Shown here: positions 1-64,000 of the stretch, piece after piece
Position numbering within the stretch: position 1 is the stretch's first letter
Layout: the number at the start of each line of letters is the position of its first letter
NCBI RefSeq assembly: GCF_029892065.1
Contig: NZ_CP120373.1
Span: 2,797,001-2,861,000 of the forward strand
Length of the DNA stretch: 64,000 bases
Direction: 5' to 3'
Source of the DNA: Sinorhizobium garamanticum
Lineage (GTDB): Bacteria > Pseudomonadota > Alphaproteobacteria > Rhizobiales > Rhizobiaceae
Notes under the pieces: generated by a model
The model's input: the letters and a program-made list of their open reading frames with translations, nothing else
Databases searched by the model: none
Told to the model about the DNA's origin: nothing
Position numbers and translations under genes: made by a program

Positions 1-72
1 CGGCTGGCTCAAGTGGCCATCGACATAGGCGTGCAGCTCGTCTTCGGAGACAGTGTTGAATTCGTCGGTCAT
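1..72 (-). CDS. Anti-sigma factor, N-terminal fragment (window edge)
   Basis: Only the first 24 codons are visible. They read MTDEFNTVSEDELHAYVDG and onward, the typical start of an anti-ECF-sigma protein (acidic helix followed by E-L-x-A-Y-x-D-G). The ATG overlaps the TGA of the upstream sigma gene in an ATGA tetranucleotide (69-72), so translational coupling is likely. The expected role is to hold the partner sigma factor at the membrane until a stress signal arrives. The zinc-binding or membrane part lies outside the window, so the subclass cannot be seen. Confidence 0.75.
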   Translation of the reverse strand, partial: MTDEFNTVSEDELHAYVDGHLSQP

Positions 73-623
73 TTCGGTCTCCGCAGGGCGACCACGTTGT
101 CGTCCTTCATCGCTTCGGCGAGTTGGCGGCGGGCGCGCGACAGGCGCGACATCACCGTGCCGATCGGGATCGCCATTATCTCCGCCACGTCCTGGTAGCG
201 ATAACCCTCGATCACCACCAGCATCAGCACCGAGCGGTTTTCAGCCGAAAGCCTGTCGAGTGCGCGTTCGAGGCGCAGCTTCTCCAGCGGGTCGGCGTTG
301 TCTTCCGTGGTGGCAAGGCCGAGTTCGTCATCGAGCTCTACCTCCGGATGCTGTGCCCTGTGCCGGTGCCGGTTGCGGTAAAGATTGGTCATGATCGTGA
401 AAGTCCAGGCGCGCAGATTCACGCCGCGCCATTGCGTGCGCCGCGCCAGAACCTTCTCGACGCAATCCTGCAGCAGGTCTTCGCCGTCCGGATCGGACCG
501 GGTGAGGCTGCGCGAATAGCGGCGGAGCGCAGGCATCAGGGCGAGGACCCCTTCCTCGAATGCGTCGGGGGCGGTAGGATCCGTCCCCGCGCTCCCCTCT
601 TGACCGTTACGGTCGTGCGACAT
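69..623 (-). CDS. ECF-type RNA polymerase sigma factor
   Basis: 184 aa. Region 2 lies at about residues 28-95 (SDPDGEDLLQDC, then the LRAWTFTIMTNLYRN stretch). Region 4 lies at about 125-175 and ends in a helix-turn-helix (YQDVAEIMAIPIGTVMSRL). No extra domain is present. It follows the COG4315 gene with a 17-nt overlap and is coupled to an anti-sigma gene by ATGA, so the three form one operon. It should direct RNA polymerase to a small stress regulon, probably including its own operon. No clear promoter consensus was found in the 175 bp upstream of the operon. The signal is unknown. Confidence 0.9.
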   Translation of the reverse strand: MSHDRNGQEGSAGTDPTAPDAFEEGVLALMPALRRYSRSLTRSDPDGEDLLQDCVEKVLARRTQWRGVNLRAWTFTIMTNLYRNRHRHRAQHPEVELDDELGLATTEDNADPLEKLRLERALDRLSAENRSVLMLVVIEGYRYQDVAEIMAIPIGTVMSRLSRARRQLAEAMKDDNVVALRRPK

Positions 624-981
624 CCCATTCGCCCTTCACGCCGTCGCCGGTAACATCACCCATCTTCTTGTCCTTGATGAAGAAATAGAGCGGCATGCCA
701 TCCTTCGCCCACTGCTTGGTGCCATCCTTGCGCTCGACGATCGTGTAGGCACCCTCTGCCATGGCATCTCCTTCGACCATGAAGGGCGGCCAGTTCTTCG
801 CGCAGGTGTCATAGCAACTGGAAACACCGCCTTCGTCATCCTTGTAGGTGTAAAGCGTCATGCCGTTTGCTGCGGCCAGCACATTGCCCTTTTCCGATTC
901 GACCGTCTTGACCGGCGGTGCAGCAAAGGCGGAAGAACTCGCCGCTAAGCAAATGGCGATGGCTAATGGAAACGTTCTCAT
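607..981 (-). CDS. Secreted COG4315-family repeat protein (lipoprotein_15 type)
   Basis: 124 aa with a Sec signal peptide (hydrophobic segment ending SSAFA, cleavage near residue 20). The mature part has the two-repeat COG4315 pattern: LAAANGMTLYTYKDD with SCYDTCAKNWPPF, then QWAKDGMPLYFF with GDVTGDG near the end. The family is periplasmic or surface-exposed and its function is unknown. As the first gene of an operon with an ECF sigma factor and an anti-sigma factor, it may be a target or sensor of that circuit (inference). The two cysteines (C-Y-D-T-C) could form a disulfide or bind a ligand. Confidence 0.85.
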   Translation of the reverse strand: MRTFPLAIAICLAASSSAFAAPPVKTVESEKGNVLAAANGMTLYTYKDDEGGVSSCYDTCAKNWPPFMVEGDAMAEGAYTIVERKDGTKQWAKDGMPLYFFIKDKKMGDVTGDGVKGEWDVARP

Positions 982-1156
982 GGGGGCTTTCCTTCCTCAA
1001 TAGGTTTCTCTCGCGGGGCGCGGGGGTTATCCCGCTCCAGCTGAAGCGGAACCGCGTTCTGGCAGGTTCGCGGATAAGACACGGAGGATGCAGGATTTAT
1101 TCCCAAGCGCCCGTGATGGTTGAGGCGGTGCGGGAAGGGAGCGCGACAATGCCTGC

Positions 1157-2245
1157 TTAGGCGCGGTCGGCGACGAAGCGGGCGAGAGCCGGGCCGAGCA
1201 TGGTGATGATCAGCACCCGCACTGTCTGCAGCGCCATGACGAAGGACACGTCGACATTGCTCGACGTGGCGATGACAGCGATCGAATCGATGCCGCCCGG
1301 GCTGGTGGCGAGATAGGCCGTCAGCGGATCGATACCCGCGGCGACGATCAGAAGCGCCGCAAGCAATCCGGAAAAGGACATCAAAATGAGTATGGAAATG
1401 ACCGTCGGCACCAATGCCCGGCGGGCATGTGCCAGGATCGCGCGGGTGAAACCGAGGCCGATGTTCCAGCCGAGCATGACGGAGCACAGGGCAATCAGCC
1501 ATCGCGGCAGCTCCGTCGTCAGCGTGCCGGTGATGTTGAGAACGGTACCGACGGCGAAAGGCACGAGGAAGATGCCACCCGGCAGGCGCAGGACCTTGCC
1601 AAGGAAGCCGCCGGCAAGGCCGACGGCAAGTGTTGCCAGGAAGGGGAAGCCGGCGATCGGCGCGAACCAGTCTGTCGTGGCGCTGACCTCGGCGCCGGTG
1701 ACCCACAGGTGGGCGACCAGCGTGGCGGCGCTGGCGACGAAGACGACGCGCAAGTATTGCATGAAGGCGACCAGTCTTGCATCGGCACCATAGGCATCCG
1801 CCATCAGCAGCATCGTCGAAGCGGCGCCCGCCGAGGAGCCCCAGATCGCCGTCGTGCCAGGCAGGATGCGCATCCGCGTCATGATCCAGCCGCAAAGCGT
1901 GCTGACACCGATGACGGCAAGAACGACGGCCAGGAAGAGCGGCCAGTTCCCGGAAAATGCGACCAGGAGAGCGGGCGTCATCGAGCCGGCGATCATCATC
2001 GCCAGGATGAACTGGACGCAGAAGTAGAGCTGATGCGGCAGGCGGATCGTGCCACCGTTCATGCCGACGAGTGCGCCGGCGAGCATCGGGCCTATCAGCA
2101 GACCGGCCGGAAGGCCGATCGTCTCGAGGATCGCGGCGAAGACGAGCGAGAGGGGCGCGAGCACGCACCACTGCAACGCCGGCCGCAAGCGGCCGATCCC
2201 TGCGTTTTCCGGCGGGGAGGGCGTTGCTGGGTGTTCCGGTCTCAA
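1157..2245 (-). CDS. AbrB/COG3180-family integral membrane protein
   Basis: 362 aa from a TTG start at 2245-2243, chosen because GGAGAAGG sits four bases upstream. A longer ATG reading (2395) adds an Arg/Pro-rich stretch with no ribosome site. The protein is almost entirely hydrophobic, about ten membrane segments in two similar halves, each with the glycine-rich pattern of the family (LPAGLLIGPMLAG in half one, LPGGIFLVPFAVG in half two, and SPGGIDSIAVIA near the C terminus). The family was once called ammonia monooxygenase-like or putative transcriptional regulator. Its membrane topology argues for transport or secretion, but the true function is unknown. It stands alone. Confidence 0.85.
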   Translation of the reverse strand: MRPEHPATPSPPENAGIGRLRPALQWCVLAPLSLVFAAILETIGLPAGLLIGPMLAGALVGMNGGTIRLPHQLYFCVQFILAMMIAGSMTPALLVAFSGNWPLFLAVVLAVIGVSTLCGWIMTRMRILPGTTAIWGSSAGAASTMLLMADAYGADARLVAFMQYLRVVFVASAATLVAHLWVTGAEVSATTDWFAPIAGFPFLATLAVGLAGGFLGKVLRLPGGIFLVPFAVGTVLNITGTLTTELPRWLIALCSVMLGWNIGLGFTRAILAHARRALVPTVISILILMSFSGLLAALLIVAAGIDPLTAYLATSPGGIDSIAVIATSSNVDVSFVMALQTVRVLIITMLGPALARFVADRA

Positions 2246-2560
2246 GGGCCTTCTCCGGTATTCTCCAGCGTGCGCGGCGGGCGAACGATATGGCGGCGCA
2301 GGACGTACAACGGTTGGTAGCGCATAACCGGAAAGTCGGAAACCGATTTTCGGAAAAAGCATATGCGCGATTTCAAGGCGCCAATGCTTCTGCACGCACT
2401 GAATGCAGCGCAGGGTAGAAGCATTCGCGACCGGGGTTCAAGGTGCACTGCAAAAAAATGCTACAGCCGGATGGCTGCTTTTCCTCGAAGCCGCCCCGCC
2501 GAGGGCCGCGATTGAGAAATCCCACTTGCACACTGCCCCCGAATCCTGACACTGCGGGCC
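2246..2560. other. Intergenic region between divergent genes
   Basis: 315 bp between the AbrB-like gene (-) and the helicase gene (+). No ORF with a ribosome site or coding bias is visible. It contains a degenerate copy of a common rhizobial intergenic pattern (2328-2375, short arms around CCGAAAGTCGG and CCGATTTTCGG), plus the short inverted repeat GCTTCT/AGAAGC at 2390-2424. It must hold both promoters, but no clear -35/-10 pair could be assigned. Confidence 0.4.
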
Positions 2561-3688
2561 ATGCAGTTCGCTCCGCAACAGGATGAGGCCTTGCAGGCCG
2601 TTTCGCGCTGGCTGAAGGAAGGGCGCTCGCCGCTCTTCCGGCTGTTCGGCTATGCCGGAACCGGCAAGACCACGCTCGCCCGCCATTTCGCCGAGCACGT
2701 GGACGGCGAGGTGCTGTTTGCCGCCTTCACCGGCAAGGCAGCACAGGTGCTGCGTTCCAAGGGGGCGAGCAATGCCAAGACCATCCACTCGCTGATCTAC
2801 CGGCCGCGTGGTGAGGAGGAGGTGGAGGACGAGGAAACCGGCAAAACCTCGATCGCGCCGATGTTCTCGATCAACCGGCAGAGCCCGGTGGCCAAGGCGG
2901 CACTGATCATCGTCGACGAATGCTCGATGGTCGACGAGGCGCTCGGCAAGGACCTGATGAGCTTCGGCACGCCGATCCTCGTTCTTGGCGATCCGGGACA
3001 ATTGCCGCCGGTCTCTGGCGGCGGCTATTTCACCAATCAGGAGCCGGATTACCTGCTGACCGATATCCACCGCCAGGCGCGCGACAATCCGATTATTCAG
3101 CTTGCCATGCAGGTGCGCGAGGGCAGCGAGATCATGCATGGCGACTACGGTACCGCGCAGGTGATCGGGCGTGGGCAGGTGACGCAGGAACTGGTGCTGG
3201 AGGCCGACCAGGTGCTCGTCGGCACCAACCGGACTCGGCGGCGCTACAACCAGCGCCTTCGCGAGCTGAAAGGCTTCACCAGCGAATATCCGCAATCCGG
3301 CGACAAGCTGGTCTGCCTTCGGAACGATCCGGCCAAGGGGCTGCTAAACGGCTCGCTCTGGCAGGTGATGAGCTCGTCGAAGGAAACGGTGAAGCCGGGC
3401 ATCAACCTGATGATCCGCCCGGAAGACGACGACATGGATCGCGGTGCGGCGAAGATCAAGCTCTTGAAGGCTGCTTTCGAGGATGTCGAGGGCGAGATCC
3501 CCTGGTCCACCCGCAAGCGTTACGACGAGTTCGACTACGGCTACGCGCTGACGGTGCACAAGGCGCAGGGCTCGCAGTGGAACAATGTCGTGCTCTTCGA
3601 CGAGAGCTTTGCCTTTCGCGACACGCGCGAACGCTGGCTCTATACGGCAATCACCCGCGCGGCGGAACGGCTGACGATCGTCCGGTGA
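2561..3688 (+). CDS. RecD-like ATP-dependent DNA helicase (SF1B)
   Basis: 375 aa. Walker A is GYAGTGKT (residues 30-37). Motif II is IIVDECSM with D-E at 119-120. A motif III-like segment reads LVLGDPGQLPPV, and the C-terminal UvrD_C_2 part has YALTVHKAQGSQW followed by LYTAITRAAERL. This is the layout of short RecD2/exonuclease V alpha-like helicases, without the N-terminal extensions of true RecD. It probably unwinds DNA 5'-3' in repair or replication restart. The gene is monocistronic, and no nuclease partner is next to it. Confidence 0.9.
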   Translation: MQFAPQQDEALQAVSRWLKEGRSPLFRLFGYAGTGKTTLARHFAEHVDGEVLFAAFTGKAAQVLRSKGASNAKTIHSLIYRPRGEEEVEDEETGKTSIAPMFSINRQSPVAKAALIIVDECSMVDEALGKDLMSFGTPILVLGDPGQLPPVSGGGYFTNQEPDYLLTDIHRQARDNPIIQLAMQVREGSEIMHGDYGTAQVIGRGQVTQELVLEADQVLVGTNRTRRRYNQRLRELKGFTSEYPQSGDKLVCLRNDPAKGLLNGSLWQVMSSSKETVKPGINLMIRPEDDDMDRGAAKIKLLKAAFEDVEGEIPWSTRKRYDEFDYGYALTVHKAQGSQWNNVVLFDESFAFRDTRERWLYTAITRAAERLTIVR

Positions 3689-3935
3689 CGGAGGATGCCG
3701 GCGCAAGGACGCTGCAGGGCGATTGACATTCCACCGTCAACGATCAGTATTCGCTTGTGCTAAAGTTCCACGAGAGAAAGACAGTACCTCGTGTAGTTTG
3801 AGCAGGTACGGCGCTGTTGTTCATGGTTGCTCGATCGGACTCTGATCATGGACGAGATCATGCAGCAATTCAGGGCATTGCAGCGACCGTAGCGCGACGG
3901 GACAGTCGCACGACGGCAGGGGCGGGGATTGGTGC

Positions 3936-6900
3936 ATGCTTCGCGAGAGCCGGAACAACACACCACGACGATTGACCAAGCGCGCAGGGCGCGGCTCATC
4001 CGGGCATGACAGCGAGCGGCGCATCGTAACCGCGCTCTGCTACGATCTCGTCGGCTCGACCGACCTCTTCCAACGTATGGACATCGAAGACTACCAGGAA
4101 CTGATGACCGCCTTTGCGGCTGCGGCGAGGCAATCGATCGCCTCTCATTCCGGTATCATCCAGCACGAGGCGGGCGACGGCGGCGTGGCGCTGTTTCCGA
4201 TCGAACTCGATGCAAAAGATGCGGCATCGCTCGCCATCCGCGCCGGGCTGGGCATCATCGACGGCTGCAGGCGTGTCGGCCATGAGGCCGGACGTGACGA
4301 TTTGCACGTTCGGGTCGGCGTCGCGACGTCGGTCGCGCTCGTCACCGAGGCGAAGATGGAGAACTGGACGCAGGAAGCCGTCACGGGCGCGGCGCTCGCG
4401 ATGGCGGCCCGCCTGGAGGCCATCGCCGAGCCGGACAGCGTTCTGGTTTCAGAGGACACGCGCAATCTGGCGGGCCGATCGCACGCCTTCGTGTTCCAGG
4501 GCAGCAAGTTGCTCAAGGGGTTTTCCGAGCCGGAAAAGGTGTGGCGCGCGCTCGGGCACAAGATCGAGGTCAATCGATTTTACGCCTATGGAAGGCTCGG
4601 CGGTCCGTTCATCGGACGCGAAAGCGAGCTGGCTGCGATCGCCAGTGTCTGGGAGGGTGTGGTTGCCGGTAAAGGCGAAGTGGTGCTGATCGAGGGGGAG
4701 GCTGGCATCGGCAAGTCCCGCCTGTTGCGGGAGGTTCGCCGCAAGACGCGCGACCGGCGGTCCAAGCTGTTTTTCTTCCAGTGCCTTCCAGGCGGGCTCC
4801 GCTCGACGCTGCATCCGTTGCGCAACAGTTTCCCCGGCGACATCTCGGAAGCCGGCGGGCAGCTGACGGCGGCAGCGGTGGCAAACCTCTTCGAACGGAA
4901 CGGGATTTACGATGCGGAAGCCACGGACGTCTTCGCCTATCTGCTCGGAGCGAAGGGGGCAAACGAGTTTTTATCGGGCAGCGATCCGAAGGCGGTCCGC
5001 GAAAAGGCGCATCAGGCCCTGCTCCGCGCACTGAAAGCGGCCTGCCGAAACGGCCCGGTCGTCGTCGTGGTCGAGGATGTGCACTGGATCGACCCCACCT
5101 CGCAGGACCTGCTGGCGGAAGCCGCACAGGTTCTGCACGAGCTTCCGATCCTCCTTGTTGTCACCTCGCGCCCGCGATCGCAGGCGACGGGACACCAACC
5201 GGCGGGGAGCCCGGCGCACTGGCTCGATGCGGCAAATCCGAAGCGTATTACTCTCCACGCGCTCGATCGCGACGACACGCGGCTGGCGATCAGGGCGAGA
5301 TGGCCCGAGCACAGGCTCGCCATGCTTCCCGACCTTTTCGATGTGACGGAAAGAATATCGGGCGGCGTTCCCCTGTTCATCGAAGAGATCTGCCAATGGG
5401 CGTCGCAGAATGTGGGCGCCGACACGATGAACCTCTCGGAAACCGTCAAGCCCAGTCACGTCTCGGCCTTCGAGAGCATCCTTGACGCGCGTCTCCAGCA
5501 TCTGGGGCCCGCCCGGGATGTGGCGCGAGCGGGAGCGATTGCGGGCTCTCAGTTCACGCTGCCATTGCTGCACGCGCTCTTGCCGGATTTCAGTAAGAGG
5601 GCGCTGGCAAGTGCGGCCGATACCCTCTGCGAGACCGGATTCTTGATACGCATCAGGGCGCCGGGGCGCATCGCCTACGGCTTTCGCCACGTGCTGATCC
5701 AGGAGACGATCTACAACGCACTGTTGCGCAAGCAGCGGCAGACATTGCATCGCCGCCTTTTCGGTGCCGTCAGTCAGGACCACCAGGTGGCAGCCTGGAT
5801 CGACACCGGCGAGCTCGCCGAGCATGCGGAACGGGCAGGGCTTCTCGAAAACGCGATCGAGCTGTTCATCGCGGCGGGAAAGGAGAGCTCGAGCCGCTCG
5901 GCGATGGTCGAGGCGCGCCAATATCTCGAACACGCCTTGGCGCTCTCCGAGCGGCTGGGCGACGGGCACAAGGTCGAGCCGCTGCAGCTTTCGGCGCTGA
6001 CCGCACTTGGGCCGATCCTGACCGGGCTGGTGGGGCTGAACTCGCCGCCTGCGCGCAAGCTTTATGAGGATGGCGTGGAGATTGCTCGCCGGCAGCCGAT
6101 GGAGGACCAATCCAAGTGGTTTCCGATCTATTGGGGCTGGTGGTTCACCGGAGCGGATTTTCGTGTCATGCACGACCGCGCCTTGCAGGTGCAGACGATG
6201 CTGGCAGAGACCGAAGATCCGGAAATCCGGCTCCAGATCAACCATTGCATCTGGGCCATCGACTTCAATCTTGGCCATCATCACGAGACCCAGGAAGCGA
6301 TCGAAGCGGGTTTGACGCTCTACGATGAGCAGTCGGCGAAGACGGGCCGGACGCTCTATGGGGGGCATGACGCGAAAGTTTGCGGCCTCGGGCAACTGGC
6401 GCTCTCATTGTGGCTGACCGGACAGCAGAAGGCGTCGGATGCGGCGCTATCGGAAATGATCGCCTTTGTCGACAGGATTGAGCATGCGCCAAGCAAGGCG
6501 CATTCGCTTGATACGGAAGCGGTGTCAGCTTTCTATCGGGACGATTTCGAGCGCCTCATCGATGTTTCACGACGAATGGCAGAATTTGCCAGGAAGCACG
6601 AGATGCAATCCCTGACGGGTATGTCGCTACTTTTCGAAGGTTGGGCTCGCGCGAACCTCGAAAATCTGGCGAGCGGTCATAGGACATTTCAAGACGGGCT
6701 CTCGCTTCTAAAGCAGCTCGGTGCCGTTATAGACCTTCCGATTTATCTCTATATGCACGCCACGATGCTTGGCCTGGCCCAGAAATACCAGGCGGCGATC
6801 GACGTCGCCAACGAGGCGATCGAGAAGGCCAACGAAACGCACCACGCCTATTGGCTGGCCGAGCTCTATCGATGCCGTGCCGTCCTTCGCGCGCGAGGCA

Positions 6901-7031
6901 ATGCCGCGAAGGATATCGTCGCAGCCGACTTGCGGTCGGCCCTCGAAATCGCGGAACGCCAGGGCGCAAAGGCCCTTGTCGAGCGGGCGCGACGCTCAAT
7001 GCGGGAGCTTGGCATTGACATTGAACGCTGA
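3936..7031 (+). CDS. Cyclase-homology / AAA ATPase / TPR regulatory protein
   Basis: 1031 aa with three parts. Residues 28-205 form a class III nucleotidyl cyclase-homology domain with the two metal aspartates D37 (YDLVGSTD) and D81 (EAGDGG). The usual V-N-x-A-A-R-L signature reads LAMAARL, so the transition-state Asn is Ala (position 155) while the Arg (159) is kept. Residues 225-480 are an AAA_16/STAND ATPase with Walker A EGEAGIGKS (around 255) and Walker B VVVVEDVHW. Residues 620-1020 are TPR-like helices. No DNA-binding domain is seen. It is the first gene of the YcaO-TfuA operon and overlaps the next gene, so it may sense or switch on that pathway (inference). Cyclase activity is doubtful. 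Confidence 0.85.
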   Translation: MLRESRNNTPRRLTKRAGRGSSGHDSERRIVTALCYDLVGSTDLFQRMDIEDYQELMTAFAAAARQSIASHSGIIQHEAGDGGVALFPIELDAKDAASLAIRAGLGIIDGCRRVGHEAGRDDLHVRVGVATSVALVTEAKMENWTQEAVTGAALAMAARLEAIAEPDSVLVSEDTRNLAGRSHAFVFQGSKLLKGFSEPEKVWRALGHKIEVNRFYAYGRLGGPFIGRESELAAIASVWEGVVAGKGEVVLIEGEAGIGKSRLLREVRRKTRDRRSKLFFFQCLPGGLRSTLHPLRNSFPGDISEAGGQLTAAAVANLFERNGIYDAEATDVFAYLLGAKGANEFLSGSDPKAVREKAHQALLRALKAACRNGPVVVVVEDVHWIDPTSQDLLAEAAQVLHELPILLVVTSRPRSQATGHQPAGSPAHWLDAANPKRITLHALDRDDTRLAIRARWPEHRLAMLPDLFDVTERISGGVPLFIEEICQWASQNVGADTMNLSETVKPSHVSAFESILDARLQHLGPARDVARAGAIAGSQFTLPLLHALLPDFSKRALASAADTLCETGFLIRIRAPGRIAYGFRHVLIQETIYNALLRKQRQTLHRRLFGAVSQDHQVAAWIDTGELAEHAERAGLLENAIELFIAAGKESSSRSAMVEARQYLEHALALSERLGDGHKVEPLQLSALTALGPILTGLVGLNSPPARKLYEDGVEIARRQPMEDQSKWFPIYWGWWFTGADFRVMHDRALQVQTMLAETEDPEIRLQINHCIWAIDFNLGHHHETQEAIEAGLTLYDEQSAKTGRTLYGGHDAKVCGLGQLALSLWLTGQQKASDAALSEMIAFVDRIEHAPSKAHSLDTEAVSAFYRDDFERLIDVSRRMAEFARKHEMQSLTGMSLLFEGWARANLENLASGHRTFQDGLSLLKQLGAVIDLPIYLYMHATMLGLAQKYQAAIDVANEAIEKANETHHAYWLAELYRCRAVLRARGNAAKDIVAADLRSALEIAERQGAKALVERARRSMRELGIDIER

Positions 7032-8253
7032 ACCCGAAGAGCGGTGGCCAAGTGGCCGACGGCATTCTGGTCCGGCGCTTCACGAGTTTCGGAACGCGAT
7101 CCTTTCCCGCCTGAGAGCCCCCCTGTCGGCGCGTGCCGGACCGGAGCAGTTGGAACAGTGCTTTCGGACGGTTCTGCCGATTTGTCGACAAGCACGGATA
7201 ACGCGGGTCGCGGATCTGACCGGGCTTGACCGGATCGGCTTTCCGGTCGTTCAGGCGATCCGGCCTGCAGCGCTCTCGGAAGTGACGTCTCTCGGGCGCG
7301 GCCTCTCTATGACAGAGGCGGCAGTGGGGGCGATCATGGAATCGCTTGAGCGGTTCTTCGCCGAGTCCATTCCAGCAGAGCGCGTTTTCCGCGCCACTGC
7401 CGACGACCTCGGACTGGCGGAAGGTCTGTTTGAAAATCTTCTGGTACCAGGGGCCGGAACGAACTGGCGGAAGAGGGAAATCCATTGGATCACCGGGATC
7501 GACATCACCACCGGAGCCGCCCGGCCGGTTCCCCTTGAGCTTGTCCATGCTCGCTATACCGAGCCGCCGCCCGCCGGTGACGGCCTGTTCACACGCACGA
7601 CCACCGGTCTTGCCTGTCATACTTTGGCCTACGGCGCATTCCTGCACGGGCTGTTCGAATGCATCGAGCGTGACGCGATCGCGCGTGCCTTCGCCACGCA
7701 TGGCTTCTTCGACCGGATGCGGATCGCGCCCTCGGGCCTGGGGGACCGGGTCGAGCACATCCGATCCGCTGCTGGCGCGTGCGGCGTGTCGTTCGGTCTG
7801 TGGCTGGCGCCCTCGTCAACCGGTGTTCCGGTCGTCTGGTGCCAGTCGATCGAAACGGGGCCGGGCGAACCGATCCTGGCGCTGCCGACCGAGGGCTATG
7901 CCGCCGGTCCAAGCGTTGCGGCAGCCGCGGCGAGCGCGATGCTCGAGGCGCTCTCGGCCCGCGCCGGCGCGATTTCGGGCGCGCGCGATGACCAGACCCG
8001 AACGCACTATCGAAGAAGCATGGACGCAATCGTTTCCCAAGCGCGTCAGCTCATTATCGAAGGAGCGTCCTCGATGCGAAATGTTTCGGGCGAGGCGCCC
8101 ATGGTTACCGATCTTGCCACGCTCATCGAGAGGGTGCTGGCGGCGGGGCTCGGCCCTATACTGGCGGTGCCGGTGGGCGCGGACGACGAAATGGGCGTGC
8201 AATGCGTGAGGGTCATCCTGCCGGGAGCCACGCCCTTTTCCATTCTGCGATGA
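7015..8253 (+). CDS. YcaO-domain protein (peptide-backbone cyclodehydratase/thioamide synthase family)
   Basis: About 412 aa from a TTG start at 7015, chosen because GGGAG (7003-7007) is seven bases upstream and no ATG precedes the domain. TTG at 7021 is possible. The start lies inside the 3' end of the preceding gene. The Glu-rich YcaO ATP-binding motifs are visible: SMTEAAVGAIMESLER and FLHGLFECIERDAIARAF. YcaO enzymes use ATP to activate backbone amides, making azolines or, with TfuA, thioamides. The coupled downstream TfuA gene points to the thioamidation branch. No E1-like (ocin-ThiF) partner is present. The substrate is not known. Confidence 0.9.
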   Translation: MTLNAEPEERWPSGRRHSGPALHEFRNAILSRLRAPLSARAGPEQLEQCFRTVLPICRQARITRVADLTGLDRIGFPVVQAIRPAALSEVTSLGRGLSMTEAAVGAIMESLERFFAESIPAERVFRATADDLGLAEGLFENLLVPGAGTNWRKREIHWITGIDITTGAARPVPLELVHARYTEPPPAGDGLFTRTTTGLACHTLAYGAFLHGLFECIERDAIARAFATHGFFDRMRIAPSGLGDRVEHIRSAAGACGVSFGLWLAPSSTGVPVVWCQSIETGPGEPILALPTEGYAAGPSVAAAAASAMLEALSARAGAISGARDDQTRTHYRRSMDAIVSQARQLIIEGASSMRNVSGEAPMVTDLATLIERVLAAGLGPILAVPVGADDEMGVQCVRVILPGATPFSILR

Positions 8254-9029
8254 GGGCGGCGATGACCGATACAAGCAATCAAGGCCCGATCCTGGTGTTT
8301 CTTGGCCCGACGCTGAGGCTCGCGGAAGCGGAGGCGGTGCTCGACGCCATCTATCTGCAGCCGGCCGCACAAGGCGACATCCTGCTTGCCGCCCATGCAT
8401 TTCATCCGCGCGCGATGGTTCTGATCGACGGACAATTCGAGGACCGGCCTGCGGTCCGGCACAAGGAAATTCTATGGGCAATGGCGCAAGGCATTGTAAT
8501 GATCGGTGCCGCCAGCATGGGAGCGCTCCGGGCAGCGGAGCTCGATGCGTTCGGCATGATCGGCGTCGGCCTGATCTATCGATGGTATCGGCGCTGGCGG
8601 TTGGCGCCCGACGATGCGGTTGCCGTTCATTCAGGCCCTGCCGAGCTCGGCTTTCCACCCCTGACGGACTCGCTTGTCGATCTCCAGCGAACGTTATCGA
8701 GCCTGATGCGCCGCGATCTAATCGGGGCCGCCGAGCGTGATCTGCTCACAACGATCGCGCGAAAGACGAACTTCCGGGAACGCTCTCTTGACGCGGTGCT
8801 GCGAGCCGCCGGATGGCGGGGCGACCAGGCGAAGAAACTGCGAAGCGAAATCGTGGGGCAGAAGAAACGCGACGCACTCCTTGCGCTGCATCGCGCGCCG
8901 GCCCTTGCGCTACAATGCCCGGAGGCGCGTGGCCCCGCCGACTGGGTTGCGACGAACACCTTCATCCGCGATCTGGAGGCTGGTGGCATTGACTCAAATT
9001 TAGCGAACACTTATAAATTGAATCTGTAA
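8250..9029 (+). CDS. TfuA-like core domain protein
   Basis: About 259 aa. The ATG at 8250 overlaps the YcaO stop as ATGA; an alternative ATG is at 8262. The protein has the TfuA core pattern: LVFLGPTL, PAAQGDILLAA, LIDGQF, HKEILWAM, GAASMGALRAAEL, and then a less conserved helical C-terminal half. TfuA is named after the trifolitoxin locus of Rhizobium. In characterised systems TfuA partners YcaO in thioamide formation, where it is thought to help deliver sulfur. Coupling to YcaO here strongly implies a working pair. The C-terminal tail after about residue 150 has an unclear role. Confidence 0.9.
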   Translation: MRAAMTDTSNQGPILVFLGPTLRLAEAEAVLDAIYLQPAAQGDILLAAHAFHPRAMVLIDGQFEDRPAVRHKEILWAMAQGIVMIGAASMGALRAAELDAFGMIGVGLIYRWYRRWRLAPDDAVAVHSGPAELGFPPLTDSLVDLQRTLSSLMRRDLIGAAERDLLTTIARKTNFRERSLDAVLRAAGWRGDQAKKLRSEIVGQKKRDALLALHRAPALALQCPEARGPADWVATNTFIRDLEAGGIDSNLANTYKLNL

Positions 9030-9063
9030 TTGCCGGATTTTCCATCGAGGGGGCAATTGTGCA

Positions 9064-10269
9064 ATGCGTCTGCTTGGCGACGATGCCCTCGAATCGGCAA
9101 GCGCGCGTCTTGGCACGCGCTTCTGGATATATCCCCAGCCGCCGTTCATTCCCGGCTACGAGCAGCCGGACCGCGTGTGGCTTTCGATACCGCGCGACGA
9201 AATCGGCGAGGGGCCGAGCGACCCGACCATGTATGTGGTCGATCCGATCCTTGACAAGCAGCCGTACAGCTTCAATCAACTCCCGCCGTTTGGCGGACCA
9301 AAGCGTGCTCCACCAACGCCCGGTCCGGATCGTCATTTCGACAATCTGCTGCCTGACTCGAGGGCATTTCTTGGAGTGCACGCCTATGCCTGCGTGCATT
9401 TCGTTCTCGACATTTGGCAGAGCTATCTAGGCCGCCCCATCCGCTGGTTCTTCAGCCAAACCTTTCCGAGGCTCGAGATCGTCGCCTTCGTAAACTGGGA
9501 CAACGCACAGGCGGGCTACGGCTTCCTGGAACTCGGGTGTTCCGATATCGATGGCATAAGGCGGCCTTACGCGTTGAATTTCGACGCGATCGCCCATGAG
9601 GTCGGCCACCTTATCCTACTTTCCGAGACAGGGATCCCGACGGCCCCATCACAAGGGGACGACTTCTTTCCATTCTCGGAAGCTTTTTCGGACGTGGTGT
9701 CGCTGATCTCATTCCTGCACTTCGACTCCGCCATCGACCGGTTGCTGCGGCGAACCCGAGGCAATCTGCTGCTTTACAATGAACTCAACCGCTTTGCGGA
9801 AACGAGCCCGGAGACCCAGATCCGTCTCGCCACCAATTTTCGCCGCGTATCCGACACGACGCGTAACGTGCATGACCGAGCACTTCCGTTCGTTGGCGCC
9901 ATCTTCGACACCATCGTCGAACTTTATCATCGGGAACTGGTTGCGCGCGACTGCGCCGACATACGGCTTGTGGATATCGATGTTCGAGATTTGGAGCAGG
10001 ACGATTTCGACCGATTCCGCCAGATGACAGCGGATGCCTTCCAGGTCAAACCGATGATCTTCAGGTTGGCGCTGACCGCTGCACGCGATGCAGTTGGCCA
10101 AGCGGTCGCGGTCGCGCTGCGGACACTCGATCCGAACACGCTGCGGCTCGATCAGGCGGCATACGCCATGATGGCCGCTGCAGGCGGGGCAACTGCCGAA
10201 CTGCTGGAATCCAATTTCGCATGGCGTGAGATTATTACTTCAACAGGAATGGATAGGAGATGGAGATGA
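9064..10269 (+). CDS. Putative gluzincin zinc metalloprotease of the YcaO-TfuA operon
   Basis: 401 aa, no signal peptide, with GAGGGGG about nine bases before the ATG. It contains H-E-V-G-H at residues 178-182 (FDAIAHEVGHLILL). Twenty-four residues further, FSEAFSDVVSL supplies a candidate third ligand E206 and resembles the E-x-x-S-D helix of thermolysin-like M4 enzymes. The rest does not match a family I recognise. A second conserved-looking segment is the DRALPFVGAIFDTIVELYH helix pair (about 275-293). It lies 34 bp after tfuA and overlaps the next gene. A leader-cleaving or substrate-processing protease for the modified product is a reasonable inference. Confidence 0.7.
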   Translation: MRLLGDDALESASARLGTRFWIYPQPPFIPGYEQPDRVWLSIPRDEIGEGPSDPTMYVVDPILDKQPYSFNQLPPFGGPKRAPPTPGPDRHFDNLLPDSRAFLGVHAYACVHFVLDIWQSYLGRPIRWFFSQTFPRLEIVAFVNWDNAQAGYGFLELGCSDIDGIRRPYALNFDAIAHEVGHLILLSETGIPTAPSQGDDFFPFSEAFSDVVSLISFLHFDSAIDRLLRRTRGNLLLYNELNRFAETSPETQIRLATNFRRVSDTTRNVHDRALPFVGAIFDTIVELYHRELVARDCADIRLVDIDVRDLEQDDFDRFRQMTADAFQVKPMIFRLALTAARDAVGQAVAVALRTLDPNTLRLDQAAYAMMAAAGGATAELLESNFAWREIITSTGMDRRWR

Positions 10270-10922
10270 GCGATTGTTGTTTTCATCCAGTTGTTGGAAA
10301 AGACATGTCAAAATTAAGGGATAAAATCGACTATAAATCCTACAAGCCTGGCGATCTTAGATTATATGGCAGGCCGGCGGAATCGTATAAGAAAGACGTT
10401 GCAGACGAAAAGATAAAAAAGTTATTGGATGAATTGTATGGAAATGTTGAAACATTAGGTGGAAGCAAAGATATCATCGATCAAATTAATAAGCTTGTCG
10501 AACAAATTTTGAATCACCTTAAAAAAAGCGCTGGCGTCGTCGATGATGGAATAACTGTCGCTGTATTTGATGGAGATTATTTTCATTTTCTCCCAATCAG
10601 CCTCAACGTGGAGGATGGCGTTATAGAGAGTATCGGCGTGATATATGGTTATGCCTATGAGGGGCATTGCTACAAGCTGCCGAAGCCGCAGATCATGTGC
10701 CTGTCGGACGCGCCGTCACTCGTTAAAGACGGCGATTGCGGATATGATCCGACATTCGGCTATGCCGTCTGGTCGATCGACAAACTTGAGCGCGCCATCG
10801 TCCTTGACGTTCGCGCAGATGAACTGAAGACGCTGGTCTTGGACGAGAACATGCCGGGGAGCCGCTCGCCGCTGGCCTACGCGCAATCCATGAACTTGGC
10901 GCCGCAGCGTCATCGCGACTGA
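10266..10922 (+). CDS. Unknown protein, last gene of the YcaO-TfuA operon; candidate substrate
   Basis: 218 aa from ATG 10266 (AGGAG six bases upstream, ATGA overlap with the protease stop); ATG 10260 is also in frame. No family is recognised. The first half is Lys/Asp/Ile-rich and AT-rich: 62 of 180 bases are G or C at 10381-10560. The second half is normal for this genome (34 of 60 at 10801-10860). Cysteines are few and clustered: S-D-C-C-F near the start, then GHCYKLPKPQIMCL and DGDCGYDPTFGY around residues 132-165. It is longer than usual RiPP precursors. Position and composition make it a candidate substrate or immunity protein (inference). Confidence 0.55.
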   Translation: MSDCCFHPVVGKDMSKLRDKIDYKSYKPGDLRLYGRPAESYKKDVADEKIKKLLDELYGNVETLGGSKDIIDQINKLVEQILNHLKKSAGVVDDGITVAVFDGDYFHFLPISLNVEDGVIESIGVIYGYAYEGHCYKLPKPQIMCLSDAPSLVKDGDCGYDPTFGYAVWSIDKLERAIVLDVRADELKTLVLDENMPGSRSPLAYAQSMNLAPQRHRD

Positions 10923-11075
10923 CGAGCATGCCTTGGCAAACCGCATGATACGGCGATAATTGTCGGCCTGCGCCGCGCGGCGTTGCCGCCGCGGGAAGAT
11001 GGTAGTGTCATAAGAACCAGGCAATTATGGACGGGAACCGTTACGCACTTTCCTGGAATTGTCCAAGAAGCGATC

Positions 11076-11936
11076 ATGATGCTTGTGACGGGAGCCTCGG
11101 GTTATGTCGGCGGGGCCGTGCTGAAGCGGCTTTCCGAAAGGGGGCATTCCGTTTCCGCGATGGTGCGCAATGTCGGCAGGGCGGCCGAGGTTGGCGCCGC
11201 CGGCGTGCCGATACGGATCGCCAATTATGACGACCGGGCGAGCCTCGAGCGGGCCTTTGAGGGTATCGACCGGCTCGTCTTCGTTGCCAGCGACGGCGAC
11301 GCGCGGGCCGTGATGCGCCAGCACGCGAACGTCATCGATGCCGCGGCCGATGCCGGGGTCGGGCACATCGTCTTTACGAGCATCGTCGACATCGACGCGG
11401 CCTCGACCTTCTATTTCACGCCCGTCTATCGCGACGCCGAGCGTCGGCTTGCCGCCCGCGGGGCAGGGGCGACGATTCTGCGCTGTGGTCTCTACGCGGA
11501 TTTTATCCTCTCTAGCTGGCTCCATCCGGCCCGCGCCACGGGGGAGCTCGCCCTGCCAGTCGCTGAAGCTCTGGTTGCGCCGATCTCGCGCGATGACATC
11601 GCCGAGGCGCTCGCGACCGTAGCGGCCTTGGAAACACCCGCCAGCCTTTACCACCTCACCGGACCGAAGGCGTATTGCTTCGAGGAGATCGCGACGGCCG
11701 CAAGCACCGCGTTCGGAACAGAGATGCGCTACGTTCCCTCTGCGCCGGCCGACTATCTCGAACGCCTCTGGGCCGAGATGCCCGATCCCTGGCCGCATGC
11801 CTTTTCATCGTTGTGCAGATCGATTTCCGAGGGACGTTATGGAACCGTTTTCCCGGATTTCGAGCGTTTGGCGGGAAGGCCCGCGGAGGATTTCGAAAGT
11901 TTTCTTCGCAAGGCGGAGTCAGGGAGAGCGCTTTGA
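11076..11936 (+). CDS. NmrA-like NAD(P)-binding reductase
   Basis: 286 aa. The start is taken at ATG 11076, immediately before the Rossmann motif LVTGASGYVGGAV (residues 3-15). An upstream in-frame ATG adds an unrelated leader. Further family features are the atypical-SDR segments DDRASLERAFEGIDRLVFVAS and FTSIVDID, and a C-terminal substrate lobe (YHLTGPKAYCFEEIATAAS). It resembles quinone reductase-type or NmrA-type proteins, which either reduce a small substrate or sense NADP(H). The gene stands alone downstream of the RiPP-like operon, separated by about 150 bp, so no link is claimed. Confidence 0.8.
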   Translation: MMLVTGASGYVGGAVLKRLSERGHSVSAMVRNVGRAAEVGAAGVPIRIANYDDRASLERAFEGIDRLVFVASDGDARAVMRQHANVIDAAADAGVGHIVFTSIVDIDAASTFYFTPVYRDAERRLAARGAGATILRCGLYADFILSSWLHPARATGELALPVAEALVAPISRDDIAEALATVAALETPASLYHLTGPKAYCFEEIATAASTAFGTEMRYVPSAPADYLERLWAEMPDPWPHAFSSLCRSISEGRYGTVFPDFERLAGRPAEDFESFLRKAESGRAL

Positions 11937-12123
11937 TGCTTGCTGCAGAGCCGTATCTCTAACAACGGCAGGAATCGTTCAAGCCTGACCATCGCGATCC
12001 TGGCCAGGCACCGTCTGGATCGCGCATGGAGATCACACAGCAGCTCAAAGTGTTACGCGACACTGCACAGCACCGTGCGTGTTTTTCAAGCGCACGACGC
12101 CGCAGGCCGTTTGCCGGGGCGTC

Positions 12124-12477
12124 CTACTGCAGATTGCCGTCGCGACTGCGGTCGGCGGCCTTGAAGTCGGCCATGACCCTGGTCAGGAACTCGTTTTGCG
12201 TGAGCCTGCCGTCGCGGTTGGCGTCAGTGGCGGCAAATTGTTGCGCGTTCAGAATTTGGCCAACTTCTTCTCTGCGCAGGCTGCCGTCCTTGTTCTTGTC
12301 CAGGCTTACGAAGGCCGAGGTCATGAAGGACTCGTACTCGGACTGGTCGACCGCACCATTCCTGTTGCGGTCGAGCTGATCCATTTGACCCTGGTTCATG
12401 GCCGCCGGTCGATTCTGCGCGGCGGCCACAACGGCCTGTGAGAGTGCGAATGCGGTTAGTAGCACTATCCGTTTCAT
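12124..12477 (-). CDS. Secreted EF-hand calcium-binding protein
   Basis: 117 aa with a signal peptide (hydrophobic to about residue 20). Four EF-hand loops are seen: DRNRNGAVDQSE, DKNKDGSLRREE, DANRDGRLTQNE, and a shortened C-terminal DRSRDGNLQ that ends the protein. The first three have the D-x-[N/R/K]-x-[N/D]-G spacing with an acidic residue at position 12. It is likely a periplasmic calcium buffer or sensor. The next gene upstream on the same strand encodes a glycine-zipper lipoprotein 16 bp away, so the two may be co-transcribed. Confidence 0.88.
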   Translation of the reverse strand: MKRIVLLTAFALSQAVVAAAQNRPAAMNQGQMDQLDRNRNGAVDQSEYESFMTSAFVSLDKNKDGSLRREEVGQILNAQQFAATDANRDGRLTQNEFLTRVMADFKAADRSRDGNLQ

Positions 12478-12493
12478 CGTCCCGCCCTTCGCA

Positions 12494-12739
12494 TCAATAG
12501 CAGGTCAAGGCGTTGCCGCCTGCCGCGCCCAGCGTAGCGCCGGTGCCAACAGCCCAGAGCTGGCCGGTTCCGGCGCCAATGGTCGAGCCGACCAGACCGC
12601 CAACGACCGCGCCGCCGACCGTACCGGCAATGCAGCCGAACTCGCCAGCGCGTCCGGTCGATCCTGTCGTCGCAGCCGATTGGCAGCCAGACAAGGCGAG
12701 GCCGCCTGCGAGAATGAGAATTGTCGTGAGCTTGCTCAT
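12494..12739 (-). CDS. Small glycine-zipper lipoprotein
   Basis: 81 aa from ATG 12739, with GGAGGAAAAA directly upstream. A longer reading from 12793 has no ribosome site. The lipobox L-S-G-C gives Cys19 as the lipidated residue. The mature part is a glycine-zipper stretch (GTVGGAVVGGLVGSTIGAGTG and onward), as in 17-kDa-antigen/Rick_17kDa-like 2TM proteins of the outer membrane. A structural envelope role is inferred. Transcription probably runs on into the EF-hand gene. Confidence 0.85.
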   Translation of the reverse strand: MSKLTTILILAGGLALSGCQSAATTGSTGRAGEFGCIAGTVGGAVVGGLVGSTIGAGTGQLWAVGTGATLGAAGGNALTCY

Positions 12740-13035
12740 TTTTTCCTCCAAGTATATCCGACCGAATTCAATAAAGATCGGCGGACACGCCATTTACTGG
12801 CGTCGGATGGAAATAAGCTTCTGAATATGGCTCTCAAATTTCGAGAGGCTCTTCTGCTCGATCAGAAGCATATCGCTGACAAGACATGCAGGCCGTCGAC
12901 AAAGACGTACACGGCTGCGGGCAAAATACTACCGCTGTGCGGGAGCGATGACAACTGCGCGGGCCTGTTCTGCTCGTCAAATATTGCGACAGGCCGTATC
13001 GGTCTGTGGTCAGCGTTGGCGTTTTCGTTCGATCT

Positions 13036-13701
13036 CTATTCCGATGCGATCAGGCCGGCGAGAACGGCCTTGGCGACGGCCTGAAAGCGATTGTGCGCGC
13101 CGAACTTGCGGATGATCCCGGATTCCAGCGTGAGGGCCGCGGTCAGGTCCATGTCCATTAGTCCGGCTATGCGGGAGGCCGGATAGCCTTCGGCCATGAA
13201 GCCGAGGCAATCGGACTCGATCGGCGACAGGTGAACATGTTCCGCTGCCGTCGGACCGTCTTCGCCCTCCGCAGATCTCGCTTCGAGCAGCTCGGCGATT
13301 TTTTGCATCTGACGGCGCAGGATCGATTGCTGGGCAGCGAGTTCGCGGCGACGGGCCTGCAAGGCGGCGTCGAACAATTCGTCTGCGCGCGCCTGGCTTT
13401 CGGCGCGATCGAGTGCCGCCATCAGTTCCTGGATCGCGGCGATCGGCATGTCGATCTCACGGCAGGCATTTATCACTGCCATGCGGCGGATATGGTCCTC
13501 GCCATAAACGCGCATCGGCCCCATCCGCGCAGCGGTCAGCAAGCCTTTCTCTTCATAGAAATGCAATGTCCGGTGCGTCACCCCGAAAACCTCCGCCATC
13601 TCAGCGATAGCGAGCCGGTCGTCCGGACCATGGTAGGGTAAGGGCAGTTGCGGCAGAAAGCCGAAGGGGTCGTCCGCCTGTTTCCTGGAATCCTGCGACA
13701 T
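13036..13701 (-). CDS. MerR-type regulator with C-terminal LuxR-like HTH
   Basis: 221 aa from ATG 13701. Residues 30-100 are a MerR winged helix (LAIAEMAEVFGVTHRTLHFYEEKGL, given here in part). A coiled-coil of about 45 residues follows (RRRELAAQQSILRRQMQKI). The C-terminal 60 residues then resemble a GerE/LuxR four-helix domain (HLSPIESDCLGFMAEGYPAS, then FGAHNRFQAVAKAV). MerR proteins normally end in a ligand-sensing domain; a second DNA-binding domain in that place is unusual. There is no adjacent obvious target, so the regulon is unknown. The reading extends upstream without a ribosome site, so the later start was chosen. Confidence 0.8.
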   Translation of the reverse strand: MSQDSRKQADDPFGFLPQLPLPYHGPDDRLAIAEMAEVFGVTHRTLHFYEEKGLLTAARMGPMRVYGEDHIRRMAVINACREIDMPIAAIQELMAALDRAESQARADELFDAALQARRRELAAQQSILRRQMQKIAELLEARSAEGEDGPTAAEHVHLSPIESDCLGFMAEGYPASRIAGLMDMDLTAALTLESGIIRKFGAHNRFQAVAKAVLAGLIASE

Positions 13702-14049
13702 TTCCAATGTCCCCCGTTCCGAGCGACGCAATCCGCCGGTCCCTGTGGCGGAGGCCGTTTCCTCCACCCAAGCGTCCGGCCGATCGCCGACCTCGACACC
13801 TGCTGCTCGTGGGGCACATCCGTGCGCAAGCACGGCTACTGCTGACCAATGTGCATGTCTGCGACGAAAACCTGACGCCGCAGGTCCGTTAGCTGGAGCC
13901 CCGTCACGCATTCGCCTGAACGCGCGGTGCTCCAGTGAGCAACCCGGCATGAAATCCAACGCACGCACTCACGGTAAGTGCGAATCACGCAAATGAACAG
14001 TCCTTATATTGCCGGGAAAACGCGCGTTCAGAGCAGGCGCCGTCGGAGC
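13702..14049. other. Intergenic region upstream of the MerR-like gene
   Basis: 348 bp with no supported gene. It must hold the promoter of the leftward MerR-like gene and the 3' end region of the leftward gene at 14050-15153. A short hairpin CGCACT/AGTGCG lies near 13965-13983 and could act as a weak terminator or operator. Nothing else recognisable is seen. Confidence 0.35.
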
Positions 14050-15153
14050 CTAGTGGCCGATGACCTTGAGCGGGCTGTTGGCGGAAATGATGAAGAAGGG
14101 CTCGTCGCCCTTGAGCGGACCGAGCTTCTGCTGGCAGTCCCAGGCTTTCTGGAAGCTGTCGCGCGTGAGCAGCCGACGGTAGTGCGCCGTCGCAGTCATG
14201 CATTCCATGAGCGTGCTCTGAACCTTCTCGGCGGCGGCGTGGGCGTAGATCTCGCCGTCGAGCGCAAAAAGCTGTGCGGCAAGCGAGGTGCTCTCGTAGA
14301 GAATGTCCTGCTCGCTCGCCAGCCGTTCCGCAGTGATGAAGTCGCTTCGCAGCGGAATGCCTTCACCGTCATGCGAGAGCGTGACGCGGATGCCCGCCGC
14401 CGGGGCGTCGTACCAGGTGAGATTAAGCGAGAAAGAGAGAGCCTGATCGCTGGAGGCGGGGGCGCCTTCGCCCTCGACCGCCTTGGCAAGGGTCTTATGG
14501 TGAAGTGCGGCCTCGCGCAGCGCCTTTGCAAAATGTCTGGTGCCCTTGTGTTCGGGGCCGGTTACGCTGACGCGGACGGATGGCAGACCGCGGATGGCCG
14601 CCATGGGACCCGCGACGAGCTTGGCCTCCGCGTCGATATCCAGCGTCATTTCGGGCGAGGGCAGGGGGGCGAAGAGGAGCAGCGGCAACACGCTGAGCAC
14701 CGCCCAGGGAGAAGAGAAGGGAGCCGGCTGCCAGGGCGCGCGGCGCCCCGATAACGACCGCCCGGCGCTCTTTTCCTGTCGGCCCGAACCCGCGCCGGCG
14801 TCGGCGACATGGACGCGGCGATACTCCGGTACGTAGGTTCCCTTCGGGATGGTGATCTGCCACTTCTCGCCGGCGCCTTCGGTGTCGTAGAAGGTCTTGA
14901 GCAGCTTGCGCAACTTGCCGGCGTGGACGCGGACAAGTGGGTCGCCGTCGGCATTGAAGCTCTGGTCTCGGCCGAAGACGTCGACGCCGATCGAATATCC
15001 CTTGAGTTGTGCGCCTTCGCCGATCATTTCCTTCTCGACGACATAGGCGAGGAAAGCGCGCAACCTTTCGGACCGCCGAAAGCTGCGGCTGTCGAGAACC
15101 CGGCGGAGCCCCAGCCGGATCGTCTCGTCGCAGGGCCTTTCGGCTGGCGTCAT
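14050..15153 (-). CDS. Membrane-anchored winged-helix-like regulator of the rhizobial cyclase/TPR-associated type
   Basis: 367 aa. The N-terminal 110 residues carry a domain common at the start of rhizobial TPR and adenylate-cyclase-like regulators (FLAYVVEKEMIGEGAQLKGY, GVDVFGRDQSFNADGDPLVRV, GKLRKLLKTFYD, IPKGTYVPEY), probably a DNA-binding winged helix. A single membrane segment follows at about 147-165, and the last 200 residues are an unrecognised, presumably periplasmic domain with two cysteines near the end. The architecture resembles CadC/ToxR-type one-component regulators (inference). No target gene is apparent next to it. Confidence 0.65.
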   Translation of the reverse strand: MTPAERPCDETIRLGLRRVLDSRSFRRSERLRAFLAYVVEKEMIGEGAQLKGYSIGVDVFGRDQSFNADGDPLVRVHAGKLRKLLKTFYDTEGAGEKWQITIPKGTYVPEYRRVHVADAGAGSGRQEKSAGRSLSGRRAPWQPAPFSSPWAVLSVLPLLLFAPLPSPEMTLDIDAEAKLVAGPMAAIRGLPSVRVSVTGPEHKGTRHFAKALREAALHHKTLAKAVEGEGAPASSDQALSFSLNLTWYDAPAAGIRVTLSHDGEGIPLRSDFITAERLASEQDILYESTSLAAQLFALDGEIYAHAAAEKVQSTLMECMTATAHYRRLLTRDSFQKAWDCQQKLGPLKGDEPFFIISANSPLKVIGH

Positions 15154-15392
15154 CGATGTAGCTCCAAAGGATACAGGCCGGAACCGAGATTGCCGGGAAG
15201 AAACAACCTAAATCTGATTCGAAGCTTAAGCCCAAAAATGGCGGTTGTCAGGTTCGATGACCATTAATCGTACTTTTTCTGCAATACGCGACTCACGCCC
15301 GCAGCCGGCCGGCAGGACCGCGCTCTCCCGTCGCGTGTGATGGGAGAGCGCTGCCGATCGCCAGCCGAGCTCGAGGGCGGCCGCGGGACTTT

Positions 15393-16097
15393 TCACCCAC
15401 CGTTGGGGTATGCGAGCTTCGGATACCAATCCTTGCCGCGGCCTTCGGGCGTGGTGTCGAGAAGGGTCCACAGCGGGTCGAGGTCCGGTGCGTCGCGCGG
15501 GTCCTGGCCGGGGTCGGCCATCTTGTCGTTCATTTCAGCGCTCCAGAAATGGCGGATGGTGCCGTCGCGGCGGGTGAAGACCGTGTAGCCGGGGACATCC
15601 GCATCCTCGGCGCTGACATAGTCGCGGGTGAAGGCGCCGTCTCCGTCGGAGTAGACCTTGAGCTGGGTCCACCCGCGGTCCTTCTTCGCAGCCACCAGCC
15701 GCTCGATCGGTGAGCGGGCAACCAGGGCGAGCGCGACGCGCTGCTCTATATCCGGGACCTTGCGCTCCCATGCTCCCATCAGCGAGGTGCACATGGGGCA
15801 GGGTTTGTCGCGCTTCGGGCCGAACATGTAGCTATAGATGATGAGCGTGTCCTTGCCGCCGAAAAGATCGGCAAGCGTGACGGGCCCGTTCTCGCCCTCA
15901 AAACGATAGTCCTTGGTAACTTCGCCGCCCGGCGGCAATTGCCGGCGCAACTCGGCCACGCGCTCGATATGACGCCTGAGCTCGATTTCCTCCGCGAGAA
16001 GCGCGTTGCGCGCTCGTCGGTACTCGTCGCTTTCGTTGGGAAAGCTGGCGTGGTTCCTCGCCGCCAGCTCCGTCGCCGGGATGAGTGTGGTCGTCAT
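15393..16097 (-). CDS. DUF899 thioredoxin-fold protein
   Basis: 234 aa from ATG 16097, with GAGAGGAGG upstream; the reading to 16133 has no better site. DUF899 pattern: KDYRFEGENGPVTLADLF, then LIIYSYMFGP and C-P-M-C-T-S (a thioredoxin-like CxxC), and near the end the WSAEMNDKM and LDPLWTLLDTTPEGRG segments typical of the family. The family is cytoplasmic and often called dithiol-disulfide oxidoreductase-like; its substrate is unknown. It stands alone, facing a short intergenic region shared with pdxJ. Confidence 0.88.
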   Translation of the reverse strand: MTTTLIPATELAARNHASFPNESDEYRRARNALLAEEIELRRHIERVAELRRQLPPGGEVTKDYRFEGENGPVTLADLFGGKDTLIIYSYMFGPKRDKPCPMCTSLMGAWERKVPDIEQRVALALVARSPIERLVAAKKDRGWTQLKVYSDGDGAFTRDYVSAEDADVPGYTVFTRRDGTIRHFWSAEMNDKMADPGQDPRDAPDLDPLWTLLDTTPEGRGKDWYPKLAYPNGG

Positions 16098-16279
16098 GAT
16101 CGCCTCCTCTCGCTCTCTGCGATTTACCTTCATCCTGCCTGATTAACGTTGATATCAACATAATTTCGTCATGTCAAAAAAGGCGGACGTAACGATACAA
16201 AACGGCGATTCCGGTTTTACAAAATCTGGGGTAGAACAGCGGCATCGATGATGTCGCCCGCCACCGTGAAAGTTTCGAG

Positions 16280-17032
16280 ATGCCCGCAAAACTGTCCGTG
16301 AATCTGAATGCCGTCGCGATGCTGCGCAACCGGCGCGATCTTCCCTGGCCGTCCGTGACCGGCCTCGGCCGCATTGCGCTTCAGGCGGGAGCGAGCGGGC
16401 TGACCGTTCACCCGCGCCCGGACCAGCGCCATATCCGCTTCTCCGACCTCCAGCCTATCCGCGACCTGATCGACGACGAGTTTCCGCAGGCGGAATTCAA
16501 CATGGAGGGCTTCCCGAACGAGGATTTTCTTCAACTGGTCGAGCGGCATGAACCGGAGCAGGTGACGCTGGTGCCGGACGATCCGGCGCAGGCGACCTCG
16601 GATCACGGCTGGGATTTTCGCAAGAACCACAACCTGCTTGGGAATGTGGTCGGGCGGCTTAAGAAAAGGGGCTTCCGCGTTTCGTTGTTCGCCGATGGTG
16701 ATCCGGATCCGGAGGCGTTGAAGATCGCAAAGGAAACCGGGGCGGACCGGATCGAGCTTTATACCGGTCCCTATGGTGGCTGTTACGATGACCCCGAGAA
16801 GGCCGAACAGATCGCCGCAGAACTCGGCCGCACCGCGGAGATCGCGCTTGGTCTCGGCCTCGCCGTCAATGCCGGCCACGACCTGACCGTCGCCAACCTG
16901 CCGTTGCTGGCGAAGCACATCCCGGCGCTCACCGAGGTTTCTATCGGCCATGGCCTGACGGCGGACGCGCTGGAATATGGCATGGCGGAGACGGTGCGCC
17001 GCTTCCGCCGCGCCTGCGGTGAGGCGATCTAG
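16280..17032 (+). CDS. pdxJ: Pyridoxine 5'-phosphate synthase PdxJ
   Basis: 250 aa, the usual length. It is a TIM barrel that condenses 3-amino-2-oxopropyl phosphate with 1-deoxyxylulose 5-phosphate to pyridoxine 5'-phosphate, the last step of DXP-dependent vitamin B6 synthesis. Family motifs are present: [15 protein letters not shown] at the N terminus, [59 protein letters not shown], and [14 protein letters not shown] near the end. It is monocistronic. A MocR-type PLP-dependent regulator lies 2.5 kb downstream, but nothing shows that it controls pdxJ. Confidence 0.96.
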
Positions 17033-17430
17033 CCCTTTACATCCTTGGTTTGTGCATGTCGTTGTCCCAAAACCGCTGCACACTTTTGGGCGACATGCAT
17101 GAGAGCCGAGCGGTAACAGAATTTTGAAGAGCCGCTGGTGCCGCATCCTTCGGGACGCCGAGCGGCTCAATAGTCTCCGACCCGGGGCCGCTCACGGGAA
17201 AAATCACTGTGGGAATTCAAGGTGTTCCAGCGCCCGTTGTACGCCTGAATGGACGCCGCACGTGGCGGTCCGGGCACGGGAGCGTCGGTCGAAAAACGGC
17301 TCAACCGTATTTAAGGGTGCCCGTTTCACAAATGTGTCCAAAAGCCGGCGTATAGACAGCGCCCTGATTTTGAATACCCAAATCTTGCGTACCCAATTCA
17401 TTTAAGCCCGCTCTGTTGGGGGGCGTTAAA
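17033..17430. other. Intergenic region with two palindromic elements
   Basis: 398 bp with no supported gene. It contains the 48-bp palindromic repeat at 17053-17100 and a hairpin with 8-bp arms GAGCCGCT/AGCGGCTC at 17129-17167. The stretch before the acyltransferase (17320-17425) is less GC-rich and probably holds its promoter. Several short reading frames here have no ribosome site. Confidence 0.45.
17053..17100. repeat. Intergenic palindromic repeat, type C copy 1
   Basis: Imperfect palindrome with arms TGCATGTCG and CGACATGCA around an inner pair CCCAAAA/TTTTGGG. A near-identical copy lies in inverted orientation at 35261-35310 and a degenerate one at 28683-28721. It resembles the short mosaic palindromes scattered between genes in Sinorhizobium genomes. 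Confidence 0.8.
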
Positions 17431-19434
17431 GTGGAATACCGCAGGGATATTGACGGCGTGCGAGCCATCGCCGTGATGTCGGTAGTACTCTGCCATGCTG
17501 GAGTTCCTGGTTTTTCCGGTGGTTTGGTTGGCGTAGACGTATTCTTTGTAGTTTCGGGTTTTCTCATTGCCGGAATTCTCCATCGAGAGCTTGCAGCAGG
17601 GCGCTTCTCGCTGATCTCGTTTTATGAGCGGCGAGCGCGACGAATATTGCCGGCGCTTTTCTTCGCGATTGCTGCCTGCCTTGTGGCGGGAGCGGTGCTG
17701 CTGCTGCCGGACATGTTTGTCGGGCTGGCGCGTTCCGCGCTGGCGGCAATCTTCTTCTCGTCTAATATCTGGTTCTGGTACGCGAACGCGGACTATTTCG
17801 CCCCGGATGCGGATCTCGAACCGCTGCTTCACACCTGGTCCTTGGGTGTCGAGGAGCAATTCTATATCGTCTTTCCGCTGGTCTTGTGGTGGCTCTTTCG
17901 GTTGCCGAGACGGGCCATGATTGGGGCGTTCGCCGGCTTGTGTCTCGCGTCGTTCTTGCTTTCCGTCTGGGCAAGCGGCGCATACCCGCGGGCGAACTTC
18001 TACCTGGCGCCAACGCGGGCCTGGGAACTTGGGCTCGGCGTGCTCCTTGCCGTCGGCGCATTTCCGGTCTGTCGCAGTGCAAGGCTTGCCCAGGCGGCGT
18101 CGCTGCTCGGGTTGGGCGCGATCCTGGCGGCGGTGGCGTTCTTCGATAGTACGACGCTGTTACCGGGGCTCGCCGCGGTGCTGCCCGCTTTCGGCGCCCT
18201 GGCGCTGCTGTGGTCAGGCGAGCAGAGGATAACGGTGGCCGGCCGGATGCTGTCCGGTTCGATACCGGTGGCGATCGGACTGATCTCCTATTCGCTTTAT
18301 CTTTGGCACTGGCCGATCATCGTCTATTTCAAATTGGTGGGCGGCACGTTGGAAATTACTCCGCAGCAGATGCTGGCCGCCATCGTTCTGTCGCTTGCAT
18401 GCGCCTACGCGAGTTGGCGGTTCATCGAAACCCCGTTCCGCCGCCGGGCGCCGAACGGATTTACGAGCCGCTTCATTCTTGCCTCTTCTTCGGCCGCCAT
18501 TGCTGCCGTCGCGGTGGTGGCGGCCACGGTGAATGTGTGGGAAGGGTTTCCGGGTCGCCTCTCGCGCGATGCGCGGCTGGCCTATTCCGGCACCTTCGAC
18601 ATTGACGGGCAACGCGATCGCTGTGGCGGCAAAACACCGCAGGAGGGCCTGTGCCGCATCGGGGCGGAGGCCGGCGCTGCAAGCGGCAAGAACAGCATCC
18701 TGCTCTGGGGGGATTCCCATGCCGGAGCAATCATGTCCGGACTCGACGTTTTGCTTGAGAGAAGCAACAAACAGGGCGCGGTTGCGTTCAAGGGCGGGTG
18801 CCCGCCACTTCTTGGCGTGGAACGGCAGGACAAAGGGCCGGACCACGATTGCTCCGACTTCAACGCTGCGGTCATGTCGATGCTCCGGAAGCGCCGCGAC
18901 TCGCCCGTGGTCGTCCTCAGCGCGCGCTGGTCTCGTATAGTCAATAGCGATCCCACCGGTGAAAGAAGCGGCCCCGAGCCGCAGCTCGTCCGCAAGGGTG
19001 GCAGCGAAAACGGCCCCGAGCAGGAGTATGCACTCTTCGAGAGCGCGTTGCTGAAGACCGTCCGAGCGATCCGCAGCACTGGCCGAAAGGTCATCATTGT
19101 CGATGATATCCCGGATATCGGCTGGTCCGTTCCTCGCGTTCTCGGCCTTAACCACTTCATCGATGCCGCCTTGCCGCCAGTCCCGACGCGAGCCGTGATC
19201 GAGGCGCGTACCGCGCGTGTCAACCGGGTGCTTGAAATTGCGGACAGGGATGCCGGCGTGCAGCGCGTCAGTGCTGTTCCGCTGCTGTGCAGGCCCGTTT
19301 GCATGGTCGCAAAGAACGGTATCCCGCTCTATTCAGACGAGCACCACCTCAGCGTTTTCGGTTCGACAACTTTGGTGCCGATGATGATGAAGGATGCCGT
19401 GGCCCCACCGTTCGCGCCCCCACTAGCTCGGTGA
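17431..19434 (+). CDS. Membrane acyltransferase (OafA/YrhL type) with C-terminal SGNH domain
   Basis: 667 aa from GTG 17431, with GGGGGG eight bases upstream; TTG 17416 is an alternative. Residues 1-370 are an Acyltransferase_3 membrane domain (about ten helices) with the family start YRRDIDGVRAIAVMSVVL and FFVVSGFLI. Residues 385-667 are a periplasmic SGNH/GDSL domain with G-D-S-H at 427-430 (Ser429) and D636-x-x-H639 (DEHHLS). Such proteins move acyl groups, usually acetyl, across the inner membrane onto polysaccharide, LPS or peptidoglycan. The acceptor is unknown and no polysaccharide cluster is near. Confidence 0.92.
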   Translation: MEYRRDIDGVRAIAVMSVVLCHAGVPGFSGGLVGVDVFFVVSGFLIAGILHRELAAGRFSLISFYERRARRILPALFFAIAACLVAGAVLLLPDMFVGLARSALAAIFFSSNIWFWYANADYFAPDADLEPLLHTWSLGVEEQFYIVFPLVLWWLFRLPRRAMIGAFAGLCLASFLLSVWASGAYPRANFYLAPTRAWELGLGVLLAVGAFPVCRSARLAQAASLLGLGAILAAVAFFDSTTLLPGLAAVLPAFGALALLWSGEQRITVAGRMLSGSIPVAIGLISYSLYLWHWPIIVYFKLVGGTLEITPQQMLAAIVLSLACAYASWRFIETPFRRRAPNGFTSRFILASSSAAIAAVAVVAATVNVWEGFPGRLSRDARLAYSGTFDIDGQRDRCGGKTPQEGLCRIGAEAGAASGKNSILLWGDSHAGAIMSGLDVLLERSNKQGAVAFKGGCPPLLGVERQDKGPDHDCSDFNAAVMSMLRKRRDSPVVVLSARWSRIVNSDPTGERSGPEPQLVRKGGSENGPEQEYALFESALLKTVRAIRSTGRKVIIVDDIPDIGWSVPRVLGLNHFIDAALPPVPTRAVIEARTARVNRVLEIADRDAGVQRVSAVPLLCRPVCMVAKNGIPLYSDEHHLSVFGSTTLVPMMMKDAVAPPFAPPLAR

Positions 19435-19540
19435 AATGATCTAGGCTCATCAATTCCGGACGGCGCCGGCGGAATGCCGGCGACACGCAATCCCGACGAT
19501 GATCGGAGCTCGCCCCTGGCGCTTGCCCTGGATGCGGTAT

Positions 19541-19566
19541 CCATGCAATATCCATACATTGTGGAA
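19541..19566 (+). promoter_or_regulatory. Candidate MocR operator upstream of the regulator gene
   Basis: TATCCAT occurs twice as a direct repeat 11 bp apart (from 19541), the second continuing into ATCCATACATTG. Direct repeats of this kind are typical binding sites for MocR/GntR dimers. A related CATACA-containing pattern lies just downstream of the gene at 21021-21059. The site is 16-41 bp before the chosen ATG, suitable for autoregulation. Confidence 0.45.
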
Positions 19567-19581
19567 AATGGGATATCGTCG

Positions 19582-20982
19582 ATGGACAAGGATCACGCGC
19601 GTCTTTCCTGGGTGCCGGCGCTGAGCAGGGAAGCCGGCCCGCTATATCTGTCGATCGCGGATGCGTTGGCGGCGGACATCGCGGCCGGCGGGCTCAAGGA
19701 GGGAACGCGCCTGCCGCCGCAGCGGGCGCTTGCGGGCGCTCTCGGCATCGATTTCACCACCGTCAGCCGTGCCTATAACGAGGCGCGGGCGCGGGGGCTG
19801 ATCGAGGGCCGCGTCGGGCAGGGCACCTATGTCAAGGCACGGCGAAAGAATGGCGGCCGATCGTTCGGTGGTGGCGGGCTCGTCGACATGAGCATGAACC
19901 TGCCGCCGCTCTTCGAGGATTCGGACCTTATCGCCCGGATGTGGGGCGGGATCGATGCCCTTGAGGACGAGCGGGGATTGGAACTCCTGATGCGCTACCA
20001 GGCAATCGGTGGCGCCCTGCCGGATAAAACGGCAGGGGCGGCATGGCTGCGGCCGAGGCTCGGCGAGGTGGCGGCGGAGCGCCTGCTCATCTGCCCCGGT
20101 GCACAAGGAGCGCTGCTTGCCACGGTCAGCATGCTTGCCGCGCGCGGCGACGTGATCTGCGCCGAGGCACTGACCTATCCGGGACTGCGGTCGCTCGCGG
20201 CCCATCTCGGCATTGGCTTTGCTGCCGTTGCGGTGGACGAACAGGGGCTTTTGCCCGAGGCGTTCGAGGCCGCCTGCGTCAAGCACCGGCCGAAGGCGCT
20301 TTATTGCAACCCGACGCTACACAATCCGACGACGGCGACACTGTCGCTTAAGCGCAGGGAGGCGGTCATCGCAATCGCCCGCAGGCACGACGTCGCGATC
20401 ATTGAGGACGATGCCTATGGCGCGCTGCCGACTGACCCCGTACCACCGCTTGCCGCGCTCGCTCCCGACCTTGTCTATTACGTGGCCGGGCTTGCCAAGT
20501 GCCTTTCGCCGGCGCTCCGCATCGCCTATCTCGTCGTCCCGGATGCCGTGAGCTCCGTTCGCCTCGAGGGAGCGATCCGCGCGACCGCCGGCATGGCCTC
20601 GCCGCTTTCGGCGGCGATCGCCACCCGCTGGATCGAGGATGGAACGGCGGATGCCGCGCTTGCCGCCATTCGCGCCGAGGCGGGACGACGCCAGCGGATC
20701 GCGGCGGAGATCCTGCCGGCCGATCGCGTCCTGACCAATCCTGAGGCCTTTCACCTTTGGCTGACGCTGCCCCCCGGCTGGACACGCGGTGAGTTCACTG
20801 CCCGCCTGCGTACGGCCGGGATCAGCATCGTCACAAGCGATGCGTTTGCGCTTGCCAATCCGCCGGAGGCGGTGCGGCTGGGACTCGGCGCGGCGGAAAC
20901 GCGCGCGGAGCTTGAGCGCAGCCTCGCCATCATCGCCGATCTTCTCGTACAATCGCCGGCTGCGGTAAACTTCGTCGTCTGA
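19582..20982 (+). CDS. MocR-family regulator (GntR HTH fused to aminotransferase fold)
   Basis: 466 aa from ATG 19582; longer readings would run through the candidate operator. Residues 15-85 are a GntR winged helix (PLYLSIADALAADIAAG, LPPQRALAGALGIDFTTVSRAY). Residues 110-460 are a fold-type I PLP aminotransferase domain: CNPTLHNPTTATLS, IEDDAYG (PLP-ring aspartate), and YYVAGLAKCLSPALRIAY, where the conserved Lys forms the PLP aldimine. It probably senses PLP or an amino-compound adduct. The DUF983 gene starts about 200 bp downstream, behind a second candidate site. Confidence 0.92.
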   Translation: MDKDHARLSWVPALSREAGPLYLSIADALAADIAAGGLKEGTRLPPQRALAGALGIDFTTVSRAYNEARARGLIEGRVGQGTYVKARRKNGGRSFGGGGLVDMSMNLPPLFEDSDLIARMWGGIDALEDERGLELLMRYQAIGGALPDKTAGAAWLRPRLGEVAAERLLICPGAQGALLATVSMLAARGDVICAEALTYPGLRSLAAHLGIGFAAVAVDEQGLLPEAFEAACVKHRPKALYCNPTLHNPTTATLSLKRREAVIAIARRHDVAIIEDDAYGALPTDPVPPLAALAPDLVYYVAGLAKCLSPALRIAYLVVPDAVSSVRLEGAIRATAGMASPLSAAIATRWIEDGTADAALAAIRAEAGRRQRIAAEILPADRVLTNPEAFHLWLTLPPGWTRGEFTARLRTAGISIVTSDAFALANPPEAVRLGLGAAETRAELERSLAIIADLLVQSPAAVNFVV

Positions 20983-21020
20983 ATGATGGCGCCGATATCC
21001 GGCGCAATTGTCGCAGGCGA

Positions 21021-21059
21021 GTATGCATACAATAGTTTGACAGTGTATGCTTTGTATGG
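21021..21059 (+). promoter_or_regulatory. Candidate promoter/operator before the DUF983 gene
   Basis: A GTATGCATAC palindrome (from 21021) is followed by TTTGACA and GTATGCTTTGTATGG. TTGACA is a good -35. The CATACA/TGTATG words match the repeats in front of the MocR gene, suggesting a shared operator. Transcription would run to the right into the DUF983 gene. Confidence 0.4.
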
Positions 21060-21184
21060 CTCTCTATTCCAGAAGCCGGCGAGGGGCGATATTGTCCGCC
21101 ATCCGGCATGTCGGCGCGCAATGAGCGCTTACTGCGATTGCGCGCTTGCATTTGCCGCCGACGAAACCCTGGAAAGGAAAGACA

Positions 21185-21610
21185 ATGTCTTCACACGAAG
21201 ATTGGCCGGCTCTTCCGCCGTTGCAGACGGGTTTGCGCGGCCGCTGCCCGCGTTGCGGCCAAGGGCATCTGTTCGAAGGCTTTCTGAAGCTCCGCCCGGA
21301 ATGCGAGGTCTGTGGCCTTGATTATTCCTTCGCCGATCCGGCCGACGGCCCGGCCTTTTTCGTCATCTGCTTCGCCTGCGTGCCGAGCGTCTTCCTCGGT
21401 GTCTGGCTGGAGGTGCAGTATGCCGCGCCGCTTTGGGTGCATCTGCTGACGACCGGCCCCTTCATGCTTCTCACCTGCATCCCGCCGCTGAGACCGCTGA
21501 AGGGCTGGCTGGTCGCAAGCCAATTCTTCTACAAGGCGGAAGAGGGCAGGGTCGTGCGCAAGGCGCTGCCGCAGGCGTCGGAAGGGCCAAAGGCAAGCGC
21601 TACCTCCTGA
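21185..21610 (+). CDS. DUF983 zinc-ribbon membrane protein
   Basis: 141 aa from ATG 21185 with a GGAAAGGAAAG ribosome site. The N terminus has a two-cysteine-pair ribbon (CPRCGQGHLF and CEVCGLDY), then two hydrophobic helices (FVICFACVPSVFLGVWL and LLTTGPFMLLTCIPPL). It matches the DUF983 family, found widely in alphaproteobacteria, often near cytochrome oxidase assembly genes. The function is not established. It faces the nrsF-like gene tail to tail, 20 bp apart. Confidence 0.88.
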   Translation: MSSHEDWPALPPLQTGLRGRCPRCGQGHLFEGFLKLRPECEVCGLDYSFADPADGPAFFVICFACVPSVFLGVWLEVQYAAPLWVHLLTTGPFMLLTCIPPLRPLKGWLVASQFFYKAEEGRVVRKALPQASEGPKASATS

Positions 21611-21629
21611 TTGCGATGCGGCCGACGCG

Positions 21630-22268
21630 TCACCAACGGGCGGCGACGCGGCCGCCAAGCGCACCAAAAAGCGCCAGGATCGTGATCGCGATCGTGTACC
21701 AGGTGGCGACGAACAGGGGTGAATCGTCGGTGCAATGGGAGGCGTAGAACGTTGCGGCGATCCCTCCGGCCGCAAGTCCGGCTATCGCACCGGCCAGTGC
21801 CGGATGGGACGGGGCACCGTGGCGCAGCGCGAGCAAAAGCAGCGCCAGCGGGCCGATCCCGATCAACGGAATGAAGGTCAGGCAAACCAGGCTGTTCGTC
21901 CCGATGAGCCTGCTCGACCACGTTTCGGCGGGTGCGGCGATGAGCTCGATCGCAACTCCTGTCAGGATGAGTGCCGGAGCGATGACTAGATAAGGCAGCA
22001 AGCCGCGCGGGTCTGTCTCCGGACGCGACAGCATTCGCAGAAGGGCGAAGGCGCTTGCGGCAAGGGCAATCGTCACCACGAACTTGAAGAGAAAACGGAC
22101 CGTCTGGGCGGCAATGGCAATATCCGGCCGGGGGCCGAGCAGGGCGAAAAAAATTGTCGTGGCGACGACGATCGCGACGAGGACAGCGCCCCACCAGACG
22201 GTGTTCATCGCCACACCGGTTCGCCGGCTGTCCGCAGCAAGAGCCTTGATGAGTTCGTGCGTCTGCAT
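21630..22268 (-). CDS. nrsF: NrsF-like (DUF1109) anti-sigma factor
   Basis: 212 aa from ATG 22268, one base after the sigma gene stop. Six membrane helices fill the length, after a short cytoplasmic N terminus (MQTHELIKALAADSRR) that is typical of NrsF/DUF1109 proteins. Two cysteines are seen, one in a helix (NSLVCLTF) and one in a loop (ASHCTDDS). In Caulobacter, NrsF restrains sigma F at the membrane and releases it under metal or oxidative stress. Pairing with an ECF sigma and a divergent bufferin operon fits that model. Confidence 0.88.
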   Translation of the reverse strand: MQTHELIKALAADSRRTGVAMNTVWWGAVLVAIVVATTIFFALLGPRPDIAIAAQTVRFLFKFVVTIALAASAFALLRMLSRPETDPRGLLPYLVIAPALILTGVAIELIAAPAETWSSRLIGTNSLVCLTFIPLIGIGPLALLLLALRHGAPSHPALAGAIAGLAAGGIAATFYASHCTDDSPLFVATWYTIAITILALFGALGGRVAARW

Positions 22269-22269
22269 G

Positions 22270-22803
22270 TCAGTCTCGTCCAAATCGCCGGGCGATGGCA
22301 GCAAGGCCGCGATGAAGCGCGACGCGAACTGCGGTTTCATTCATGTCGAGGCTCCGGGCCGCTTCCGATATCGTGCGCCCCTCGACCGATATTGCCGTCA
22401 CCACCGAACGCTGGCCGGGAGTGAGCGTTTCGAGCGCACGGCCGATTTCCCAATCCCTGACCGTCTCCGTTTCCTCGGCGGCTAGCCGGTCTTCCACCTC
22501 GCTGATCCCGACCCGAGGATGGCGGCCTTGCCGCCGCAAGGCATCGACCAGCTTGTGCTTTGCAATCGCGTAGAGCCATGGCGTCACCGGACCGTCGCTC
22601 CGCCAGGTGTGGCGCTTCACATGGATGGCGAGCAGCGTTTCCTGAACGATGTCTTCCGGATCCGGACCGCCGAACGCCCTGCGGCGCGCCCATGCGCGAA
22701 CGAGGCGAGCGGCCTCGTGCAGGAAGTTGCCATAGGCCCGCTCGTCGCCGTCGAGCGCCGCACGGAAAAGTCTGGCGAGGCTCCCTTCATCCACGCCGTC
22801 CAC
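22270..22803 (-). CDS. sigF: ECF sigma factor, SigF type, of the bufferin locus
   Basis: 177 aa from GTG 22803 (GGGAGGAAG upstream); GTG 22794 is a possible second start. Region 2 contains DPEDIVQETLLAIHVKRHTW and WLYAIAKHKLVDALRR. Region 4 contains LTPGQRSVVTAISVEGRTIS and a final HTH with NETAVRVALHRGL. Its stop is one base from the NrsF-like start. The motif GTAAC-N16-CGAA lies just upstream (22820-22844, minus) and again in front of the divergent DUF2282 gene, so it should control both itself and the bufferin operon. Confidence 0.92.
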   Translation of the reverse strand: MDGVDEGSLARLFRAALDGDERAYGNFLHEAARLVRAWARRRAFGGPDPEDIVQETLLAIHVKRHTWRSDGPVTPWLYAIAKHKLVDALRRQGRHPRVGISEVEDRLAAEETETVRDWEIGRALETLTPGQRSVVTAISVEGRTISEAARSLDMNETAVRVALHRGLAAIARRFGRD

Positions 22804-22819
22804 GAGTGCTTCCTCCCAA

Positions 22820-22844
22820 TTCGCTCGCTTTTGCCGTTCGTTAC
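22820..22844 (-). promoter_or_regulatory. SigF-type promoter of the sigF-nrsF operon
   Basis: On the minus strand GTAAC (22844-22840) and CGAA (22823-22820) are separated by 16 bases. This is the element described for Caulobacter sigma F promoters. The -10 element is very close to the sigma ribosome site (GGGAGG), so the leader would be extremely short, or translation may start at the second GTG. Confidence 0.7.
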
Positions 22845-22977
22845 ATCGCCGCCAGCAATCCTTTGGCTAAAATGGGACGACGAAGAGTGTAAAGCGATAT
22901 TCCGCCCATATCCTCGGCCTCCCTTCATCGTGATCTGGCAGGGGACGTCGGCTCACGAAAGCGTGTAGACGCCGAAT

Positions 22978-23002
22978 GTAACATATCTCCCGTTGGTACG
23001 AA
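22978..23002 (+). promoter_or_regulatory. SigF-type promoter of the bufferin operon
   Basis: GTAAC (22978-22982), 16 bases, CGAA (22999-23002), identical in sequence and spacing to the divergent promoter at 22820-22844. It lies 56 bp before the DUF2282 start, leaving a leader of about 50 nt. Confidence 0.75.
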
Positions 23003-23058
23003 CGAGCCTCTGTGTGCCTGGAGCGGCACACCCATGAAACCAACACGGAGACGAAATC

Positions 23059-23382
23059 ATGTCTACGAAATCCACGATAAGTGCGGCCATGCTGGCGAGT
23101 GCCGTGGCAGCTGCGGTGTCGTCGTTCGCGATCGCCGCGCCGCTTTCGGAGGCCGAGGTCAAGGCCGCAATGGATGCCGGCAAGGAGAAGTGCTACGGCG
23201 TCGCGCTCAAGGGCCAAAACGATTGCGCCGCGGGTCCGGGCACGACCTGCCAGGCAACCTCGACGGTCGATTACCAGGGCAATGCCTGGAAATTCGTCGA
23301 TGGCGGCACCTGCACGACGATGCAACTGCCGGACGGCCGCAAGGGCTCGCCAGAACCGCTGTCACGCGATCTTCCCTCCTAA
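23059..23382 (+). CDS. bufA1: DUF2282 bufferin precursor (BufA1 type)
   Basis: 107 aa with a signal peptide (hydrophobic to SFAIAAPLS, cleavage near residue 27). The mature part carries the four conserved cysteines C45, C56, C64 and C85 ([26 protein letters not shown]). Bufferins are secreted RiPPs. The MNIO enzyme and its partner convert cysteines to thiooxazole-type heterocycles, and the product binds copper in the periplasm. It is the first gene of an operon with a DUF692, a DUF2063 and a DoxX gene. The gap to the next gene (153 bp) holds a palindromic repeat. Confidence 0.92.
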
Positions 23383-23399
23383 GCCACTTTGAAACTATG

Positions 23400-23487
23400 C
23401 AATTCCGGACGGAAAACCGTTCCACACTTTTCCCGGAATTGCTCTACAGCGCCGCGCGTCCGATCGGACGCGCTAAGGTCGCTGTAG
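23400..23487. repeat. RIME-like palindromic mosaic element between bufA1 and bufB
   Basis: Two adjoining palindromes. The first has arms CAATTCCGG (23400-23408) and CCGGAATTG (23433-23441). The second has outer arms TACAGCG/CGCTGTA and an inner perfect palindrome GCGTCCGATCGGACGC (23456-23471). Related second units occur at 33346, 35578, 38551, 45655 and 56487. As RNA it would fold strongly and may lower downstream expression or stabilise the bufA1 message. Confidence 0.85.
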
Positions 23488-23535
23488 CACTTTAAGGAAT
23501 CATACAGGGACAAGCGCCGGAAAGCGGAGGCGACG

Positions 23536-24465
23536 ATGGCCAAATTGGCAATTCACGCGGATCGTGGCGCGTCGGAAGGCTCCCGTTTTCCGGCGCATCG
23601 GATCGACGGACTGGCAGGCACCAGTTTCAAACACCAGCATCTGACATCCATTCTCGAGGATCAGGCGGCCAAGCGCGGCTTCTTTGAGGTTCACGCGGAA
23701 AACTACATGGGCGAGGGCGGGCCGCCGCATGCGGCGCTCGCGCGAATACGCCAGGACTACCCGGTTTCGCTTCACGGCGTCTGCATGTCGATCGGCGGGC
23801 CGCAGCCGCTGGACAAGACCCATCTCGGCCGCTTTGCCGGGCTGATCGAGCGGTACGAACCGGCGCTGGTCTCGGAGCATCTGGCCTGGTCGACGCACGG
23901 CACGACCTATTACAACGACCTTCTGCCGCTGCCCTATACCGAAGCCACCCTGCGGCGCGTCGCCGACCATATCGACGAGGTCCAGGAGACGATCAAGCGG
24001 CCGATGCTGCTCGAGAACCCGTCGACCTATCTGCTCTTCAAGGAATCGACGATGAGCGAGACTGCATTCATCCGCGAGCTGGTCAGGCGCACCGGCTGCG
24101 GTCTGCTGCTCGACGTCAACAATGTCTTCGTTTCGGCAACCAATCATGGCTTTTCCGCTTTGGAATATCTCGCGGATTATCCGCTCGAACATGTTGGCGA
24201 GATCCATCTGGCCGGCCACGCCGAGCAAGAGGACGACGAGGGCGATCTCCTCCTGATCGACAGCCACGACGGGCCGGTCGCCGACGCGGTCTGGACGCTC
24301 TTCGACATCGTCATCGGCCGGTGCGGCCCGCTTCCGACTCTTATTGAATGGGACAGCGCCATTCCCGATTGGCCGGTGCTGAAGGCCGAAGCGATTGCGG
24401 CACAAGCGATCCTCGATCGGCACGCCGGCGCGTTCCTGCGGGAGAAGAGCCATGCGCGTGGCTGA
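23536..24465 (+). CDS. bufB: MNIO (DUF692) multinuclear iron oxygenase, BufB
   Basis: 309 aa, GGAGG before the ATG. It is a TIM barrel of the DUF692/MNIO family, with the metal-ligand segments [62 protein letters not shown] and LIDSHDGPV, and a late [15 protein letters not shown] enzymes use a mixed-valent di- or tri-iron centre and O2 to remodel cysteines of a peptide. Here the substrate should be the upstream DUF2282 protein. The 3' end overlaps bufC by 14 nt. Confidence 0.93.
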
Positions 24466-25255
24466 GAGCATTTCCGACGACGTTGCCGACAGGCTGGATT
24501 ACCCGACAGGCTTCGTGCCGGCGCTGCTCGATCCCGGCCGCGTCACGCCCAGCCTCGTCGCGGGGCCCAGGGGCAAGGCCGCAAACAAGCGCTTCAACGT
24601 CTATCGCAACAACGTGACCGTCAGCCTGATCGACGCGCTCGCCGCGGCGTTTCCCGCGACGATGCGCATCACCGGCGAGACCTTCTTTCGCGCGATGGCC
24701 CGGTTTCACGCGCGGGAGACGCCGCCGACCTCGCCGCTTCTCTTCGAGTACGGCCGGGACTTTCCCGCATTTATCGAGCGTTACGAATATGCGCAATCGA
24801 TGCCGTGGCTGGCCGATGTCGCCCGCATCGAGCGAGCCTGGCTCGACGCCTATCATGCGGCAGATGCGCCCGCCCTGCCGCCACATGCCTTGGCGTCGTT
24901 TCCGGCGGAAGCGCTTGGCGACGCCGTCTTCGAGGCACACCCCTCAACGCGCGTGGTGCGCTCGGCGTATCCGGCGCTGACGATCTTTTCCGCAAACCGC
25001 GGCAGCGGCCCGGTCGGCCGCATCGAGGCAAGGGAACCGGAGAGCGCGCTGATAACAAGACCGGCGCTCGACGTGGAGGTTCGCCGTCTTCCGCCGGGCG
25101 CCGATGTCTTCCTCGGCAGCCTCCTGGCAGCCGAGCCATTTGGAAGCGCTGCCGCGGCGGCAAGCGCGGGCTGTCCGGAATTCGATCTCGCAACTGCCAT
25201 TGTCGTCATGCTTGAGGCCGGTGCCTTTGCCGCGCCAGGGAGGATGAGAACGTGA
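24452..25255 (+). CDS. bufC: DUF2063 MNIO partner protein, BufC
   Basis: 267 aa from ATG 24452, inside the end of bufB. Residues 20-110 are the DUF2063 helical domain ([39 protein letters not shown]). The C-terminal part is an RRE-like, mostly beta domain ([27 protein letters not shown]). In bufferin and related MNIO systems this protein binds the precursor and presents it to the oxygenase. The gene overlaps the next by four bases (GTGA). Confidence 0.9.
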
Positions 25256-25758
25256 CTCTTCTACCGAAGTTCTTCGACAAACGCGAAAACTGGGGCAGGG
25301 CGGGCTGGCTCGGCCGGATCGACGGTCTGATCGCCGGCGTCGCGCCGGCGTCGCTGGCGCAATTCGTCTTGCGCCTGGGGCTCGCTGTGCCCTTTTGGCG
25401 CTCCGGCATGAGCAAATGGGACGGCTTTCTGCAACTCAACGATGTGGCCGTTCTGCTCTTTACCTCGGAATTCCAGTTGCATCTGCCCGGAGGGCCATAT
25501 GCCTTCCCGGCGCCGGCGGTGACGGCCTTCGTGGTCGCCTGCGCGGAGGTCCTGCTGCCGACGCTCGTGGTCCTGGGACTGGCGACCCGCCTTGTCGCAC
25601 TCGGACTTCTCGCAATGACAATCGTCATACAGCTCACCGTTCCGGACGGATGGCCGATTCATCTCACCTGGGCGGCGATGGCGCTCGGCGTCATTACCTG
25701 GGGTGCGGGCAGGTTGTCGGTGGATTGGTGGCTCGCGTCGGGGAGGGGAAAAGTATAG
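25252..25758 (+). CDS. bufD: DoxX-family membrane protein, BufD
   Basis: 168 aa from GTG 25252 (GTGA overlap with bufC). Four membrane helices carry the DoxX pattern (LAQFVLRLGLAVPFWRSGMS, VVACAEVLLPTLVVLGLATR, AMTIVIQLTV). It is the usual last gene of bufferin operons; a redox or quinone-linked membrane role is assumed but not proven. The operon ends in a region of strong hairpins (25788-25911). Confidence 0.9.
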   Translation: MTLLPKFFDKRENWGRAGWLGRIDGLIAGVAPASLAQFVLRLGLAVPFWRSGMSKWDGFLQLNDVAVLLFTSEFQLHLPGGPYAFPAPAVTAFVVACAEVLLPTLVVLGLATRLVALGLLAMTIVIQLTVPDGWPIHLTWAAMALGVITWGAGRLSVDWWLASGRGKV

Positions 25759-25787
25759 GCGGTCCGCCCCTCATCCCGCTGCCGCGA

Positions 25788-25911
25788 CCTTCTCCCCGCA
25801 GGCGGGGAGAAGGGGCTCGAGGCGGCCGCGCAAACCCTTTCGCCCCGCTTGCGTGAAAGAGGGAGCGAGGGGTGCGGCGTATCCCTTCTCCCCGTCAGAA
25901 CGGGGAGAAGG
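25788..25911. repeat. Paired hairpin intergenic repeat
   Basis: Two related hairpins: 12-bp arms CCTTCTCCCCGC/GCGGGGAGAAGG at 25788-25813, and CCTTCTCCCCGT/ACGGGGAGAAGG at 25884-25911. They are flanked by the CCCTCATC and GATGAGGGG words typical of a repeat common in Rhizobiales genomes. It sits between convergent genes, where it may also end transcription. Confidence 0.85.
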
Positions 25912-25968
25912 TGCCGGCAGGCGGATGAGGGGCAACTCAACATGCCACCATGCATCGCAACAGCATTC

Positions 25969-26580
25969 TCACCCCGGATTCCCCAGATCCAGATTGTGCT
26001 GCCATTCGACCGCGTCCTCCAGGCGATCGTGGCCCCAAAACAGTTCGCCGTCTGAGACGAAGGAAGGCGAGCCGAAAATGCCGATCTCTTTCGCCTCTCT
26101 GGTAGCGGCGTCAAGCGCATCCGCCACGGCGCCGGAGTTTGCCTGCTTCAGCGCGCGGGCGGGGTCCTGTCCCGCTTCCCTGATGCTCGCCGAGAGGTTC
26201 GGCTCGCTGCCGGCAGGCTCGCGGTCGACGAACCAGCGGCGGTAGGTCGCGGTCGTATAAGCCGGGCACCAGCCTTCATCGGCGGCAAGCACCGCAACGC
26301 GGTTGGCCTGTTCCAACTCGGGCAGCGGGTAGGGGATAGGCAGCCTCAGGGGCAGGCCGAATTTCGCGGCGCGCCGCTCGATATCGCGCCACATATAGGC
26401 GGCCTTGAGCGGCTTGTCGGCGAAGGGAACATCGTTTGCGTCTAGCTGGATCGCGCGGGCGTCGAAGGGCCTCCAACGAACCTCGACGTCCGCCCTCTCG
26501 GCGACTTCAGCCAACCGCATGACAGCCAGAAAGGTGTAAGGGCTTCCTATCGAGAACCAGAAGTCGATCGGTGCCGTCAT
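25969..26580 (-). CDS. 2-hydroxychromene-2-carboxylate isomerase-like protein (DsbA/GST-kappa fold)
   Basis: 203 aa from ATG 26580, with GGGGAGGAAGAG upstream. The start IDFWFSIGSPYTFLA has the serine in place of the DsbA CxxC, as in HCCA isomerases. Other family segments are VRWRPFDARAI, a helical insert, and the C-terminal GIFGSPSFVSDGELFWGHDRLE. Such enzymes isomerise aromatic catabolites with glutathione; many homologues act on other substrates. No aromatic pathway genes are adjacent. Confidence 0.88.
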   Translation of the reverse strand: MTAPIDFWFSIGSPYTFLAVMRLAEVAERADVEVRWRPFDARAIQLDANDVPFADKPLKAAYMWRDIERRAAKFGLPLRLPIPYPLPELEQANRVAVLAADEGWCPAYTTATYRRWFVDREPAGSEPNLSASIREAGQDPARALKQANSGAVADALDAATREAKEIGIFGSPSFVSDGELFWGHDRLEDAVEWQHNLDLGNPG

Positions 26581-26710
26581 TGCTCTTCCTCCCCACTGCA
26601 TGATGCTACGACGACCCTAGCGTCCGATTGGAGCGCCGCGCTGTCGTCGCGTATCGGACGCAGGAGAGGTAGATAGTGCCCGGCCGCTGCGTGCCAATGC
26701 GGCCTTCGAC

Positions 26711-26743
26711 AAAAAGCCCCGGCGGTTGAGACCGGGGCTTTTA
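26711..26743 (-). terminator. Intrinsic terminator of the QorB-like gene
   Basis: Perfect 11-bp stem AAAAGCCCCGG/CCGGGGCTTTT with a 9-nt loop, followed on the minus strand by a T tract. It is 12 bp past the stop of the leftward gene ending at 26755. Confidence 0.85.
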
Positions 26744-26754
26744 TGTGCGGGGAC

Positions 26755-27642
26755 TTATTGAACGAGCGTTGCCCTGCTCGCTTCGAGGAATGCGGGAAGG
26801 CTAACGGGGGTCTTGCCGGTCAGCGCGGCGAAATCGCCGGTCACCATGCTGATATGGCCTTCGCGGGTGTTGCTGTCGAAGGAGACGACGATCGGGATCA
26901 GGAAGTCCGGCAGGCCCGCGCCCTTGAGGCCGCCGGCGAGCGCTTCGTCGGAAATGTGGACGACCTCGAGTTTCTTGCCTGTGGTGCTGGCGACGAGCGT
27001 GGCGATCTCGTCGGTCGAGTGCAGATCGGCGCCCGTCAGGGTATAGGTGCGGCTTTCCGTGGAGCTGGAGAGGAGTGCCGCTGCCGCGGCTTCCGCCGCG
27101 TCGCTGCGGGCGATATGGGCGAGACGGCCGGCACCGGCGGAGGAGAACCACTGCCCGGTTTCAAGAGCGTGCGGCAGGGCCATGAAGAGGTTTTCCATGT
27201 ACCAGCCGTTCCTGAGGATCGTGTAGGGAATGCCGGTTTCCTTGATGGCGTTTTCGGTGCCGAGATGATCGGGCGCGAAGGGAATGACCGAGGTTTCCGG
27301 GTTCGGCATCGAGGTGTAGAGGATATGCTTGGCGCCGGTCTTCTTGGCTGCGGCCACGGCATTCAGGTGCTGTTGCAGCCGCTTGCCCGGCTGCCCCAGC
27401 GCGTCGGTCGAGATGATGAGGATGCGATCGGCGCCGGCAAATGCATTTTCGAGCGAGGCCGGGTCGTCGAAGTCGGCTGCGCGGGTCTGCACGCCCTTGG
27501 CGGCGTAGGCGGCGAGCTTGGTGGCATCGCGGCTGGCGGCGATAATATCGGCCGGCCTCACCTTGCCGGACGCGAGCAGCGCGTCGAGCACGAGCTTACC
27601 GAGCTGACCTGCAGCGCCGGTCACGAGCAATGTTTCGGACAT
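26755..27642 (-). CDS. QorB-like NAD(P)H:quinone oxidoreductase (atypical SDR)
   Basis: 295 aa. Rossmann motif LLVTGAAGQLGKLVLDALL lies at residues 5-23. The body matches the NmrA/QorB group (ADFDDPASLENAF, ADRILIIST, HILYTSMPNP, TILRNGWYMEN, YTLTGADLHSTDEIA). In E. coli and other bacteria qorB is controlled by a divergent HxlR-family regulator (QorR), exactly the arrangement here. It probably reduces quinones using NADPH. An intrinsic terminator follows the stop. Confidence 0.9.
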   Translation of the reverse strand: MSETLLVTGAAGQLGKLVLDALLASGKVRPADIIAASRDATKLAAYAAKGVQTRAADFDDPASLENAFAGADRILIISTDALGQPGKRLQQHLNAVAAAKKTGAKHILYTSMPNPETSVIPFAPDHLGTENAIKETGIPYTILRNGWYMENLFMALPHALETGQWFSSAGAGRLAHIARSDAAEAAAAALLSSSTESRTYTLTGADLHSTDEIATLVASTTGKKLEVVHISDEALAGGLKGAGLPDFLIPIVVSFDSNTREGHISMVTGDFAALTGKTPVSLPAFLEASRATLVQ

Positions 27643-27707
27643 GGTCTTTCCTTTCGTTTGCCTTCCAAGCGTCTCTCATCGAGTGTTGGCGCTATTGGGA
27701 GTGCTGG

Positions 27708-27750
27708 TCTCAGTTTGAGAGTTGCTCTTATCCCGTAATCTGCTAAGAGC
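27708..27750. promoter_or_regulatory. Candidate HxlR operator pair between the divergent genes
   Basis: Two inverted repeats: TCTCA-GTT-TGAGA (27708-27720) and GCTCTTA/TAAGAGC with a 13-nt spacer (27724-27750). They lie midway between the QorB-like and HxlR genes, where a shared repressor site is expected. AAAGGAGG at 27754 begins the leader toward the regulator gene. Confidence 0.45.
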
Positions 27751-27798
27751 TGTAAAGGAGGCAGTTTTTGCTGCGGTGGTTACGGAAAGGGTACCGCC

Positions 27799-28203
27799 AT
27801 GAACAAGACGACAGGCGCGGTAAAGGGTAAGCGGGTGGTGATGGTGTGCGGCGTGCCAATGGATATGGCCAACTGTCCGGTGCGCGACGTTATGGACAAT
27901 ATCGGCGGCAAGTGGAATTCGCTGATGATCCTGTCGCTCGCCGAAGGCCCCTTGCGTTTCTCGCAGCTCCGGCGGCTGATCCCGGACATTTCGCAGCGCA
28001 TGCTGACGCAGACGCTGCGCGACCTGCAGCGCGACGGCTATCTGAGCCGCACCGTCTATCCGACGCAGCCGCCGAGCGTGGAATATAGCCTCACCGATCT
28101 CGGCCGGTCATTTCTGGTGCCGCTCAAACTGTTCGTCGACTGGTCGCTGGCAAATCACGAGGCGATCCGCAAGGCGCGGGCGGAGTATGACCAAGTGGTG
28201 TGA
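27799..28203 (+). CDS. HxlR-family transcriptional regulator (QorR-like)
   Basis: 134 aa. Winged helix of the HxlR type: NCPVRDVMDNIGGKWNSLMI, then LRFSQLRRLIPDISQRMLTQ, and the wing with VEYSLTDLGRSF. Cys26 just before the first helix is the conserved redox or aldehyde-sensing cysteine of this group; a second, Cys17, is nine residues earlier. It is divergent from the QorB-like reductase, so it very likely represses it and responds to reactive electrophiles or quinones. Confidence 0.9.
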   Translation: MNKTTGAVKGKRVVMVCGVPMDMANCPVRDVMDNIGGKWNSLMILSLAEGPLRFSQLRRLIPDISQRMLTQTLRDLQRDGYLSRTVYPTQPPSVEYSLTDLGRSFLVPLKLFVDWSLANHEAIRKARAEYDQVV

Positions 28204-28302
28204 GCGGTGCTGCTATCACCCGAATTGATTACTAGGCTTGTGGGGCAGCTGGCTTAAAATCTGCCTCTTGATGACTGCTATCCATCTGATCGGAGTCGTC
28301 TG

Positions 28303-28650
28303 ATGGCCTGCAAGTTGATCTCATTTGTCGCTGCAGCAGCGATTGTCGGTTTTCCTTCATATGGTGATGCCCACCCCGCCCGTAGTGGCTGGACGTATCC
28401 GCGTGCCTGCTGTCAGGGCAGCGAAGTAGGTGGCGATTGCGAGCGCATTCCTGGCGCCAGCGTCAGAAAGGGGCCGCACGGGTTTTCGATCATTCTTCAC
28501 CCCGGGGATCACCATCTCGTGACGAAGGACCACATGTTCCAGATTCCCTATGGGGACGAGATCCCCTCGGGCGACAGCGATTTCCACATCTGTCTTCACC
28601 CAACCGAGGATCACATGAATTGCTTCTTCGCGCCCCCGGATGGTGTTTAA
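28303..28650 (+). CDS. Small secreted cysteine-containing protein, unknown function
   Basis: 115 aa with a signal peptide (cleavage near GDAHP, residue 23). The mature part has five cysteines (RACCQGSEVGGDC, FHICLHP, MNCFFAPP) and many histidines (HPGDHHLVTKDH). Similar small proteins are frequent in Rhizobiales, but I do not recognise a named family. Metal binding in the periplasm is possible from the His/Cys content. It stands alone. Confidence 0.7.
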   Translation: MACKLISFVAAAAIVGFPSYGDAHPARSGWTYPRACCQGSEVGGDCERIPGASVRKGPHGFSIILHPGDHHLVTKDHMFQIPYGDEIPSGDSDFHICLHPTEDHMNCFFAPPDGV

Positions 28651-28682
28651 GAGCGCGTCGCGTGCAACGGGCCTTGTCTTCA

Positions 28683-28721
28683 TTGATGTCCGAAAACCAC
28701 AGCGTACCTTTGGGCGACACG
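28683..28721. repeat. Degenerate copy of the type C palindromic repeat
   Basis: The words GATGTCCGAAAACC and TTTGGGCGACACGC match the arms of the elements at 17053-17100 and 35261-35310 with several changes. It lies between convergent genes. Confidence 0.55.
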
Positions 28722-28774
28722 CGTCGAGGGCGGAGCGACTCCACGCGATCGATTGCGCCGACGGTGAGCGGTTT

Positions 28775-29494
28775 TCAAGCGGCCCGGCTTGCCTTCTCGA
28801 GACCAAGCGCGAATTCGACGGCGGCCTCGGCATGGATGGCGGTGGAATCGAAGCCCGGCAGCGGCAGGTTGGCGGGGTCGAGAATGAGGCAGATCTCGGT
28901 GCAGCCGAGAATGACCGCGTCGGCGCCTCCGGCCTTGGCCTTCTCGATGAGGGCGACCAGCGCCTGGCGCGACGGCTCCAGCACCTTGCCGGCGCAAAGC
29001 TCGTCGAAGATGACGTTGTGGGTAAGCGTGCGGCCATCGGCATCCGGGACCATCAACTCGATCCCATGCCTTTTCATGCGCTCGGCATAGAAGCCGTGCT
29101 CCATCGTGTAGCGCGTGGCAAGCAGCAGCGGCCTGCGGCTGCCGGCCGCCTTCAATCGCGCCGCGGTCTCGTCGATAATGTTGATCAGGGGTACGTCGAC
29201 AGAGGCCTGCACCTCATCGGCAATCAGATGCATTGTGTTGGTGCAGATTAGTACGCATTGCGCGCCGGCGGCCTTCAGCCCGCGCGCGACCTCGGAGAGG
29301 CGCTGAGCGGCGTCATCCCAACGGCCGGCCTTCTGCAGGTCGACGATCGTCTGGAAGTCCACGGAGTGAAGCAGCACTTCGGCCGAATGCAGCGCGCCCA
29401 GGCGTTCGCGCACGGCCTCGTTGACCATGCGGTAGTAAACCGCCGAACTTTCGAAGCTCATGCCGCCAATAAGGCCGATCTTGCGCATTTCCAT
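28775..29494 (-). CDS. Aspartate/glutamate racemase family protein
   Basis: 239 aa from ATG 29494 (GAGGGAACC upstream). A longer reading to 29656 would start inside the regulator's promoter. N-terminal MRKIGLIGGMSFESSAVYYR is the family signature. The two catalytic cysteines are C84 (LICTNTMHL) and C198 (LGCTEI). It interconverts L- and D-aspartate or a related acidic amino acid in the cytoplasm without a cofactor. A divergent Lrp/AsnC regulator starts 220 bp away and is likely its controller. Confidence 0.92.
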   Translation of the reverse strand: MEMRKIGLIGGMSFESSAVYYRMVNEAVRERLGALHSAEVLLHSVDFQTIVDLQKAGRWDDAAQRLSEVARGLKAAGAQCVLICTNTMHLIADEVQASVDVPLINIIDETAARLKAAGSRRPLLLATRYTMEHGFYAERMKRHGIELMVPDADGRTLTHNVIFDELCAGKVLEPSRQALVALIEKAKAGGADAVILGCTEICLILDPANLPLPGFDSTAIHAEAAVEFALGLEKASRAA

Positions 29495-29714
29495 GGTTCC
29501 CTCGTTGTTGAACAGGCATCGACAGCGGGACGAAGAAGATCGTGTCTTGCCACCTTCTGATCCCGTTCCATTGTTAAAAGTATGGCGCGGCTTTGACCGG
29601 ATGTGTTTGCTTTGATGGAGAGATCTGGGGAAATCTGCGCGCAATATTTGTGTCATGGTCGCATTTTCCGCAAATTATTGGCGTCAATTGGATCGGCAGC
29701 GAGGAGTCACTGGC

Positions 29715-30179
29715 GTGTTGGATGAGAGAGACCGGAAGCTGCTGGCGCTCCTGCAGGAGGATGGCAGCGTGGCCATGAGCGACCTGGCGGAGCGTGTGAA
29801 CCTGTCGCTTTCCGCCTGTTCGCGCCGCATTCAGCGCCTGGAGGAAGCAGGCTACATCGCGCGACGCATCGCCGTGCTCGACCGCGAAAAGATGGGTGTG
29901 CCGACCACGGTGTTTGCGCTGATCAAGACCGCGCATCACTCCGACGAATGGATCGAAAAGTTCCGGCGCGCAATCAGCGATATTCCTGAGATCGTCGAGG
30001 CGCACCGGCTCACCGGCAACTACGACTATATCGTCAAGGTCGTGCTCCCGCGCGTGGAGCATTACGACGTGGTCTACAAGCAGATCGTTCGAAAGGTGGA
30101 ACTCTTCGACGTTTCGGCGTCTATTTCCATGGAAGTCTTGAAAAGCGGCACGGCCGTGCCGGTCGGTTATGCGGAGTAG
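29715..30179 (+). CDS. Lrp/AsnC-family regulator
   Basis: 154 aa from GTG 29715, with GAGGAG nine bases upstream; TTG 29718 is equivalent. The HTH reads DRKLLALLQEDGSVAMSDLA with NLSLSACSRRIQRLEEAGYI. The C-terminal AsnC_trans_reg domain has VEAHRLTGNYDYIVKVVLP. It probably senses an amino acid. Being divergent from an aspartate/glutamate racemase suggests an amino-acid catabolic or D-amino-acid response. Confidence 0.9.
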   Translation: MLDERDRKLLALLQEDGSVAMSDLAERVNLSLSACSRRIQRLEEAGYIARRIAVLDREKMGVPTTVFALIKTAHHSDEWIEKFRRAISDIPEIVEAHRLTGNYDYIVKVVLPRVEHYDVVYKQIVRKVELFDVSASISMEVLKSGTAVPVGYAE

Positions 30180-30205
30180 GGCGTCCCCTATTGCCGGACG
30201 CGGCG

Positions 30206-30240
30206 TCCTTAAATCGGCTAGGATTTAAGGAAACATGCAG
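30206..30240. repeat. RIME-like half element before the SRAP gene
   Basis: Arms TCCTTAAATC (30206) and GATTTAAGGA (to 30231), followed by AACATGCAG. The same unit forms the right part of the element at 45711-45758 and, altered, of the one at 56434-56473. Confidence 0.75.
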
Positions 30241-30262
30241 TTGTCGACATGGAGGAAGGTCG

Positions 30263-30928
30263 ATGTGCGGACGCTTCACCAATATGATGACATGGCCCGA
30301 GCTGATCGCGCTCTACCGTCTCACGCTTGAGGAATATTACGGCCGCAACACCGAGCCGCGCTACAACATCGCCCCGACCGATACCGTGCCCTTCGTCCAC
30401 AATGACAGGGAAGGCAAGCAGGTCTTGGAGGACGGCCGCTGGTGGTTGGTGCCGTTCTGGGCGAAGGAAATACCGAAGGGTGCAATGTTCAACGCTCGCA
30501 TGGAAGAGGCGGATACGAAACCCGCATTCCGCGACGCCTTCAAATTGAAGCGTTGCCTGATCCCGGCCGACGGCTTTTACGAATGGACCGCGGGCGACGA
30601 TGGCGGAAGGGATCCTTGGTTTATTCATCTGCCGGATCGTGCGCCATTTTCCTTCGCCGGCGTATGGGCGCGGAACAAGACGCTCGACATCACCAGCTTT
30701 ACGATCCTGACAATGCCCGCAACTGACCCGGTCAGGACGCTGCATGACCGGCAACCGGTTATTCTCGATCCGGCGGTCTATGATGAATGGCTCTCGGCCG
30801 ACACCGCCGTCGCCGACGCCAAGGCGCTTATCAGCCGCAATCTTGGCGACGCCCTGCAATTCCACCGCGTCTCGCGCGAGATCAATTCGTCAAAGTTTGA
30901 GGGCGATCCAGGAATCAATGTGGGCTGA
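30263..30928 (+). CDS. SRAP (YedK/HMCES) abasic-site DNA-protein crosslink protein
   Basis: 221 aa from ATG 30263 with GGAGG upstream; the start is fixed by the requirement for Cys2 (MCGRF). Further active-site segments are YNIAPTDTVPF (Asn), MFNARMEEADTKPAF, CLIPADGFYEW (catalytic Glu), FAGVWA, and TRPATDP-like MPATDPVRTLHDRQPVIL (His). After Met removal, Cys2 forms a stable thiazolidine link with abasic sites in single-stranded DNA and shields them. The NDH-2 gene follows about 100 bp downstream but appears unrelated. Confidence 0.93.
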   Translation: MCGRFTNMMTWPELIALYRLTLEEYYGRNTEPRYNIAPTDTVPFVHNDREGKQVLEDGRWWLVPFWAKEIPKGAMFNARMEEADTKPAFRDAFKLKRCLIPADGFYEWTAGDDGGRDPWFIHLPDRAPFSFAGVWARNKTLDITSFTILTMPATDPVRTLHDRQPVILDPAVYDEWLSADTAVADAKALISRNLGDALQFHRVSREINSSKFEGDPGINVG

Positions 30929-31030
30929 CCGCTGCACCAAGTTTGCAATAGAGCCATGCCGAACGGGTGGGTTGCGCCGGGCCGGACAAAGGTGGAGGGT
31001 TTGTCGAGTGTTGCGAGCGGTGCGAAGGTC

Positions 31031-32299
31031 ATGCATGACAACCATCATCTCGTCGTCGTCGGTGGAGGGTTTGGCGGGCTGCAACTCGTCAACGATCTTC
31101 GCGGCGCGCCGGTCCGGATAACGCTGATCGACAAGCGCAACCACCATCTCTTCCAGCCGCTGCTCTACCAGGTGGCAACGACGCTGCTGGCGACCTCGGA
31201 GATCGCGTGGCCGATCCGCAACCTTTATCGCGACCGGCCGGAGGTGACGACGCTGCTCGCGGAGGTCGTCGGCGTCGATCCGGCTAACAAGAGCGTGATC
31301 CTGACGAGCGGTAAGGCGGTCCCTTACGACACGCTGGTGCTCGCGACCGGCGCGACGCATGCCTATTTCGGCCATGACGAATGGGCGCCGGTGGCGCCGG
31401 GGTTGAAGACGCTGGAGGACGCGACGACCATCCGCCGGCGAGTGCTTCTCGCTTTCGAGCAGGCGGAGCTCGAGGAGGATCCGGCGAAACGCGATGCGTT
31501 GCTTACCTTCACGGTGATCGGCGCTGGGCCGACCGGGGTGGAGCTCGCCGGCATCATCGCCGAAATGGCGCATCGGACGCTGCCGGGGGAGTTCCGCCGC
31601 ATCGATACACGACAGGCCCGGGTGGTGCTTGTCGAGGCAGGGCCGCGCATCCTTCCCGCCTTCACCGAGGACCTGTCCGCTTACGCGGCCCGCGAACTCG
31701 CAAAACTCGGCGTCGAGGTGCGCACGGGAGCTGCTGTCACCGACTGCACCGATGCCGGCGTGAGGATCGGTGACGCCTTCGTGCCAAGCCGCACGTTGGT
31801 CTGGGCCGCCGGCGTTCAGGCTTCGCCCGCCGCCCGTTGGCTCGGCATCGAGGCAGACCGTGCCGGCCGCGCCGTCGTTGAAAAAGATCTGAGCGCTCCC
31901 GGGCTGCCCGATGTTTTCGTCATCGGTGACACGGCCTCGGTCATGCAGGAGGAGGGCAAGCCAGTACCGGGTATCGCGCCCGCCGCCAAGCAGCAAGGCG
32001 CCCACGTTGCCCGGGTGATCCGCGCCCGGCTCGAAGGCAAGCCGGCGCCGGGGCCGTTCCGCTATCGCCACCAGGGGAGCCTTGCCACGATTGGCAAGCG
32101 CGCCGCGATCATCGACTTCGGCAGGATCAAGCTCAAGGGCGCGCTCGCCTGGTGGATCTGGGGCATCGCCCACATCTACTTCCTGATCGGCACGCGCAGC
32201 CGCTTTGCGGTCGCCTGGAGCTGGCTATGGATCTATCTCAGCGGCCAGCACAGCGCGCGGCTGATTACGCAAAAGGAGACATTGCGCGAGGAGGGATAG
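31031..32299 (+). CDS. ndh: Type II NADH dehydrogenase (NDH-2)
   Basis: 422 aa from ATG 31031 with GAAGG upstream. FAD-binding dinucleotide motif LVVVGGGFGGLQLV lies near residue 7. The NADH motif is TVIGAGPTGVELAG (about 155-168). VWAAGV and FVIGDTASV close the FAD site, and PAAKQQGAHVARVI is typical. The C-terminal helices (LAWWIWGIAHIYFLIG) attach the enzyme to the inner membrane. It moves electrons from NADH to quinone without proton pumping. Monocistronic. Confidence 0.92.
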   Translation: MHDNHHLVVVGGGFGGLQLVNDLRGAPVRITLIDKRNHHLFQPLLYQVATTLLATSEIAWPIRNLYRDRPEVTTLLAEVVGVDPANKSVILTSGKAVPYDTLVLATGATHAYFGHDEWAPVAPGLKTLEDATTIRRRVLLAFEQAELEEDPAKRDALLTFTVIGAGPTGVELAGIIAEMAHRTLPGEFRRIDTRQARVVLVEAGPRILPAFTEDLSAYAARELAKLGVEVRTGAAVTDCTDAGVRIGDAFVPSRTLVWAAGVQASPAARWLGIEADRAGRAVVEKDLSAPGLPDVFVIGDTASVMQEEGKPVPGIAPAAKQQGAHVARVIRARLEGKPAPGPFRYRHQGSLATIGKRAAIIDFGRIKLKGALAWWIWGIAHIYFLIGTRSRFAVAWSWLWIYLSGQHSARLITQKETLREEG

Positions 32300-32430
32300 C
32301 GGGCCGGTAATGCCAAATCATAATGGTGATCGACGCGCGGGAATGGTGTGCTGGCGGAAAGCCGTTTTGCACTTTTCCCGCCCATGCTCTAGAAGGTTGC
32401 TATCTTCCGATCTCAAATGCAACTTTTGGT

Positions 32431-33315
32431 ATGGTAAGCATCGATGCATCTCTCGTCAGCCGGTTGATCGCCGCGCAATTTCCGGAGTGGGCGGATCTCC
32501 CGGTCAGCCCCGTCCGGTTCGGTGGATGGGACAATCGGACCTTTCATTTGGGCAGCCACATGACCGTGCGGCTGCCCAGTGCCGCGCGCTATGCGCTTCA
32601 GGTCGAAAAGGAACAGCGCTGGCTGCCGGTCCTGGCGCCGCGCCTGCCGCTTCCCATTCCCGTGCCCTTGGCGGTGGGCCGGCCGGGCGAAGGCTATCCC
32701 TGGCCGTGGTCGATCTACAAGTGGCGGGAGGGCGAGATCGCGACCCATGCGCCTGTCGGGGATCTCAGCGCCTTCGCGACGACGTTGGCAGAGTTCCTCG
32801 TTGCGCTCCAAAAGATCGGCGCCACCGACGGGCCGCGTCCGGGGCAGCACAATTTTTTTCGGGGCGGACCGCTCACCGTCTATGACGCGGAAACGCGACG
32901 CGCGCTCGCCGCCCTCGAAGGCAAAATCGATACGGACGCAGCACGCGCCGTCTGGGAAGCGGCGCTCGCCGCGACCTGGCACGGCGCGCCGGTCTGGTTC
33001 CACGGCGACGTCAGCTCCGGCAATCTTCTGGTCGAGGACGGGCGGTTAAGCGCCGTTATCGATTTCGGCACCTCCGGCGTCGGCGACCCCTCGTGCGACC
33101 TCTCGGTCGCCTGGACCTTTTTTCACGGGGAAAGCCGGGAGGTATTCCGCGCTGCACTGCCGCTCGACAGTCCGACCTGGGCGCGTGGTCGCGGCTGGAC
33201 GCTTTGGAAGGCGCTCATCGTCTATGCCGAGCTTCCGGGCACCGACAGCCTCGAAGTGGAGAAATCGCGCCGTGTGATCGACGCGGTGCTCGCCGATCAC
33301 GAACGCTTCGGCTGA
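32431..33315 (+). CDS. Aminoglycoside phosphotransferase-like kinase
   Basis: 294 aa from ATG 32431. APH/choline-kinase fold: lysine region VEKEQRWLPVLAP, hinge SIYKWREGE, catalytic loop WFHGDVSSGNLLVEDG and metal-binding IDFGTSGVGDPSCDLS. This group, often annotated as an antibiotic kinase, mostly acts on unknown small molecules; resistance should not be assumed. The upstream sequence contains a variant intergenic palindrome (32330-32395). A hairpin repeat follows the stop. Confidence 0.85.
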   Translation: MVSIDASLVSRLIAAQFPEWADLPVSPVRFGGWDNRTFHLGSHMTVRLPSAARYALQVEKEQRWLPVLAPRLPLPIPVPLAVGRPGEGYPWPWSIYKWREGEIATHAPVGDLSAFATTLAEFLVALQKIGATDGPRPGQHNFFRGGPLTVYDAETRRALAALEGKIDTDAARAVWEAALAATWHGAPVWFHGDVSSGNLLVEDGRLSAVIDFGTSGVGDPSCDLSVAWTFFHGESREVFRAALPLDSPTWARGRGWTLWKALIVYAELPGTDSLEVEKSRRVIDAVLADHERFG

Positions 33316-33345
33316 GCGGGGACCGCAAACGAAGGGGATAGAGCG

Positions 33346-33389
33346 CTACAGCGACCTTTGCGCGTCTGATAAGACGCGCGGAGCTGTAG
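33346..33389. repeat. RIME-like palindrome between convergent genes
   Basis: CTACAGCGACCTTTG, then CGCGTCTGATAAGACGCG (inner palindrome), then GAGCTGTAG. Same unit as at 35578, 38551, 45655 and 56487. It separates the phosphotransferase and nuclease stops and could serve as a bidirectional terminator. Confidence 0.85.
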
Positions 33390-33390
33390 G

Positions 33391-34122
33391 TCAGCCGGAG
33401 ACGCGGGCGACGGAGCGGCCGCACCAGGACGACGGTTCGCCGGCCCGTTTGCGCACGAGCCCCTCGGAGACCAGGACGTCGCCGAGCGATCGTCCGTTGC
33501 GCATCACCAGGTGCGGGGTTCCGCCTTCCTTGCCCCCGCCGCCCCGGGAGGCGACGACCGTGAATTTGCCGGCGTTCAACAACTCGCGCAGCCGTTGTTT
33601 GGCGTAGAAGCCGCGCGCGCGCTCCGCCTCGCATTTCGCTTCCTTCGTCTCCGGCGCGTCGATGTCGGCGATCAGGATCTTTTCGCCCTTGAAGAGGAAG
33701 GTATCGCCGTCGACTACGCAGTTGTCGTTGCGAATACCGCAAAAATAGAACGTGTTCGAGTCTGCAAACCGGGGCGTTGGCTGTTCCATCGGTCGCCCGA
33801 CAGGAGCCGGAGGAGCAAGCGCTGACTTTCCGGCGACGAGGGCAGGCGGGACAGGCGTCGACTTCCGGACAATCGAACCGGTGTGCTCTTTTGGCTTCGC
33901 CGTCGCTCGGGCGGCCGCCACCGGTCTCGTCTTCGTCTCTTTTGGCGAGAGCATGGCAACGACTTTAGAGGCGCCGGGCAGATCCGGCAGTTTCGCCCGA
34001 TGGTCGTAGGCCGCGATGCCGCCGATGACAAGGACTGCCGCGATATACCATGGCGCCATGCCGCCGCTATTGCCCTTCCGGCTTGCGCTGCGCTTCCGCC
34101 TTTTTGAACTCGCCTTGGCCAT
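33391..34122 (-). CDS. Membrane-anchored thermonuclease-family (SNase-like) protein
   Basis: 243 aa. A Lys/Arg-rich N terminus precedes one membrane helix (APWYIAAVLVIGGIAAY, residues 23-39), then a Pro/Ala linker to about 120. The C-terminal OB-fold SNase domain has NCVVDGDTFLF, IADIDAPETKEAKCEAER, and MRNGRSLGDVLVSEGLVRK. The position equivalent to staphylococcal nuclease Arg35, eight residues before the Glu of D-A-P-E, is Leu here (KILIADIDAPE). Nuclease activity is therefore uncertain. Two cysteine pairs may form disulfides outside the cytoplasm. Confidence 0.85.
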   Translation of the reverse strand: MAKASSKRRKRSASRKGNSGGMAPWYIAAVLVIGGIAAYDHRAKLPDLPGASKVVAMLSPKETKTRPVAAARATAKPKEHTGSIVRKSTPVPPALVAGKSALAPPAPVGRPMEQPTPRFADSNTFYFCGIRNDNCVVDGDTFLFKGEKILIADIDAPETKEAKCEAERARGFYAKQRLRELLNAGKFTVVASRGGGGKEGGTPHLVMRNGRSLGDVLVSEGLVRKRAGEPSSWCGRSVARVSG

Positions 34123-34469
34123 CCGATTCGATCCTCGATTGCGCCGGCATTATCGGGGCTAGGGGTTGCTGAAAGGTTGCCATCCGGCCCGCCGAAGTGG
34201 AGCTGCGGCGAACGTGCGCGAAAGCCACACCGGCCTCGTCTTGAACGCGGGGGCGGTCGCGGATTCTTGTCTCGGTTGCGGACCTGTGGGATAGTCCGGC
34301 TGCGTGATTTGCTGAATCAGGACCGGTTCGCCAAAAAATCGGTCAGCAATTCAACGCGTTGCGGTGGCCTTGCGGGCCTCGGAGTACCGCACGGCGCTGC
34401 AGAGGGAATGCCGGCCTGGTGGAGGGCGGCCTTGCAGCGAAGGCGCCGTTGCGGCGTGGGGGAGCTATC
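34123..34469. other. Intergenic region between divergent genes
   Basis: 347 bp between the nuclease (-) and the outer-membrane protein (+). An inverted repeat TTGCTGA/TCAGCAA spans 34311-34351. No supported gene and no other recognisable element. The ribosome site GGGGGAG of the rightward gene is at its end. Confidence 0.35.
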
Positions 34470-35261
34470 ATGAGATTTGGGTCGATCTGCGTTCTTCTTC
34501 CGTTTTTCGCACTCGCGATGAATGCTCCGGTGCATGCGGCCGATGTTCTGCCGGCGCTCGCGCCGCAGCCGCAACCCGAGGAAAGTCCGGAGGGCTGGTC
34601 CTTCTCCTTCGCTCCCTATTTCTGGATGGCCGGGCTTGAGGGAGATACCGGATTGTTCGGCCTGCCGACGGTCGAGATCGACCCGAGCTTCAGCGACATC
34701 TTTTCCGACCTCGATTTCGGTTTCATGGCGGCGGGCGATGCGAGATATGGCCGTTTCAGCATCTTCACCGATATAAACTATGTGAAGGTGTCGACAGATG
34801 AGGCCACGCCGCGCGGCATTCTCGTCGACAAGGTCAATGTGAAGTCGGAGACGTTTACCGCCCTTGTCGGCGCCGGCTATGCGGTCGTCGACGAGAGCAA
34901 CGTGCGCCTAGACGTCATCGGTGGTGCCAAGGTCTGGTCGGTCGACACGACGATCTCGCTCAGCGGCGGCATTCTGGGCGGCCGTTCCAGGAGCGACGGC
35001 GACACCTGGGTCGACGGGCTGGTCGGCCTGCGCGGCCACTATTCGTTCACGCCGGAGTGGTACGTGACCGGGTGGGGACTTGTGGGCGCCGGCGGCGCCG
35101 ACCTCGACTGGGACGTGATCGGGGCGCTCGGTTATAACGTGAACGACCGGATCTCGGCCCTTGCCGGCTATCGCGCCATGGGCGTCGACTACAGCAACGA
35201 CGGCTTCACTTACGACGTGATCCAGCACGGGCCGATCATCGGCGTGGCCATCCGGTTCTAA
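34470..35261 (+). CDS. Outer-membrane beta-barrel protein
   Basis: 263 aa from ATG 34470 (GGGGGAG upstream), with a signal peptide ending VHAAD (about residue 23). A proline-rich linker follows, then alternating amphipathic strands rich in aromatic residues (WSFSFAPYFWMAGLEGD, GFMAAGDARYGRFSIFTDIN, YSFTPEWYVTGWGLVGAG), ending in I-R-F, with Phe at the C terminus as BAM substrates require. Similar 27-kDa proteins are common in Rhizobiales; pore or structural roles are assumed. Confidence 0.85.
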   Translation: MRFGSICVLLPFFALAMNAPVHAADVLPALAPQPQPEESPEGWSFSFAPYFWMAGLEGDTGLFGLPTVEIDPSFSDIFSDLDFGFMAAGDARYGRFSIFTDINYVKVSTDEATPRGILVDKVNVKSETFTALVGAGYAVVDESNVRLDVIGGAKVWSVDTTISLSGGILGGRSRSDGDTWVDGLVGLRGHYSFTPEWYVTGWGLVGAGGADLDWDVIGALGYNVNDRISALAGYRAMGVDYSNDGFTYDVIQHGPIIGVAIRF

Positions 35262-35310
35262 TGCATGTCGCCCAAAAGTGTGCGGCGGGTTTTGGGACGA
35301 CGACATGCAT
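35261..35310. repeat. Intergenic palindromic repeat, type C copy 2
   Basis: Near-perfect inverse copy of 17053-17100: ATGCATGTCG...CGACATGCAT with inner CCCAAAA/TTTTGGG. It begins at the last base of the outer-membrane protein gene and may act as its terminator. Confidence 0.85.
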
Positions 35311-35577
35311 AAAAACAAGGACCTAAAGTGCGTCGCATGAGTCCAATTGAACGCGACGCGCTTTAGAGCATTCCAGGGAAGTTTCGTAACGGATTTTCCC
35401 AGAATCGCGCAGTTTGAAAGAGTTGCCTTCGCTGGCGGGATGCCGCATCGACGGTGCACCCTCAATCTGCGTCTTACTGCTGACGATCGCTGATTGCGGG
35501 CCGCTCAGCGGTTTCCGCCGGTATGACCCATCGCCGGAATGGGGCTGCTGCATGCTTCTTTGAATCGTAGCCGATTT

Positions 35578-35616
35578 GCGTCCTTTGCGCGTCTGACAAG
35601 ACGCGCGGCGCTGTAG
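35578..35616. repeat. RIME-like palindrome
   Basis: GCGTCCTTTG, CGCGTCTGACAAGACGCG (inner palindrome), GCGCTGTAG. Matches the unit at 33346-33389. Confidence 0.8.
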
Positions 35617-35769
35617 GGAAAAGAAGGCGGGCCCTTATAGCCGTGCGTCTTTCCAGTCGCATGAAGGCTACGGGAACCCGCCAATCTCGGCAGGTCAGCC
35701 CATTTTCAGGTGAGGCCTGAAAGCGGAGGGATTTCCTGCCGCGCGCGCTTTTATAAAGTGCGCACATTG

Positions 35770-35797
35770 CATGGCGCGCTCTTTCGAACGCGCCATG
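35770..35797. repeat. Short hairpin, copy 1, after the Gly-rich gene
   Basis: Perfect 9-bp arms CATGGCGCG/CGCGCCATG with loop CTCTTTCGAA. It lies 7 bp after the stop of the leftward repeat-protein gene. A sister hairpin with arms ATTGCGCG and loop CTCGCTCGAA is at 39258-39285. Confidence 0.75.
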
Positions 35798-35803
35798 CAT
35801 GCG

Positions 35804-37759
35804 TCAACGGTTGTCGTCGCTTTGCTCGGAATTACCGGGAATTCCGTCACCGCCGCCATTGCCTTTGCCATTATTGGCTTGCCCGCCTTCACCTGCGCCG
35901 TTGTCGCCGCCTTTGCCGGGTGCCTCGCCCTTACCGGGCGCCTTGTTATCACCTTTGCCGGGTGTCTTGTCGCCAGCCTTGTCCTTACCCTTGGCGCCGG
36001 CCTTGTCCTTCTTCTTGCCGTCGGCTTTGTCCTTGCCCTTGCCGCCGGCCTTGTCCTTCTTCTTGCCGTCGGCTTTGTCCTTGCCCTTGCCGCCGGCCTT
36101 GTCCTTCTTCTTGCCGCCAGCCTTGTCCTTGCCCTTGCCGTCGGCTTTATCCTTGCCCTTGGCGCCAGCCTTGTCCTTGCTCTTGCCCTCGGCTTTATCC
36201 TTGCCCTTGGCGCCAGCCTTGTCCTTGCTCTTGCCCTCGGCCTTATCCTTGTTCTTGCCGCCGGCCTTGCCTTTGTCGCCGCCCTTGTCGTCGTTGCCGC
36301 CACCGCCTTCGTTGCCGCCACCGCCTTCGTTGCCGCCGCCGCCTTCGTTGCCGCCACCGCCGTTGCCGCCGCCCTCGTTGCCGCCACCTTCATGGCCGCC
36401 GCCGCCGTTGCCGCCGCCCTCGTTGCCGCCACCTTCATGGCCGCCGCCGCCGTTGCCGCCGCCCTCGTTGCCGCCACCTTCATGGCCGCCACCGCCTTCG
36501 TTGCCGCCACCCTCGTTGCCGCCGCCTTCGTTGCCGCCACCGCCGTTGCCGCCGCCCTCGTTGCCGCCACCTTCATGGCCGCCGCCGCCGTTGCCGCCGC
36601 CCTCGTTGCCGCCACCTTCATGGCCGCCGCCGCCGTTGCCGCCGCCCTCGTTGCCGCCACCTTCATGGCCGCCGCCGCCGTTGCCGCCGCCCTCGTTGCC
36701 GCCACCTTCATGGCCGCCGCCGCCGTTGCCGCCGCCCTCGTTGCCGCCACCTTCATGGCCGCCGCCGCCGTTGCCGCCGCCCTCGTTGCCGCCACCTTCA
36801 TGGCCGCCGCCGCCGTTGCCGCCGCCCTCGTTGCCGCCACCTTCATGGCCGCCGCCGCCGTTGCCGCCGCCCTCGTTGCCGCCACCTTCATGGCCGCCGC
36901 CGCCGTTGCCGCCGCCCTCGTTGCCGCCACCTTCATGGCCGCCACCGCCTTCGTTGCCGCCACCCTCGTTGCCGCCGCCTTCGTTGCCGCCACCGCCGTT
37001 GCCGCCGCCCTCGTTGCCGCCGCCCTCGTTGCCGCCACCTTCGTTGCCGCCACCTTCGTTGCCGCCGCCGCCTTCGTTGCCGCCGCCGCCTTCGTTGCCG
37101 CCGCCGCCCTCGTTGCCGCCGCCGCCTTCATTGCCGCCGCCACCGCCGTTACCACCGCCGCCTTCATTGCCGCCGCCGCCGTTGCCGCCGCCGCCTTCGT
37201 TGCCGCCGCCGCCGCCGCCGTTACCGCCGCCGCCGTTGCCGCCACCGCCGTTACCACCGCCGCCGTTTCCGCCGCCGCCGCTGCCGCCACCGCCGTTTCC
37301 GCTGCCGCCACCGCCGTTGCTGCCACCGCCGTTCCCGCCGCCGCCACCGTTGCCGCCATCGTCAGGAGGGGGAGGGCTGCTGCCGCCGCCACCGCCACCG
37401 CCGGTACCACCGCCACCGCCAGTGCCACCGCTACCGCCGCTGCCGCCACTGCCTTTTCCACCGCCACCGCCTTTGTGCGGGCTGGCATCACTGCGCTCGT
37501 CTCCGCCCGTCGAGGCACCCTTTATGGTTGCTGTCGACAAGGGAGGGCACATTTTGATCTGTGCTGGCGTGAGGATTTTCGAGCGGTTGAGCGCTACGCA
37601 GCAGGCCGCGAAGTTATCTTCAGTCAGCGGGCTGCATTGGTTTGCAGTCATACGCTGTCGCTGTACTGCGTTAGCGTCTGTTGTGAGGACTACTGATGTT
37701 ATTGATGCTGTTGAAAGAATAAAGAAAATATTTAATACGGATTTGTTTAACTGAGGCAT
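35804..37759 (-). CDS. Large secreted Gly/Asn/Glu-repeat and Lys-repeat protein
   Basis: 651 aa from ATG 37759 (GGAG eight bases upstream). Signal peptide to about residue 31 (TTDANA). Residues 32-95 are a non-repetitive region with cysteines (NQCSPL, AACCVAL, KMCPPL). Residues 95-485 are low complexity, GGGN/NEGGG/HEGGG, including twelve copies of a 15-residue unit HEGGGNEGGGNGGGG in runs of nine and three. From about 495 to 600 come KDKAGGKGKDKADGK-type lysine repeats, and the acidic tail ends GNSEQSDDNR. No family is recognised. An extracellular matrix or surface filament role is inferred. The neighbouring gene 200 bp upstream, divergent, encodes a transglutaminase-like peptidase. Confidence 0.8.
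   Translation of the reverse strand: MPQLNKSVLNIFFILSTASITSVVLTTDANAVQRQRMTANQCSPLTEDNFAACCVALNRSKILTPAQIKMCPPLSTATIKGASTGGDERSDASPHKGGGGGKGSGGSGGSGGTGGGGGTGGGGGGGSSPPPPDDGGNGGGGGNGGGSNGGGGSGNGGGGSGGGGNGGGGNGGGGNGGGGNGGGGGGNEGGGGNGGGGNEGGGGNGGGGGNEGGGGNEGGGGNEGGGGNEGGGGNEGGGNEGGGNEGGGNEGGGNGGGGNEGGGNEGGGNEGGGGHEGGGNEGGGNGGGGHEGGGNEGGGNGGGGHEGGGNEGGGNGGGGHEGGGNEGGGNGGGGHEGGGNEGGGNGGGGHEGGGNEGGGNGGGGHEGGGNEGGGNGGGGHEGGGNEGGGNGGGGHEGGGNEGGGNGGGGNEGGGNEGGGNEGGGGHEGGGNEGGGNGGGGHEGGGNEGGGNGGGGHEGGGNEGGGNGGGGNEGGGGNEGGGGNEGGGGNDDKGGDKGKAGGKNKDKAEGKSKDKAGAKGKDKAEGKSKDKAGAKGKDKADGKGKDKAGGKKKDKAGGKGKDKADGKKKDKAGGKGKDKADGKKKDKAGAKGKDKAGDKTPGKGDNKAPGKGEAPGKGGDNGAGEGGQANNGKGNGGGDGIPGNSEQSDDNR
36381..36950. 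repeat. 45-bp tandem repeats in the Gly-rich gene
   Basis: A 45-bp unit, almost identical at nucleotide level, encodes the 15-residue HEGGGNEGGGNGGGG. Counting the HE codons gives three copies at about 36381-36490 and nine between about 36570 and 36940, the runs being separated by a shorter NEGGG spacer that itself recurs after the second run. The near identity implies recent expansion and likely length variation between strains. Confidence 0.9.
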
Positions 37760-37956
37760 TACGCAACTCCTACAAATAAATATTTCAAAAAAAGTAATAA
37801 ATAATTCGCGTAAAGCGCGAGGTGGTCAAGTTACGAATTATTAGTAGTACGGCCACAACATCGCCCAATTTTGGGTTAATCAACCTTGAGTTAATCCCCA
37901 TTAGTTATGCGTAGTTTGACACGGGAGCGTTACGCCCGCCGTTAGAGGTCATTTTC

Positions 37957-38523
37957 ATGAAATATTTCATCGCGCAGATCGCATCTCTCTTGCTGTTTAT
38001 GATCCCGCAGGTGGCCGATGCCGGCACGACGATGAGGACCGGCGGCAAGGCTTTCGCGCCACCGGCTTTCGCCTCGTTCTGCACGCGCGAGCCGCGCTTG
38101 TGCAGCACGGGCGGCGGAAGCAAGATGGTCGTCCTGCACCCGGAAAAGGCGAGTGAGCTGCAACAGATCAACCGCGCGGTCAATGCGCGCATCAGGGAGC
38201 GGAGCGATCTGGCAAATGTCGGCCAGGACGACGATTGGCGCGTGCCCACGGCCTACGGCGACTGCGAGGATTTCGCCATCCTGAAGAAGCGGGAATTGCT
38301 CAAGCGCGGCTGGCCAGCCTCGGCGCTGCTCTTGACGGTCGCCCGCTATCGCGGCGAGGGGCACACGGTGCTGACCGTGCGCACCAGCGAGGGCGACCTC
38401 GTGCTCGACAATATGACCAATTCGGTTCGCGACTGGTCGAGGACCCCTTATAATTATTTCGCCCGCCAGTCTCAATCGAACGGCCGGCGCTGGGAACTGA
38501 TCGGCGGCGCGCAGCGGATCTGA
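37957..38523 (+). CDS. Bacterial transglutaminase-like cysteine peptidase (BTLCP, PF06035)
   Basis: 188 aa with a signal peptide (cleavage near VADAG, residue 22). Catalytic triad residues are visible in order: Cys103 (AYGDCEDFA), His136 (GEGHTVLTV) and Asp151 (LVLDNMTN). LapG, the protease that releases the giant adhesin LapA, belongs to this family, but rhizobia carry many members of unknown substrate. It is divergent from the secreted 651-aa repeat protein, so a role in processing or cross-linking that protein is a testable guess. The usual LapD partner is not near. Confidence 0.9.
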   Translation: MKYFIAQIASLLLFMIPQVADAGTTMRTGGKAFAPPAFASFCTREPRLCSTGGGSKMVVLHPEKASELQQINRAVNARIRERSDLANVGQDDDWRVPTAYGDCEDFAILKKRELLKRGWPASALLLTVARYRGEGHTVLTVRTSEGDLVLDNMTNSVRDWSRTPYNYFARQSQSNGRRWELIGGAQRI

Positions 38524-38550
38524 GCGGCGGCCGCTGAAACAATTCAAGGT

Positions 38551-38595
38551 GCTGCAGCGACCTTTGCGCGCCCGATCGGACGCGCGGTGGTGCAG
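38551..38595. repeat. RIME-like palindrome
   Basis: GCTGCAGCGACCTTTG, then CGCGCCCGATCGGACGCGCG, then GTGGTGCAG. Variant of the unit at 33346-33389, lying after the peptidase gene. Confidence 0.75.
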
Positions 38596-38700
38596 ACGGC
38601 TCCGACCGTGAGATGCAGGCGCGCAAACGCCAGTCGCGGCGCCGTCTTTCAGGCGCGCAACGATGTCCTTCAATACCTCGAAGGCCGCGCCTTCTCGCGG

Positions 38701-39144
38701 CTATCTTCGTACAGCGACGACCTGTCTTCGGCTGAACTGCGACAACTGAACACGCCCTGATTGGTTGCCGCCGATCAGTTGTGCGGTCGACTTCGACAGG
38801 GCGGAGAGGATCCCGACATGATAGCCGCGACCGGTGCGCACGACGATGACGTCGCCTGGACGCGCGTAGGCGAGGCGCACGGGTGCACCGAAGCGCAGCC
38901 AGGAGCTTGCGAAGCTATAGGCTTTCGGCGGCTGTCGGCCGGCCTTCCGAGCAATCATGCCCATAAAATGGCCGCACCATGGCGTGCGGGCGGGGTTTAT
39001 GCCGAGGGCGGCGCGCAGCCGCCTGTTGTTCTTGACTTCATGCAGTCCGGTAAATTGCTGGGCCTGGGCCAACATGCCGGCGGTAGCCGTGTCCGGCATT
39101 GTAAAGGCGACATATATTGCGGCGAGAAACGCTAGAACCTTCAT
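38701..39144 (-). CDS. TIGR02594-family CHAP/NlpC-like secreted protein
   Basis: 147 aa from ATG 39144 (AAGGAGACT upstream), signal peptide ending TATAG (about residue 23). Cys57 (RTPWCGHFMG) and His109 (GRGYHVGIL) are the expected catalytic pair of the papain-like NlpC/P60/CHAP fold. LHEVKNNRRLRAALGI and ARPGDVIVV also match the TIGR02594 pattern. Likely a peptidoglycan amidase or endopeptidase in the periplasm. It reads leftward toward the BTLCP gene. Confidence 0.88.
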   Translation of the reverse strand: MKVLAFLAAIYVAFTMPDTATAGMLAQAQQFTGLHEVKNNRRLRAALGINPARTPWCGHFMGMIARKAGRQPPKAYSFASSWLRFGAPVRLAYARPGDVIVVRTGRGYHVGILSALSKSTAQLIGGNQSGRVQLSQFSRRQVVAVRR

Positions 39145-39659
39145 GGCTTGAGTCTCCTTGCCATTTTTCGGTGTGCGTTCACTGCTAAGAGCCATCCGCC
39201 TCTAGGCGGACATGCTGAAAGCGAGTAAAATGCTTTTGAATCAAAGCACTAGAACGCCATTGCGCGCTCGCTCGAACGCGCAATAATCCACCTTCGGGCT
39301 CGGCCAAGCCGAGTCCGCTTTTGACCCTGTTTCTCTATCCAGCGCGCAGAACGGTGACGTTCCCGTATTGCGTTGAACGCTGCAACACGGCCCCAACAGG
39401 CGGGCGAACCAAGAGGTTCTGGCCCAACTCTAACGAAACAAATATTCGGTATTCCCCTGCCATCCGCTGGATAGCGAGCGGACTTTGCCGGCTGCGTGAA
39501 GCAAAATTGTGGCAATGGCTCTATTCGCGCCATTTCTCCGCGTCACGGGCTCAATAGGGCCTGCCGTGGGCGGCCGCAGCGGATCTATCCAGGATTGCGT
39601 CGGCCTGTCCCGGCACCCGGATATGTGTTACTCATTTCCGATTGTTCGGGAGCGCGGCC
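39145..39659. other. Intergenic region between divergent genes
   Basis: 515 bp between the TIGR02594 gene (-) and the SGNH hydrolase (+). It contains the hairpin at 39258-39285. The rest has scattered stops in all frames and no ribosome site until GGGAG near 39648. Nothing else is recognised. Confidence 0.4.
39258..39285. repeat. Short hairpin, copy 2
   Basis: Arms ATTGCGCG/CGCGCAAT around CTCGCTCGAA. It is related in arms and loop to the hairpin at 35770-35797, which suggests a small repeat family distinct from the RIME units. Confidence 0.65.
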
Positions 39660-40625
39660 ATGGAAAGCGCGAAGGGGAAACCAGCCCGCAAGACCGGCGG
39701 CAAGACCGCCGAGGCGAGGGTGAGTGAGGGCAGCCGGAAGGCGACCAAGGACGAGGCCGGCACCGCCTCGGTTTTCCTCGAGAAAGACCCCGGGATCTGC
39801 CTCGTCTACCACGTCAAGGATGCGCAGGGCCGTTATCTTACGGACGAACAGGCCGTGCGCGCGCTGCAGTCTTCGGCATTGCCGGCAGACACGATGGTCG
39901 CGCGCAAGGCAAGCGGCATCCGCATCTGCGCGGACGGCGATTCCTGGATCAATATCCTCTGGCCGCTATCGGCGCTGGCGGGTTACGCACCGACATTCTT
40001 CGATGTCCTCGAGGGACGCTACTACGCCCAGAACGTCGCCTATCCGGGTGATACCTTCGAGCAGATGCGGCAGAAGAAGGATTACCGCCAGCTGGTGAAA
40101 TCCGCCTCATTCGACTTCTTCATCTTTTCGGGTGGCGGCAACGACATCCTCGGCGGTGGCGCCCTGACGGAGCTGCTGCGGCCGAGGACCTCCGGCATGC
40201 CCGGCGATCCAAGAAGCTTTCTCCGCCTGGATGTCCTGGACCGCAAGGTGCGGTCGCTCGAGGAAGGCTATAACGAGATCGCGCGCGACGTCGCGATTCT
40301 GTCGTGCCCGAAGCGGACGCAGATGCTGGTCCATGGCTACGACGTTCCGAAGCCGGTGGCGAACGGCCCGTGGCTCGGCCAGCCCTTCACCCGCCGCGGC
40401 TTCAGCCTGACGGGCGACGGCGTGCTGATCGAAGGGATTCTCACCTATCTCGTTGACCGTCTCTACGACATGCTCGAGCGGATCGAGCGCGCCCAGGACA
40501 ATGTCACCGTCGTCCGCCTGAAGGACGTCGTGCAGGGGCGGTGGAACGATGAACTTCACCCGCGGAAGGTAGCGTCGCAGGACCTGGCGCAGAAGTTCGT
40601 CTCGGTGATGGAGCCTTCGGTGTGA
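39660..40625 (+). CDS. SGNH/GDSL hydrolase
   Basis: 321 aa from ATG 39660. The first 35 residues are Lys/Ala-rich and not a signal peptide. Block I is ADGDSWINI (Ser95), block III GGGNDI (Asn161) and block V WNDELHP (Asp297, His300), so the catalytic set is complete. Probably an esterase or acyl hydrolase; the substrate cannot be told from sequence. It converges with macB, 30 bp apart. Confidence 0.88.
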   Translation: MESAKGKPARKTGGKTAEARVSEGSRKATKDEAGTASVFLEKDPGICLVYHVKDAQGRYLTDEQAVRALQSSALPADTMVARKASGIRICADGDSWINILWPLSALAGYAPTFFDVLEGRYYAQNVAYPGDTFEQMRQKKDYRQLVKSASFDFFIFSGGGNDILGGGALTELLRPRTSGMPGDPRSFLRLDVLDRKVRSLEEGYNEIARDVAILSCPKRTQMLVHGYDVPKPVANGPWLGQPFTRRGFSLTGDGVLIEGILTYLVDRLYDMLERIERAQDNVTVVRLKDVVQGRWNDELHPRKVASQDLAQKFVSVMEPSV

Positions 40626-40655
40626 TACGGGGCTGCTGCGCCGCGCTCATCCGCA

Positions 40656-42599
40656 TTAGTCCGCGCTGAGCGCCACCGCTGGCTGCAGCCGCGACGCGTT
40701 TCTGGCTGGCAGGTAGCCGAAGAGCAAGCCGGTGAGGAATGAACAGGCAAAGGCGAGGGCCACTGGCCCACCAGTGAAGCTCACCGGCATGCCGAAGGTC
40801 TTTGCGAGAGCGCCGGTTCCGAGGCCCGCAACGACGCCGATCGCGCCGCCGATCGCAGAGACTACCAGCGCCTCCACAAGGAACTGAACGAGGATGTCGC
40901 GCTGGCGGGCTCCGGTGGCCATGCGCACGCCGATCTCGCGGGTTCGCTCGCTGACACTCACCAGCATGATGTTCATGACGCCGATGCCGCCAACCAGCAG
41001 CGAAATCGCCGCGACCGAGCCGAGGAAGAGTTTCAAGGTGTTCGATGTGTCGGTGAAGGCCTCCCGCACCGACGACATGTTGGTGATCTGCGTATCCTCC
41101 CTCTTGTGGCGTTCGTTGAGCAACGCCTGTATCCGCTCCTGCGTCAGGTCGATCGCCGAGGCGTCCTCGACCTTGATGGTGATGGTGCGGATGTTGCGCT
41201 GGCCGAAGATGCGCATGCTGCCTGTGGTGAGCGGCACGAGCACAACGTCGTCCTGATCGTTGCCGCCGGCGCTCGCGCCCTTTTCGTTCATAACGCCGAT
41301 CACCTGGAAGGGGATCTTGTTGACGAGCACGTATTGGCCGATCGGATCGGAGCCGTCCGCAAACAGGGTTTTGACCACGGTCTGCCCGAGAACCGCGACG
41401 GGCGCATAGCCTTCCATGTCGTTGCGGTTAATGAACTCGCCGCGGCCGATGCTCCAGGATTTCGCCTCGGTGAATTGCGGCGCCGTGCCGTTGGCCGTCG
41501 TCTGATAGTCGATATTGCCGCGCCGGAGCGTCACCGTCGTCGTCATTTCCGGCACGGCGAAGGCGACATTCGGCACTCCGAGAATTGCGTCGGCATCTGC
41601 GGGCACCAGCGTGACGTTGCTTCCTCCCGCGCTGCCGCGGAAATTGGCCATGCTCGGGCGCACCAGCAGAAGATCCGAGCCCATCGAGGAAATGCGGCTG
41701 AGCACGAAATCCTGCGCACCGGTGCCGATCGCCAACATGGCGACGACCGAGCCGACGCCGATGACGATGCCGAGCAGCGTCAGGATCGTGCGGAAGAGAT
41801 TGGCGCGCAGCGCCCGCATCGCCATCTTCACCGCTTCGGAGACATCCGCAATCGCGGCGAAACCCTCGCGCGTGCGCTGGGCGAGGCCGACCGCCGCGTC
41901 CGGATTGCTGCGGCCCTTCTTGGTGCGATCGGCAATGATGCGCCCGTCGCGGATCTCAATCAGCCGGTCAGCCTGTTCGGCGACCTCCCGCGAGTGGGTG
42001 ATCACGATCACCGTGTGGCCGTCCTCGTTCATTTCGCGCAGGAGCGCCAGCACCTCCTCGCCGCTCTGGCTGTCGAGCGCGCCGGTCGGCTCGTCGGCAA
42101 GGATGACGCGGCCGCCGTTCATCAGAGCGCGTGCAATCGAGACGCGCTGCTGCTGGCCGCCGGAAAGCTGGCTTGGCCGATGATCGAGCCGGTCACCCAG
42201 CTTCAGGGATTCGAGAAGCGCCTGCGCGCGCTTATGCCGGTCCTGTGCGGACACGCCGGCATAGACCGCGGGCACTTCGACGTTCTCCTGCGCGCTCGCA
42301 GTCGGGATCAGATTGTAGGCCTGGAAGACGAAGCCGAAGGTGCGGCGGCGCAGCGCCGCGAGCTCGTCGCCATTAAAACCGGAAACCTTTTCGCCGTCGA
42401 TCAGGTAGTCGCCCGAGGTCGGCTGATCGAGGCAGCCGAGAATGTTCATCAGCGTCGATTTGCCCGAGCCGGACTGGCCGATGATCGCGACGAATTCGCC
42501 GGCCTCTATGTCGAGCGAGATATTATGCAAGACCTCGACGGCGAGATCGCCGTTGAAAAAAGTCTTGCTGAGATCCTTGAGCGAGATGAGGGCGGCCAT
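40656..42599 (-). CDS. macB: MacB-type ABC transporter ATPase/permease
   Basis: 647 aa. Residues 1-225 are the ATPase: Walker [11 protein letters not shown]-loop FQAYNLIP, signature LSGGQQQRV, Walker [14 protein letters not shown]-loop VITHS. The C-terminal MacB part has one membrane helix ([18 protein letters not shown]), a periplasmic domain of about 220 residues, and three final helices. With the adaptor gene 8 bp upstream it forms a tripartite mechanotransmission exporter for peptides, toxins or siderophores. No TolC-type gene is in the window. Confidence 0.95.
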
Positions 42600-42607
42600 C
42601 GGCGTGC

Positions 42608-43927
42608 TCAGAACATCCGCGGCATGCGCAGGCCGCGGAGTGAGCGGGTATTGCGCATGCTGTTGCCGGTGGAAGCCGACGCCGTATCGACGACGACGCG
42701 CTCGCCTTCCTCGAGGCCGTGGACGATTTCGGCGCTGACGCGGTTGCGGATACCGACCTCGACCTCGCGGGTCTCCGTCGCGCCCGAAGGCCTAACGACC
42801 GTCACTTCCGTTTTCGACGGTGTGCCCGGCGCGCGCTCGCCATTGGTTTTGATCGCTGCGCTCGGGACGACGAGCACGTCCTTGGCGGCGGCTTGAACGA
42901 AGAAGACCTGCGCGCTCATCGACATCATCAGTTCGCCGGTCGGGTTCGGAACATCGAAGAGGGCGTAATAGAGGACGACGTTGTTTGCCGTGTCCGGCAT
43001 CGGCTCAATCTGGCGCAACTTGCCGGTGAAGCGTCTGCCCGGCTGGCCGAGCAGGGAGAAATAGGCGTCCATGCCGATCTTCAGCTTGCCGACATCGGCC
43101 TCGGAGACCTGGGCCTTGACCGTCATCGTCGAAAGATCGGCAATGGTGACGATCGTCGGCGCAGTCTGATTGGCGTTGAGCGTCTGGCCTTCCTTGGCAG
43201 GGTTGGCGACGATCGTGCCGGCCATCGGCGCATAGATCTTGGTGTAGCCGAGATCGACCTTGTCGCCGGCAAGCGCAGCCTGCTGCTTGCGGATCTGCGC
43301 CTCGATCGCGTGCACGTCGGCGCTCGCAGCCACATGGTCGGCCACGGCCTGCTCAAGTGTCGCTTGCGAGACGCTGTTGCTGGCGACCAGATTGCGCTGA
43401 CGCTCGATATTCGCCTGTTTCAGAACGAGCTGCGCCTTTTTCGACACGAGCTGCGCCTCGAGATTGGCGAGTTCGGCCTGATCGATCTCGATCCTGTTCT
43501 CGATGGTGGCCGGATCGATCTCGGCGACAAGCTGATTCTGCTCGACCTTGTCGCCGATCTGGACATGTAGCGACTTCAACTGACCGGACACCTGTGCGCC
43601 GGCATCGACGGATTTGATCGCGTGGAGAGTGCCGACAGCAGTCACGCTGCTTTCGATATCGGCGCGCGTGACGACCTCCGTGATCATCGTCGCGGCCGGC
43701 TGCGAGCCGTATTGGCTCCAGGCGTAATAGCCTCCGCCGAGAACGGAAAGGATGACAGGGGCGGCGACCCAAAGGCGCGAGCGGCGCTTCTTTCGAGGCG
43801 GCGCCGGCGCAGGAATGACGGTCACGTTGGGCGGCGCCAAACTGCGCGCCGTCACGTCTTCCCTCGTCTGGGCCGTTTTTCCCATGCGCGTGCTCAGCTT
43901 GCTCCCCGATCGGGCGATGTGTGTCAT
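42608..43927 (-). CDS. macA: MacA-type periplasmic adaptor protein
   Basis: 439 aa if ATG 43927 is used; ATG 43885 is the other likely start, and neither has a strong ribosome site. One N-terminal membrane helix ([19 protein letters not shown], near 51-69). Then HlyD family parts: lipoyl half [20 protein letters not shown], a coiled-coil hairpin (about 125-210), and the barrel with [18 protein letters not shown]. It links MacB to an outer-membrane channel. The first gene of the macAB operon. Confidence 0.93.
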
Positions 43928-44089
43928 TAAGATAAAGGTGAACGCGACCAGCGAAAAGCATTGAGATCATTATATTTTTGTAATGTGCGCCGGGGAGGGC
44001 ACGGCAGGACGGTGTGGCGGGCTCCGCCCGAGGCGGAAAGCTTATTTCGGCCAGCAGCTTAGGTCCGCCCCCGGAGCGCACGATCGAAA

Positions 44090-44698
44090 TCAGCGGCGCG
44101 GCTCGATGAGCGCCGCGACATCGGCGACGCAGGCATGGTGGTCGGCGAGCGCGGCGACTTCCGCCACGTGCAGGTCGCGCGCGCTGACGATGCCCGTCGC
44201 AGACGGCAGGTCGCGGGTGGCGCAGGCATCGCCCGCGATGGTGATCTCATAGCCGAGATCGAGTGCTGCACGCGCCGTCGAGGACACGCAATTGTGTGTC
44301 ATGAAACCGGCGATTACGACCTTCGTGCCGGAGGGGCCGACGAGATCGGCAAGGCCGGTGCCGGAGAAGGCGTTCGGACGTGGCTTTTCGACGATCGCTT
44401 CGGCCGGGAGCGGTTTCAGCGCATCGATGAAGGCGCCCCGTTCGGTGGCACGATCGAAGGGACCGCCGGCCGCACCCCTGTGCGCGACATGGATGATTTT
44501 CGCGCCGGCCTGCCGTGCAGCGGCAAGCAGGACACCGGCGCGCTCGACGGCGGCTTCCGCGTCGACGAGCGTCAGCGGTCCGGAAAGATACTCGTTCTGA
44601 TAGTCGATAAGGATCAGCGTCGCATCGCCAAGGGCTGGCGGCGCGGGCTCGCGGCCGGCGAGGGAAAAGAGAGTGAAGGGCGGTCTTGCGGTCGTCAT
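44090..44698 (-). CDS. Isochorismatase-like cysteine hydrolase
   Basis: 202 aa from ATG 44698 (GGAG five bases upstream, within the longer reading). Catalytic Asp in LILIDYQNEYL, Lys in IVEKPRPNAFSG and Cys in GFMTHNCVSSTARAA form the family triad, preceded by the usual cis-peptide region VVIAGFMTH. Members hydrolyse isochorismate, nicotinamide or other amides; the substrate is not predictable. A divergent LysR gene is 85 bp away. Confidence 0.9.
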   Translation of the reverse strand: MTTARPPFTLFSLAGREPAPPALGDATLILIDYQNEYLSGPLTLVDAEAAVERAGVLLAAARQAGAKIIHVAHRGAAGGPFDRATERGAFIDALKPLPAEAIVEKPRPNAFSGTGLADLVGPSGTKVVIAGFMTHNCVSSTARAALDLGYEITIAGDACATRDLPSATGIVSARDLHVAEVAALADHHACVADVAALIEPRR

Positions 44699-44741
44699 AG
44701 CGGGCTCCATTGCCTGTTCAGATGCTTCACCCTATGCTCCG

Positions 44742-44770
44742 CGAAAACGCCGATGAAGCCGAAGTTTTCG
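44742..44770. promoter_or_regulatory. Candidate LysR binding site
   Basis: Inverted repeat CGAAAAC (44742-44748) and GTTTTCG (44764-44770) with a 15-nt spacer, extended by TCCG/CGGA on the outside. It lies between the divergent isochorismatase and LysR genes, 14 bp before the LysR start. Confidence 0.5.
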
Positions 44771-44783
44771 GAGATGAACCTGC

Positions 44784-45635
44784 ATGAATGCAGAGAGCTG
44801 GGCTGATCTCGAACTGCTCGACCATATCGTCCGAGGCGGGACGCTGAGTGCCGCCGCGCGCAGCCTCGGGGTCGACCAGACGACCATTGCGCGCCGGCTC
44901 GCGGCGCTGGAGCGGCGGATCGGGGCCGCACTTTTCGACCGCATCGGTGGGCGGCTCACGCCGACGCCGGTGCTTGCCACAGTGCTCGACCGGCTGCGGA
45001 CGATTTCGGAAGAGGCGTCACTGTCGATGGCGGGGCTGATGCGGGCGACGGCGGAGCTTCATGGCCACGTGCGCGTGACGAGCGTCAGCTTCATTCTCAG
45101 CCGCATCATCGCGCCGGCGCTCGGCGACCTTGAGCGCAGCCATCCCGGCATCACCCTCGACCTCGTGGCTGACGACCAGGCACTGAGCTTCGAGCGCCGC
45201 GAGGCTGATATCGCGGTGCGCCTCGGTCGCACCGGCGAGGACACGACGCGGATCAAGCGCATCGGCGCGATCCGCTTCCGGCTCTGCCGTCCCGCCGGCC
45301 TTCCACCGGGCGAGCATCCGATCGTGCGCTACCGTGATACGCTGGCGCACGTGCCGGAGATGCTGGCACTCGACCGGGCGAGGCCGAGGGCTCGCGTCGT
45401 GCTCACCGCTGACAAGTTGGAGATCCTGGCCGAGGCGGCACTTGTGCTCGGCGCCGAGGTGATGCTGCCCGAACTCTCCGCCCGGCACGATCCGCGCTTC
45501 GAGATCATCGACGAACCGGCGGCCGTGGCCAACCGGCCGGCCTATCTGATGATCCATCCCGAAAGGGCGCGGGTGCCGAGCGTCGCCGCGGTCGCCGCCT
45601 TCGTGGAGGCGGCGGTGCGCGGCTGGCGATCTTGA
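44784..45635 (+). CDS. LysR-family transcriptional regulator
   Basis: 283 aa. N-terminal HTH: LLDHIVRGGTLSAAARSLGV with DQTTIARRLAALERRIGAAL (residues 9-50). The C-terminal LysR_substrate domain starts near residue 90 (HVRVTSVSFILSRIIAPAL) and includes the effector-pocket segment DIAVRLGR. The gene is divergent from the isochorismatase-like hydrolase, its probable target. Confidence 0.92.
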   Translation: MNAESWADLELLDHIVRGGTLSAAARSLGVDQTTIARRLAALERRIGAALFDRIGGRLTPTPVLATVLDRLRTISEEASLSMAGLMRATAELHGHVRVTSVSFILSRIIAPALGDLERSHPGITLDLVADDQALSFERREADIAVRLGRTGEDTTRIKRIGAIRFRLCRPAGLPPGEHPIVRYRDTLAHVPEMLALDRARPRARVVLTADKLEILAEAALVLGAEVMLPELSARHDPRFEIIDEPAAVANRPAYLMIHPERARVPSVAAVAAFVEAAVRGWRS

Positions 45636-45654
45636 GACCACACCAATCCGGTGA

Positions 45655-45758
45655 CTACAGCGCCGCGCGTCTTATCAGACGCGCAAAGGACGCTGTAGTA
45701 ATTTGAATCGCTGCATGTTTTTTTCCTTAAATCGGATCCGATTTAAGGAAACATGCAG
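45655..45758. repeat. Full RIME-like mosaic element
   Basis: Two joined palindromes. The left unit is CTACAGCG, inner CGCGTCTTATCAGACGCG, CGCTGTAG (45655-45698). The right unit has arms CTGCATGTTT/AACATGCAG around TCCTTAAATC/GATTTAAGGA (45711-45758). It sits between the convergent LysR and mntR genes. This is the most complete copy in the window. Confidence 0.9.
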
Positions 45759-45762
45759 TAGG

Positions 45763-46233
45763 CTACTGTGCCTTGCGGGCCGCGCGGCGGATGTAGCGCC
45801 CGAAGGCTTCGAGCGTTTCCTCGCTGACATGGTGCTCGATGCCCTCGGCATCGATGCGGGCGGTGGCCGGACTGATGCCCAGCGCGAGGAGAAACGACAC
45901 GACGATCTCGTGGCGCGCTTTCGACCTTTCGGCGATTTTCCTTCCGGCAGCCGTCAGGAAAACGCCACGGTATGGCCGCTGGACGATCAATTCTTCGGCA
46001 GCCAGCCGCTTCAGCATTTTGGCCACCGTCGGCTGGGCGACGCCTAGCCTCTGCGCGATTTCGACCTGCCTTGCCTCGCCGCTGTCATCGATTAGGTCGG
46101 CAATCAGTTCGACATAGTCCTCGACGAGCTCGGTCCGCCGGTTGCTGCGGGTCTGGCGGAAGCTCTCGACCTGCGTTTCCGGGTCGATAAGCGGCGTCGT
46201 GATTTCTTCGGATCGGGCGGTTTGGTCGGACAT
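45763..46233 (-). CDS. mntR: Manganese-responsive regulator MntR (DtxR family)
   Basis: 156 aa from ATG 46233 with AAGGAG upstream; the reading to 46320 would cross the operator. HTH region [21 protein letters not shown], wing [13 protein letters not shown], then the dimer/metal domain with [15 protein letters not shown] and [17 protein letters not shown], whose Glu/His residues bind Mn(II). It lacks the SH3 domain of DtxR, as MntR does. The neighbouring divergent operon encodes a multicopper oxidase and a ZIP transporter. Palindromes matching the MntR box lie between. Confidence 0.92.
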
Positions 46234-46276
46234 TACATGGCTCCTTGAACAACATCGTAAGCCCCCGTTGAAATCA

Positions 46277-46288
46277 TAGCAATGGCTA
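46277..46288. promoter_or_regulatory. MntR-box-like palindrome, mntR side
   Basis: TAGCAATGGCTA, flanked by ATCA on the left and AAAATG on the right. It has the TAGC-N4-GCTA core of the E. coli MntR box and lies 44 bp before the mntR start, suited to autorepression. Confidence 0.65.
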
Positions 46289-46342
46289 AAAATGTGTCGC
46301 CGCCTGCAACTCCCACGCACCGAACGGCCGCCGCTGTCGACT

Positions 46343-46354
46343 TAGCCATTGCTA
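46343..46354. promoter_or_regulatory. MntR-box-like palindrome, oxidase side
   Basis: TAGCCATTGCTA, the same TAGC-N4-GCTA core in inverted orientation, 54 bp before the multicopper oxidase start. Two boxes in one divergent promoter region suggest joint control by MntR. Confidence 0.65.
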
Positions 46355-46408
46355 TATTGTCTGACTTATGCTTATTTTGTTGTATCGTACTAACGATGGA
46401 GCGCCCGC

Positions 46409-47530
46409 ATGACGAGATGGGGGCCGTTTGAAATCACCAGACGCGGACTGCTCTGGGGCAGCGTTACGGCCGCCGGCGGGAGCGTGATCTGCGCGAGCGG
46501 ATCGTCCGTCGCTCAATCTAGCCATTTGGCCGACCATTCAGCACATTCAGCCGCTTCGCCTCAAACGGGTCATGGTTCCGCCCACGGCGCGATGATCACC
46601 GTCGGTGAGGTCGATGAAATGCGCAATGGCTTCGAGACCGCGAAGCTGCTGACGGAGTGGGACACGGGTACCGTCTCCCGGCTGCCCGACGGCCGGGTCC
46701 TTCGTACCTTCGAGGTGGAGGGGTACGACAAGGAAATCGAAATCGCGCCCGGCATCATGTTCCCGGCGTGGACGTACAACGGACGCGTGCCCGGCCCGTC
46801 GCTCAGGGCTACCGAGGGTGACCGGCTACGGATCGTCTTCAGGAATTCGGGTTCGCATCCCCACTCGATGCACTTCCATGGCATCCACGCGGCCCGCGTG
46901 GACGGCGTTCCCGGCGCGGGCCTCACCGATCCCGGCGGCGAGTTCGTATACGAATTCGACGCGCGGCCGTTCGGTTGCCATCTCTACCACTGCCACGCCC
47001 TTCCGCTGAAGCGGCACATCCAGAAGGGCATGTACGGCCTTTTCGTCGTCGATCCCGATCCGGCCAGGCATCCGGAGCTTGCCGACATCGCCCGCTCCCG
47101 CCTGCTCGGCACGCCGGAAAACGCCGAATGGCAGGAGTTTGCCATGGTGATGAACGGCTTCGACACCAATTTCGACAGCGAAAACGAAGTCTATGCGGTG
47201 AACACGGTCGCGCATGCCTACATGAAGCGGCCGATCAGGATCGTGCGGGACAGGCCGGTCCGCATCTATCTGGCCAATGTCGTCGAATTCGACCCGATCA
47301 ACTCGTTCCATCTGCACGCCAATTTCTTCGATTATTTCGACCAGGGTACGACCCTGACGCCGACCCTCAAGACGGTGGACCTGATCACCCAGTGCCAGGC
47401 CCAGCGCGGCATCCTCGAATTTTCCTTCAAGGACCACGAACCCGGCCTCTACATGTTCCATCCGCATCAGTCGGAGTTCACCGAACTCGGTTGGTCGGGC
47501 ATGTTCGATGTCGTGGAGGCGATCGCATGA
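46409..47530 (+). CDS. Two-domain multicopper oxidase, Tat-exported
   Basis: 373 aa. The N terminus has a Tat-like R-R motif (TRRGLLWGS) and a His-rich stretch after the signal (HLADHSAHSAA, GHGSAHG). Copper motifs: HSMHFHGIH (His155, 157, 160), CHLYHCH with Cys195, His203 and Met208 for the type 1 site, HLHANFF (His301, 303), and MFHPHQSEF (His351, 353). Having the type 1 motif in the first domain marks a two-domain oxidase rather than a three-domain laccase. It could oxidise Mn(II), Fe(II) or Cu(I) in the periplasm. ATGA overlap with the ZIP gene. Confidence 0.9.
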   Translation: MTRWGPFEITRRGLLWGSVTAAGGSVICASGSSVAQSSHLADHSAHSAASPQTGHGSAHGAMITVGEVDEMRNGFETAKLLTEWDTGTVSRLPDGRVLRTFEVEGYDKEIEIAPGIMFPAWTYNGRVPGPSLRATEGDRLRIVFRNSGSHPHSMHFHGIHAARVDGVPGAGLTDPGGEFVYEFDARPFGCHLYHCHALPLKRHIQKGMYGLFVVDPDPARHPELADIARSRLLGTPENAEWQEFAMVMNGFDTNFDSENEVYAVNTVAHAYMKRPIRIVRDRPVRIYLANVVEFDPINSFHLHANFFDYFDQGTTLTPTLKTVDLITQCQAQRGILEFSFKDHEPGLYMFHPHQSEFTELGWSGMFDVVEAIA

Positions 47531-48735
47531 ACGAGGTCTCCCACATAACGGCGGCCAACCCGACTTCTGGTCCGGCGCGGAAATCACGTGCGGCGCTCTT
47601 GTGGCTCATCCTGCCGATGGCGGCACTTGGCCTGGCCATCGTTTGGCTTGTGGCCACGAATCCGCTGCAGCGCTTCGGAAATGGCGCGCCACCGGTCGAG
47701 GCTTTGACGTTCGAGCGGACGATCTTGTCGGATGACGGCATCCGCGTTCTCGTGCGCGCCGGCGGTTCCGAGCCGATGACGATCGCCCAGGTCCAGGTCG
47801 ACGACGCCTATTGGCAGTTCACGCAGGCTCCGCCCGGGCCGATCAGCCGCGGGGCGACAGCCTGGATCCATTTGCCCTTCCCGTGGGTGCTGGGGGAGGC
47901 GCACGCGATCAACATCGTCACCAACACCGGTGCGACGTTCGAGCACGAAATCGCAGTCGCCGTGCCGACACCGGCGCACAATGCCAAAAGTCTGCTCTCG
48001 CAAGCGCTGCTCGGCGTCGCTGTCGGCCTCGTCCCCGTGGCGATCGGGATGATGTTCTATCCCGCTCTCAGCGGCGTCGGCCGTGATGGCATGGATTTCC
48101 TGCTTGCGCTGACCGTCGGGTTGCTGGCGTTCCTTCTCGTCGATGCCGCGGCGGAAGCCTTCGAGCTTGCGGGCGAGTCCGCCGCCATCTTCCAGGGGCA
48201 GGCGATGGTCTGGCTTGCGGCCGCTGCCAGCTTCCTTCTGCTGATGGCAGTCGGCCGACGTCAGGGCGCGCCGAGCGGGCTTGCGCTCGCAACCTTCATC
48301 GCGCTCGGCATCGGCCTGCATAACCTCGGCGAAGGACTGGCCATCGGTGCGGCTTTCGCGGCAGGCGCAGCCGGGTTGGGCGCCTTCCTGGTGCTGGGGT
48401 TCATGGCGCACAACATCACCGAGGGTATCGGAATTTCGGCGCCGCTGCTGAAGAAGCGGCCGGCGCTTTGGGTCTTTGCGGCCTTGGCTTTGCTCGCCGG
48501 AGGACCTGCCGTCGTCGGGCTCTGGATTGGCAGCCTTGCCTACGCGCCACAATGGTCGGCGCTGGCTCTGGCAGTCGGAGCGGGGGCGATACTGCAGGTC
48601 ATGGTCGAGGTCGCCGCCTATCTGATGCGCTCCGACGGGCGCGGGTCGGCGGCGCTCCTCGCCCCGGCCACGATCGCGGGACTGACGACCGGGGTCGCTT
48701 TCATGTACGGGACGGCGATGCTCGTGAAGATCTGA
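47527..48735 (+). CDS. ZIP-family metal transporter with periplasmic extension
   Basis: 402 aa from ATG 47527 (ATGA overlap). One N-terminal helix (LLWLILPMAALGLAIVWLVA) and a beta-rich domain of about 100 residues precede the ZIP domain of about eight helices. The metal-binding helices read LHNLGEGLAIG and AHNITEGIGIS, the H-N-x-x-E-G signature. ZIP carriers move Zn, Fe or Mn into the cytoplasm. The extra domain may receive metal from the oxidase encoded just upstream (inference). Predicted MntR control. Confidence 0.9.
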   Translation: MNEVSHITAANPTSGPARKSRAALLWLILPMAALGLAIVWLVATNPLQRFGNGAPPVEALTFERTILSDDGIRVLVRAGGSEPMTIAQVQVDDAYWQFTQAPPGPISRGATAWIHLPFPWVLGEAHAINIVTNTGATFEHEIAVAVPTPAHNAKSLLSQALLGVAVGLVPVAIGMMFYPALSGVGRDGMDFLLALTVGLLAFLLVDAAAEAFELAGESAAIFQGQAMVWLAAAASFLLLMAVGRRQGAPSGLALATFIALGIGLHNLGEGLAIGAAFAAGAAGLGAFLVLGFMAHNITEGIGISAPLLKKRPALWVFAALALLAGGPAVVGLWIGSLAYAPQWSALALAVGAGAILQVMVEVAAYLMRSDGRGSAALLAPATIAGLTTGVAFMYGTAMLVKI

Positions 48736-48862
48736 GCTCGTCGCGTCGCATGCGCTGGCCAATCCAGCGGTTCCGGTTGCTGTCCTATTCGCATGCCGGA
48801 TTCATTTTCTCGCAAATTCGCCTTGACGCTCTCGTGCCATCGCATTAGAAAAAATGCGAACC

Positions 48863-48876
48863 GTACCGTACGGTAC
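48863..48876. promoter_or_regulatory. Candidate TetR operator
   Basis: Perfect 14-bp palindrome GTACCGTACGGTAC, 18 bp before the GTG start of the TetR gene and just before its GGAG ribosome site. The position suits autorepression. Confidence 0.7.
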
Positions 48877-48894
48877 TAATGGAGCGATGGCGAA

Positions 48895-49542
48895 GTGCAG
48901 GGTGTCTTGGAGAGCAGGGGGGTAATTGCCGCAAGCGGTCTGACCGAGCGTCAGGGCGCCGTGCTCGAACAGGCGCTGAGACTGCTCGTCGATGGCGGCG
49001 AGAAGGCGCTGACGACTGCGGGCATCGCACGAGCCGCCAATTGCTCCAAGGAAAGCCTCTACAAATGGTTCGGCGATCGCGACGGGTTGCTTTCGGCGAT
49101 GATCAGCTACCAGGCGAGCAAGGTGAGGACCCTCGACGTTTCCGCCGGGGCGCTCGACGCGGAGGGCCTGCGCCGGCATCTTGTCGCCTTTGCCAAGGAC
49201 CTGCTTGAGGTGCTTGCCGGCGACGTGTCGCTGGCGCTGAACCGGCTGGCGATCGGCCAGGCAAGCCGCGAGGGATCGAAGCTCGGCCATATGCTGCAGG
49301 AGCGTGGCCGCCGCCAGATCGGCCGGCGCGCCGGCGCGCTGCTTGAAGCTGGCCGCAGGGCAGGGCTTCTCGCCTTCGACGATGCCGAGGAGGCTTATGG
49401 TGCGCTTTACGGTCTCGTCGTTTCCGACTGGCATTTGCGGATGCTGCTCGGCGAGGAGCCAGGCGAAATGAAGAAGGGTTTCAGCCGCAGGGCGGAGCGG
49501 GCGGTCGACGCCTTTCTCACGCTCTACGGCAAGAAAGGGTAG
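48895..49542 (+). CDS. TetR-family transcriptional regulator
   Basis: 215 aa from GTG 48895, GGAG nine bases upstream. HTH at residues 20-70: LTERQGAVLEQALRLLVDGG, then LTTAGIARAANCSKESLYKW and FGDRDGLLSAMI. The C-terminal ligand domain is helical with TetR_C features (LALNRLAIGQASREGSKLG). ilvC begins 112 bp downstream on the same strand, but it probably has its own promoter. The target is unknown apart from likely self-control. Confidence 0.9.
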   Translation: MQGVLESRGVIAASGLTERQGAVLEQALRLLVDGGEKALTTAGIARAANCSKESLYKWFGDRDGLLSAMISYQASKVRTLDVSAGALDAEGLRRHLVAFAKDLLEVLAGDVSLALNRLAIGQASREGSKLGHMLQERGRRQIGRRAGALLEAGRRAGLLAFDDAEEAYGALYGLVVSDWHLRMLLGEEPGEMKKGFSRRAERAVDAFLTLYGKKG

Positions 49543-49567
49543 CGGCGGGTCTCAAACGGACGCATAA

Positions 49568-50674
<1,107 letters not shown>

Positions 50675-50680
50675 AAACTA

Positions 50681-50713
50681 TCTCTAGGGGAGCTGTAGTG
50701 GCTCCCCTAGAGA
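50681..50713. terminator. Bidirectional hairpin after ilvC
   Basis: Perfect 13-bp stem TCTCTAGGGGAGC/GCTCCCCTAGAGA, loop TGTAGTG. On the minus strand it is followed by a TTTTT run, so it is best as the terminator for the leftward frameshifted gene, while its stem should also stop ilvC transcripts. Confidence 0.8.
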
Positions 50714-51300
50714 TTCTCGTAAGCGGAACCTAAGAAGACGCCGTTGTTAGACATCACATCGTTGATCTCGTCCAGGGCATCGTTAATCTGAGCGCAAAAC
50801 TCAGTGAGCTTGAATAGTTTTCTGTTGAATTTTTCAGATTTGATACCGATCACTGCATCTACTTCTTCGCGGCTGTTTATTGCCCTTATTAGATCTGCCT
50901 CTAGGCCGATGAGGAATTTCTTCACTCCTACATCTTTCATGACCTCGATGTCGACGCCGTGAATTATGTTCCCGAGTATGTTCCAGAGGGAATCGCTTTT
51001 CTTCTTGCCGTCTCTCTCTGTCTGGCACAGGACATCTTATCTCCAAGTTCTTGGACCTTATGAGCGGCTGGGAAGTCGTTACTTCTGCCAACCTTCGCAC
51101 TGAAATAGACAGAAGCAGGAGGTCTTTTTTGCATATTCCCCCGCGACAATGAAATATTCTCCGTCCCCTATTTTCTCCAGGCTTCGTGAAGTGCTGTACG
51201 TTGCCAGACGCGCAAGCGCCTCAATTGCGTCGTGATAAGCATGTCTGCACAAAGCGGCGTTCAACCGCAGTTTCAGTTCGCCGTTCGACATTCTGCCCAT
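50707..51300 (-). pseudogene. Frameshifted gene of unknown function
   Basis: Three overlapping leftward reading frames continue one another. The first (51300-51130) ends GEYAKK. It moves to a second at a run of six A (plus-strand T6 at 51125-51130) reading RPPASVYFSAKVGRSNDF and ending QELGDK. Near 51035 it moves to a third reading DGKKKSDSLWNILGNIIHG and onward to the stop at 50707. Repaired, the product would be about 195 aa, with a helical, charged C terminus. The GC content is lower than its neighbours. No family is recognised. Either two real indels (a decayed gene) or sequence errors. Confidence 0.6.
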
Positions 51301-51465
51301 TTGGTTTGTTAGGGTAATTCTTTCTAACTTCTATCGATTCCCAGGGTGATATTAAACGCTCGATCAGATCGAAAATTCGCGAAGTTGCACGCCATGGTGC
51401 CCTGACGTGCAACAACAAGCTGGCCCACAAGGGGAGAACTAAGACTTCTCGGCAGAAAACTAAGG

Positions 51466-51488
51466 AAGCCGGGCTCGCGCTCCGGCTT
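51466..51488 (-). terminator. Weak hairpin after the small secreted-protein gene
   Basis: Arms AAGCCGG/CCGGCTT with a 9-nt GC-rich loop, followed on the minus strand by CCTTAGTTTTC. It lies 67 bp past the stop of the gene at 51555-51809. Confidence 0.5.
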
Positions 51489-51554
51489 TCTCGTTTGTGC
51501 TGAAGGGAAGCTTCGCTGACGCGGGCGACGAGCCGGCGCCAGAGCCGAAGGGCA

Positions 51555-51809
51555 TCACATGGGATCCTTGCCCTTCATGGCATTTTCCATATGGGACTTG
51601 CACTTTGCCTGGTCGTTCGCCGCCATTGCTTCCTTGGCCATGGCAAGCTCTTTCTGCGCCATCTCCTTGCGTCCCGAGTCGGTGATCTGGCCGACATCGG
51701 TTTCGAGCTTCGTCAAGCCCGCCTGGTCGCAAGTGATATCGGCCTGTGCAAAGACGGGCGATGCAATAACCGTGAGCATGGCAGCCGCAACCAACGCTTT
51801 GTTCAACAT
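51555..51809 (-). CDS. Small secreted protein of unknown function
   Basis: 84 aa with a signal peptide (cleavage after SPVFA, about residue 21). The mature part is helical and charged, with two cysteines (DITCDQAG and QAKCKSHME) placed to form a disulfide joining the ends of a helical hairpin. KEMAQKELAMAKEAMAAND suggests amphipathic helices. Similar short proteins occur in other rhizobia; no function is known to me. Monocistronic. Confidence 0.75.
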   Translation of the reverse strand: MLNKALVAAAMLTVIASPVFAQADITCDQAGLTKLETDVGQITDSGRKEMAQKELAMAKEAMAANDQAKCKSHMENAMKGKDPM

Positions 51810-51965
51810 GATGGAACCTCCGATGTTCTTGACTGCACTTCGCGTGCAATTCGTGGAGTTCCAACCACTGTCCTCAATTTCGGTTCCATCCAGACGCGCC
51901 TAAGCGCGGCGATGCGCGTTCGAGATGCAACGAAGAAGCGGTTCGTACTTGCGAACCGTTGAGGC

Positions 51966-52937
51966 TCAATCGAGATAGAAATTGCGCGGCCATTTATGCG
52001 CGCGCAGTTTCTCGCGCTGCTCGCTAGGAAGGCCGCGTCCGTCGCCGATCGCGCAATTGCGCTCGACATTGCGGACCGAGCGCATGCCGGGGATGACGGT
52101 CGAAACGGCCGGGTGGCTGAGCACGAAGCGGAGCGCCGTTTCGGCGAGCGCGTCGGGGGCGATTGCCAGGTCCTCGACGATCTTGCGCGCGCGTTCCTCG
52201 ACCTCGCGCTTGCGCTCGCCGCGGAAATAATTGGCCCTGAAGTCTCCTTCCGGGAAGAAGGAGTCGGCGCGGATCTGTCCCGTCAAGCCGCCCTCGTCGA
52301 GCGCCACCCGGACGATCACGCCGACATTGTAGCGCTCGCACGCCGGGAACAGCTTCTCCTCGGGCGTCTGTTCGAAGACGTTGTAGATCACCTGCACGCT
52401 GTCGACGACGCCGCTTTCGATGAGGGCGAGGGCGTTTTCCGGCTCGTAGTCATTGATCGACACGCCGAAGAAGCGGATCTTGCCGTCGCGCTTCAACCGC
52501 TCGACTGCCGAGAGCCAGTCGCCACGGCCGACCCACTCGTCCGACCAGACGTGAAACTGCTGCACGTCGAGGGTCTCGACGCCGAGGTTTCGGAGACTGG
52601 TCTCGGTGCAGGCGATGACGTGGTCGGCGGGGAAGCCATCCTCGACCGGCGTGCCCGGGCGGGCAGGCCATATCCTGTTTTTTGGCGGGATCTTGGTCGC
52701 GACGTAGATCGTCTCCGAGCGTTTCTTGAGCAGCTTGCCGACCAGCCTTTCGCTGTGGCCCTCGCCATAGCCGAGCGCCGTATCGATGAAGGTGAGACCG
52801 AGGTCGATCGCCCGGTTGAGCGCGCGGGCCGACTCCTCGTCGTTGGCGCCCCGCCAGCCGCTGTTGCCGATGCCCCAGGCACCATAACCGATTTCGGAAA
52901 CGCTGAGGCCGGTGCGGCCGAGTGTTCTGTAGTGCAT
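51966..52937 (-). CDS. Aldo/keto reductase
   Basis: 323 aa from ATG 52937 (GAGAAAAGCC upstream). The start [34 protein letters not shown] (catalytic Asp and Tyr), VATKIPPKN (catalytic Lys) and FHVWSDEW (His) give the complete tetrad; the C-terminal part has [16 protein letters not shown] for NADPH binding. It probably oxidises or reduces a sugar or polyol. It lies on the same strand as, and about 130 bp past, the dehydrogenase gene, so it may belong to the LacI-controlled carbohydrate locus. Confidence 0.9.
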
Positions 52938-53070
52938 GGCTTTTCTCGCAGGTGGGATTGAACGGGTCGATCCGGAACGATCGGTTCTGCAGGTCGCCTT
53001 CCACCTAGGTTCCGGGCAAGGGAAGTCAACGAACACTTCGCCTCGGCATTGAGGGCTGTTGACGGGAATG

Positions 53071-54102
53071 CTAGTTCCTGTCGACCGGCTTCGAGCGCAT
53101 GCGCGACACGGTTTCGCGCTCGGCGCGCTTGCAGCGTATCGGCGGCAGGCCGCGGTCCATCAAGTCCATGTCCTCGAGCACCATGTCCCCCATGCGCTTG
53201 AAGGCGACATCGAGGGCGCCGGCCCGATGCGCCGAACGCAGGAAGCCCGGCAGCGCGCGGACGGGATGATCGAGCCCGAGCGGTTCCTCGGGAAAGACAT
53301 CGCTGGCGGCGACGATGTGCTTGCTGCGCACGGCCTCCATCAGCGCCTCGAAATCCACGACGCCGGCCCGGCTGAGCAGGATGAAGGCGGCGCCCTTGCG
53401 CATCTTCGCGAAGGCGTCGGCGCCGAGGAAACCCTGGTTTTCGCTGGTGACCGAGGCGACGACGAAGACGAAGTCGCTCCCGGACAGGACCTCGTCCAAC
53501 GAGGCCGGCTCCACGCCGTGCTCGATCAGCATCGACGGCGGCAACCAGGGGTCGAAGACCCGCGTGCGCGTGCGGAAGCCGGAAAGCAGGCGGTTCAGCG
53601 CCTTGCCGAGGTCGCCGAAGCCGATGATGCCGACGTCGGCGCCGGAGATGAGCCGCGCCGTGCGGTTGCCATCGCCACCCCACAATTCCTTGCCTTCGCG
53701 GAAGGCCAGATCCGCATCGACGATGCCGCGCGCAAGGTTGATCGCCAGGGCAAGACCAAGCTCGGCCACCGGCTCGGCAAAGACCGCGCCGGTCGTCACC
53801 ACATGGATGCCGCGCTCGAACAGCGTCTCGTAGGGCATGTTGTTGATCAGGTTGGTCTCGACATTGAAGATGCAACGCAGCGACTGCATTCGGGCGAGTA
53901 GCTCGCCCGAGATCGGCGGTTGGCCGATGATGTAGCAGGCCCCCGCCAAAGTCTCGTCGGGCAGTGCGGCAATGCCGCTGTCGGTCGTCTCGACGATCCG
54001 GTAGCCGGCGCGGAGTCGGGCGAGCGAAGGCGGGGTGAAAATGAGCTCGAGCGTACGCGGTTCCGGTGCGCTGATCACCAGCGGCAGCGAATTGTCGGAC
54101 AT
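53071..54102 (-). CDS. D-2-hydroxyacid dehydrogenase family protein
   Basis: 343 aa from ATG 54102 with GGGAGGAAGAAG upstream. The NAD-binding motif [13 protein letters not shown] is near residue 160, with catalytic-domain segments [13 protein letters not shown] and [21 protein letters not shown] before it. [16 protein letters not shown] and the [15 protein letters not shown] pattern follow. The final His of the family (HTAG-like) appears as SAHRAG. It probably oxidises a sugar-derived hydroxyacid. It is divergent from the LacI gene, with operator-like palindromes between. Confidence 0.88.
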
Positions 54103-54138
54103 GGCTTCTTCCTCCCGGTCGGCTCCTTCCGATGCATT

Positions 54139-54152
54139 CGGTACATGTACCG
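54139..54152. promoter_or_regulatory. Perfect palindrome in the divergent dehydrogenase/LacI promoter region
   Basis: CGGTACATGTACCG, 14 bp, 37 bp upstream of the dehydrogenase start. A regulator site is likely; which regulator uses it is unclear because the LacI-like sites nearby have a different core. Confidence 0.5.
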
Positions 54153-54176
54153 CTGACGGAAAGGTGTACGCCAAAT

Positions 54177-54207
54177 TAAACGATTTACAACCGCGAAAAA
54201 TCGATTT
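54177..54207. promoter_or_regulatory. Candidate LacI operators
   Basis: TAAACGATTTA (54177-54187) and AAATCGATTT (54198-54207), both with the A-T-rich arms and central CG of LacI-family sites. A third, TAAATCGATTTA, is at 55419-55430 at the start of the transporter operon. Confidence 0.55.
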
Positions 54208-54257
54208 ATCGCTTGATACGCGACACTCGGCAGACTGCTTGCTCTCGGGAGGAGAGG

Positions 54258-55319
54258 ATGGTTCATCGGGAAGCGCATGCGCGGCGGCCGTCGATCCACG
54301 ACGTGGCCAATAGTGCCGGCGTCTCTGCCGCGACGGTGTCGAAAGTCCTGCAAGGTGTCGCGACGGTGAAGCCCGAGAACGTCCAGCGCGTGTTCGACGC
54401 GGTGGCATTGCTCGGTTATCGCATCGATCCGCTCGCCTCGGACTTAAGGCGGGCCAAGCGCCGCATCATCGGCGCGATCGTTCCGGAATTCGAAAGCGAA
54501 TTCTTCGGCTCCATGATCACGCAGCTGGAACGGCTGGCCGAACAGCGCGGCTATGCGCTCGTCGCGGCGTCGAGCCGGGAGTCGGAAGCGCGCGAAAAGG
54601 AAATCCTCGCCCGCATGCATGACTGGCGCGTCTCCGGCGTCGTGCTGGCGCCGGTGCGCAACGAGCACGGGCCGGCGGCGGGCTTCATGAAGAAGAACGG
54701 CATGACCGGCGTGCTGATCGACCGGGTGCTCGCCGACGATGCCTTCGACACGGTATCGGCCGACAGTGTTTCGGCGAGTGCCGAGGTGGCGCGTGAGCTC
54801 GTCGAAAGAGGCCACCGCCATATCCTCGTGCTAGGTCTTGGCGAGCAGGCGGCGACGGTCCGCGCCCGGCTGGAGAGTTTTCGCGAGCGCGCGCTGCAGC
54901 TCGCCCCGGATACCCGCGTCGACGTGATCCTTTCGGAAAGCGATGTCGAGCCGCTGCGATCGTCGCTGCGGGATTATTTCGCCAAGGGCGAGCGGCCGAC
55001 CGCTGTCTATTCGCTGTTCTTGAGGGGCACGCTGGTCGCGCTCAGCGAATTCCGCCGGCGCGGGTGGCACTGCCCGAACGACATTTCCCTTGTCGGCTTC
55101 GACGATGCGGAGTGGATGCAGGTGACATGGCCGGCGATCGCGGCGGTCGTGCAACCTGTCAGGCAGATCGCCATCCAGGCGATGGACGTGCTGTTTCGCC
55201 GGATCGAGGGGGGAGGGGGGCCGCCCATCGCGCGGCTCGAGCCATGCAAGGTCTTGATGCGGGAATCCGTTGGGTCGCCAGGTAACGGACCGCATTCCGG
55301 GGGAGGAAAACGACAATGA
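54258..55319 (+). CDS. LacI-family transcriptional regulator
   Basis: 353 aa from ATG 54258 (GGGAGGAGAGG upstream). The HTH reads PSIHDVANSAGVSAATVSKV, followed by the hinge helix (DPLASDLRRAKRRIIGAIV) and a periplasmic-binding-like ligand domain (GVLIDRVL, DTVSADS, ISLVGFDDAEW). It lies between the divergent dehydrogenase gene and the downstream sugar ABC operon, and operator-like palindromes flank it on both sides. It most likely represses the whole locus until the sugar or a derivative binds. Confidence 0.92.
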   Translation: MVHREAHARRPSIHDVANSAGVSAATVSKVLQGVATVKPENVQRVFDAVALLGYRIDPLASDLRRAKRRIIGAIVPEFESEFFGSMITQLERLAEQRGYALVAASSRESEAREKEILARMHDWRVSGVVLAPVRNEHGPAAGFMKKNGMTGVLIDRVLADDAFDTVSADSVSASAEVARELVERGHRHILVLGLGEQAATVRARLESFRERALQLAPDTRVDVILSESDVEPLRSSLRDYFAKGERPTAVYSLFLRGTLVALSEFRRRGWHCPNDISLVGFDDAEWMQVTWPAIAAVVQPVRQIAIQAMDVLFRRIEGGGGPPIARLEPCKVLMRESVGSPGNGPHSGGGKRQ

Positions 55320-55396
55320 CCCCGATTGTCGAAGACGGAAGGCAAGCGCCGGATCTGGCTGGAACTCACGGTGCGTGACATCAACTGGAGGAAACG

Positions 55397-56380
55397 ATGC
55401 AACCATTTTTCGCGAGGATAAATCGATTTACTTTGGCGTTGGGCGTTGCAATGGCCTTCGCCGCGCCTGCTATCGCCGAAGATGGCGAATACGGCGTCCT
55501 GATGAAAACGCTTGCCAATCCGTTCTGGGGCGCCATGGCTCAGGGGGTCGAGGATGGCGCCAAGGAAGCCGGCGTGAAATATTTCCTGCAAGCCGCCGAA
55601 AGCGACCAGGCGGCCGAGCCACAGCTCAATCTCTGCAACACGATGCTCGAACGCAAGCCGGTGGCGATGATCACCGCCGCCATCAACTCGACGAACCTCT
55701 TGCCGTGCCTCAAGGCTGCGCAGGATGCCGGCATCAAGGTCGTCGATCTCGACGGCAATCTTGACCAGGCCGTGCTCGACAAGGAGGGCATAAAGATCAC
55801 CTTCCGCATCGGCTCGGACAATGTCGCGGCGGGCGCGCAGGGCGCCGACTATCTCGTCGAGAAGCTCGGCAAGGACGCCAAGGGGCCGGTGCTGGTGATC
55901 GAGGGCCTGTCGGGCAACGTCACCGGGCAGAGGCGCGCTCAAGGATTTGCGGCACGGCTGAAGGAACTGGCACCCGGCCTTGAGGTCGTCGCCTCGCTTC
56001 CCGGCGACTGGGACCGTGGCAAGGCGGCCTCGATCACCAACGACATCCTGACCCGCAACCCGGACCTCGTCGGCATCTTCGCCGCCAATGACGGCATGGC
56101 GCTCGGGGCCGTGGAGGCGGTCTATGCTGCCGGCAAGGGCGACCAGGTGACGATCATCGGCGTCGACGGCAATTCCGATGCGGTGAAGTCGATCAAGGAC
56201 GGCAGGCTCAACGCTTCGGTCGCCCAGCTTCCCTATCTCGTCGGAAAGCAGGCGGTCGAGAACGTCAAGAAGGCGATCGCCGGCGAAAGCGTCACGGCGG
56301 ATATCGCCGTGCCCACGCTGGTGCTGACCAAGGACGTGCTCGATGCCGGCAAGGAGCCGATGCTTCAATACGTCAAGTGA
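55397..56380 (+). CDS. Sugar ABC transporter substrate-binding protein
   Basis: 327 aa, GGAGG before the ATG, signal peptide ending PAIAED (about residue 27). Peripla_BP_4 fold of the ribose/CUT2 type: GVLMKTLANPFWGAMAQG, AINSTNLLPCLKAAQDAG, VVDLDGN, GLSGNVTGQRRAQGF, IFAANDGMALGAVEA, IIGVDGNSDAVKSIKDG. The sugar is not predictable. The palindrome TAAATCGATTTA lies in codons 8-12. It is the first gene of the import operon; a palindromic repeat separates it from the permease. Confidence 0.93.
   Translation: MQPFFARINRFTLALGVAMAFAAPAIAEDGEYGVLMKTLANPFWGAMAQGVEDGAKEAGVKYFLQAAESDQAAEPQLNLCNTMLERKPVAMITAAINSTNLLPCLKAAQDAGIKVVDLDGNLDQAVLDKEGIKITFRIGSDNVAAGAQGADYLVEKLGKDAKGPVLVIEGLSGNVTGQRRAQGFAARLKELAPGLEVVASLPGDWDRGKAASITNDILTRNPDLVGIFAANDGMALGAVEAVYAAGKGDQVTIIGVDGNSDAVKSIKDGRLNASVAQLPYLVGKQAVENVKKAIAGESVTADIAVPTLVLTKDVLDAGKEPMLQYVK
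55419..55430. promoter_or_regulatory. Candidate LacI operator inside the binding-protein gene start
   Basis: Perfect palindrome TAAATCGATTTA, sharing its core AAATCGATTT with the site at 54198-54207 about 1.2 kb away. The placement within the coding start could give a roadblock or a repression loop. Confidence 0.5.
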
Positions 56381-56433
56381 GCTTTGCCGAACCCGGCTGG
56401 CGCGCCATCCTGCGCCAGCCGCCTCTTTGCTGT

Positions 56434-56529
56434 TGCATGTTCCCGAAATCGGAGCCGATTCAAGGAACATGCGGCCATTCACGGTGTTACAGCGACCTTT
56501 GTGCGTCTGAAGATGCGCAGCGCTGTAGA
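56434..56529. repeat. RIME-like mosaic element inside the ABC operon
   Basis: Left unit: TGCATGTTCC and GGAACATGC arms around AATCGGAGCCGATT (56434-56473). Right unit: TTACAGCGACCTTTG, GTGCGTCTGAAGATGCGCA, GCGCTGTAG (56487-56529). It lies between the binding-protein stop and the permease ribosome site, where it may set higher expression of the first gene. Confidence 0.85.
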
Positions 56530-56539
56530 GGTGGGAACC

Positions 56540-57544
56540 ATGACACACGAAACGGCGCAACAAACGGCACAACCCGGCCTCTGGGCGCGGGCGCAACGAA
56601 CATCGGTCGAACAACTGCATATACGGCTGGAATCCTTCATCGTCCTGATCGTGCTCAGCGCCGTCATGGCCGTGCTCTCGCCGTTCTTCCTGTCGCTCAG
56701 CAATTTCCTCAACATCCTGCTTGCCACCTCGACAATCGGCGTGCTGGCTATTGCCGCCACCTATGTCATCGGCTCCGGCGGGCTGGACCTGTCCCTCGGG
56801 TCGGTGATGGGGCTTTCCGGCGTGGCGGGCGCCTATGTCGCCGTCAATCTCGGCGCGCCTTCGGCGATCGGGCTTGCCGCCTGCATCCTGGCGGGGGCGG
56901 CCGCCGGCTACGTCAACGGCCAGCTGATCACGCGCGCCTTCGTCCCGGCCTTCATCGTGACGCTCGGCATGCTGGGGCTGGCGCGTGGGCTGGCGCTCGT
57001 CATTTCCGACGGCCGGGTGATCTATGGCCTGCCGGCCGCGATGGTCTATGTCGGCCAGGGGCGGCCGCTTGGCATTCCGATGCCGGTGATCATCTTCATC
57101 ATCACAGCGATCGTCGCCCATTGCGTGCTCGCCTATTCGAAATTCGGCCGCCACACCATGGCGCTCGGGGACTCCGAAAGTGCCGCGCGCGCCGCCGGCA
57201 TACGCGTCGAGCGGCACAGGCGCATCCTTTACACGCTCTCCGGCGCGCTCGCCGGGCTTGCCGGCATGCTGTTCATGGCCCGTATCAACTCCGGCGATCC
57301 GACGGCGGGCCTCAACTACGAACTGACGGCGATCACCGCGGCCATCATCGGCGGCACCAATCTTTTCGGCGGCCGCGGCTCCATCCTCGGCACCATGATC
57401 GGCGCGCTGATCATGGGCGTGCTGCAGAACGGTCTCAACCTGCTCGCGGTGCAGTCCTATTACCAGCAGATGGCGATCGGCGCGGTTCTGATCCTCGCGG
57501 TTTTCATCGACCAGTATCAGGTACGCAAGGAGAGCCGCGTATGA
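56540..57544 (+). CDS. Sugar ABC transporter permease (CUT2/RbsC type)
   Basis: 334 aa from ATG 56540 with GAGGTGGG upstream. Nine or ten membrane helices with the BPD_transp_2 pattern: IGVLAIAATYVIGSGGLDLS, GSVMGLSGVAGAYVA, AFIVTLGMLGLARGLAL, GDSESAARAAGIRV (ATPase contact loop), YELTAITAAIIGGTNLFGG. It forms the channel for the sugar bound by the preceding protein. Its stop overlaps the ATPase start by ATGA. Confidence 0.94.
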   Translation: MTHETAQQTAQPGLWARAQRTSVEQLHIRLESFIVLIVLSAVMAVLSPFFLSLSNFLNILLATSTIGVLAIAATYVIGSGGLDLSLGSVMGLSGVAGAYVAVNLGAPSAIGLAACILAGAAAGYVNGQLITRAFVPAFIVTLGMLGLARGLALVISDGRVIYGLPAAMVYVGQGRPLGIPMPVIIFIITAIVAHCVLAYSKFGRHTMALGDSESAARAAGIRVERHRRILYTLSGALAGLAGMLFMARINSGDPTAGLNYELTAITAAIIGGTNLFGGRGSILGTMIGALIMGVLQNGLNLLAVQSYYQQMAIGAVLILAVFIDQYQVRKESRV

Positions 57545-58317
57545 CCCTGCTTACTCTCTCCGGCATCCGCAAAAGCTTTGGCGCGGTCGACGTGCTGCAT
57601 GGTGTCGATCTCTCTGTCGAGAAGGGCGAGGTAGTCGGCCTCGTTGGCGACAACGGCGCCGGCAAGTCGACGCTTATGAAGGCGATCACCGGTATCTACC
57701 GGGCCGACGCCGGCTCGATCGAGTTCGATGGCAAGGACGTGCTGCCGCTCGATCCCGGTGCGCGGCGCGAGCTCGGCATCGAGATGATCTATCAGGACCT
57801 GTCGCTGGCAAAACAGCAGGACGTGGCGAGCAATATTTTTCTCGGCCGCGAACCGACCCGAAAACTGTTCGGCCTGTTTCCCGGCTTCATCGACAAGGCC
57901 CGGATGGACCGCGAGGCGGCAAGCATGATCGCGCGGCTCGGCGCCCACCTGCCATCGATAAACCGCTCGGTCGGCTCCTTTTCCGGCGGCCAGCAGCAGA
58001 CCGTGGCGATTGCCCGGGCGCTCACCTTCAATCCGAAGCTCGTCATCATGGACGAACCGACGGCGGCGTTGGCGGTGCGCGAGGTGCAAGGCGTGCTCGA
58101 TCTCATCCGCCGGCTGAAATCGGAAGGCATTGCCGTGATCCTGATCTCCCATCGCCTGAACGACGTGCTTGCGGTCACAGACCGAATCGTCGTCCTGCGT
58201 CACGGGCGGGCCGACGCCAACCTTGCCACCGCCAGAACCAACATGAGCGAGGTCGTCAGCCGCATCGTCGGCGGCGGCGACCTTTCGGCTGCGGCCATGC
58301 ACGAACAACGAGGCTGA
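57541..58317 (+). CDS. Sugar ABC transporter ATP-binding protein (single domain)
   Basis: 258 aa from ATG 57541. Walker A LVGDNGAGKSTLMKA, Q-loop MIYQDLSLA, signature FSGGQQQTVAIARAL, Walker B LVIMDEPTAALA, H-loop ILISHRLND. CUT2 importers usually have a double-length ATPase (RbsA, about 500 aa). This one has a single nucleotide-binding domain and so works as a homodimer. Four bases separate its stop from the epimerase start. Confidence 0.94.
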   Translation: MTLLTLSGIRKSFGAVDVLHGVDLSVEKGEVVGLVGDNGAGKSTLMKAITGIYRADAGSIEFDGKDVLPLDPGARRELGIEMIYQDLSLAKQQDVASNIFLGREPTRKLFGLFPGFIDKARMDREAASMIARLGAHLPSINRSVGSFSGGQQQTVAIARALTFNPKLVIMDEPTAALAVREVQGVLDLIRRLKSEGIAVILISHRLNDVLAVTDRIVVLRHGRADANLATARTNMSEVVSRIVGGGDLSAAAMHEQRG

Positions 58318-58321
58318 CTTC

Positions 58322-59176
58322 ATGAACATCTTCGGACTGCATACTTTCGCGATCGCGCCGGTCTGGGACCTGTCGCGCATCGAGCCGCAGATGGATCGCC
58401 TCAAGGAGCACGGCATCGGGCTCCTGGAAATTCCGCTGCTGAGACCAAGGGAAATTGACACCCGGCGGACGCGAGCCTTTGCCGGCCATTACGGCGTCGA
58501 GCTCATACCGTCGCTCGGGCTGCCCCGGGCGCTCGACATTGTTGCACACCCGCAGGACGGGCTCGATTTCCTGGAGCCTGCCTTTCGTGTCTGCGAGGAG
58601 GTCGGCAGCTTCGGGCTCGCCGGCGTCACCTATGGCTCGATCGGCAAGACCACCGGCCGTGCGGCGACGACCAGGGAGATCGACGGAATGTGCCGGTTTC
58701 TCGAACGGGCGGCGAAAGCGGCAAGGTCACACGGCCTGAAGCTAGGCATCGAGCCCTGCAACCGATACGAGACTCACCTCATCAACCGCGGCATCGACGC
58801 CGCGCGGATCATCGAGCGGATCGGTGCTGACAATATCTTCATCCATCTCGACACCTATCACATGCATATCGAGGAGGAGAGTTTTGCCGCAGGCTTCAAT
58901 GCGGCGGCGCCCTATCTCGGTTATGTGCATGTCTCCGAGGCCAACCGCGGTGTGCCCGGACGCGGCATGCTGAACTGGCAGGCCTGCATGAAGGCGATCG
59001 CCGACATCGGCTACGAGGGCCCGATCACGCTCGAAAGCATGAACCATGTCGACCGGGACATAGCGGGAGGGCTGGCAATCTGGCGGCCGGTCGCCGAAGA
59101 CCCGCGCGACGTCATCGAAGTCGGCTTGCCGTTCCTGCGCGAGACGGCCCGGGCGGCGGGCCTGCAACTGGGCTGA
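58322..59176 (+). CDS. Sugar isomerase/epimerase-like TIM barrel (D-tagatose 3-epimerase type)
   Basis: 284 aa. AP-endonuclease-2 fold with the metal ligands in order: Glu144 (LGIEPCNRYE), Asp177 (IHLDTYHMHIEE), the His of YVHVSEANRGVPGRG, and the Glu of ITLESMNH. These match D-tagatose/D-psicose 3-epimerases, which move the hydroxyl at C3 of ketoses. It ends the ABC operon and so probably acts on the imported sugar, with the dehydrogenase and reductase of the divergent arm downstream in the pathway (inference). Confidence 0.88.
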   Translation: MNIFGLHTFAIAPVWDLSRIEPQMDRLKEHGIGLLEIPLLRPREIDTRRTRAFAGHYGVELIPSLGLPRALDIVAHPQDGLDFLEPAFRVCEEVGSFGLAGVTYGSIGKTTGRAATTREIDGMCRFLERAAKAARSHGLKLGIEPCNRYETHLINRGIDAARIIERIGADNIFIHLDTYHMHIEEESFAAGFNAAAPYLGYVHVSEANRGVPGRGMLNWQACMKAIADIGYEGPITLESMNHVDRDIAGGLAIWRPVAEDPRDVIEVGLPFLRETARAAGLQLG

Positions 59177-59394
59177 AAACACAAAAACAGGCTGACGCTC
59201 AACGGCGCAAACCCCTGCCGCTCGCCGTCCGTGCGCTGCCCGCTGCACCCGCACCATGAACGGCCGACGGTCCTGAATGATCGTAGGTTTTCGAAGATTT
59301 TCAGCACTCCCGGTCCCGGGCGCGACTTCAAAAAGACGATTGCTACGTTACCTACTATAAGGTCCAGTAGCGTTGCCCGACGGAAAGACGAACG

Positions 59395-59640
59395 ATGAGT
59401 GCCGGTCCCTGGAGCGAGTGTGTAGTAGTGAGGTCTGGCGACGGCAGTTTGGCATTTGTGTCGACCACAAGTGAGGCCCTCGCCATGCTGCAGGAGGCTT
59501 GGCCGCGACGGAAAGGACCCGCCTATTACGCTGCTGTTGGCGCATGCGAAGAGGTGCTGAGCGGACATTTGCCGCCTTATGTCGCCCGGATCGCATTCCT
59601 GGATGCCTGCAGGGAGGCGGGCATCGCCGTTGCACCGTAG
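59395..59640 (+). CDS. DUF982 protein
   Basis: 81 aa. It shows the DUF982 pattern common in Rhizobiales: a short strand start (CVVVRSGDGSLAFVSTTSEA), LAMLQEAWPRRKGPAYYAA, and the C-terminal helix YVARIAFLDACREAGI. The family is small, cytoplasmic, often present in many copies per genome, and of unknown function. It stands alone with about 220 bp upstream that holds no other gene. Confidence 0.85.
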   Translation: MSAGPWSECVVVRSGDGSLAFVSTTSEALAMLQEAWPRRKGPAYYAAVGACEEVLSGHLPPYVARIAFLDACREAGIAVAP

Positions 59641-59806
59641 CCGCCGGGTCAGCGAAGCCGATTTTGCGCTTCGGTGTATCGGAAAGATTTGAAAATGTTC
59701 GGCATTTCCTGCATCTTTCCTCCTCTCAGGCCAAATCCGTCAGACAGTAGGCTCCGCTGCGACGGTTCGAATGGTTTCCTTTCTCCCGCAACAGGTGGAG
59801 GCCAAA

Positions 59807-60472
59807 ATGCGCGCCGATGAAATCATGACGACAAACGTGGCCACGATCAGCACGGCAAGCAGCGTACATCACGCGATCGAAACCATGGTGACGAAGGGGC
59901 TGAGCGGTCTCCCGGTCATCGATGACGACGGCGCGGTCGCGGGCATGCTGACGGAAGGCGATCTCCTGCGACGGATCGAGCTTGGGACCGGGCGAGGCGT
60001 TGCCGCGGCTGAGAGCGCCCTTGTCGATCTCGACCGCTACATCCGCGGCAACAGCTGGCGCATCAGCGATCTGATGTCGACAGAGGTTTTCACGGTCGGC
60101 CGCGACGCGCCGATCGGCGCCGTTGCCGAACTGATGTTCAAGCACAAGATAAAGCGCGTGCCGGTTGTGCAAAATGGCGTGCTGGTCGGCATCATCAGCC
60201 GCGTCGACCTGTTGCGCGCGATCGTCGACGTTCCGGGTGAGGGCACGGTCAGGGGCGACGAAGCGCTCGCCGTCGCGATCCGCGCGCGCCTTCGCTCCGA
60301 CCTCGGCCTCGATCCGGAGAGGATCAAGGTCTCCGTGGAAGCCTGCCACGTCGTGCTCGAAGGCAAGGTGAAGAGCGAAATGGAGCGTCGCGCCATCAAG
60401 GTGCTGATGGAGAATATCAACGGCGTCGAAGGCTATCGCGACAGGCTGGTCGTCGATCCGCAGGGGAGCTAA
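59807..60472 (+). CDS. CBS-domain pair with C-terminal BON domain
   Basis: 221 aa from ATG 59807 (GGAGG upstream); a longer reading from 59771 has no site. CBS1 (residues 3-60): MRADEIMTTNVATISTASSV, GLSGLPVIDDDGAVAGMLTEG. CBS2 (about 90-150): ISDLMSTEVFTVGRDAPIG, IKRVPVVQNGVLVGIISRVD. The BON domain (about 155-217) has VSVEACHVVLEGKVKSEMER and NGVEGYRDRLVV. CBS pairs bind adenosine nucleotides; BON domains bind lipid or membranes. The combination is widespread in rhizobia as a putative energy or stress sensor. Confidence 0.92.
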   Translation: MRADEIMTTNVATISTASSVHHAIETMVTKGLSGLPVIDDDGAVAGMLTEGDLLRRIELGTGRGVAAAESALVDLDRYIRGNSWRISDLMSTEVFTVGRDAPIGAVAELMFKHKIKRVPVVQNGVLVGIISRVDLLRAIVDVPGEGTVRGDEALAVAIRARLRSDLGLDPERIKVSVEACHVVLEGKVKSEMERRAIKVLMENINGVEGYRDRLVVDPQGS

Positions 60473-60755
60473 GTGGTTCGAAGAGCGGCTTTCGCCGAAC
60501 CCTTTGGTGCGTAGTCAAGCCTGAGAATCCGCGCGATCAATCAACGACAAGTTGACGGACGGGAATAAGCTGGTGCATCCTGCCGGCCGTCAAGACATGC
60601 CTGCATAGTGTTCCGGGTCGCGTCGACCCGCAGGCAGATCAGGTGCGTGCAGATTGCGTACGTCGCGTCCGACATAGCGCGGCGCTGCAGATTTCGTCTC
60701 ATAGCATTCATTCACAATCGGCCAGACCATTCGGGGAATCTGTTCGGAGGGCACT

Positions 60756-61715
60756 GTGAAGAGAAGCACGAAAATCCGCGTGGCCGCCTTCGCAGCCACG
60801 CTCGCCGCAACTGTTGCCCTGCCGGCTAAGGCAGCCGACCTCGTGATCGCCATGCCCAATTGGCCGTCCGGACAGGCAACGGCCAATATCCTCAAATTGA
60901 GCATCGCCAAGAAGTTCGGGCTCGATGCGGAAGTGCGCGAACTCGGGACGATCAGCGCCTTTGTCGGCCTCGACAAGGGCGAAGTCGATATCCAGCCCGA
61001 GGTATGGCGGCCGAATTTCGAGGATCTCATCAAGAAATACGTGACCGACAAAGGCGCGGTTGTGCTCAGTGAGCGCGCCGTGCCGGCCTGGCAGGGCCTT
61101 TGCGCCACGCCGGAGGCGGCCGCTGCCGGCCTCAAGACGATCGCCGATCTCAGCGACCCGGCAAAGACCGCAGTGCTCGACACCGACGGGGACGGACGCG
61201 GCGAAGTGTGGATCGGCGCCCCGACCTGGCTTTCAACGGGGATAGAGCGGGTGAGGGCGAACAGCTACGGCTATGCCGCGAACCTCACGCTCGTAGAGGC
61301 CGAAGAGGACGTAGCGATGGCGGCGGTCGATGCGGCCGTCGCGACCGCGCGGCCGATGGTGTTTTATTGCTATGCGCCGCACCACGTCTTCGAGTTGCAC
61401 AAGCTTACGCGCATCGAGGAGCCGCCGCACGACCCGGCGAAATGGAAGATCGCGCCGGCGGACGATCCCCTATGGGTCACCAAGTCGAGCGCGGCAACCG
61501 CCTGGGATACGGCGCATTTTCACATCGCCTACGGGGCCGCGTTCGGCAAGAAGCATCCAGACATCGCGAAGTTTCTGGAACAGGTGGATTTCTCGCCGGA
61601 AGAGGTGACGGCGATGAGCTACGCGCTGGAGGTGGAGCGCCAGACGCCCCCCGACTACGCGAAGAAATGGATCGACGGCAACGCAGCGCGCGTAGACGGG
61701 TGGGCAAAGCAATGA
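60756..61715 (+). CDS. Glycine betaine/choline-type ABC substrate-binding protein (orphan)
   Basis: 319 aa from GTG 60756 (GGAGGGCACT upstream), signal peptide ending PAKAAD (about residue 27). OpuAC fold: LVIAMPNWPSGQATANIL, FVGLDKGEVDIQPEVWRPNF, WIGAPTWLSTGIERVRANS, and late WVTKSSAATAWDT, supplying the tryptophan and aromatic cage for a quaternary amine. No permease or ATPase is beside it. Instead it overlaps an L,D-transpeptidase gene by ATGA, an unusual pairing. Confidence 0.88.
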   Translation: MKRSTKIRVAAFAATLAATVALPAKAADLVIAMPNWPSGQATANILKLSIAKKFGLDAEVRELGTISAFVGLDKGEVDIQPEVWRPNFEDLIKKYVTDKGAVVLSERAVPAWQGLCATPEAAAAGLKTIADLSDPAKTAVLDTDGDGRGEVWIGAPTWLSTGIERVRANSYGYAANLTLVEAEEDVAMAAVDAAVATARPMVFYCYAPHHVFELHKLTRIEEPPHDPAKWKIAPADDPLWVTKSSAATAWDTAHFHIAYGAAFGKKHPDIAKFLEQVDFSPEEVTAMSYALEVERQTPPDYAKKWIDGNAARVDGWAKQ

Positions 61716-62413
61716 CGATGATCCGGGACAGGCTTGAGGCCGGCGTAAAACGTGGCGGGAGGATGCGGAAAATCGGCTTGATCGTGCTTGCCGCTGGGCT
61801 GTGCCTCGGGCCGCTGGCGGCGCTCGCCGCGACGCAGATCTACGACGCCCGCACGAAGAAATGGGTCGACTACGACAAGCGCAAGGCACGGCAGTATTTT
61901 GCGCGCAACAAGCAGGTGCCGGAGGCCTTTCGCCGACAGGTCGTGCCGTTCCGGACGGCCGAGCCGCCGGGCACGATCATCATCGACGGCAACCAGCATT
62001 TTCTCTATCTCGTCCAGCCCGGCGGCCAGGCAATCCGCTACGGCATCGGCGTCGGACGCGAGGGCTTTGGCTGGGCGGGCATCGTCCGCGTCGGGCGTAC
62101 GGCCGAGTGGCCGACCTGGACGCCGCCGCCCGAGATGGTGGCACGCGACCCGAACGCGGCGAAATGGGCAGCCGGCATGCCCGGTGGGCCGGACAATCCG
62201 CTTGGGGCAAGGGCGCTCTATCTCTTTGAGGGCGAGAACGACACGATCTACCGCATCCATGGCACGGTGGAACCCTGGACGATCGGTCTCGACGTTTCCT
62301 CCGGCTGCATTCGGATGAACAATGACGACATCATCGATCTGCACTCTCGCGTCAAAATCGGCGCGAAAGTGATCGTGCTGATGCAGGGGGCGGCGCTCTA
62401 CAAGGGCGTTTAA
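61712..62413 (+). CDS. L,D-transpeptidase (YkuD/ErfK family)
   Basis: 233 aa from ATG 61712, or 216 aa from ATG 61763, which places the signal peptide (IGLIVLAAGLCLGPLAALAA) at the N terminus. YkuD domain: TIIIDGNQHFLYLV, YGIGVGREGFGWAG, and the active-site region IHGTVEPWTIG and SSGCIRMNNDDI with catalytic Cys and the preceding His. It forms 3-3 cross-links in peptidoglycan or attaches outer-membrane proteins to it, as shown in other rhizobia. Its start overlaps the betaine-type binding protein gene. Confidence 0.93.
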   Translation: MTMIRDRLEAGVKRGGRMRKIGLIVLAAGLCLGPLAALAATQIYDARTKKWVDYDKRKARQYFARNKQVPEAFRRQVVPFRTAEPPGTIIIDGNQHFLYLVQPGGQAIRYGIGVGREGFGWAGIVRVGRTAEWPTWTPPPEMVARDPNAAKWAAGMPGGPDNPLGARALYLFEGENDTIYRIHGTVEPWTIGLDVSSGCIRMNNDDIIDLHSRVKIGAKVIVLMQGAALYKGV

Positions 62414-62448
62414 AAATGGCCAGCGATGCGACATCTGGAGGTGAGGAT

Positions 62449-62769
62449 TTGTCGACGACCAATTTGAACGCATACTCGATCGCGCGCTGCGCATTTGTTG
62501 TCGCCGGCGTCTCGCTTCTTGGCGGATGCCAGTCATCGGCGCCTGAGCCGCAGAACATGGCCCGCACAAGCCTGCAAACTGCGCCCGCCGACCTGCAGCT
62601 CATCTGCGCCAATGCGGTTGTTGCTCAAGCCAGCGGCGCCAGGGTTCTGCCGATGAGTTCGCGCCAGCTCGACGCGACGACCTACGCCGTCGACGTCGAT
62701 GCCGGCGGGCGCAAGTTCAACTGCGTCGTCGACAGCAGCGGCAGCGTCAAATCGGTGCAGCCCGCCTAA
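62449..62769 (+). CDS. Small lipoprotein of unknown function
   Basis: 106 aa from TTG 62449, chosen because GGAGG (62437-62441) sits seven bases upstream; ATG 62416 adds 11 residues but has no site. The lipobox L-L-G-G-C places the lipidated Cys at residue 27. The mature part has two more cysteines (LICANAVV and KFNCVVD), likely a disulfide, and a beta-rich C terminus (TYAVDVDAGGRKFNCVV). It follows the L,D-transpeptidase gene closely and may share its operon. Confidence 0.75.
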   Translation: MSTTNLNAYSIARCAFVVAGVSLLGGCQSSAPEPQNMARTSLQTAPADLQLICANAVVAQASGARVLPMSSRQLDATTYAVDVDAGGRKFNCVVDSSGSVKSVQPA

Positions 62770-62811
62770 GGCGACGGTCGCAAAAATCGGGATGCAGATG
62801 AAGCCGCATCC

Positions 62812-63537
62812 ATGAGCAGCGATAGGCTGGAACTACTTCTTTTGCACGCGCTGCCACTTGATGGCTCGATGTGGGAAGGGCAGATGCATCTTCTGCCGGG
62901 CTCCACGCATGCGCCGACGCTCTATTCTTTGGGTGATAGCATTGAGGCGTGGGCAGTTGAGGCCCTGAAGTCGGTTCGCGGTAACCGCCTGATCGTCGTT
63001 GGCTGCTCGATTGGAGGCTCTTGCGCTCTCGAGATTGCCGCACTCGCACCGGAGAGGATTGCCGCACTGGTTCTAATCGGGACGAAGGCTCGCCACAGGC
63101 CAGAGCCAGCGCTCCACGTTTCCGTTTTGGAGCTGCTTCGAGACGAGGGATTGGAGGCCGCATGGGACGCCTATTGGGCTCCGCTGTTTTCCCGATCAGC
63201 TAGCCTCCAAGCGATCGACGCTGCGAGAACCATCACGCTTCGCCAGCAACTGCAGGACGTTGCGCGGGGCGTGACGGTGTTCCACACGCGACCGAGCAGA
63301 GTGCAAGTTTTGTTGAGCTTGCCTCGCCCGATCGTGATCATGACTGGCGAAGATGACCGCGCGCCAGGTCCTAAGACCAGTTCCATGCAAGCAGCGCACG
63401 CGCGGCACGGACGCCTGAAGATTGTCCGAAATTGCGGCCATTACCTTCCGCTGGAACAGCCGGAATATCTTAATGCGGTGCTGCAAGAGCTGATAAGCGA
63501 ACAACAACGGTCCTCTCCAGAGCGCGATCGTCGTTGA
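62812..63537 (+). CDS. Alpha/beta hydrolase
   Basis: 241 aa. Nucleophile elbow VVGCSIGGSCALEIA (Ser), acid in MTGEDDRAPGP and His in RNCGHYLPLEQPEYL make a full triad; the oxyanion region is LLHALPLDGSMW. Small carboxylesterase/lactonase-type hydrolase; substrate unknown. The nearest gene upstream ends 42 bp before, so it could be the last gene of the transcript starting at the binding-protein gene. Confidence 0.88.
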   Translation: MSSDRLELLLLHALPLDGSMWEGQMHLLPGSTHAPTLYSLGDSIEAWAVEALKSVRGNRLIVVGCSIGGSCALEIAALAPERIAALVLIGTKARHRPEPALHVSVLELLRDEGLEAAWDAYWAPLFSRSASLQAIDAARTITLRQQLQDVARGVTVFHTRPSRVQVLLSLPRPIVIMTGEDDRAPGPKTSSMQAAHARHGRLKIVRNCGHYLPLEQPEYLNAVLQELISEQQRSSPERDRR

Positions 63538-63590
63538 GTTGATCGCTTGACGAAGGCGGCGAACGGGACGCGCTCGTCGGCAACGCAAGT

Positions 63591-64000
63591 TCAGAAGATA
63601 TCGCGGCTGTGGCTTCGTTGGTCGTTGTCCACCAGGTGCGGCTCGTAAATGCCTTCCCGTGCCGTTCGCCTCCAGGATCGGGCAATGTCTCCCGGATTGT
63701 CGTTGATATCGACGACGGCAATCGAGGGTGCTCCGTCCGCTGCGCATTGTGCGATCCATTGACCGCCGGGAGCAACGATTCCCGAAGGGGCAGTCAGACC
63801 ATTTCGCGCAAGGACAGAGAAACTAATCCAATATCTATTGCTGGCCGCGTGTCCCTGTGTCTCGGCGGCGAAGGCCAGGTCATTGGGAGAGGAGCCGCCG
63901 GTGGTCGAGAACAAAACACAATCGACAGCAAGTCGCTCATATTCGATGAAAATCTCCGGAAAGTGGGTCTCCATGCCGAGCGCGCAGCCGAAGCGGACCC
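63591..64000 (-). CDS. Carbon-nitrogen hydrolase (nitrilase fold), C-terminal part, cut by the window edge
   Basis: 136 codons are visible; the N terminus is outside the window. The segment RFGCALGMETHFPEIF aligns with the nitrilase G-x-A-x-C-[YD]-x-x-H-F-P-E block, but the catalytic cysteine position (five residues before F-P-E) is Gly. VLFSTTGGSSPNDLAFAAETQGHAASNRYW and the ...SGIVAPGGQWIAQC segment fit the following strands. It may be a non-hydrolytic paralogue. Lys and Glu of the triad cannot be checked here. Confidence 0.75.
   Translation of the reverse strand, partial: VRFGCALGMETHFPEIFIEYERLAVDCVLFSTTGGSSPNDLAFAAETQGHAASNRYWISFSVLARNGLTAPSGIVAPGGQWIAQCAADGAPSIAVVDINDNPGDIARSWRRTAREGIYEPHLVDNDQRSHSRDIF

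What the first reader, a model, noticed from the sequence alone, without database searches (positions are those of the whole stretch)
7015..10922. YcaO-TfuA-metalloprotease operon: a candidate new RiPP or protein-thioamidation system
Seen: four genes after a cyclase/AAA regulator, each overlapping or within 35 bp of the next (TTG start inside the previous gene, ATGA, 34 bp, ATGA). They encode YcaO with both Glu motifs, TfuA with its full core, a HEXXH protease and an unknown 218-aa protein. Known: YcaO with TfuA makes thioamides (thioviridamide-type peptides, methyl-coenzyme M reductase glycine) and TfuA is named from trifolitoxin of Rhizobium. Inference: this operon modifies a peptide or protein and processes it with its own protease. 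No classic short precursor ORF, exporter or E1-like partner was seen, which separates it from the known trifolitoxin layout.
Basis: partly seen in the sequence, partly recalled or inferred. Interest (0 to 1): 0.88.

Follow-up and report, generated by a model that had tools for sequence, protein, structure and literature searches.

The report
Protease-coupled thioamide peptide operon
A five-gene set found in many root-nodule bacteria appears to make a small sulfur-modified peptide from the tail of a larger carrier protein and to cut it free with its own protease; the sulfur chemistry is of a known kind, but the carrier protein and the protease partnership look new.

The parts
3936..7031 (+). 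Regulator (CYC): cyclase-like domain, AAA_16 STAND-type ATPase, TPR-like C-terminus, 1031 aa
   Evidence: Pfam Guanylate_cyc 25.5 bits, AAA_16 79.7 bits; TPR_12 only 11.8 bits, under its cut-off; first gene in 80 of 80 named loci; metal Asp kept in 89 and 92 of 93 rows, but the residue aligned to the transition-state Asn is Ala in 75 of 93 (catalytic roles recalled)
7015..8253 (+). YcaO enzyme, 412 aa (TTG start inside the regulator gene)
   Evidence: PF02624 179.6 bits; best NCBIfam TIGR03266 McrA-glycine thioamidation YcaO, 138 bits, below its cut-off 365; TIGR00702 YcaO-type kinase domain 107 bits, over its cut-off 75.65; PDB match MJ1094 E 7.5e-10; E109, E112, E215, E218, E311, R316, R324, D326 invariant in 107 sequences (ATP-site role recalled)
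8250..9029 (+). TfuA, 259 aa
   Evidence: PF07812 141.3 bits; NF033432 168 bits, below its cut-off 235; both run on the frame from 8202
9064..10269 (+). HEX: thermolysin/fungalysin-like metalloprotease, 401 aa
9595..9609 (+). HEVGH zinc motif, residues 178-182
   Evidence: H178, E179, H182 invariant in 21 of 21
9679..9693 (+). EAFSD, probable third zinc ligand E206 and D210 (gluzincin pattern, recalled)
   Evidence: E206 and D210 invariant in 21 of 21
10266..10922 (+). S218: proposed precursor protein, 218 aa
   Evidence: last gene in 80 of 80 named loci; homologues end in tandem repeats in 11 distant loci
10359..10373 (+). RLYGR motif of S218, residues 32-36, candidate recognition motif
   Evidence: L33 and Y34 in 90% or more, G35 in all 49 rows of A3
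10377..10619 (+). Hypervariable linker of S218, residues 38-118
   Evidence: mean pairwise identity 0.12 against 0.56 for residues 119-191; G+C 0.38 for residues 1-118 against 0.58 for the rest
10620..10838 (+). Carrier domain of S218, residues 119-191 (holds SIGVIYGYAYEGHCYKLPKP)
   Evidence: conserved to the multi-core homologues, hhalign 98.3%, E 1.5e-14; pLDDT about 90
10839..10919 (+). Proposed core region of S218, residues 192-218 (LDENMPGSRSPLAYAQSMNLAPQRHRD)
   Evidence: L192, N195, P197, G198, R200, P202, Y205 in 81 of 81 rows; pLDDT about 56 over residues 201-218; sits where homologues carry the repeats

Best explanation
The operon makes a ribosomal peptide. S218 is a precursor with a folded carrier (leader) domain and a short flexible C-terminal core; in other alphaproteobacteria the same carrier bears several near-identical cores in tandem. 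YcaO, with TfuA supplying sulfide, activates a backbone amide in the core with ATP and turns it into a thioamide. HEX, an M36/M4-type zinc protease that probably stays inside the cell (no signal-peptide test was run), then cuts the core (or each core) from the carrier. The regulator senses an unknown signal and switches the operon on. Shown here: gene set and order, conserved residues, predicted HEX fold, carrier homology, tandem cores in relatives. Inferred: precursor role, thioamidation, cleavage by HEX, regulation. The product's job is unknown; with no conserved exporter found and a nearly fixed core in the window's clade I favour a conserved signal or cofactor-like peptide over a diversifying antibiotic.
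For: Five genes in order in 80 of 80 named loci. Of 25 further stretches with a strong HEX, 22 have enough downstream sequence; five of these are the same contigs (by length) as named loci, leaving 17 new ones. All 22 have an S218-like last gene: 21 by profile, L180 by position and by eye. C-terminal tandem repeats in 11 of the 17 new loci, nine units of which VSGAR and VSGAK are near-identical; control: of 579 ORFs of 100 aa or more in those 11 loci only these 11 and three antisense ORFs over the same DNA reach the score. Carrier homology between single-core and multi-core families. Tail modelled with low confidence, carrier with high. HEX fold M36/M4 with invariant HExxH + E/D. YcaO nearest to the McrA-thioamidating family and to MJ1094. 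The GMNV, GQN[VI] and GAGQMV cores hold no Cys, Ser or Thr, so an azoline is not possible there, whereas a thioamide is. Precedent: VarA multi-core precursor thioamidated by VarY and VarT (PMC6511847, passages).
Against: No mass-spectrometry or biochemical evidence. Several profile matches of distant S218-like proteins are weak (14-24 bits). Six of the 17 new loci have no repeats: L129 and L179 have an Arg-rich tail, L171, L172, L173 and L178 a single tail. The window's core is highly conserved, which is unusual for a natural product. No ThiS-like carrier, E1-like gene or exporter among the five genes, and no conserved flanking partner common to the loci compared. Three Rhizobium plasmids have cyclase-HEX-S218 with no TfuA anywhere on the plasmid, so YcaO/TfuA are not always needed, or act from another replicon. 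No YcaO was found by profile in L131. A Nostoc plasmid has HEX with no S218 seen and no TfuA on the record. The named and distant loci were chosen through HEX, so HEX is present in them by selection.
Confidence: 0.64

Rival explanations
1. S218 is a full-length protein whose backbone is thioamidated and which then works as a protein, as McrA and uL16 do. HEX cleaves it for activation or turnover only.
For: Very conserved single-core clade, a folded domain, and a YcaO nearest to the McrA family. McrA and uL16 are known protein substrates (PMC5589413 and PMC13063428, passages).
Against: Tandem, sequence-variable tails in homologues are hard to explain for a protein enzyme. A protease gene sits beside S218 also when S218 is the query: 29 of 30 relatives and 3 of 3 class genomes.
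Confidence: 0.15
2. HEX is not a protease but an alpha-ketoglutarate-dependent HEXXH oxygenase of the kind recently found in RiPP clusters, hydroxylating or oxidatively cleaving the core.
For: Such enzymes have a zincin-like fold and were first taken for peptidases; PflC/PosC hydroxylate and oxidatively cut the C-terminus of their precursor (PMC12636437, abstract and passages).
Confidence: 0.12
3. HEX-S218 is the primary system: a protease-released peptide (signal) that does not need modification, with YcaO-TfuA added in one lineage.
For: Cyclase-HEX-S218 without TfuA on three Rhizobium plasmids, and no YcaO within the stretches fetched, with imperfect SRSGG repeats read by eye.
Against: That set is one clade nested among YcaO-bearing ones (100/100), so loss is as good a reading; YcaO was found in 21 of the 22 further loci with enough sequence and in 80 of 80 named loci.
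Confidence: 0.12
4. The operon is an anti-phage or self-killing device: the STAND ATPase/cyclase senses infection and frees HEX or the peptide.
For: STAND-type ATPase, a PADLOC match of the cyclase domain to Pycsar cyclase (38 bits), a protease with its own substrate.
Against: No PADLOC match for the other four proteins at E 0.01. Chelativorans has a BTAD activator domain in the regulator, which points to transcription control.
Confidence: 0.05

Closest known systems
Thiovarsolin system (VarA-VarY-VarT-VarO), Streptomyces varsoviensis
   Same: YcaO + TfuA, precursor with tandem short cores; the family varies from no repeat to five repeats (PMC6511847, passages)
   Different: [quoted passage not shown] here there is a carrier of about 190 aa without a Pfam match over cut-off, an M36/M4-like protease in the operon and no haem-oxygenase-like gene among the five
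McrA thioamidation by YcaO-TfuA in methanogens
   Same: best-scoring NCBIfam models and closest solved YcaO structure
   Different: substrate is a metabolic enzyme; both scores are below the equivalog cut-offs; no protease is mentioned ('protease' not in the main text of PMC5589413)
[quoted passage not shown]
   Same: long structured leader bound by a YcaO (PMC12455567, abstract and passages)
   Different: MprE leaders are 81 aa, with a trihelical bundle and an azoline-forming YcaO that has an RRE; S218 has no NCBIfam match and a mixed strand/helix model
M36 fungalysin and M4 thermolysin proteases
   Same: fold over about 260-305 residues, HExxH and downstream E/D
   Different: 11-18% identity; only 3 of 21 members touch the Pfam M4 model and 1 of 21 the M36 model, all weakly; sits in a RiPP-type operon. 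A review of RiPP proteases names M1, M16, M50, M61, M79, M103 metalloproteases in the passages seen, and the words thermolysin and HEXXH do not occur in its main text (PMC10885120)
TfuA-related clusters mined by antiSMASH (PMC8120280)
   Same: over 500 reported from Rhizobium; this operon is probably among them (inference: Rhizobium sp. SL42 has 'TfuA-related' regions 1.1 and 2.2, and its plasmid lists the ATPase, TfuA, HEX and S218 genes; YcaO is not in that incomplete table and was not checked)
   Different: the study sought precursors with RiPPER; words beginning with protease or cyclase do not occur in its main text, one prolyl endopeptidase (S9) does

Membership tests
TfuA-YcaO thioamidated RiPP | YcaO with intact ATP/Mg site next to TfuA | tested here: met
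   (residue roles recalled)
TfuA-YcaO thioamidated RiPP | precursor with conserved leader and C-terminal core | tested here: met
   Met for the family: variable tandem cores behind a homologous carrier. For the window's own single-core member it rests on homology
TfuA-YcaO thioamidated RiPP | backbone thioamide in the product | not testable with these tools
   needs mass spectrometry; GMNV, GQN[VI] and GAGQMV cores without C/S/T argue against azolines only
Thiovarsolin family | VarA-type precursor with APR/GPR cores | tested here: not met
   no APR or GPR unit among the tandem repeats found; VarA itself was not aligned
McrA-thioamidation YcaO and TfuA (TIGR03266, NF033432) | score over the equivalog cut-off | tested here: not met
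   138 of 365 bits and 168 of 235 bits
NHLP / proteusin leader | match to known leader models | tested here: not met
   no NCBIfam match to S218 at E 0.5; no Pfam match over cut-off; that both libraries hold NHLP models is recalled
M36/M4 gluzincin protease | HExxH plus downstream Glu ligand | tested here: met
   H178, E179, H182, E206, D210 invariant in 21 of 21
M36/M4 gluzincin protease | fold | tested here: met
   [not shown]
M36/M4 gluzincin protease | Pfam M4 or M36 model over cut-off | tested here: inconclusive
   window member no match; weak matches in 3 of 21 (M4, best E 0.0013) and 1 of 21 (M36, E 0.031)
M36/M4 gluzincin protease | peptidase activity | not testable with these tools
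   bench assay needed
alpha-ketoglutarate HEXXH RiPP oxygenase | sequence family IPR026337 | tested here: inconclusive
   no NCBIfam match at E 0.5; whether that library holds this family's model was not checked
TOMM kinase/cyclase fusion (TIGR03903) | score over cut-off | tested here: not met
   302 of 705.75 bits; only profile positions 276-1267 matched
Trifolitoxin cluster | short TfxA-type precursor and its partner genes | not tested
   no trifolitoxin sequence was compared; only the lack of a conserved flanking gene set was seen

The most novel reading that the evidence does not exclude
HEX-S218 is a general 'protein-carried peptide' platform of Alphaproteobacteria: a folded carrier displays one or many short cores that a thermolysin-type protease frees on a signal from a STAND/cyclase or BTAD regulator, and different lineages plug in different or no modifying enzymes (YcaO-TfuA here). 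In rhizobia it has settled on a single, nearly invariant thioamidated peptide that acts as an internal signal or cofactor.
Probability: 0.3. Interest if true: 0.85.

Novelty: new variant of a known kind. Interest (0 to 1): 0.68.

Why it matters
Genome mining has reported hundreds of TfuA-related clusters in rhizobia without a characterised product (PMC8120280 says that all TfuA-YcaO peptides then known came from Actinobacteria). This analysis names a probable precursor (a long ORF of the kind that searches for short peptides can miss), a dedicated protease and a testable core sequence, in harmless, genetically tractable symbionts such as Sinorhizobium fredii. It also offers a genetically encoded candidate thioamide system with its own release protease and natural multi-core arrays, useful for peptide engineering, and makes the question of why root-nodule bacteria keep a nearly fixed modified peptide directly testable.

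Tried and rejected

Rows dropped before counts: L137, L183 and L184 (contig ends just after HEX) were left out of the 22 further loci; L183 and L184 show the beginning of an S218-like gene by eye. The 20 unnamed genus loci also partly repeat named genomes, so the conservation count is given on the 80 named ones. L074 shows a repeat near its N-terminus and is not counted as multi-core. For the tree 49 HEX rows were chosen by hand.
Full report
OBSERVATION. The five frames are open and arranged as described. The genes are a regulator (3936-7031), YcaO (7015-8253), TfuA (8250-9029), a HEXXH protein called HEX here (9064-10269) and a 218-aa protein called S218 here (10266-10922). YcaO and TfuA match Pfam far over cut-off; HEX has no Pfam match at E 0.5 and S218 none over cut-off. 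The window lies in a 6.8-Mb genome that holds two more YcaO genes on another contig, each followed by a TfuA-like ORF (judged by reading the translations).

CONSERVATION. A HEX profile found 153 places in the species-level genome collection, of which the best 80 were kept. In all 80 the order regulator-YcaO-TfuA-HEX-S218 is present on one strand, with phmmer E of 1e-4 or better to the window's proteins; in a few the regulator or HEX is split into two ORFs. The genera include Sinorhizobium/Ensifer, Rhizobium, Phyllobacterium, Chelativorans, Pseudaminobacter, Mesorhizobium, Stappia, Labrenzia, Roseibium, Microvirga and Aestuariivirga. These loci were chosen through HEX, so the reverse was tested with S218. 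Among 60 relatives 30 have S218 and 30 have a strong HEX; 29 have both, adjacent. The exceptions are G010 (a 53-residue S218 match only) and G009 (70% complete, HEX fragment only). In a class-wide draw of 385 genomes the S218 profile found three, all with HEX next to it; the HEX profile found 13, eight of them strong, and the strong ones that could be fetched with their flanks proved to have a more distant S218. In the plasmid collection 124 of 72,556 records match HEX, 115 of them Rhizobium.

WHAT THE LAST GENE IS. S218 was aligned over more and more distant relatives. It has an N-terminal motif around RLYG, a hypervariable linker (mean pairwise identity 0.12 over residues 38-118), a conserved carrier domain (0.56 over 119-191) and a conserved tail, in which L192, N195, P197, G198, R200, P202 and Y205 are fixed in 81 of 81 rows. 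Further operons were then fetched from unnamed alphaproteobacteria. In 21 of the 22 the profile finds an S218-like last gene, some only weakly (14-24 bits); in the 22nd, L180, position and similarity to L127 by eye show it. In eleven of the 17 the protein ends in tandem repeats where the window's protein has its tail: SRAVMA (L127), SRAMMQ (L180), VSGAR (L128, L174, L175), VSGAK (L176), SDLVGR (L130), RGDM[AS]A (L182), GMNV (L131), GQN[VI] (L185) and GAGQMV (L181). Of the other six, L129 and L179 have an Arg-rich tail and L171, L172, L173 and L178 a single tail of the window's kind. As a control, of 579 ORFs of at least 100 aa in the eleven loci only the eleven, and three antisense ORFs over the same DNA, reach the repeat score. 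The carrier of 13 distant proteins, most of them repeat-bearing, is homologous to that of the window's family (hhalign probability 98.3%, E 1.5e-14, 101 columns). Conserved carrier plus variable, often repeated C-terminal core is the signature of a multi-core RiPP precursor. The AlphaFold model of S218 is confident in the carrier and poor in the last 18 residues (pLDDT about 56), consistent with a flexible tail. No known fold was recognised.

THE MODIFICATION. YcaO is nearest to the McrA-thioamidating family (138 bits, under the cut-off of 365) and to the solved MJ1094, with eight Glu, Arg and Asp residues of the probable ATP site (roles recalled) invariant in 107 sequences. TfuA partners are described as hydrolases that help pass sulfide from a thiocarboxylated carrier (PMC13063428, passages); no such carrier is among the five genes, so one from elsewhere would have to serve. 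Three core types (GMNV, GQN[VI], GAGQMV) have no Cys, Ser or Thr, so an azoline cannot form there. Thioamidation is the best guess and was not observed.

THE REGULATOR. In the window's clade it is a cyclase-like/STAND protein with a TPR-like end. Both metal-binding aspartates are kept in most rows (89 and 92 of 93), but the residue aligned to the transition-state Asn is Ala in 75 of 93 and Asn in 6 (roles recalled), so the cyclase may be inactive. In Chelativorans the protein carries a BTAD transcription-activator domain and no cyclase match. Among the 22 further loci the upstream regulator is missing in eight (L128, L129, L131, L174, L175, L176, L179, L185; in L181 the contig is too short to tell); in six of these (all but L131 and L175) a TPR regulator gene lies convergent and within about 550 bp downstream of the operon. 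NCBIfam relates one of these to 'putative peptide modification system cyclase' (L176, 46.6 bits, cut-off 400).

EVOLUTION. A HEX tree of 49 hand-chosen rows places all 30 single-core loci in one group (100/100); the multi-core loci spread over the rest, one (L182, poorly filled) beside the Nostoc row (the root is for drawing only). Three Rhizobium plasmids (OyaliB p4, pRspN324a, pRapFH23d) keep a cyclase-HEX-S218 set ending in imperfect SRSGG repeats, with no TfuA on the whole plasmid. They form one nested clade, so loss of YcaO-TfuA, action in trans, or an unmodified product are all open. A Nostoc plasmid has HEX beside ferritin-like and radical SAM genes; no S218 was seen by eye among the ORFs next to it and there is no TfuA on the record.

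KNOWN OR NEW. Thiovarsolins prove the principle of a YcaO-TfuA pair acting on a repeated core, with no cluster protease (PMC6511847, passages). NHLP leaders show that folded leaders can serve YcaO enzymes (PMC12455567, abstract and passages). A global mining study counted over 500 TfuA-related clusters in Rhizobium; words beginning with protease or cyclase do not occur in its main text, though it mentions a prolyl endopeptidase (PMC8120280, passages and section 12). A review of RiPP proteases names M1, M16, M50, M61, M79 and M103 metalloproteases in the passages seen and does not use the words thermolysin or HEXXH (PMC10885120). In ten paper searches, some with capped listings (see Tried and rejected), no description of this operon appeared. 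I therefore call it a new variant of the TfuA-YcaO RiPP kind: known chemistry, with a new precursor family and a dedicated protease of a type not seen in that review.

CONFIDENCE. S218 as precursor: about 0.75. HEX as its protease: about 0.7. Thioamide as the modification: about 0.65. Biological role: unknown.

Noticed in passing
L004:9410-15597 (own genome, contig C2 about 1.546 Mb): A second YcaO-TfuA pair with a short 69-aa ORF (L004:10343-10552) starting just before YcaO that looks like a classic short precursor, and a divergent 262-aa gene that may be the haem-oxygenase-like gene noted for several Sinorhizobium in PMC8120280 (no NCBIfam match).
   Followed up: partly
L005:7805-11903 (own genome, contig C2 about 1.282 Mb): A third YcaO-TfuA pair, preceded by a 622-aa TPR protein; no obvious precursor was identified.
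   Followed up: partly
L191, L193, L194 (Rhizobium plasmids): HEX-S218 cassette without TfuA on the plasmid, with SRSGG repeats; in L191 and L193 a further annotated gene of about 111 aa follows.
   Followed up: partly
L192:9001-15190 (Nostoc sp. UHCC 0302 plasmid): A HEX homologue (44.7% identical to that of L127) beside two ferritin-like genes and a radical SAM gene, far outside Alphaproteobacteria.
   Followed up: partly
window 10266-10619: The first 118 codons of S218 have G+C 0.38 against 0.63 for the window; the hypervariable linker may be imported or fast evolving.
   Followed up: no
G010:C113:25355-25513: A 53-residue S218 match without HEX in a genome of the same genus, possibly a remnant of a lost operon.
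   Followed up: no
L189:10664-11032: A small gene (122 aa, no known family over cut-off) directly after S218 in Rhizobium sp. N731; similar-looking ORFs follow S218 in L171 and L172.
   Followed up: no
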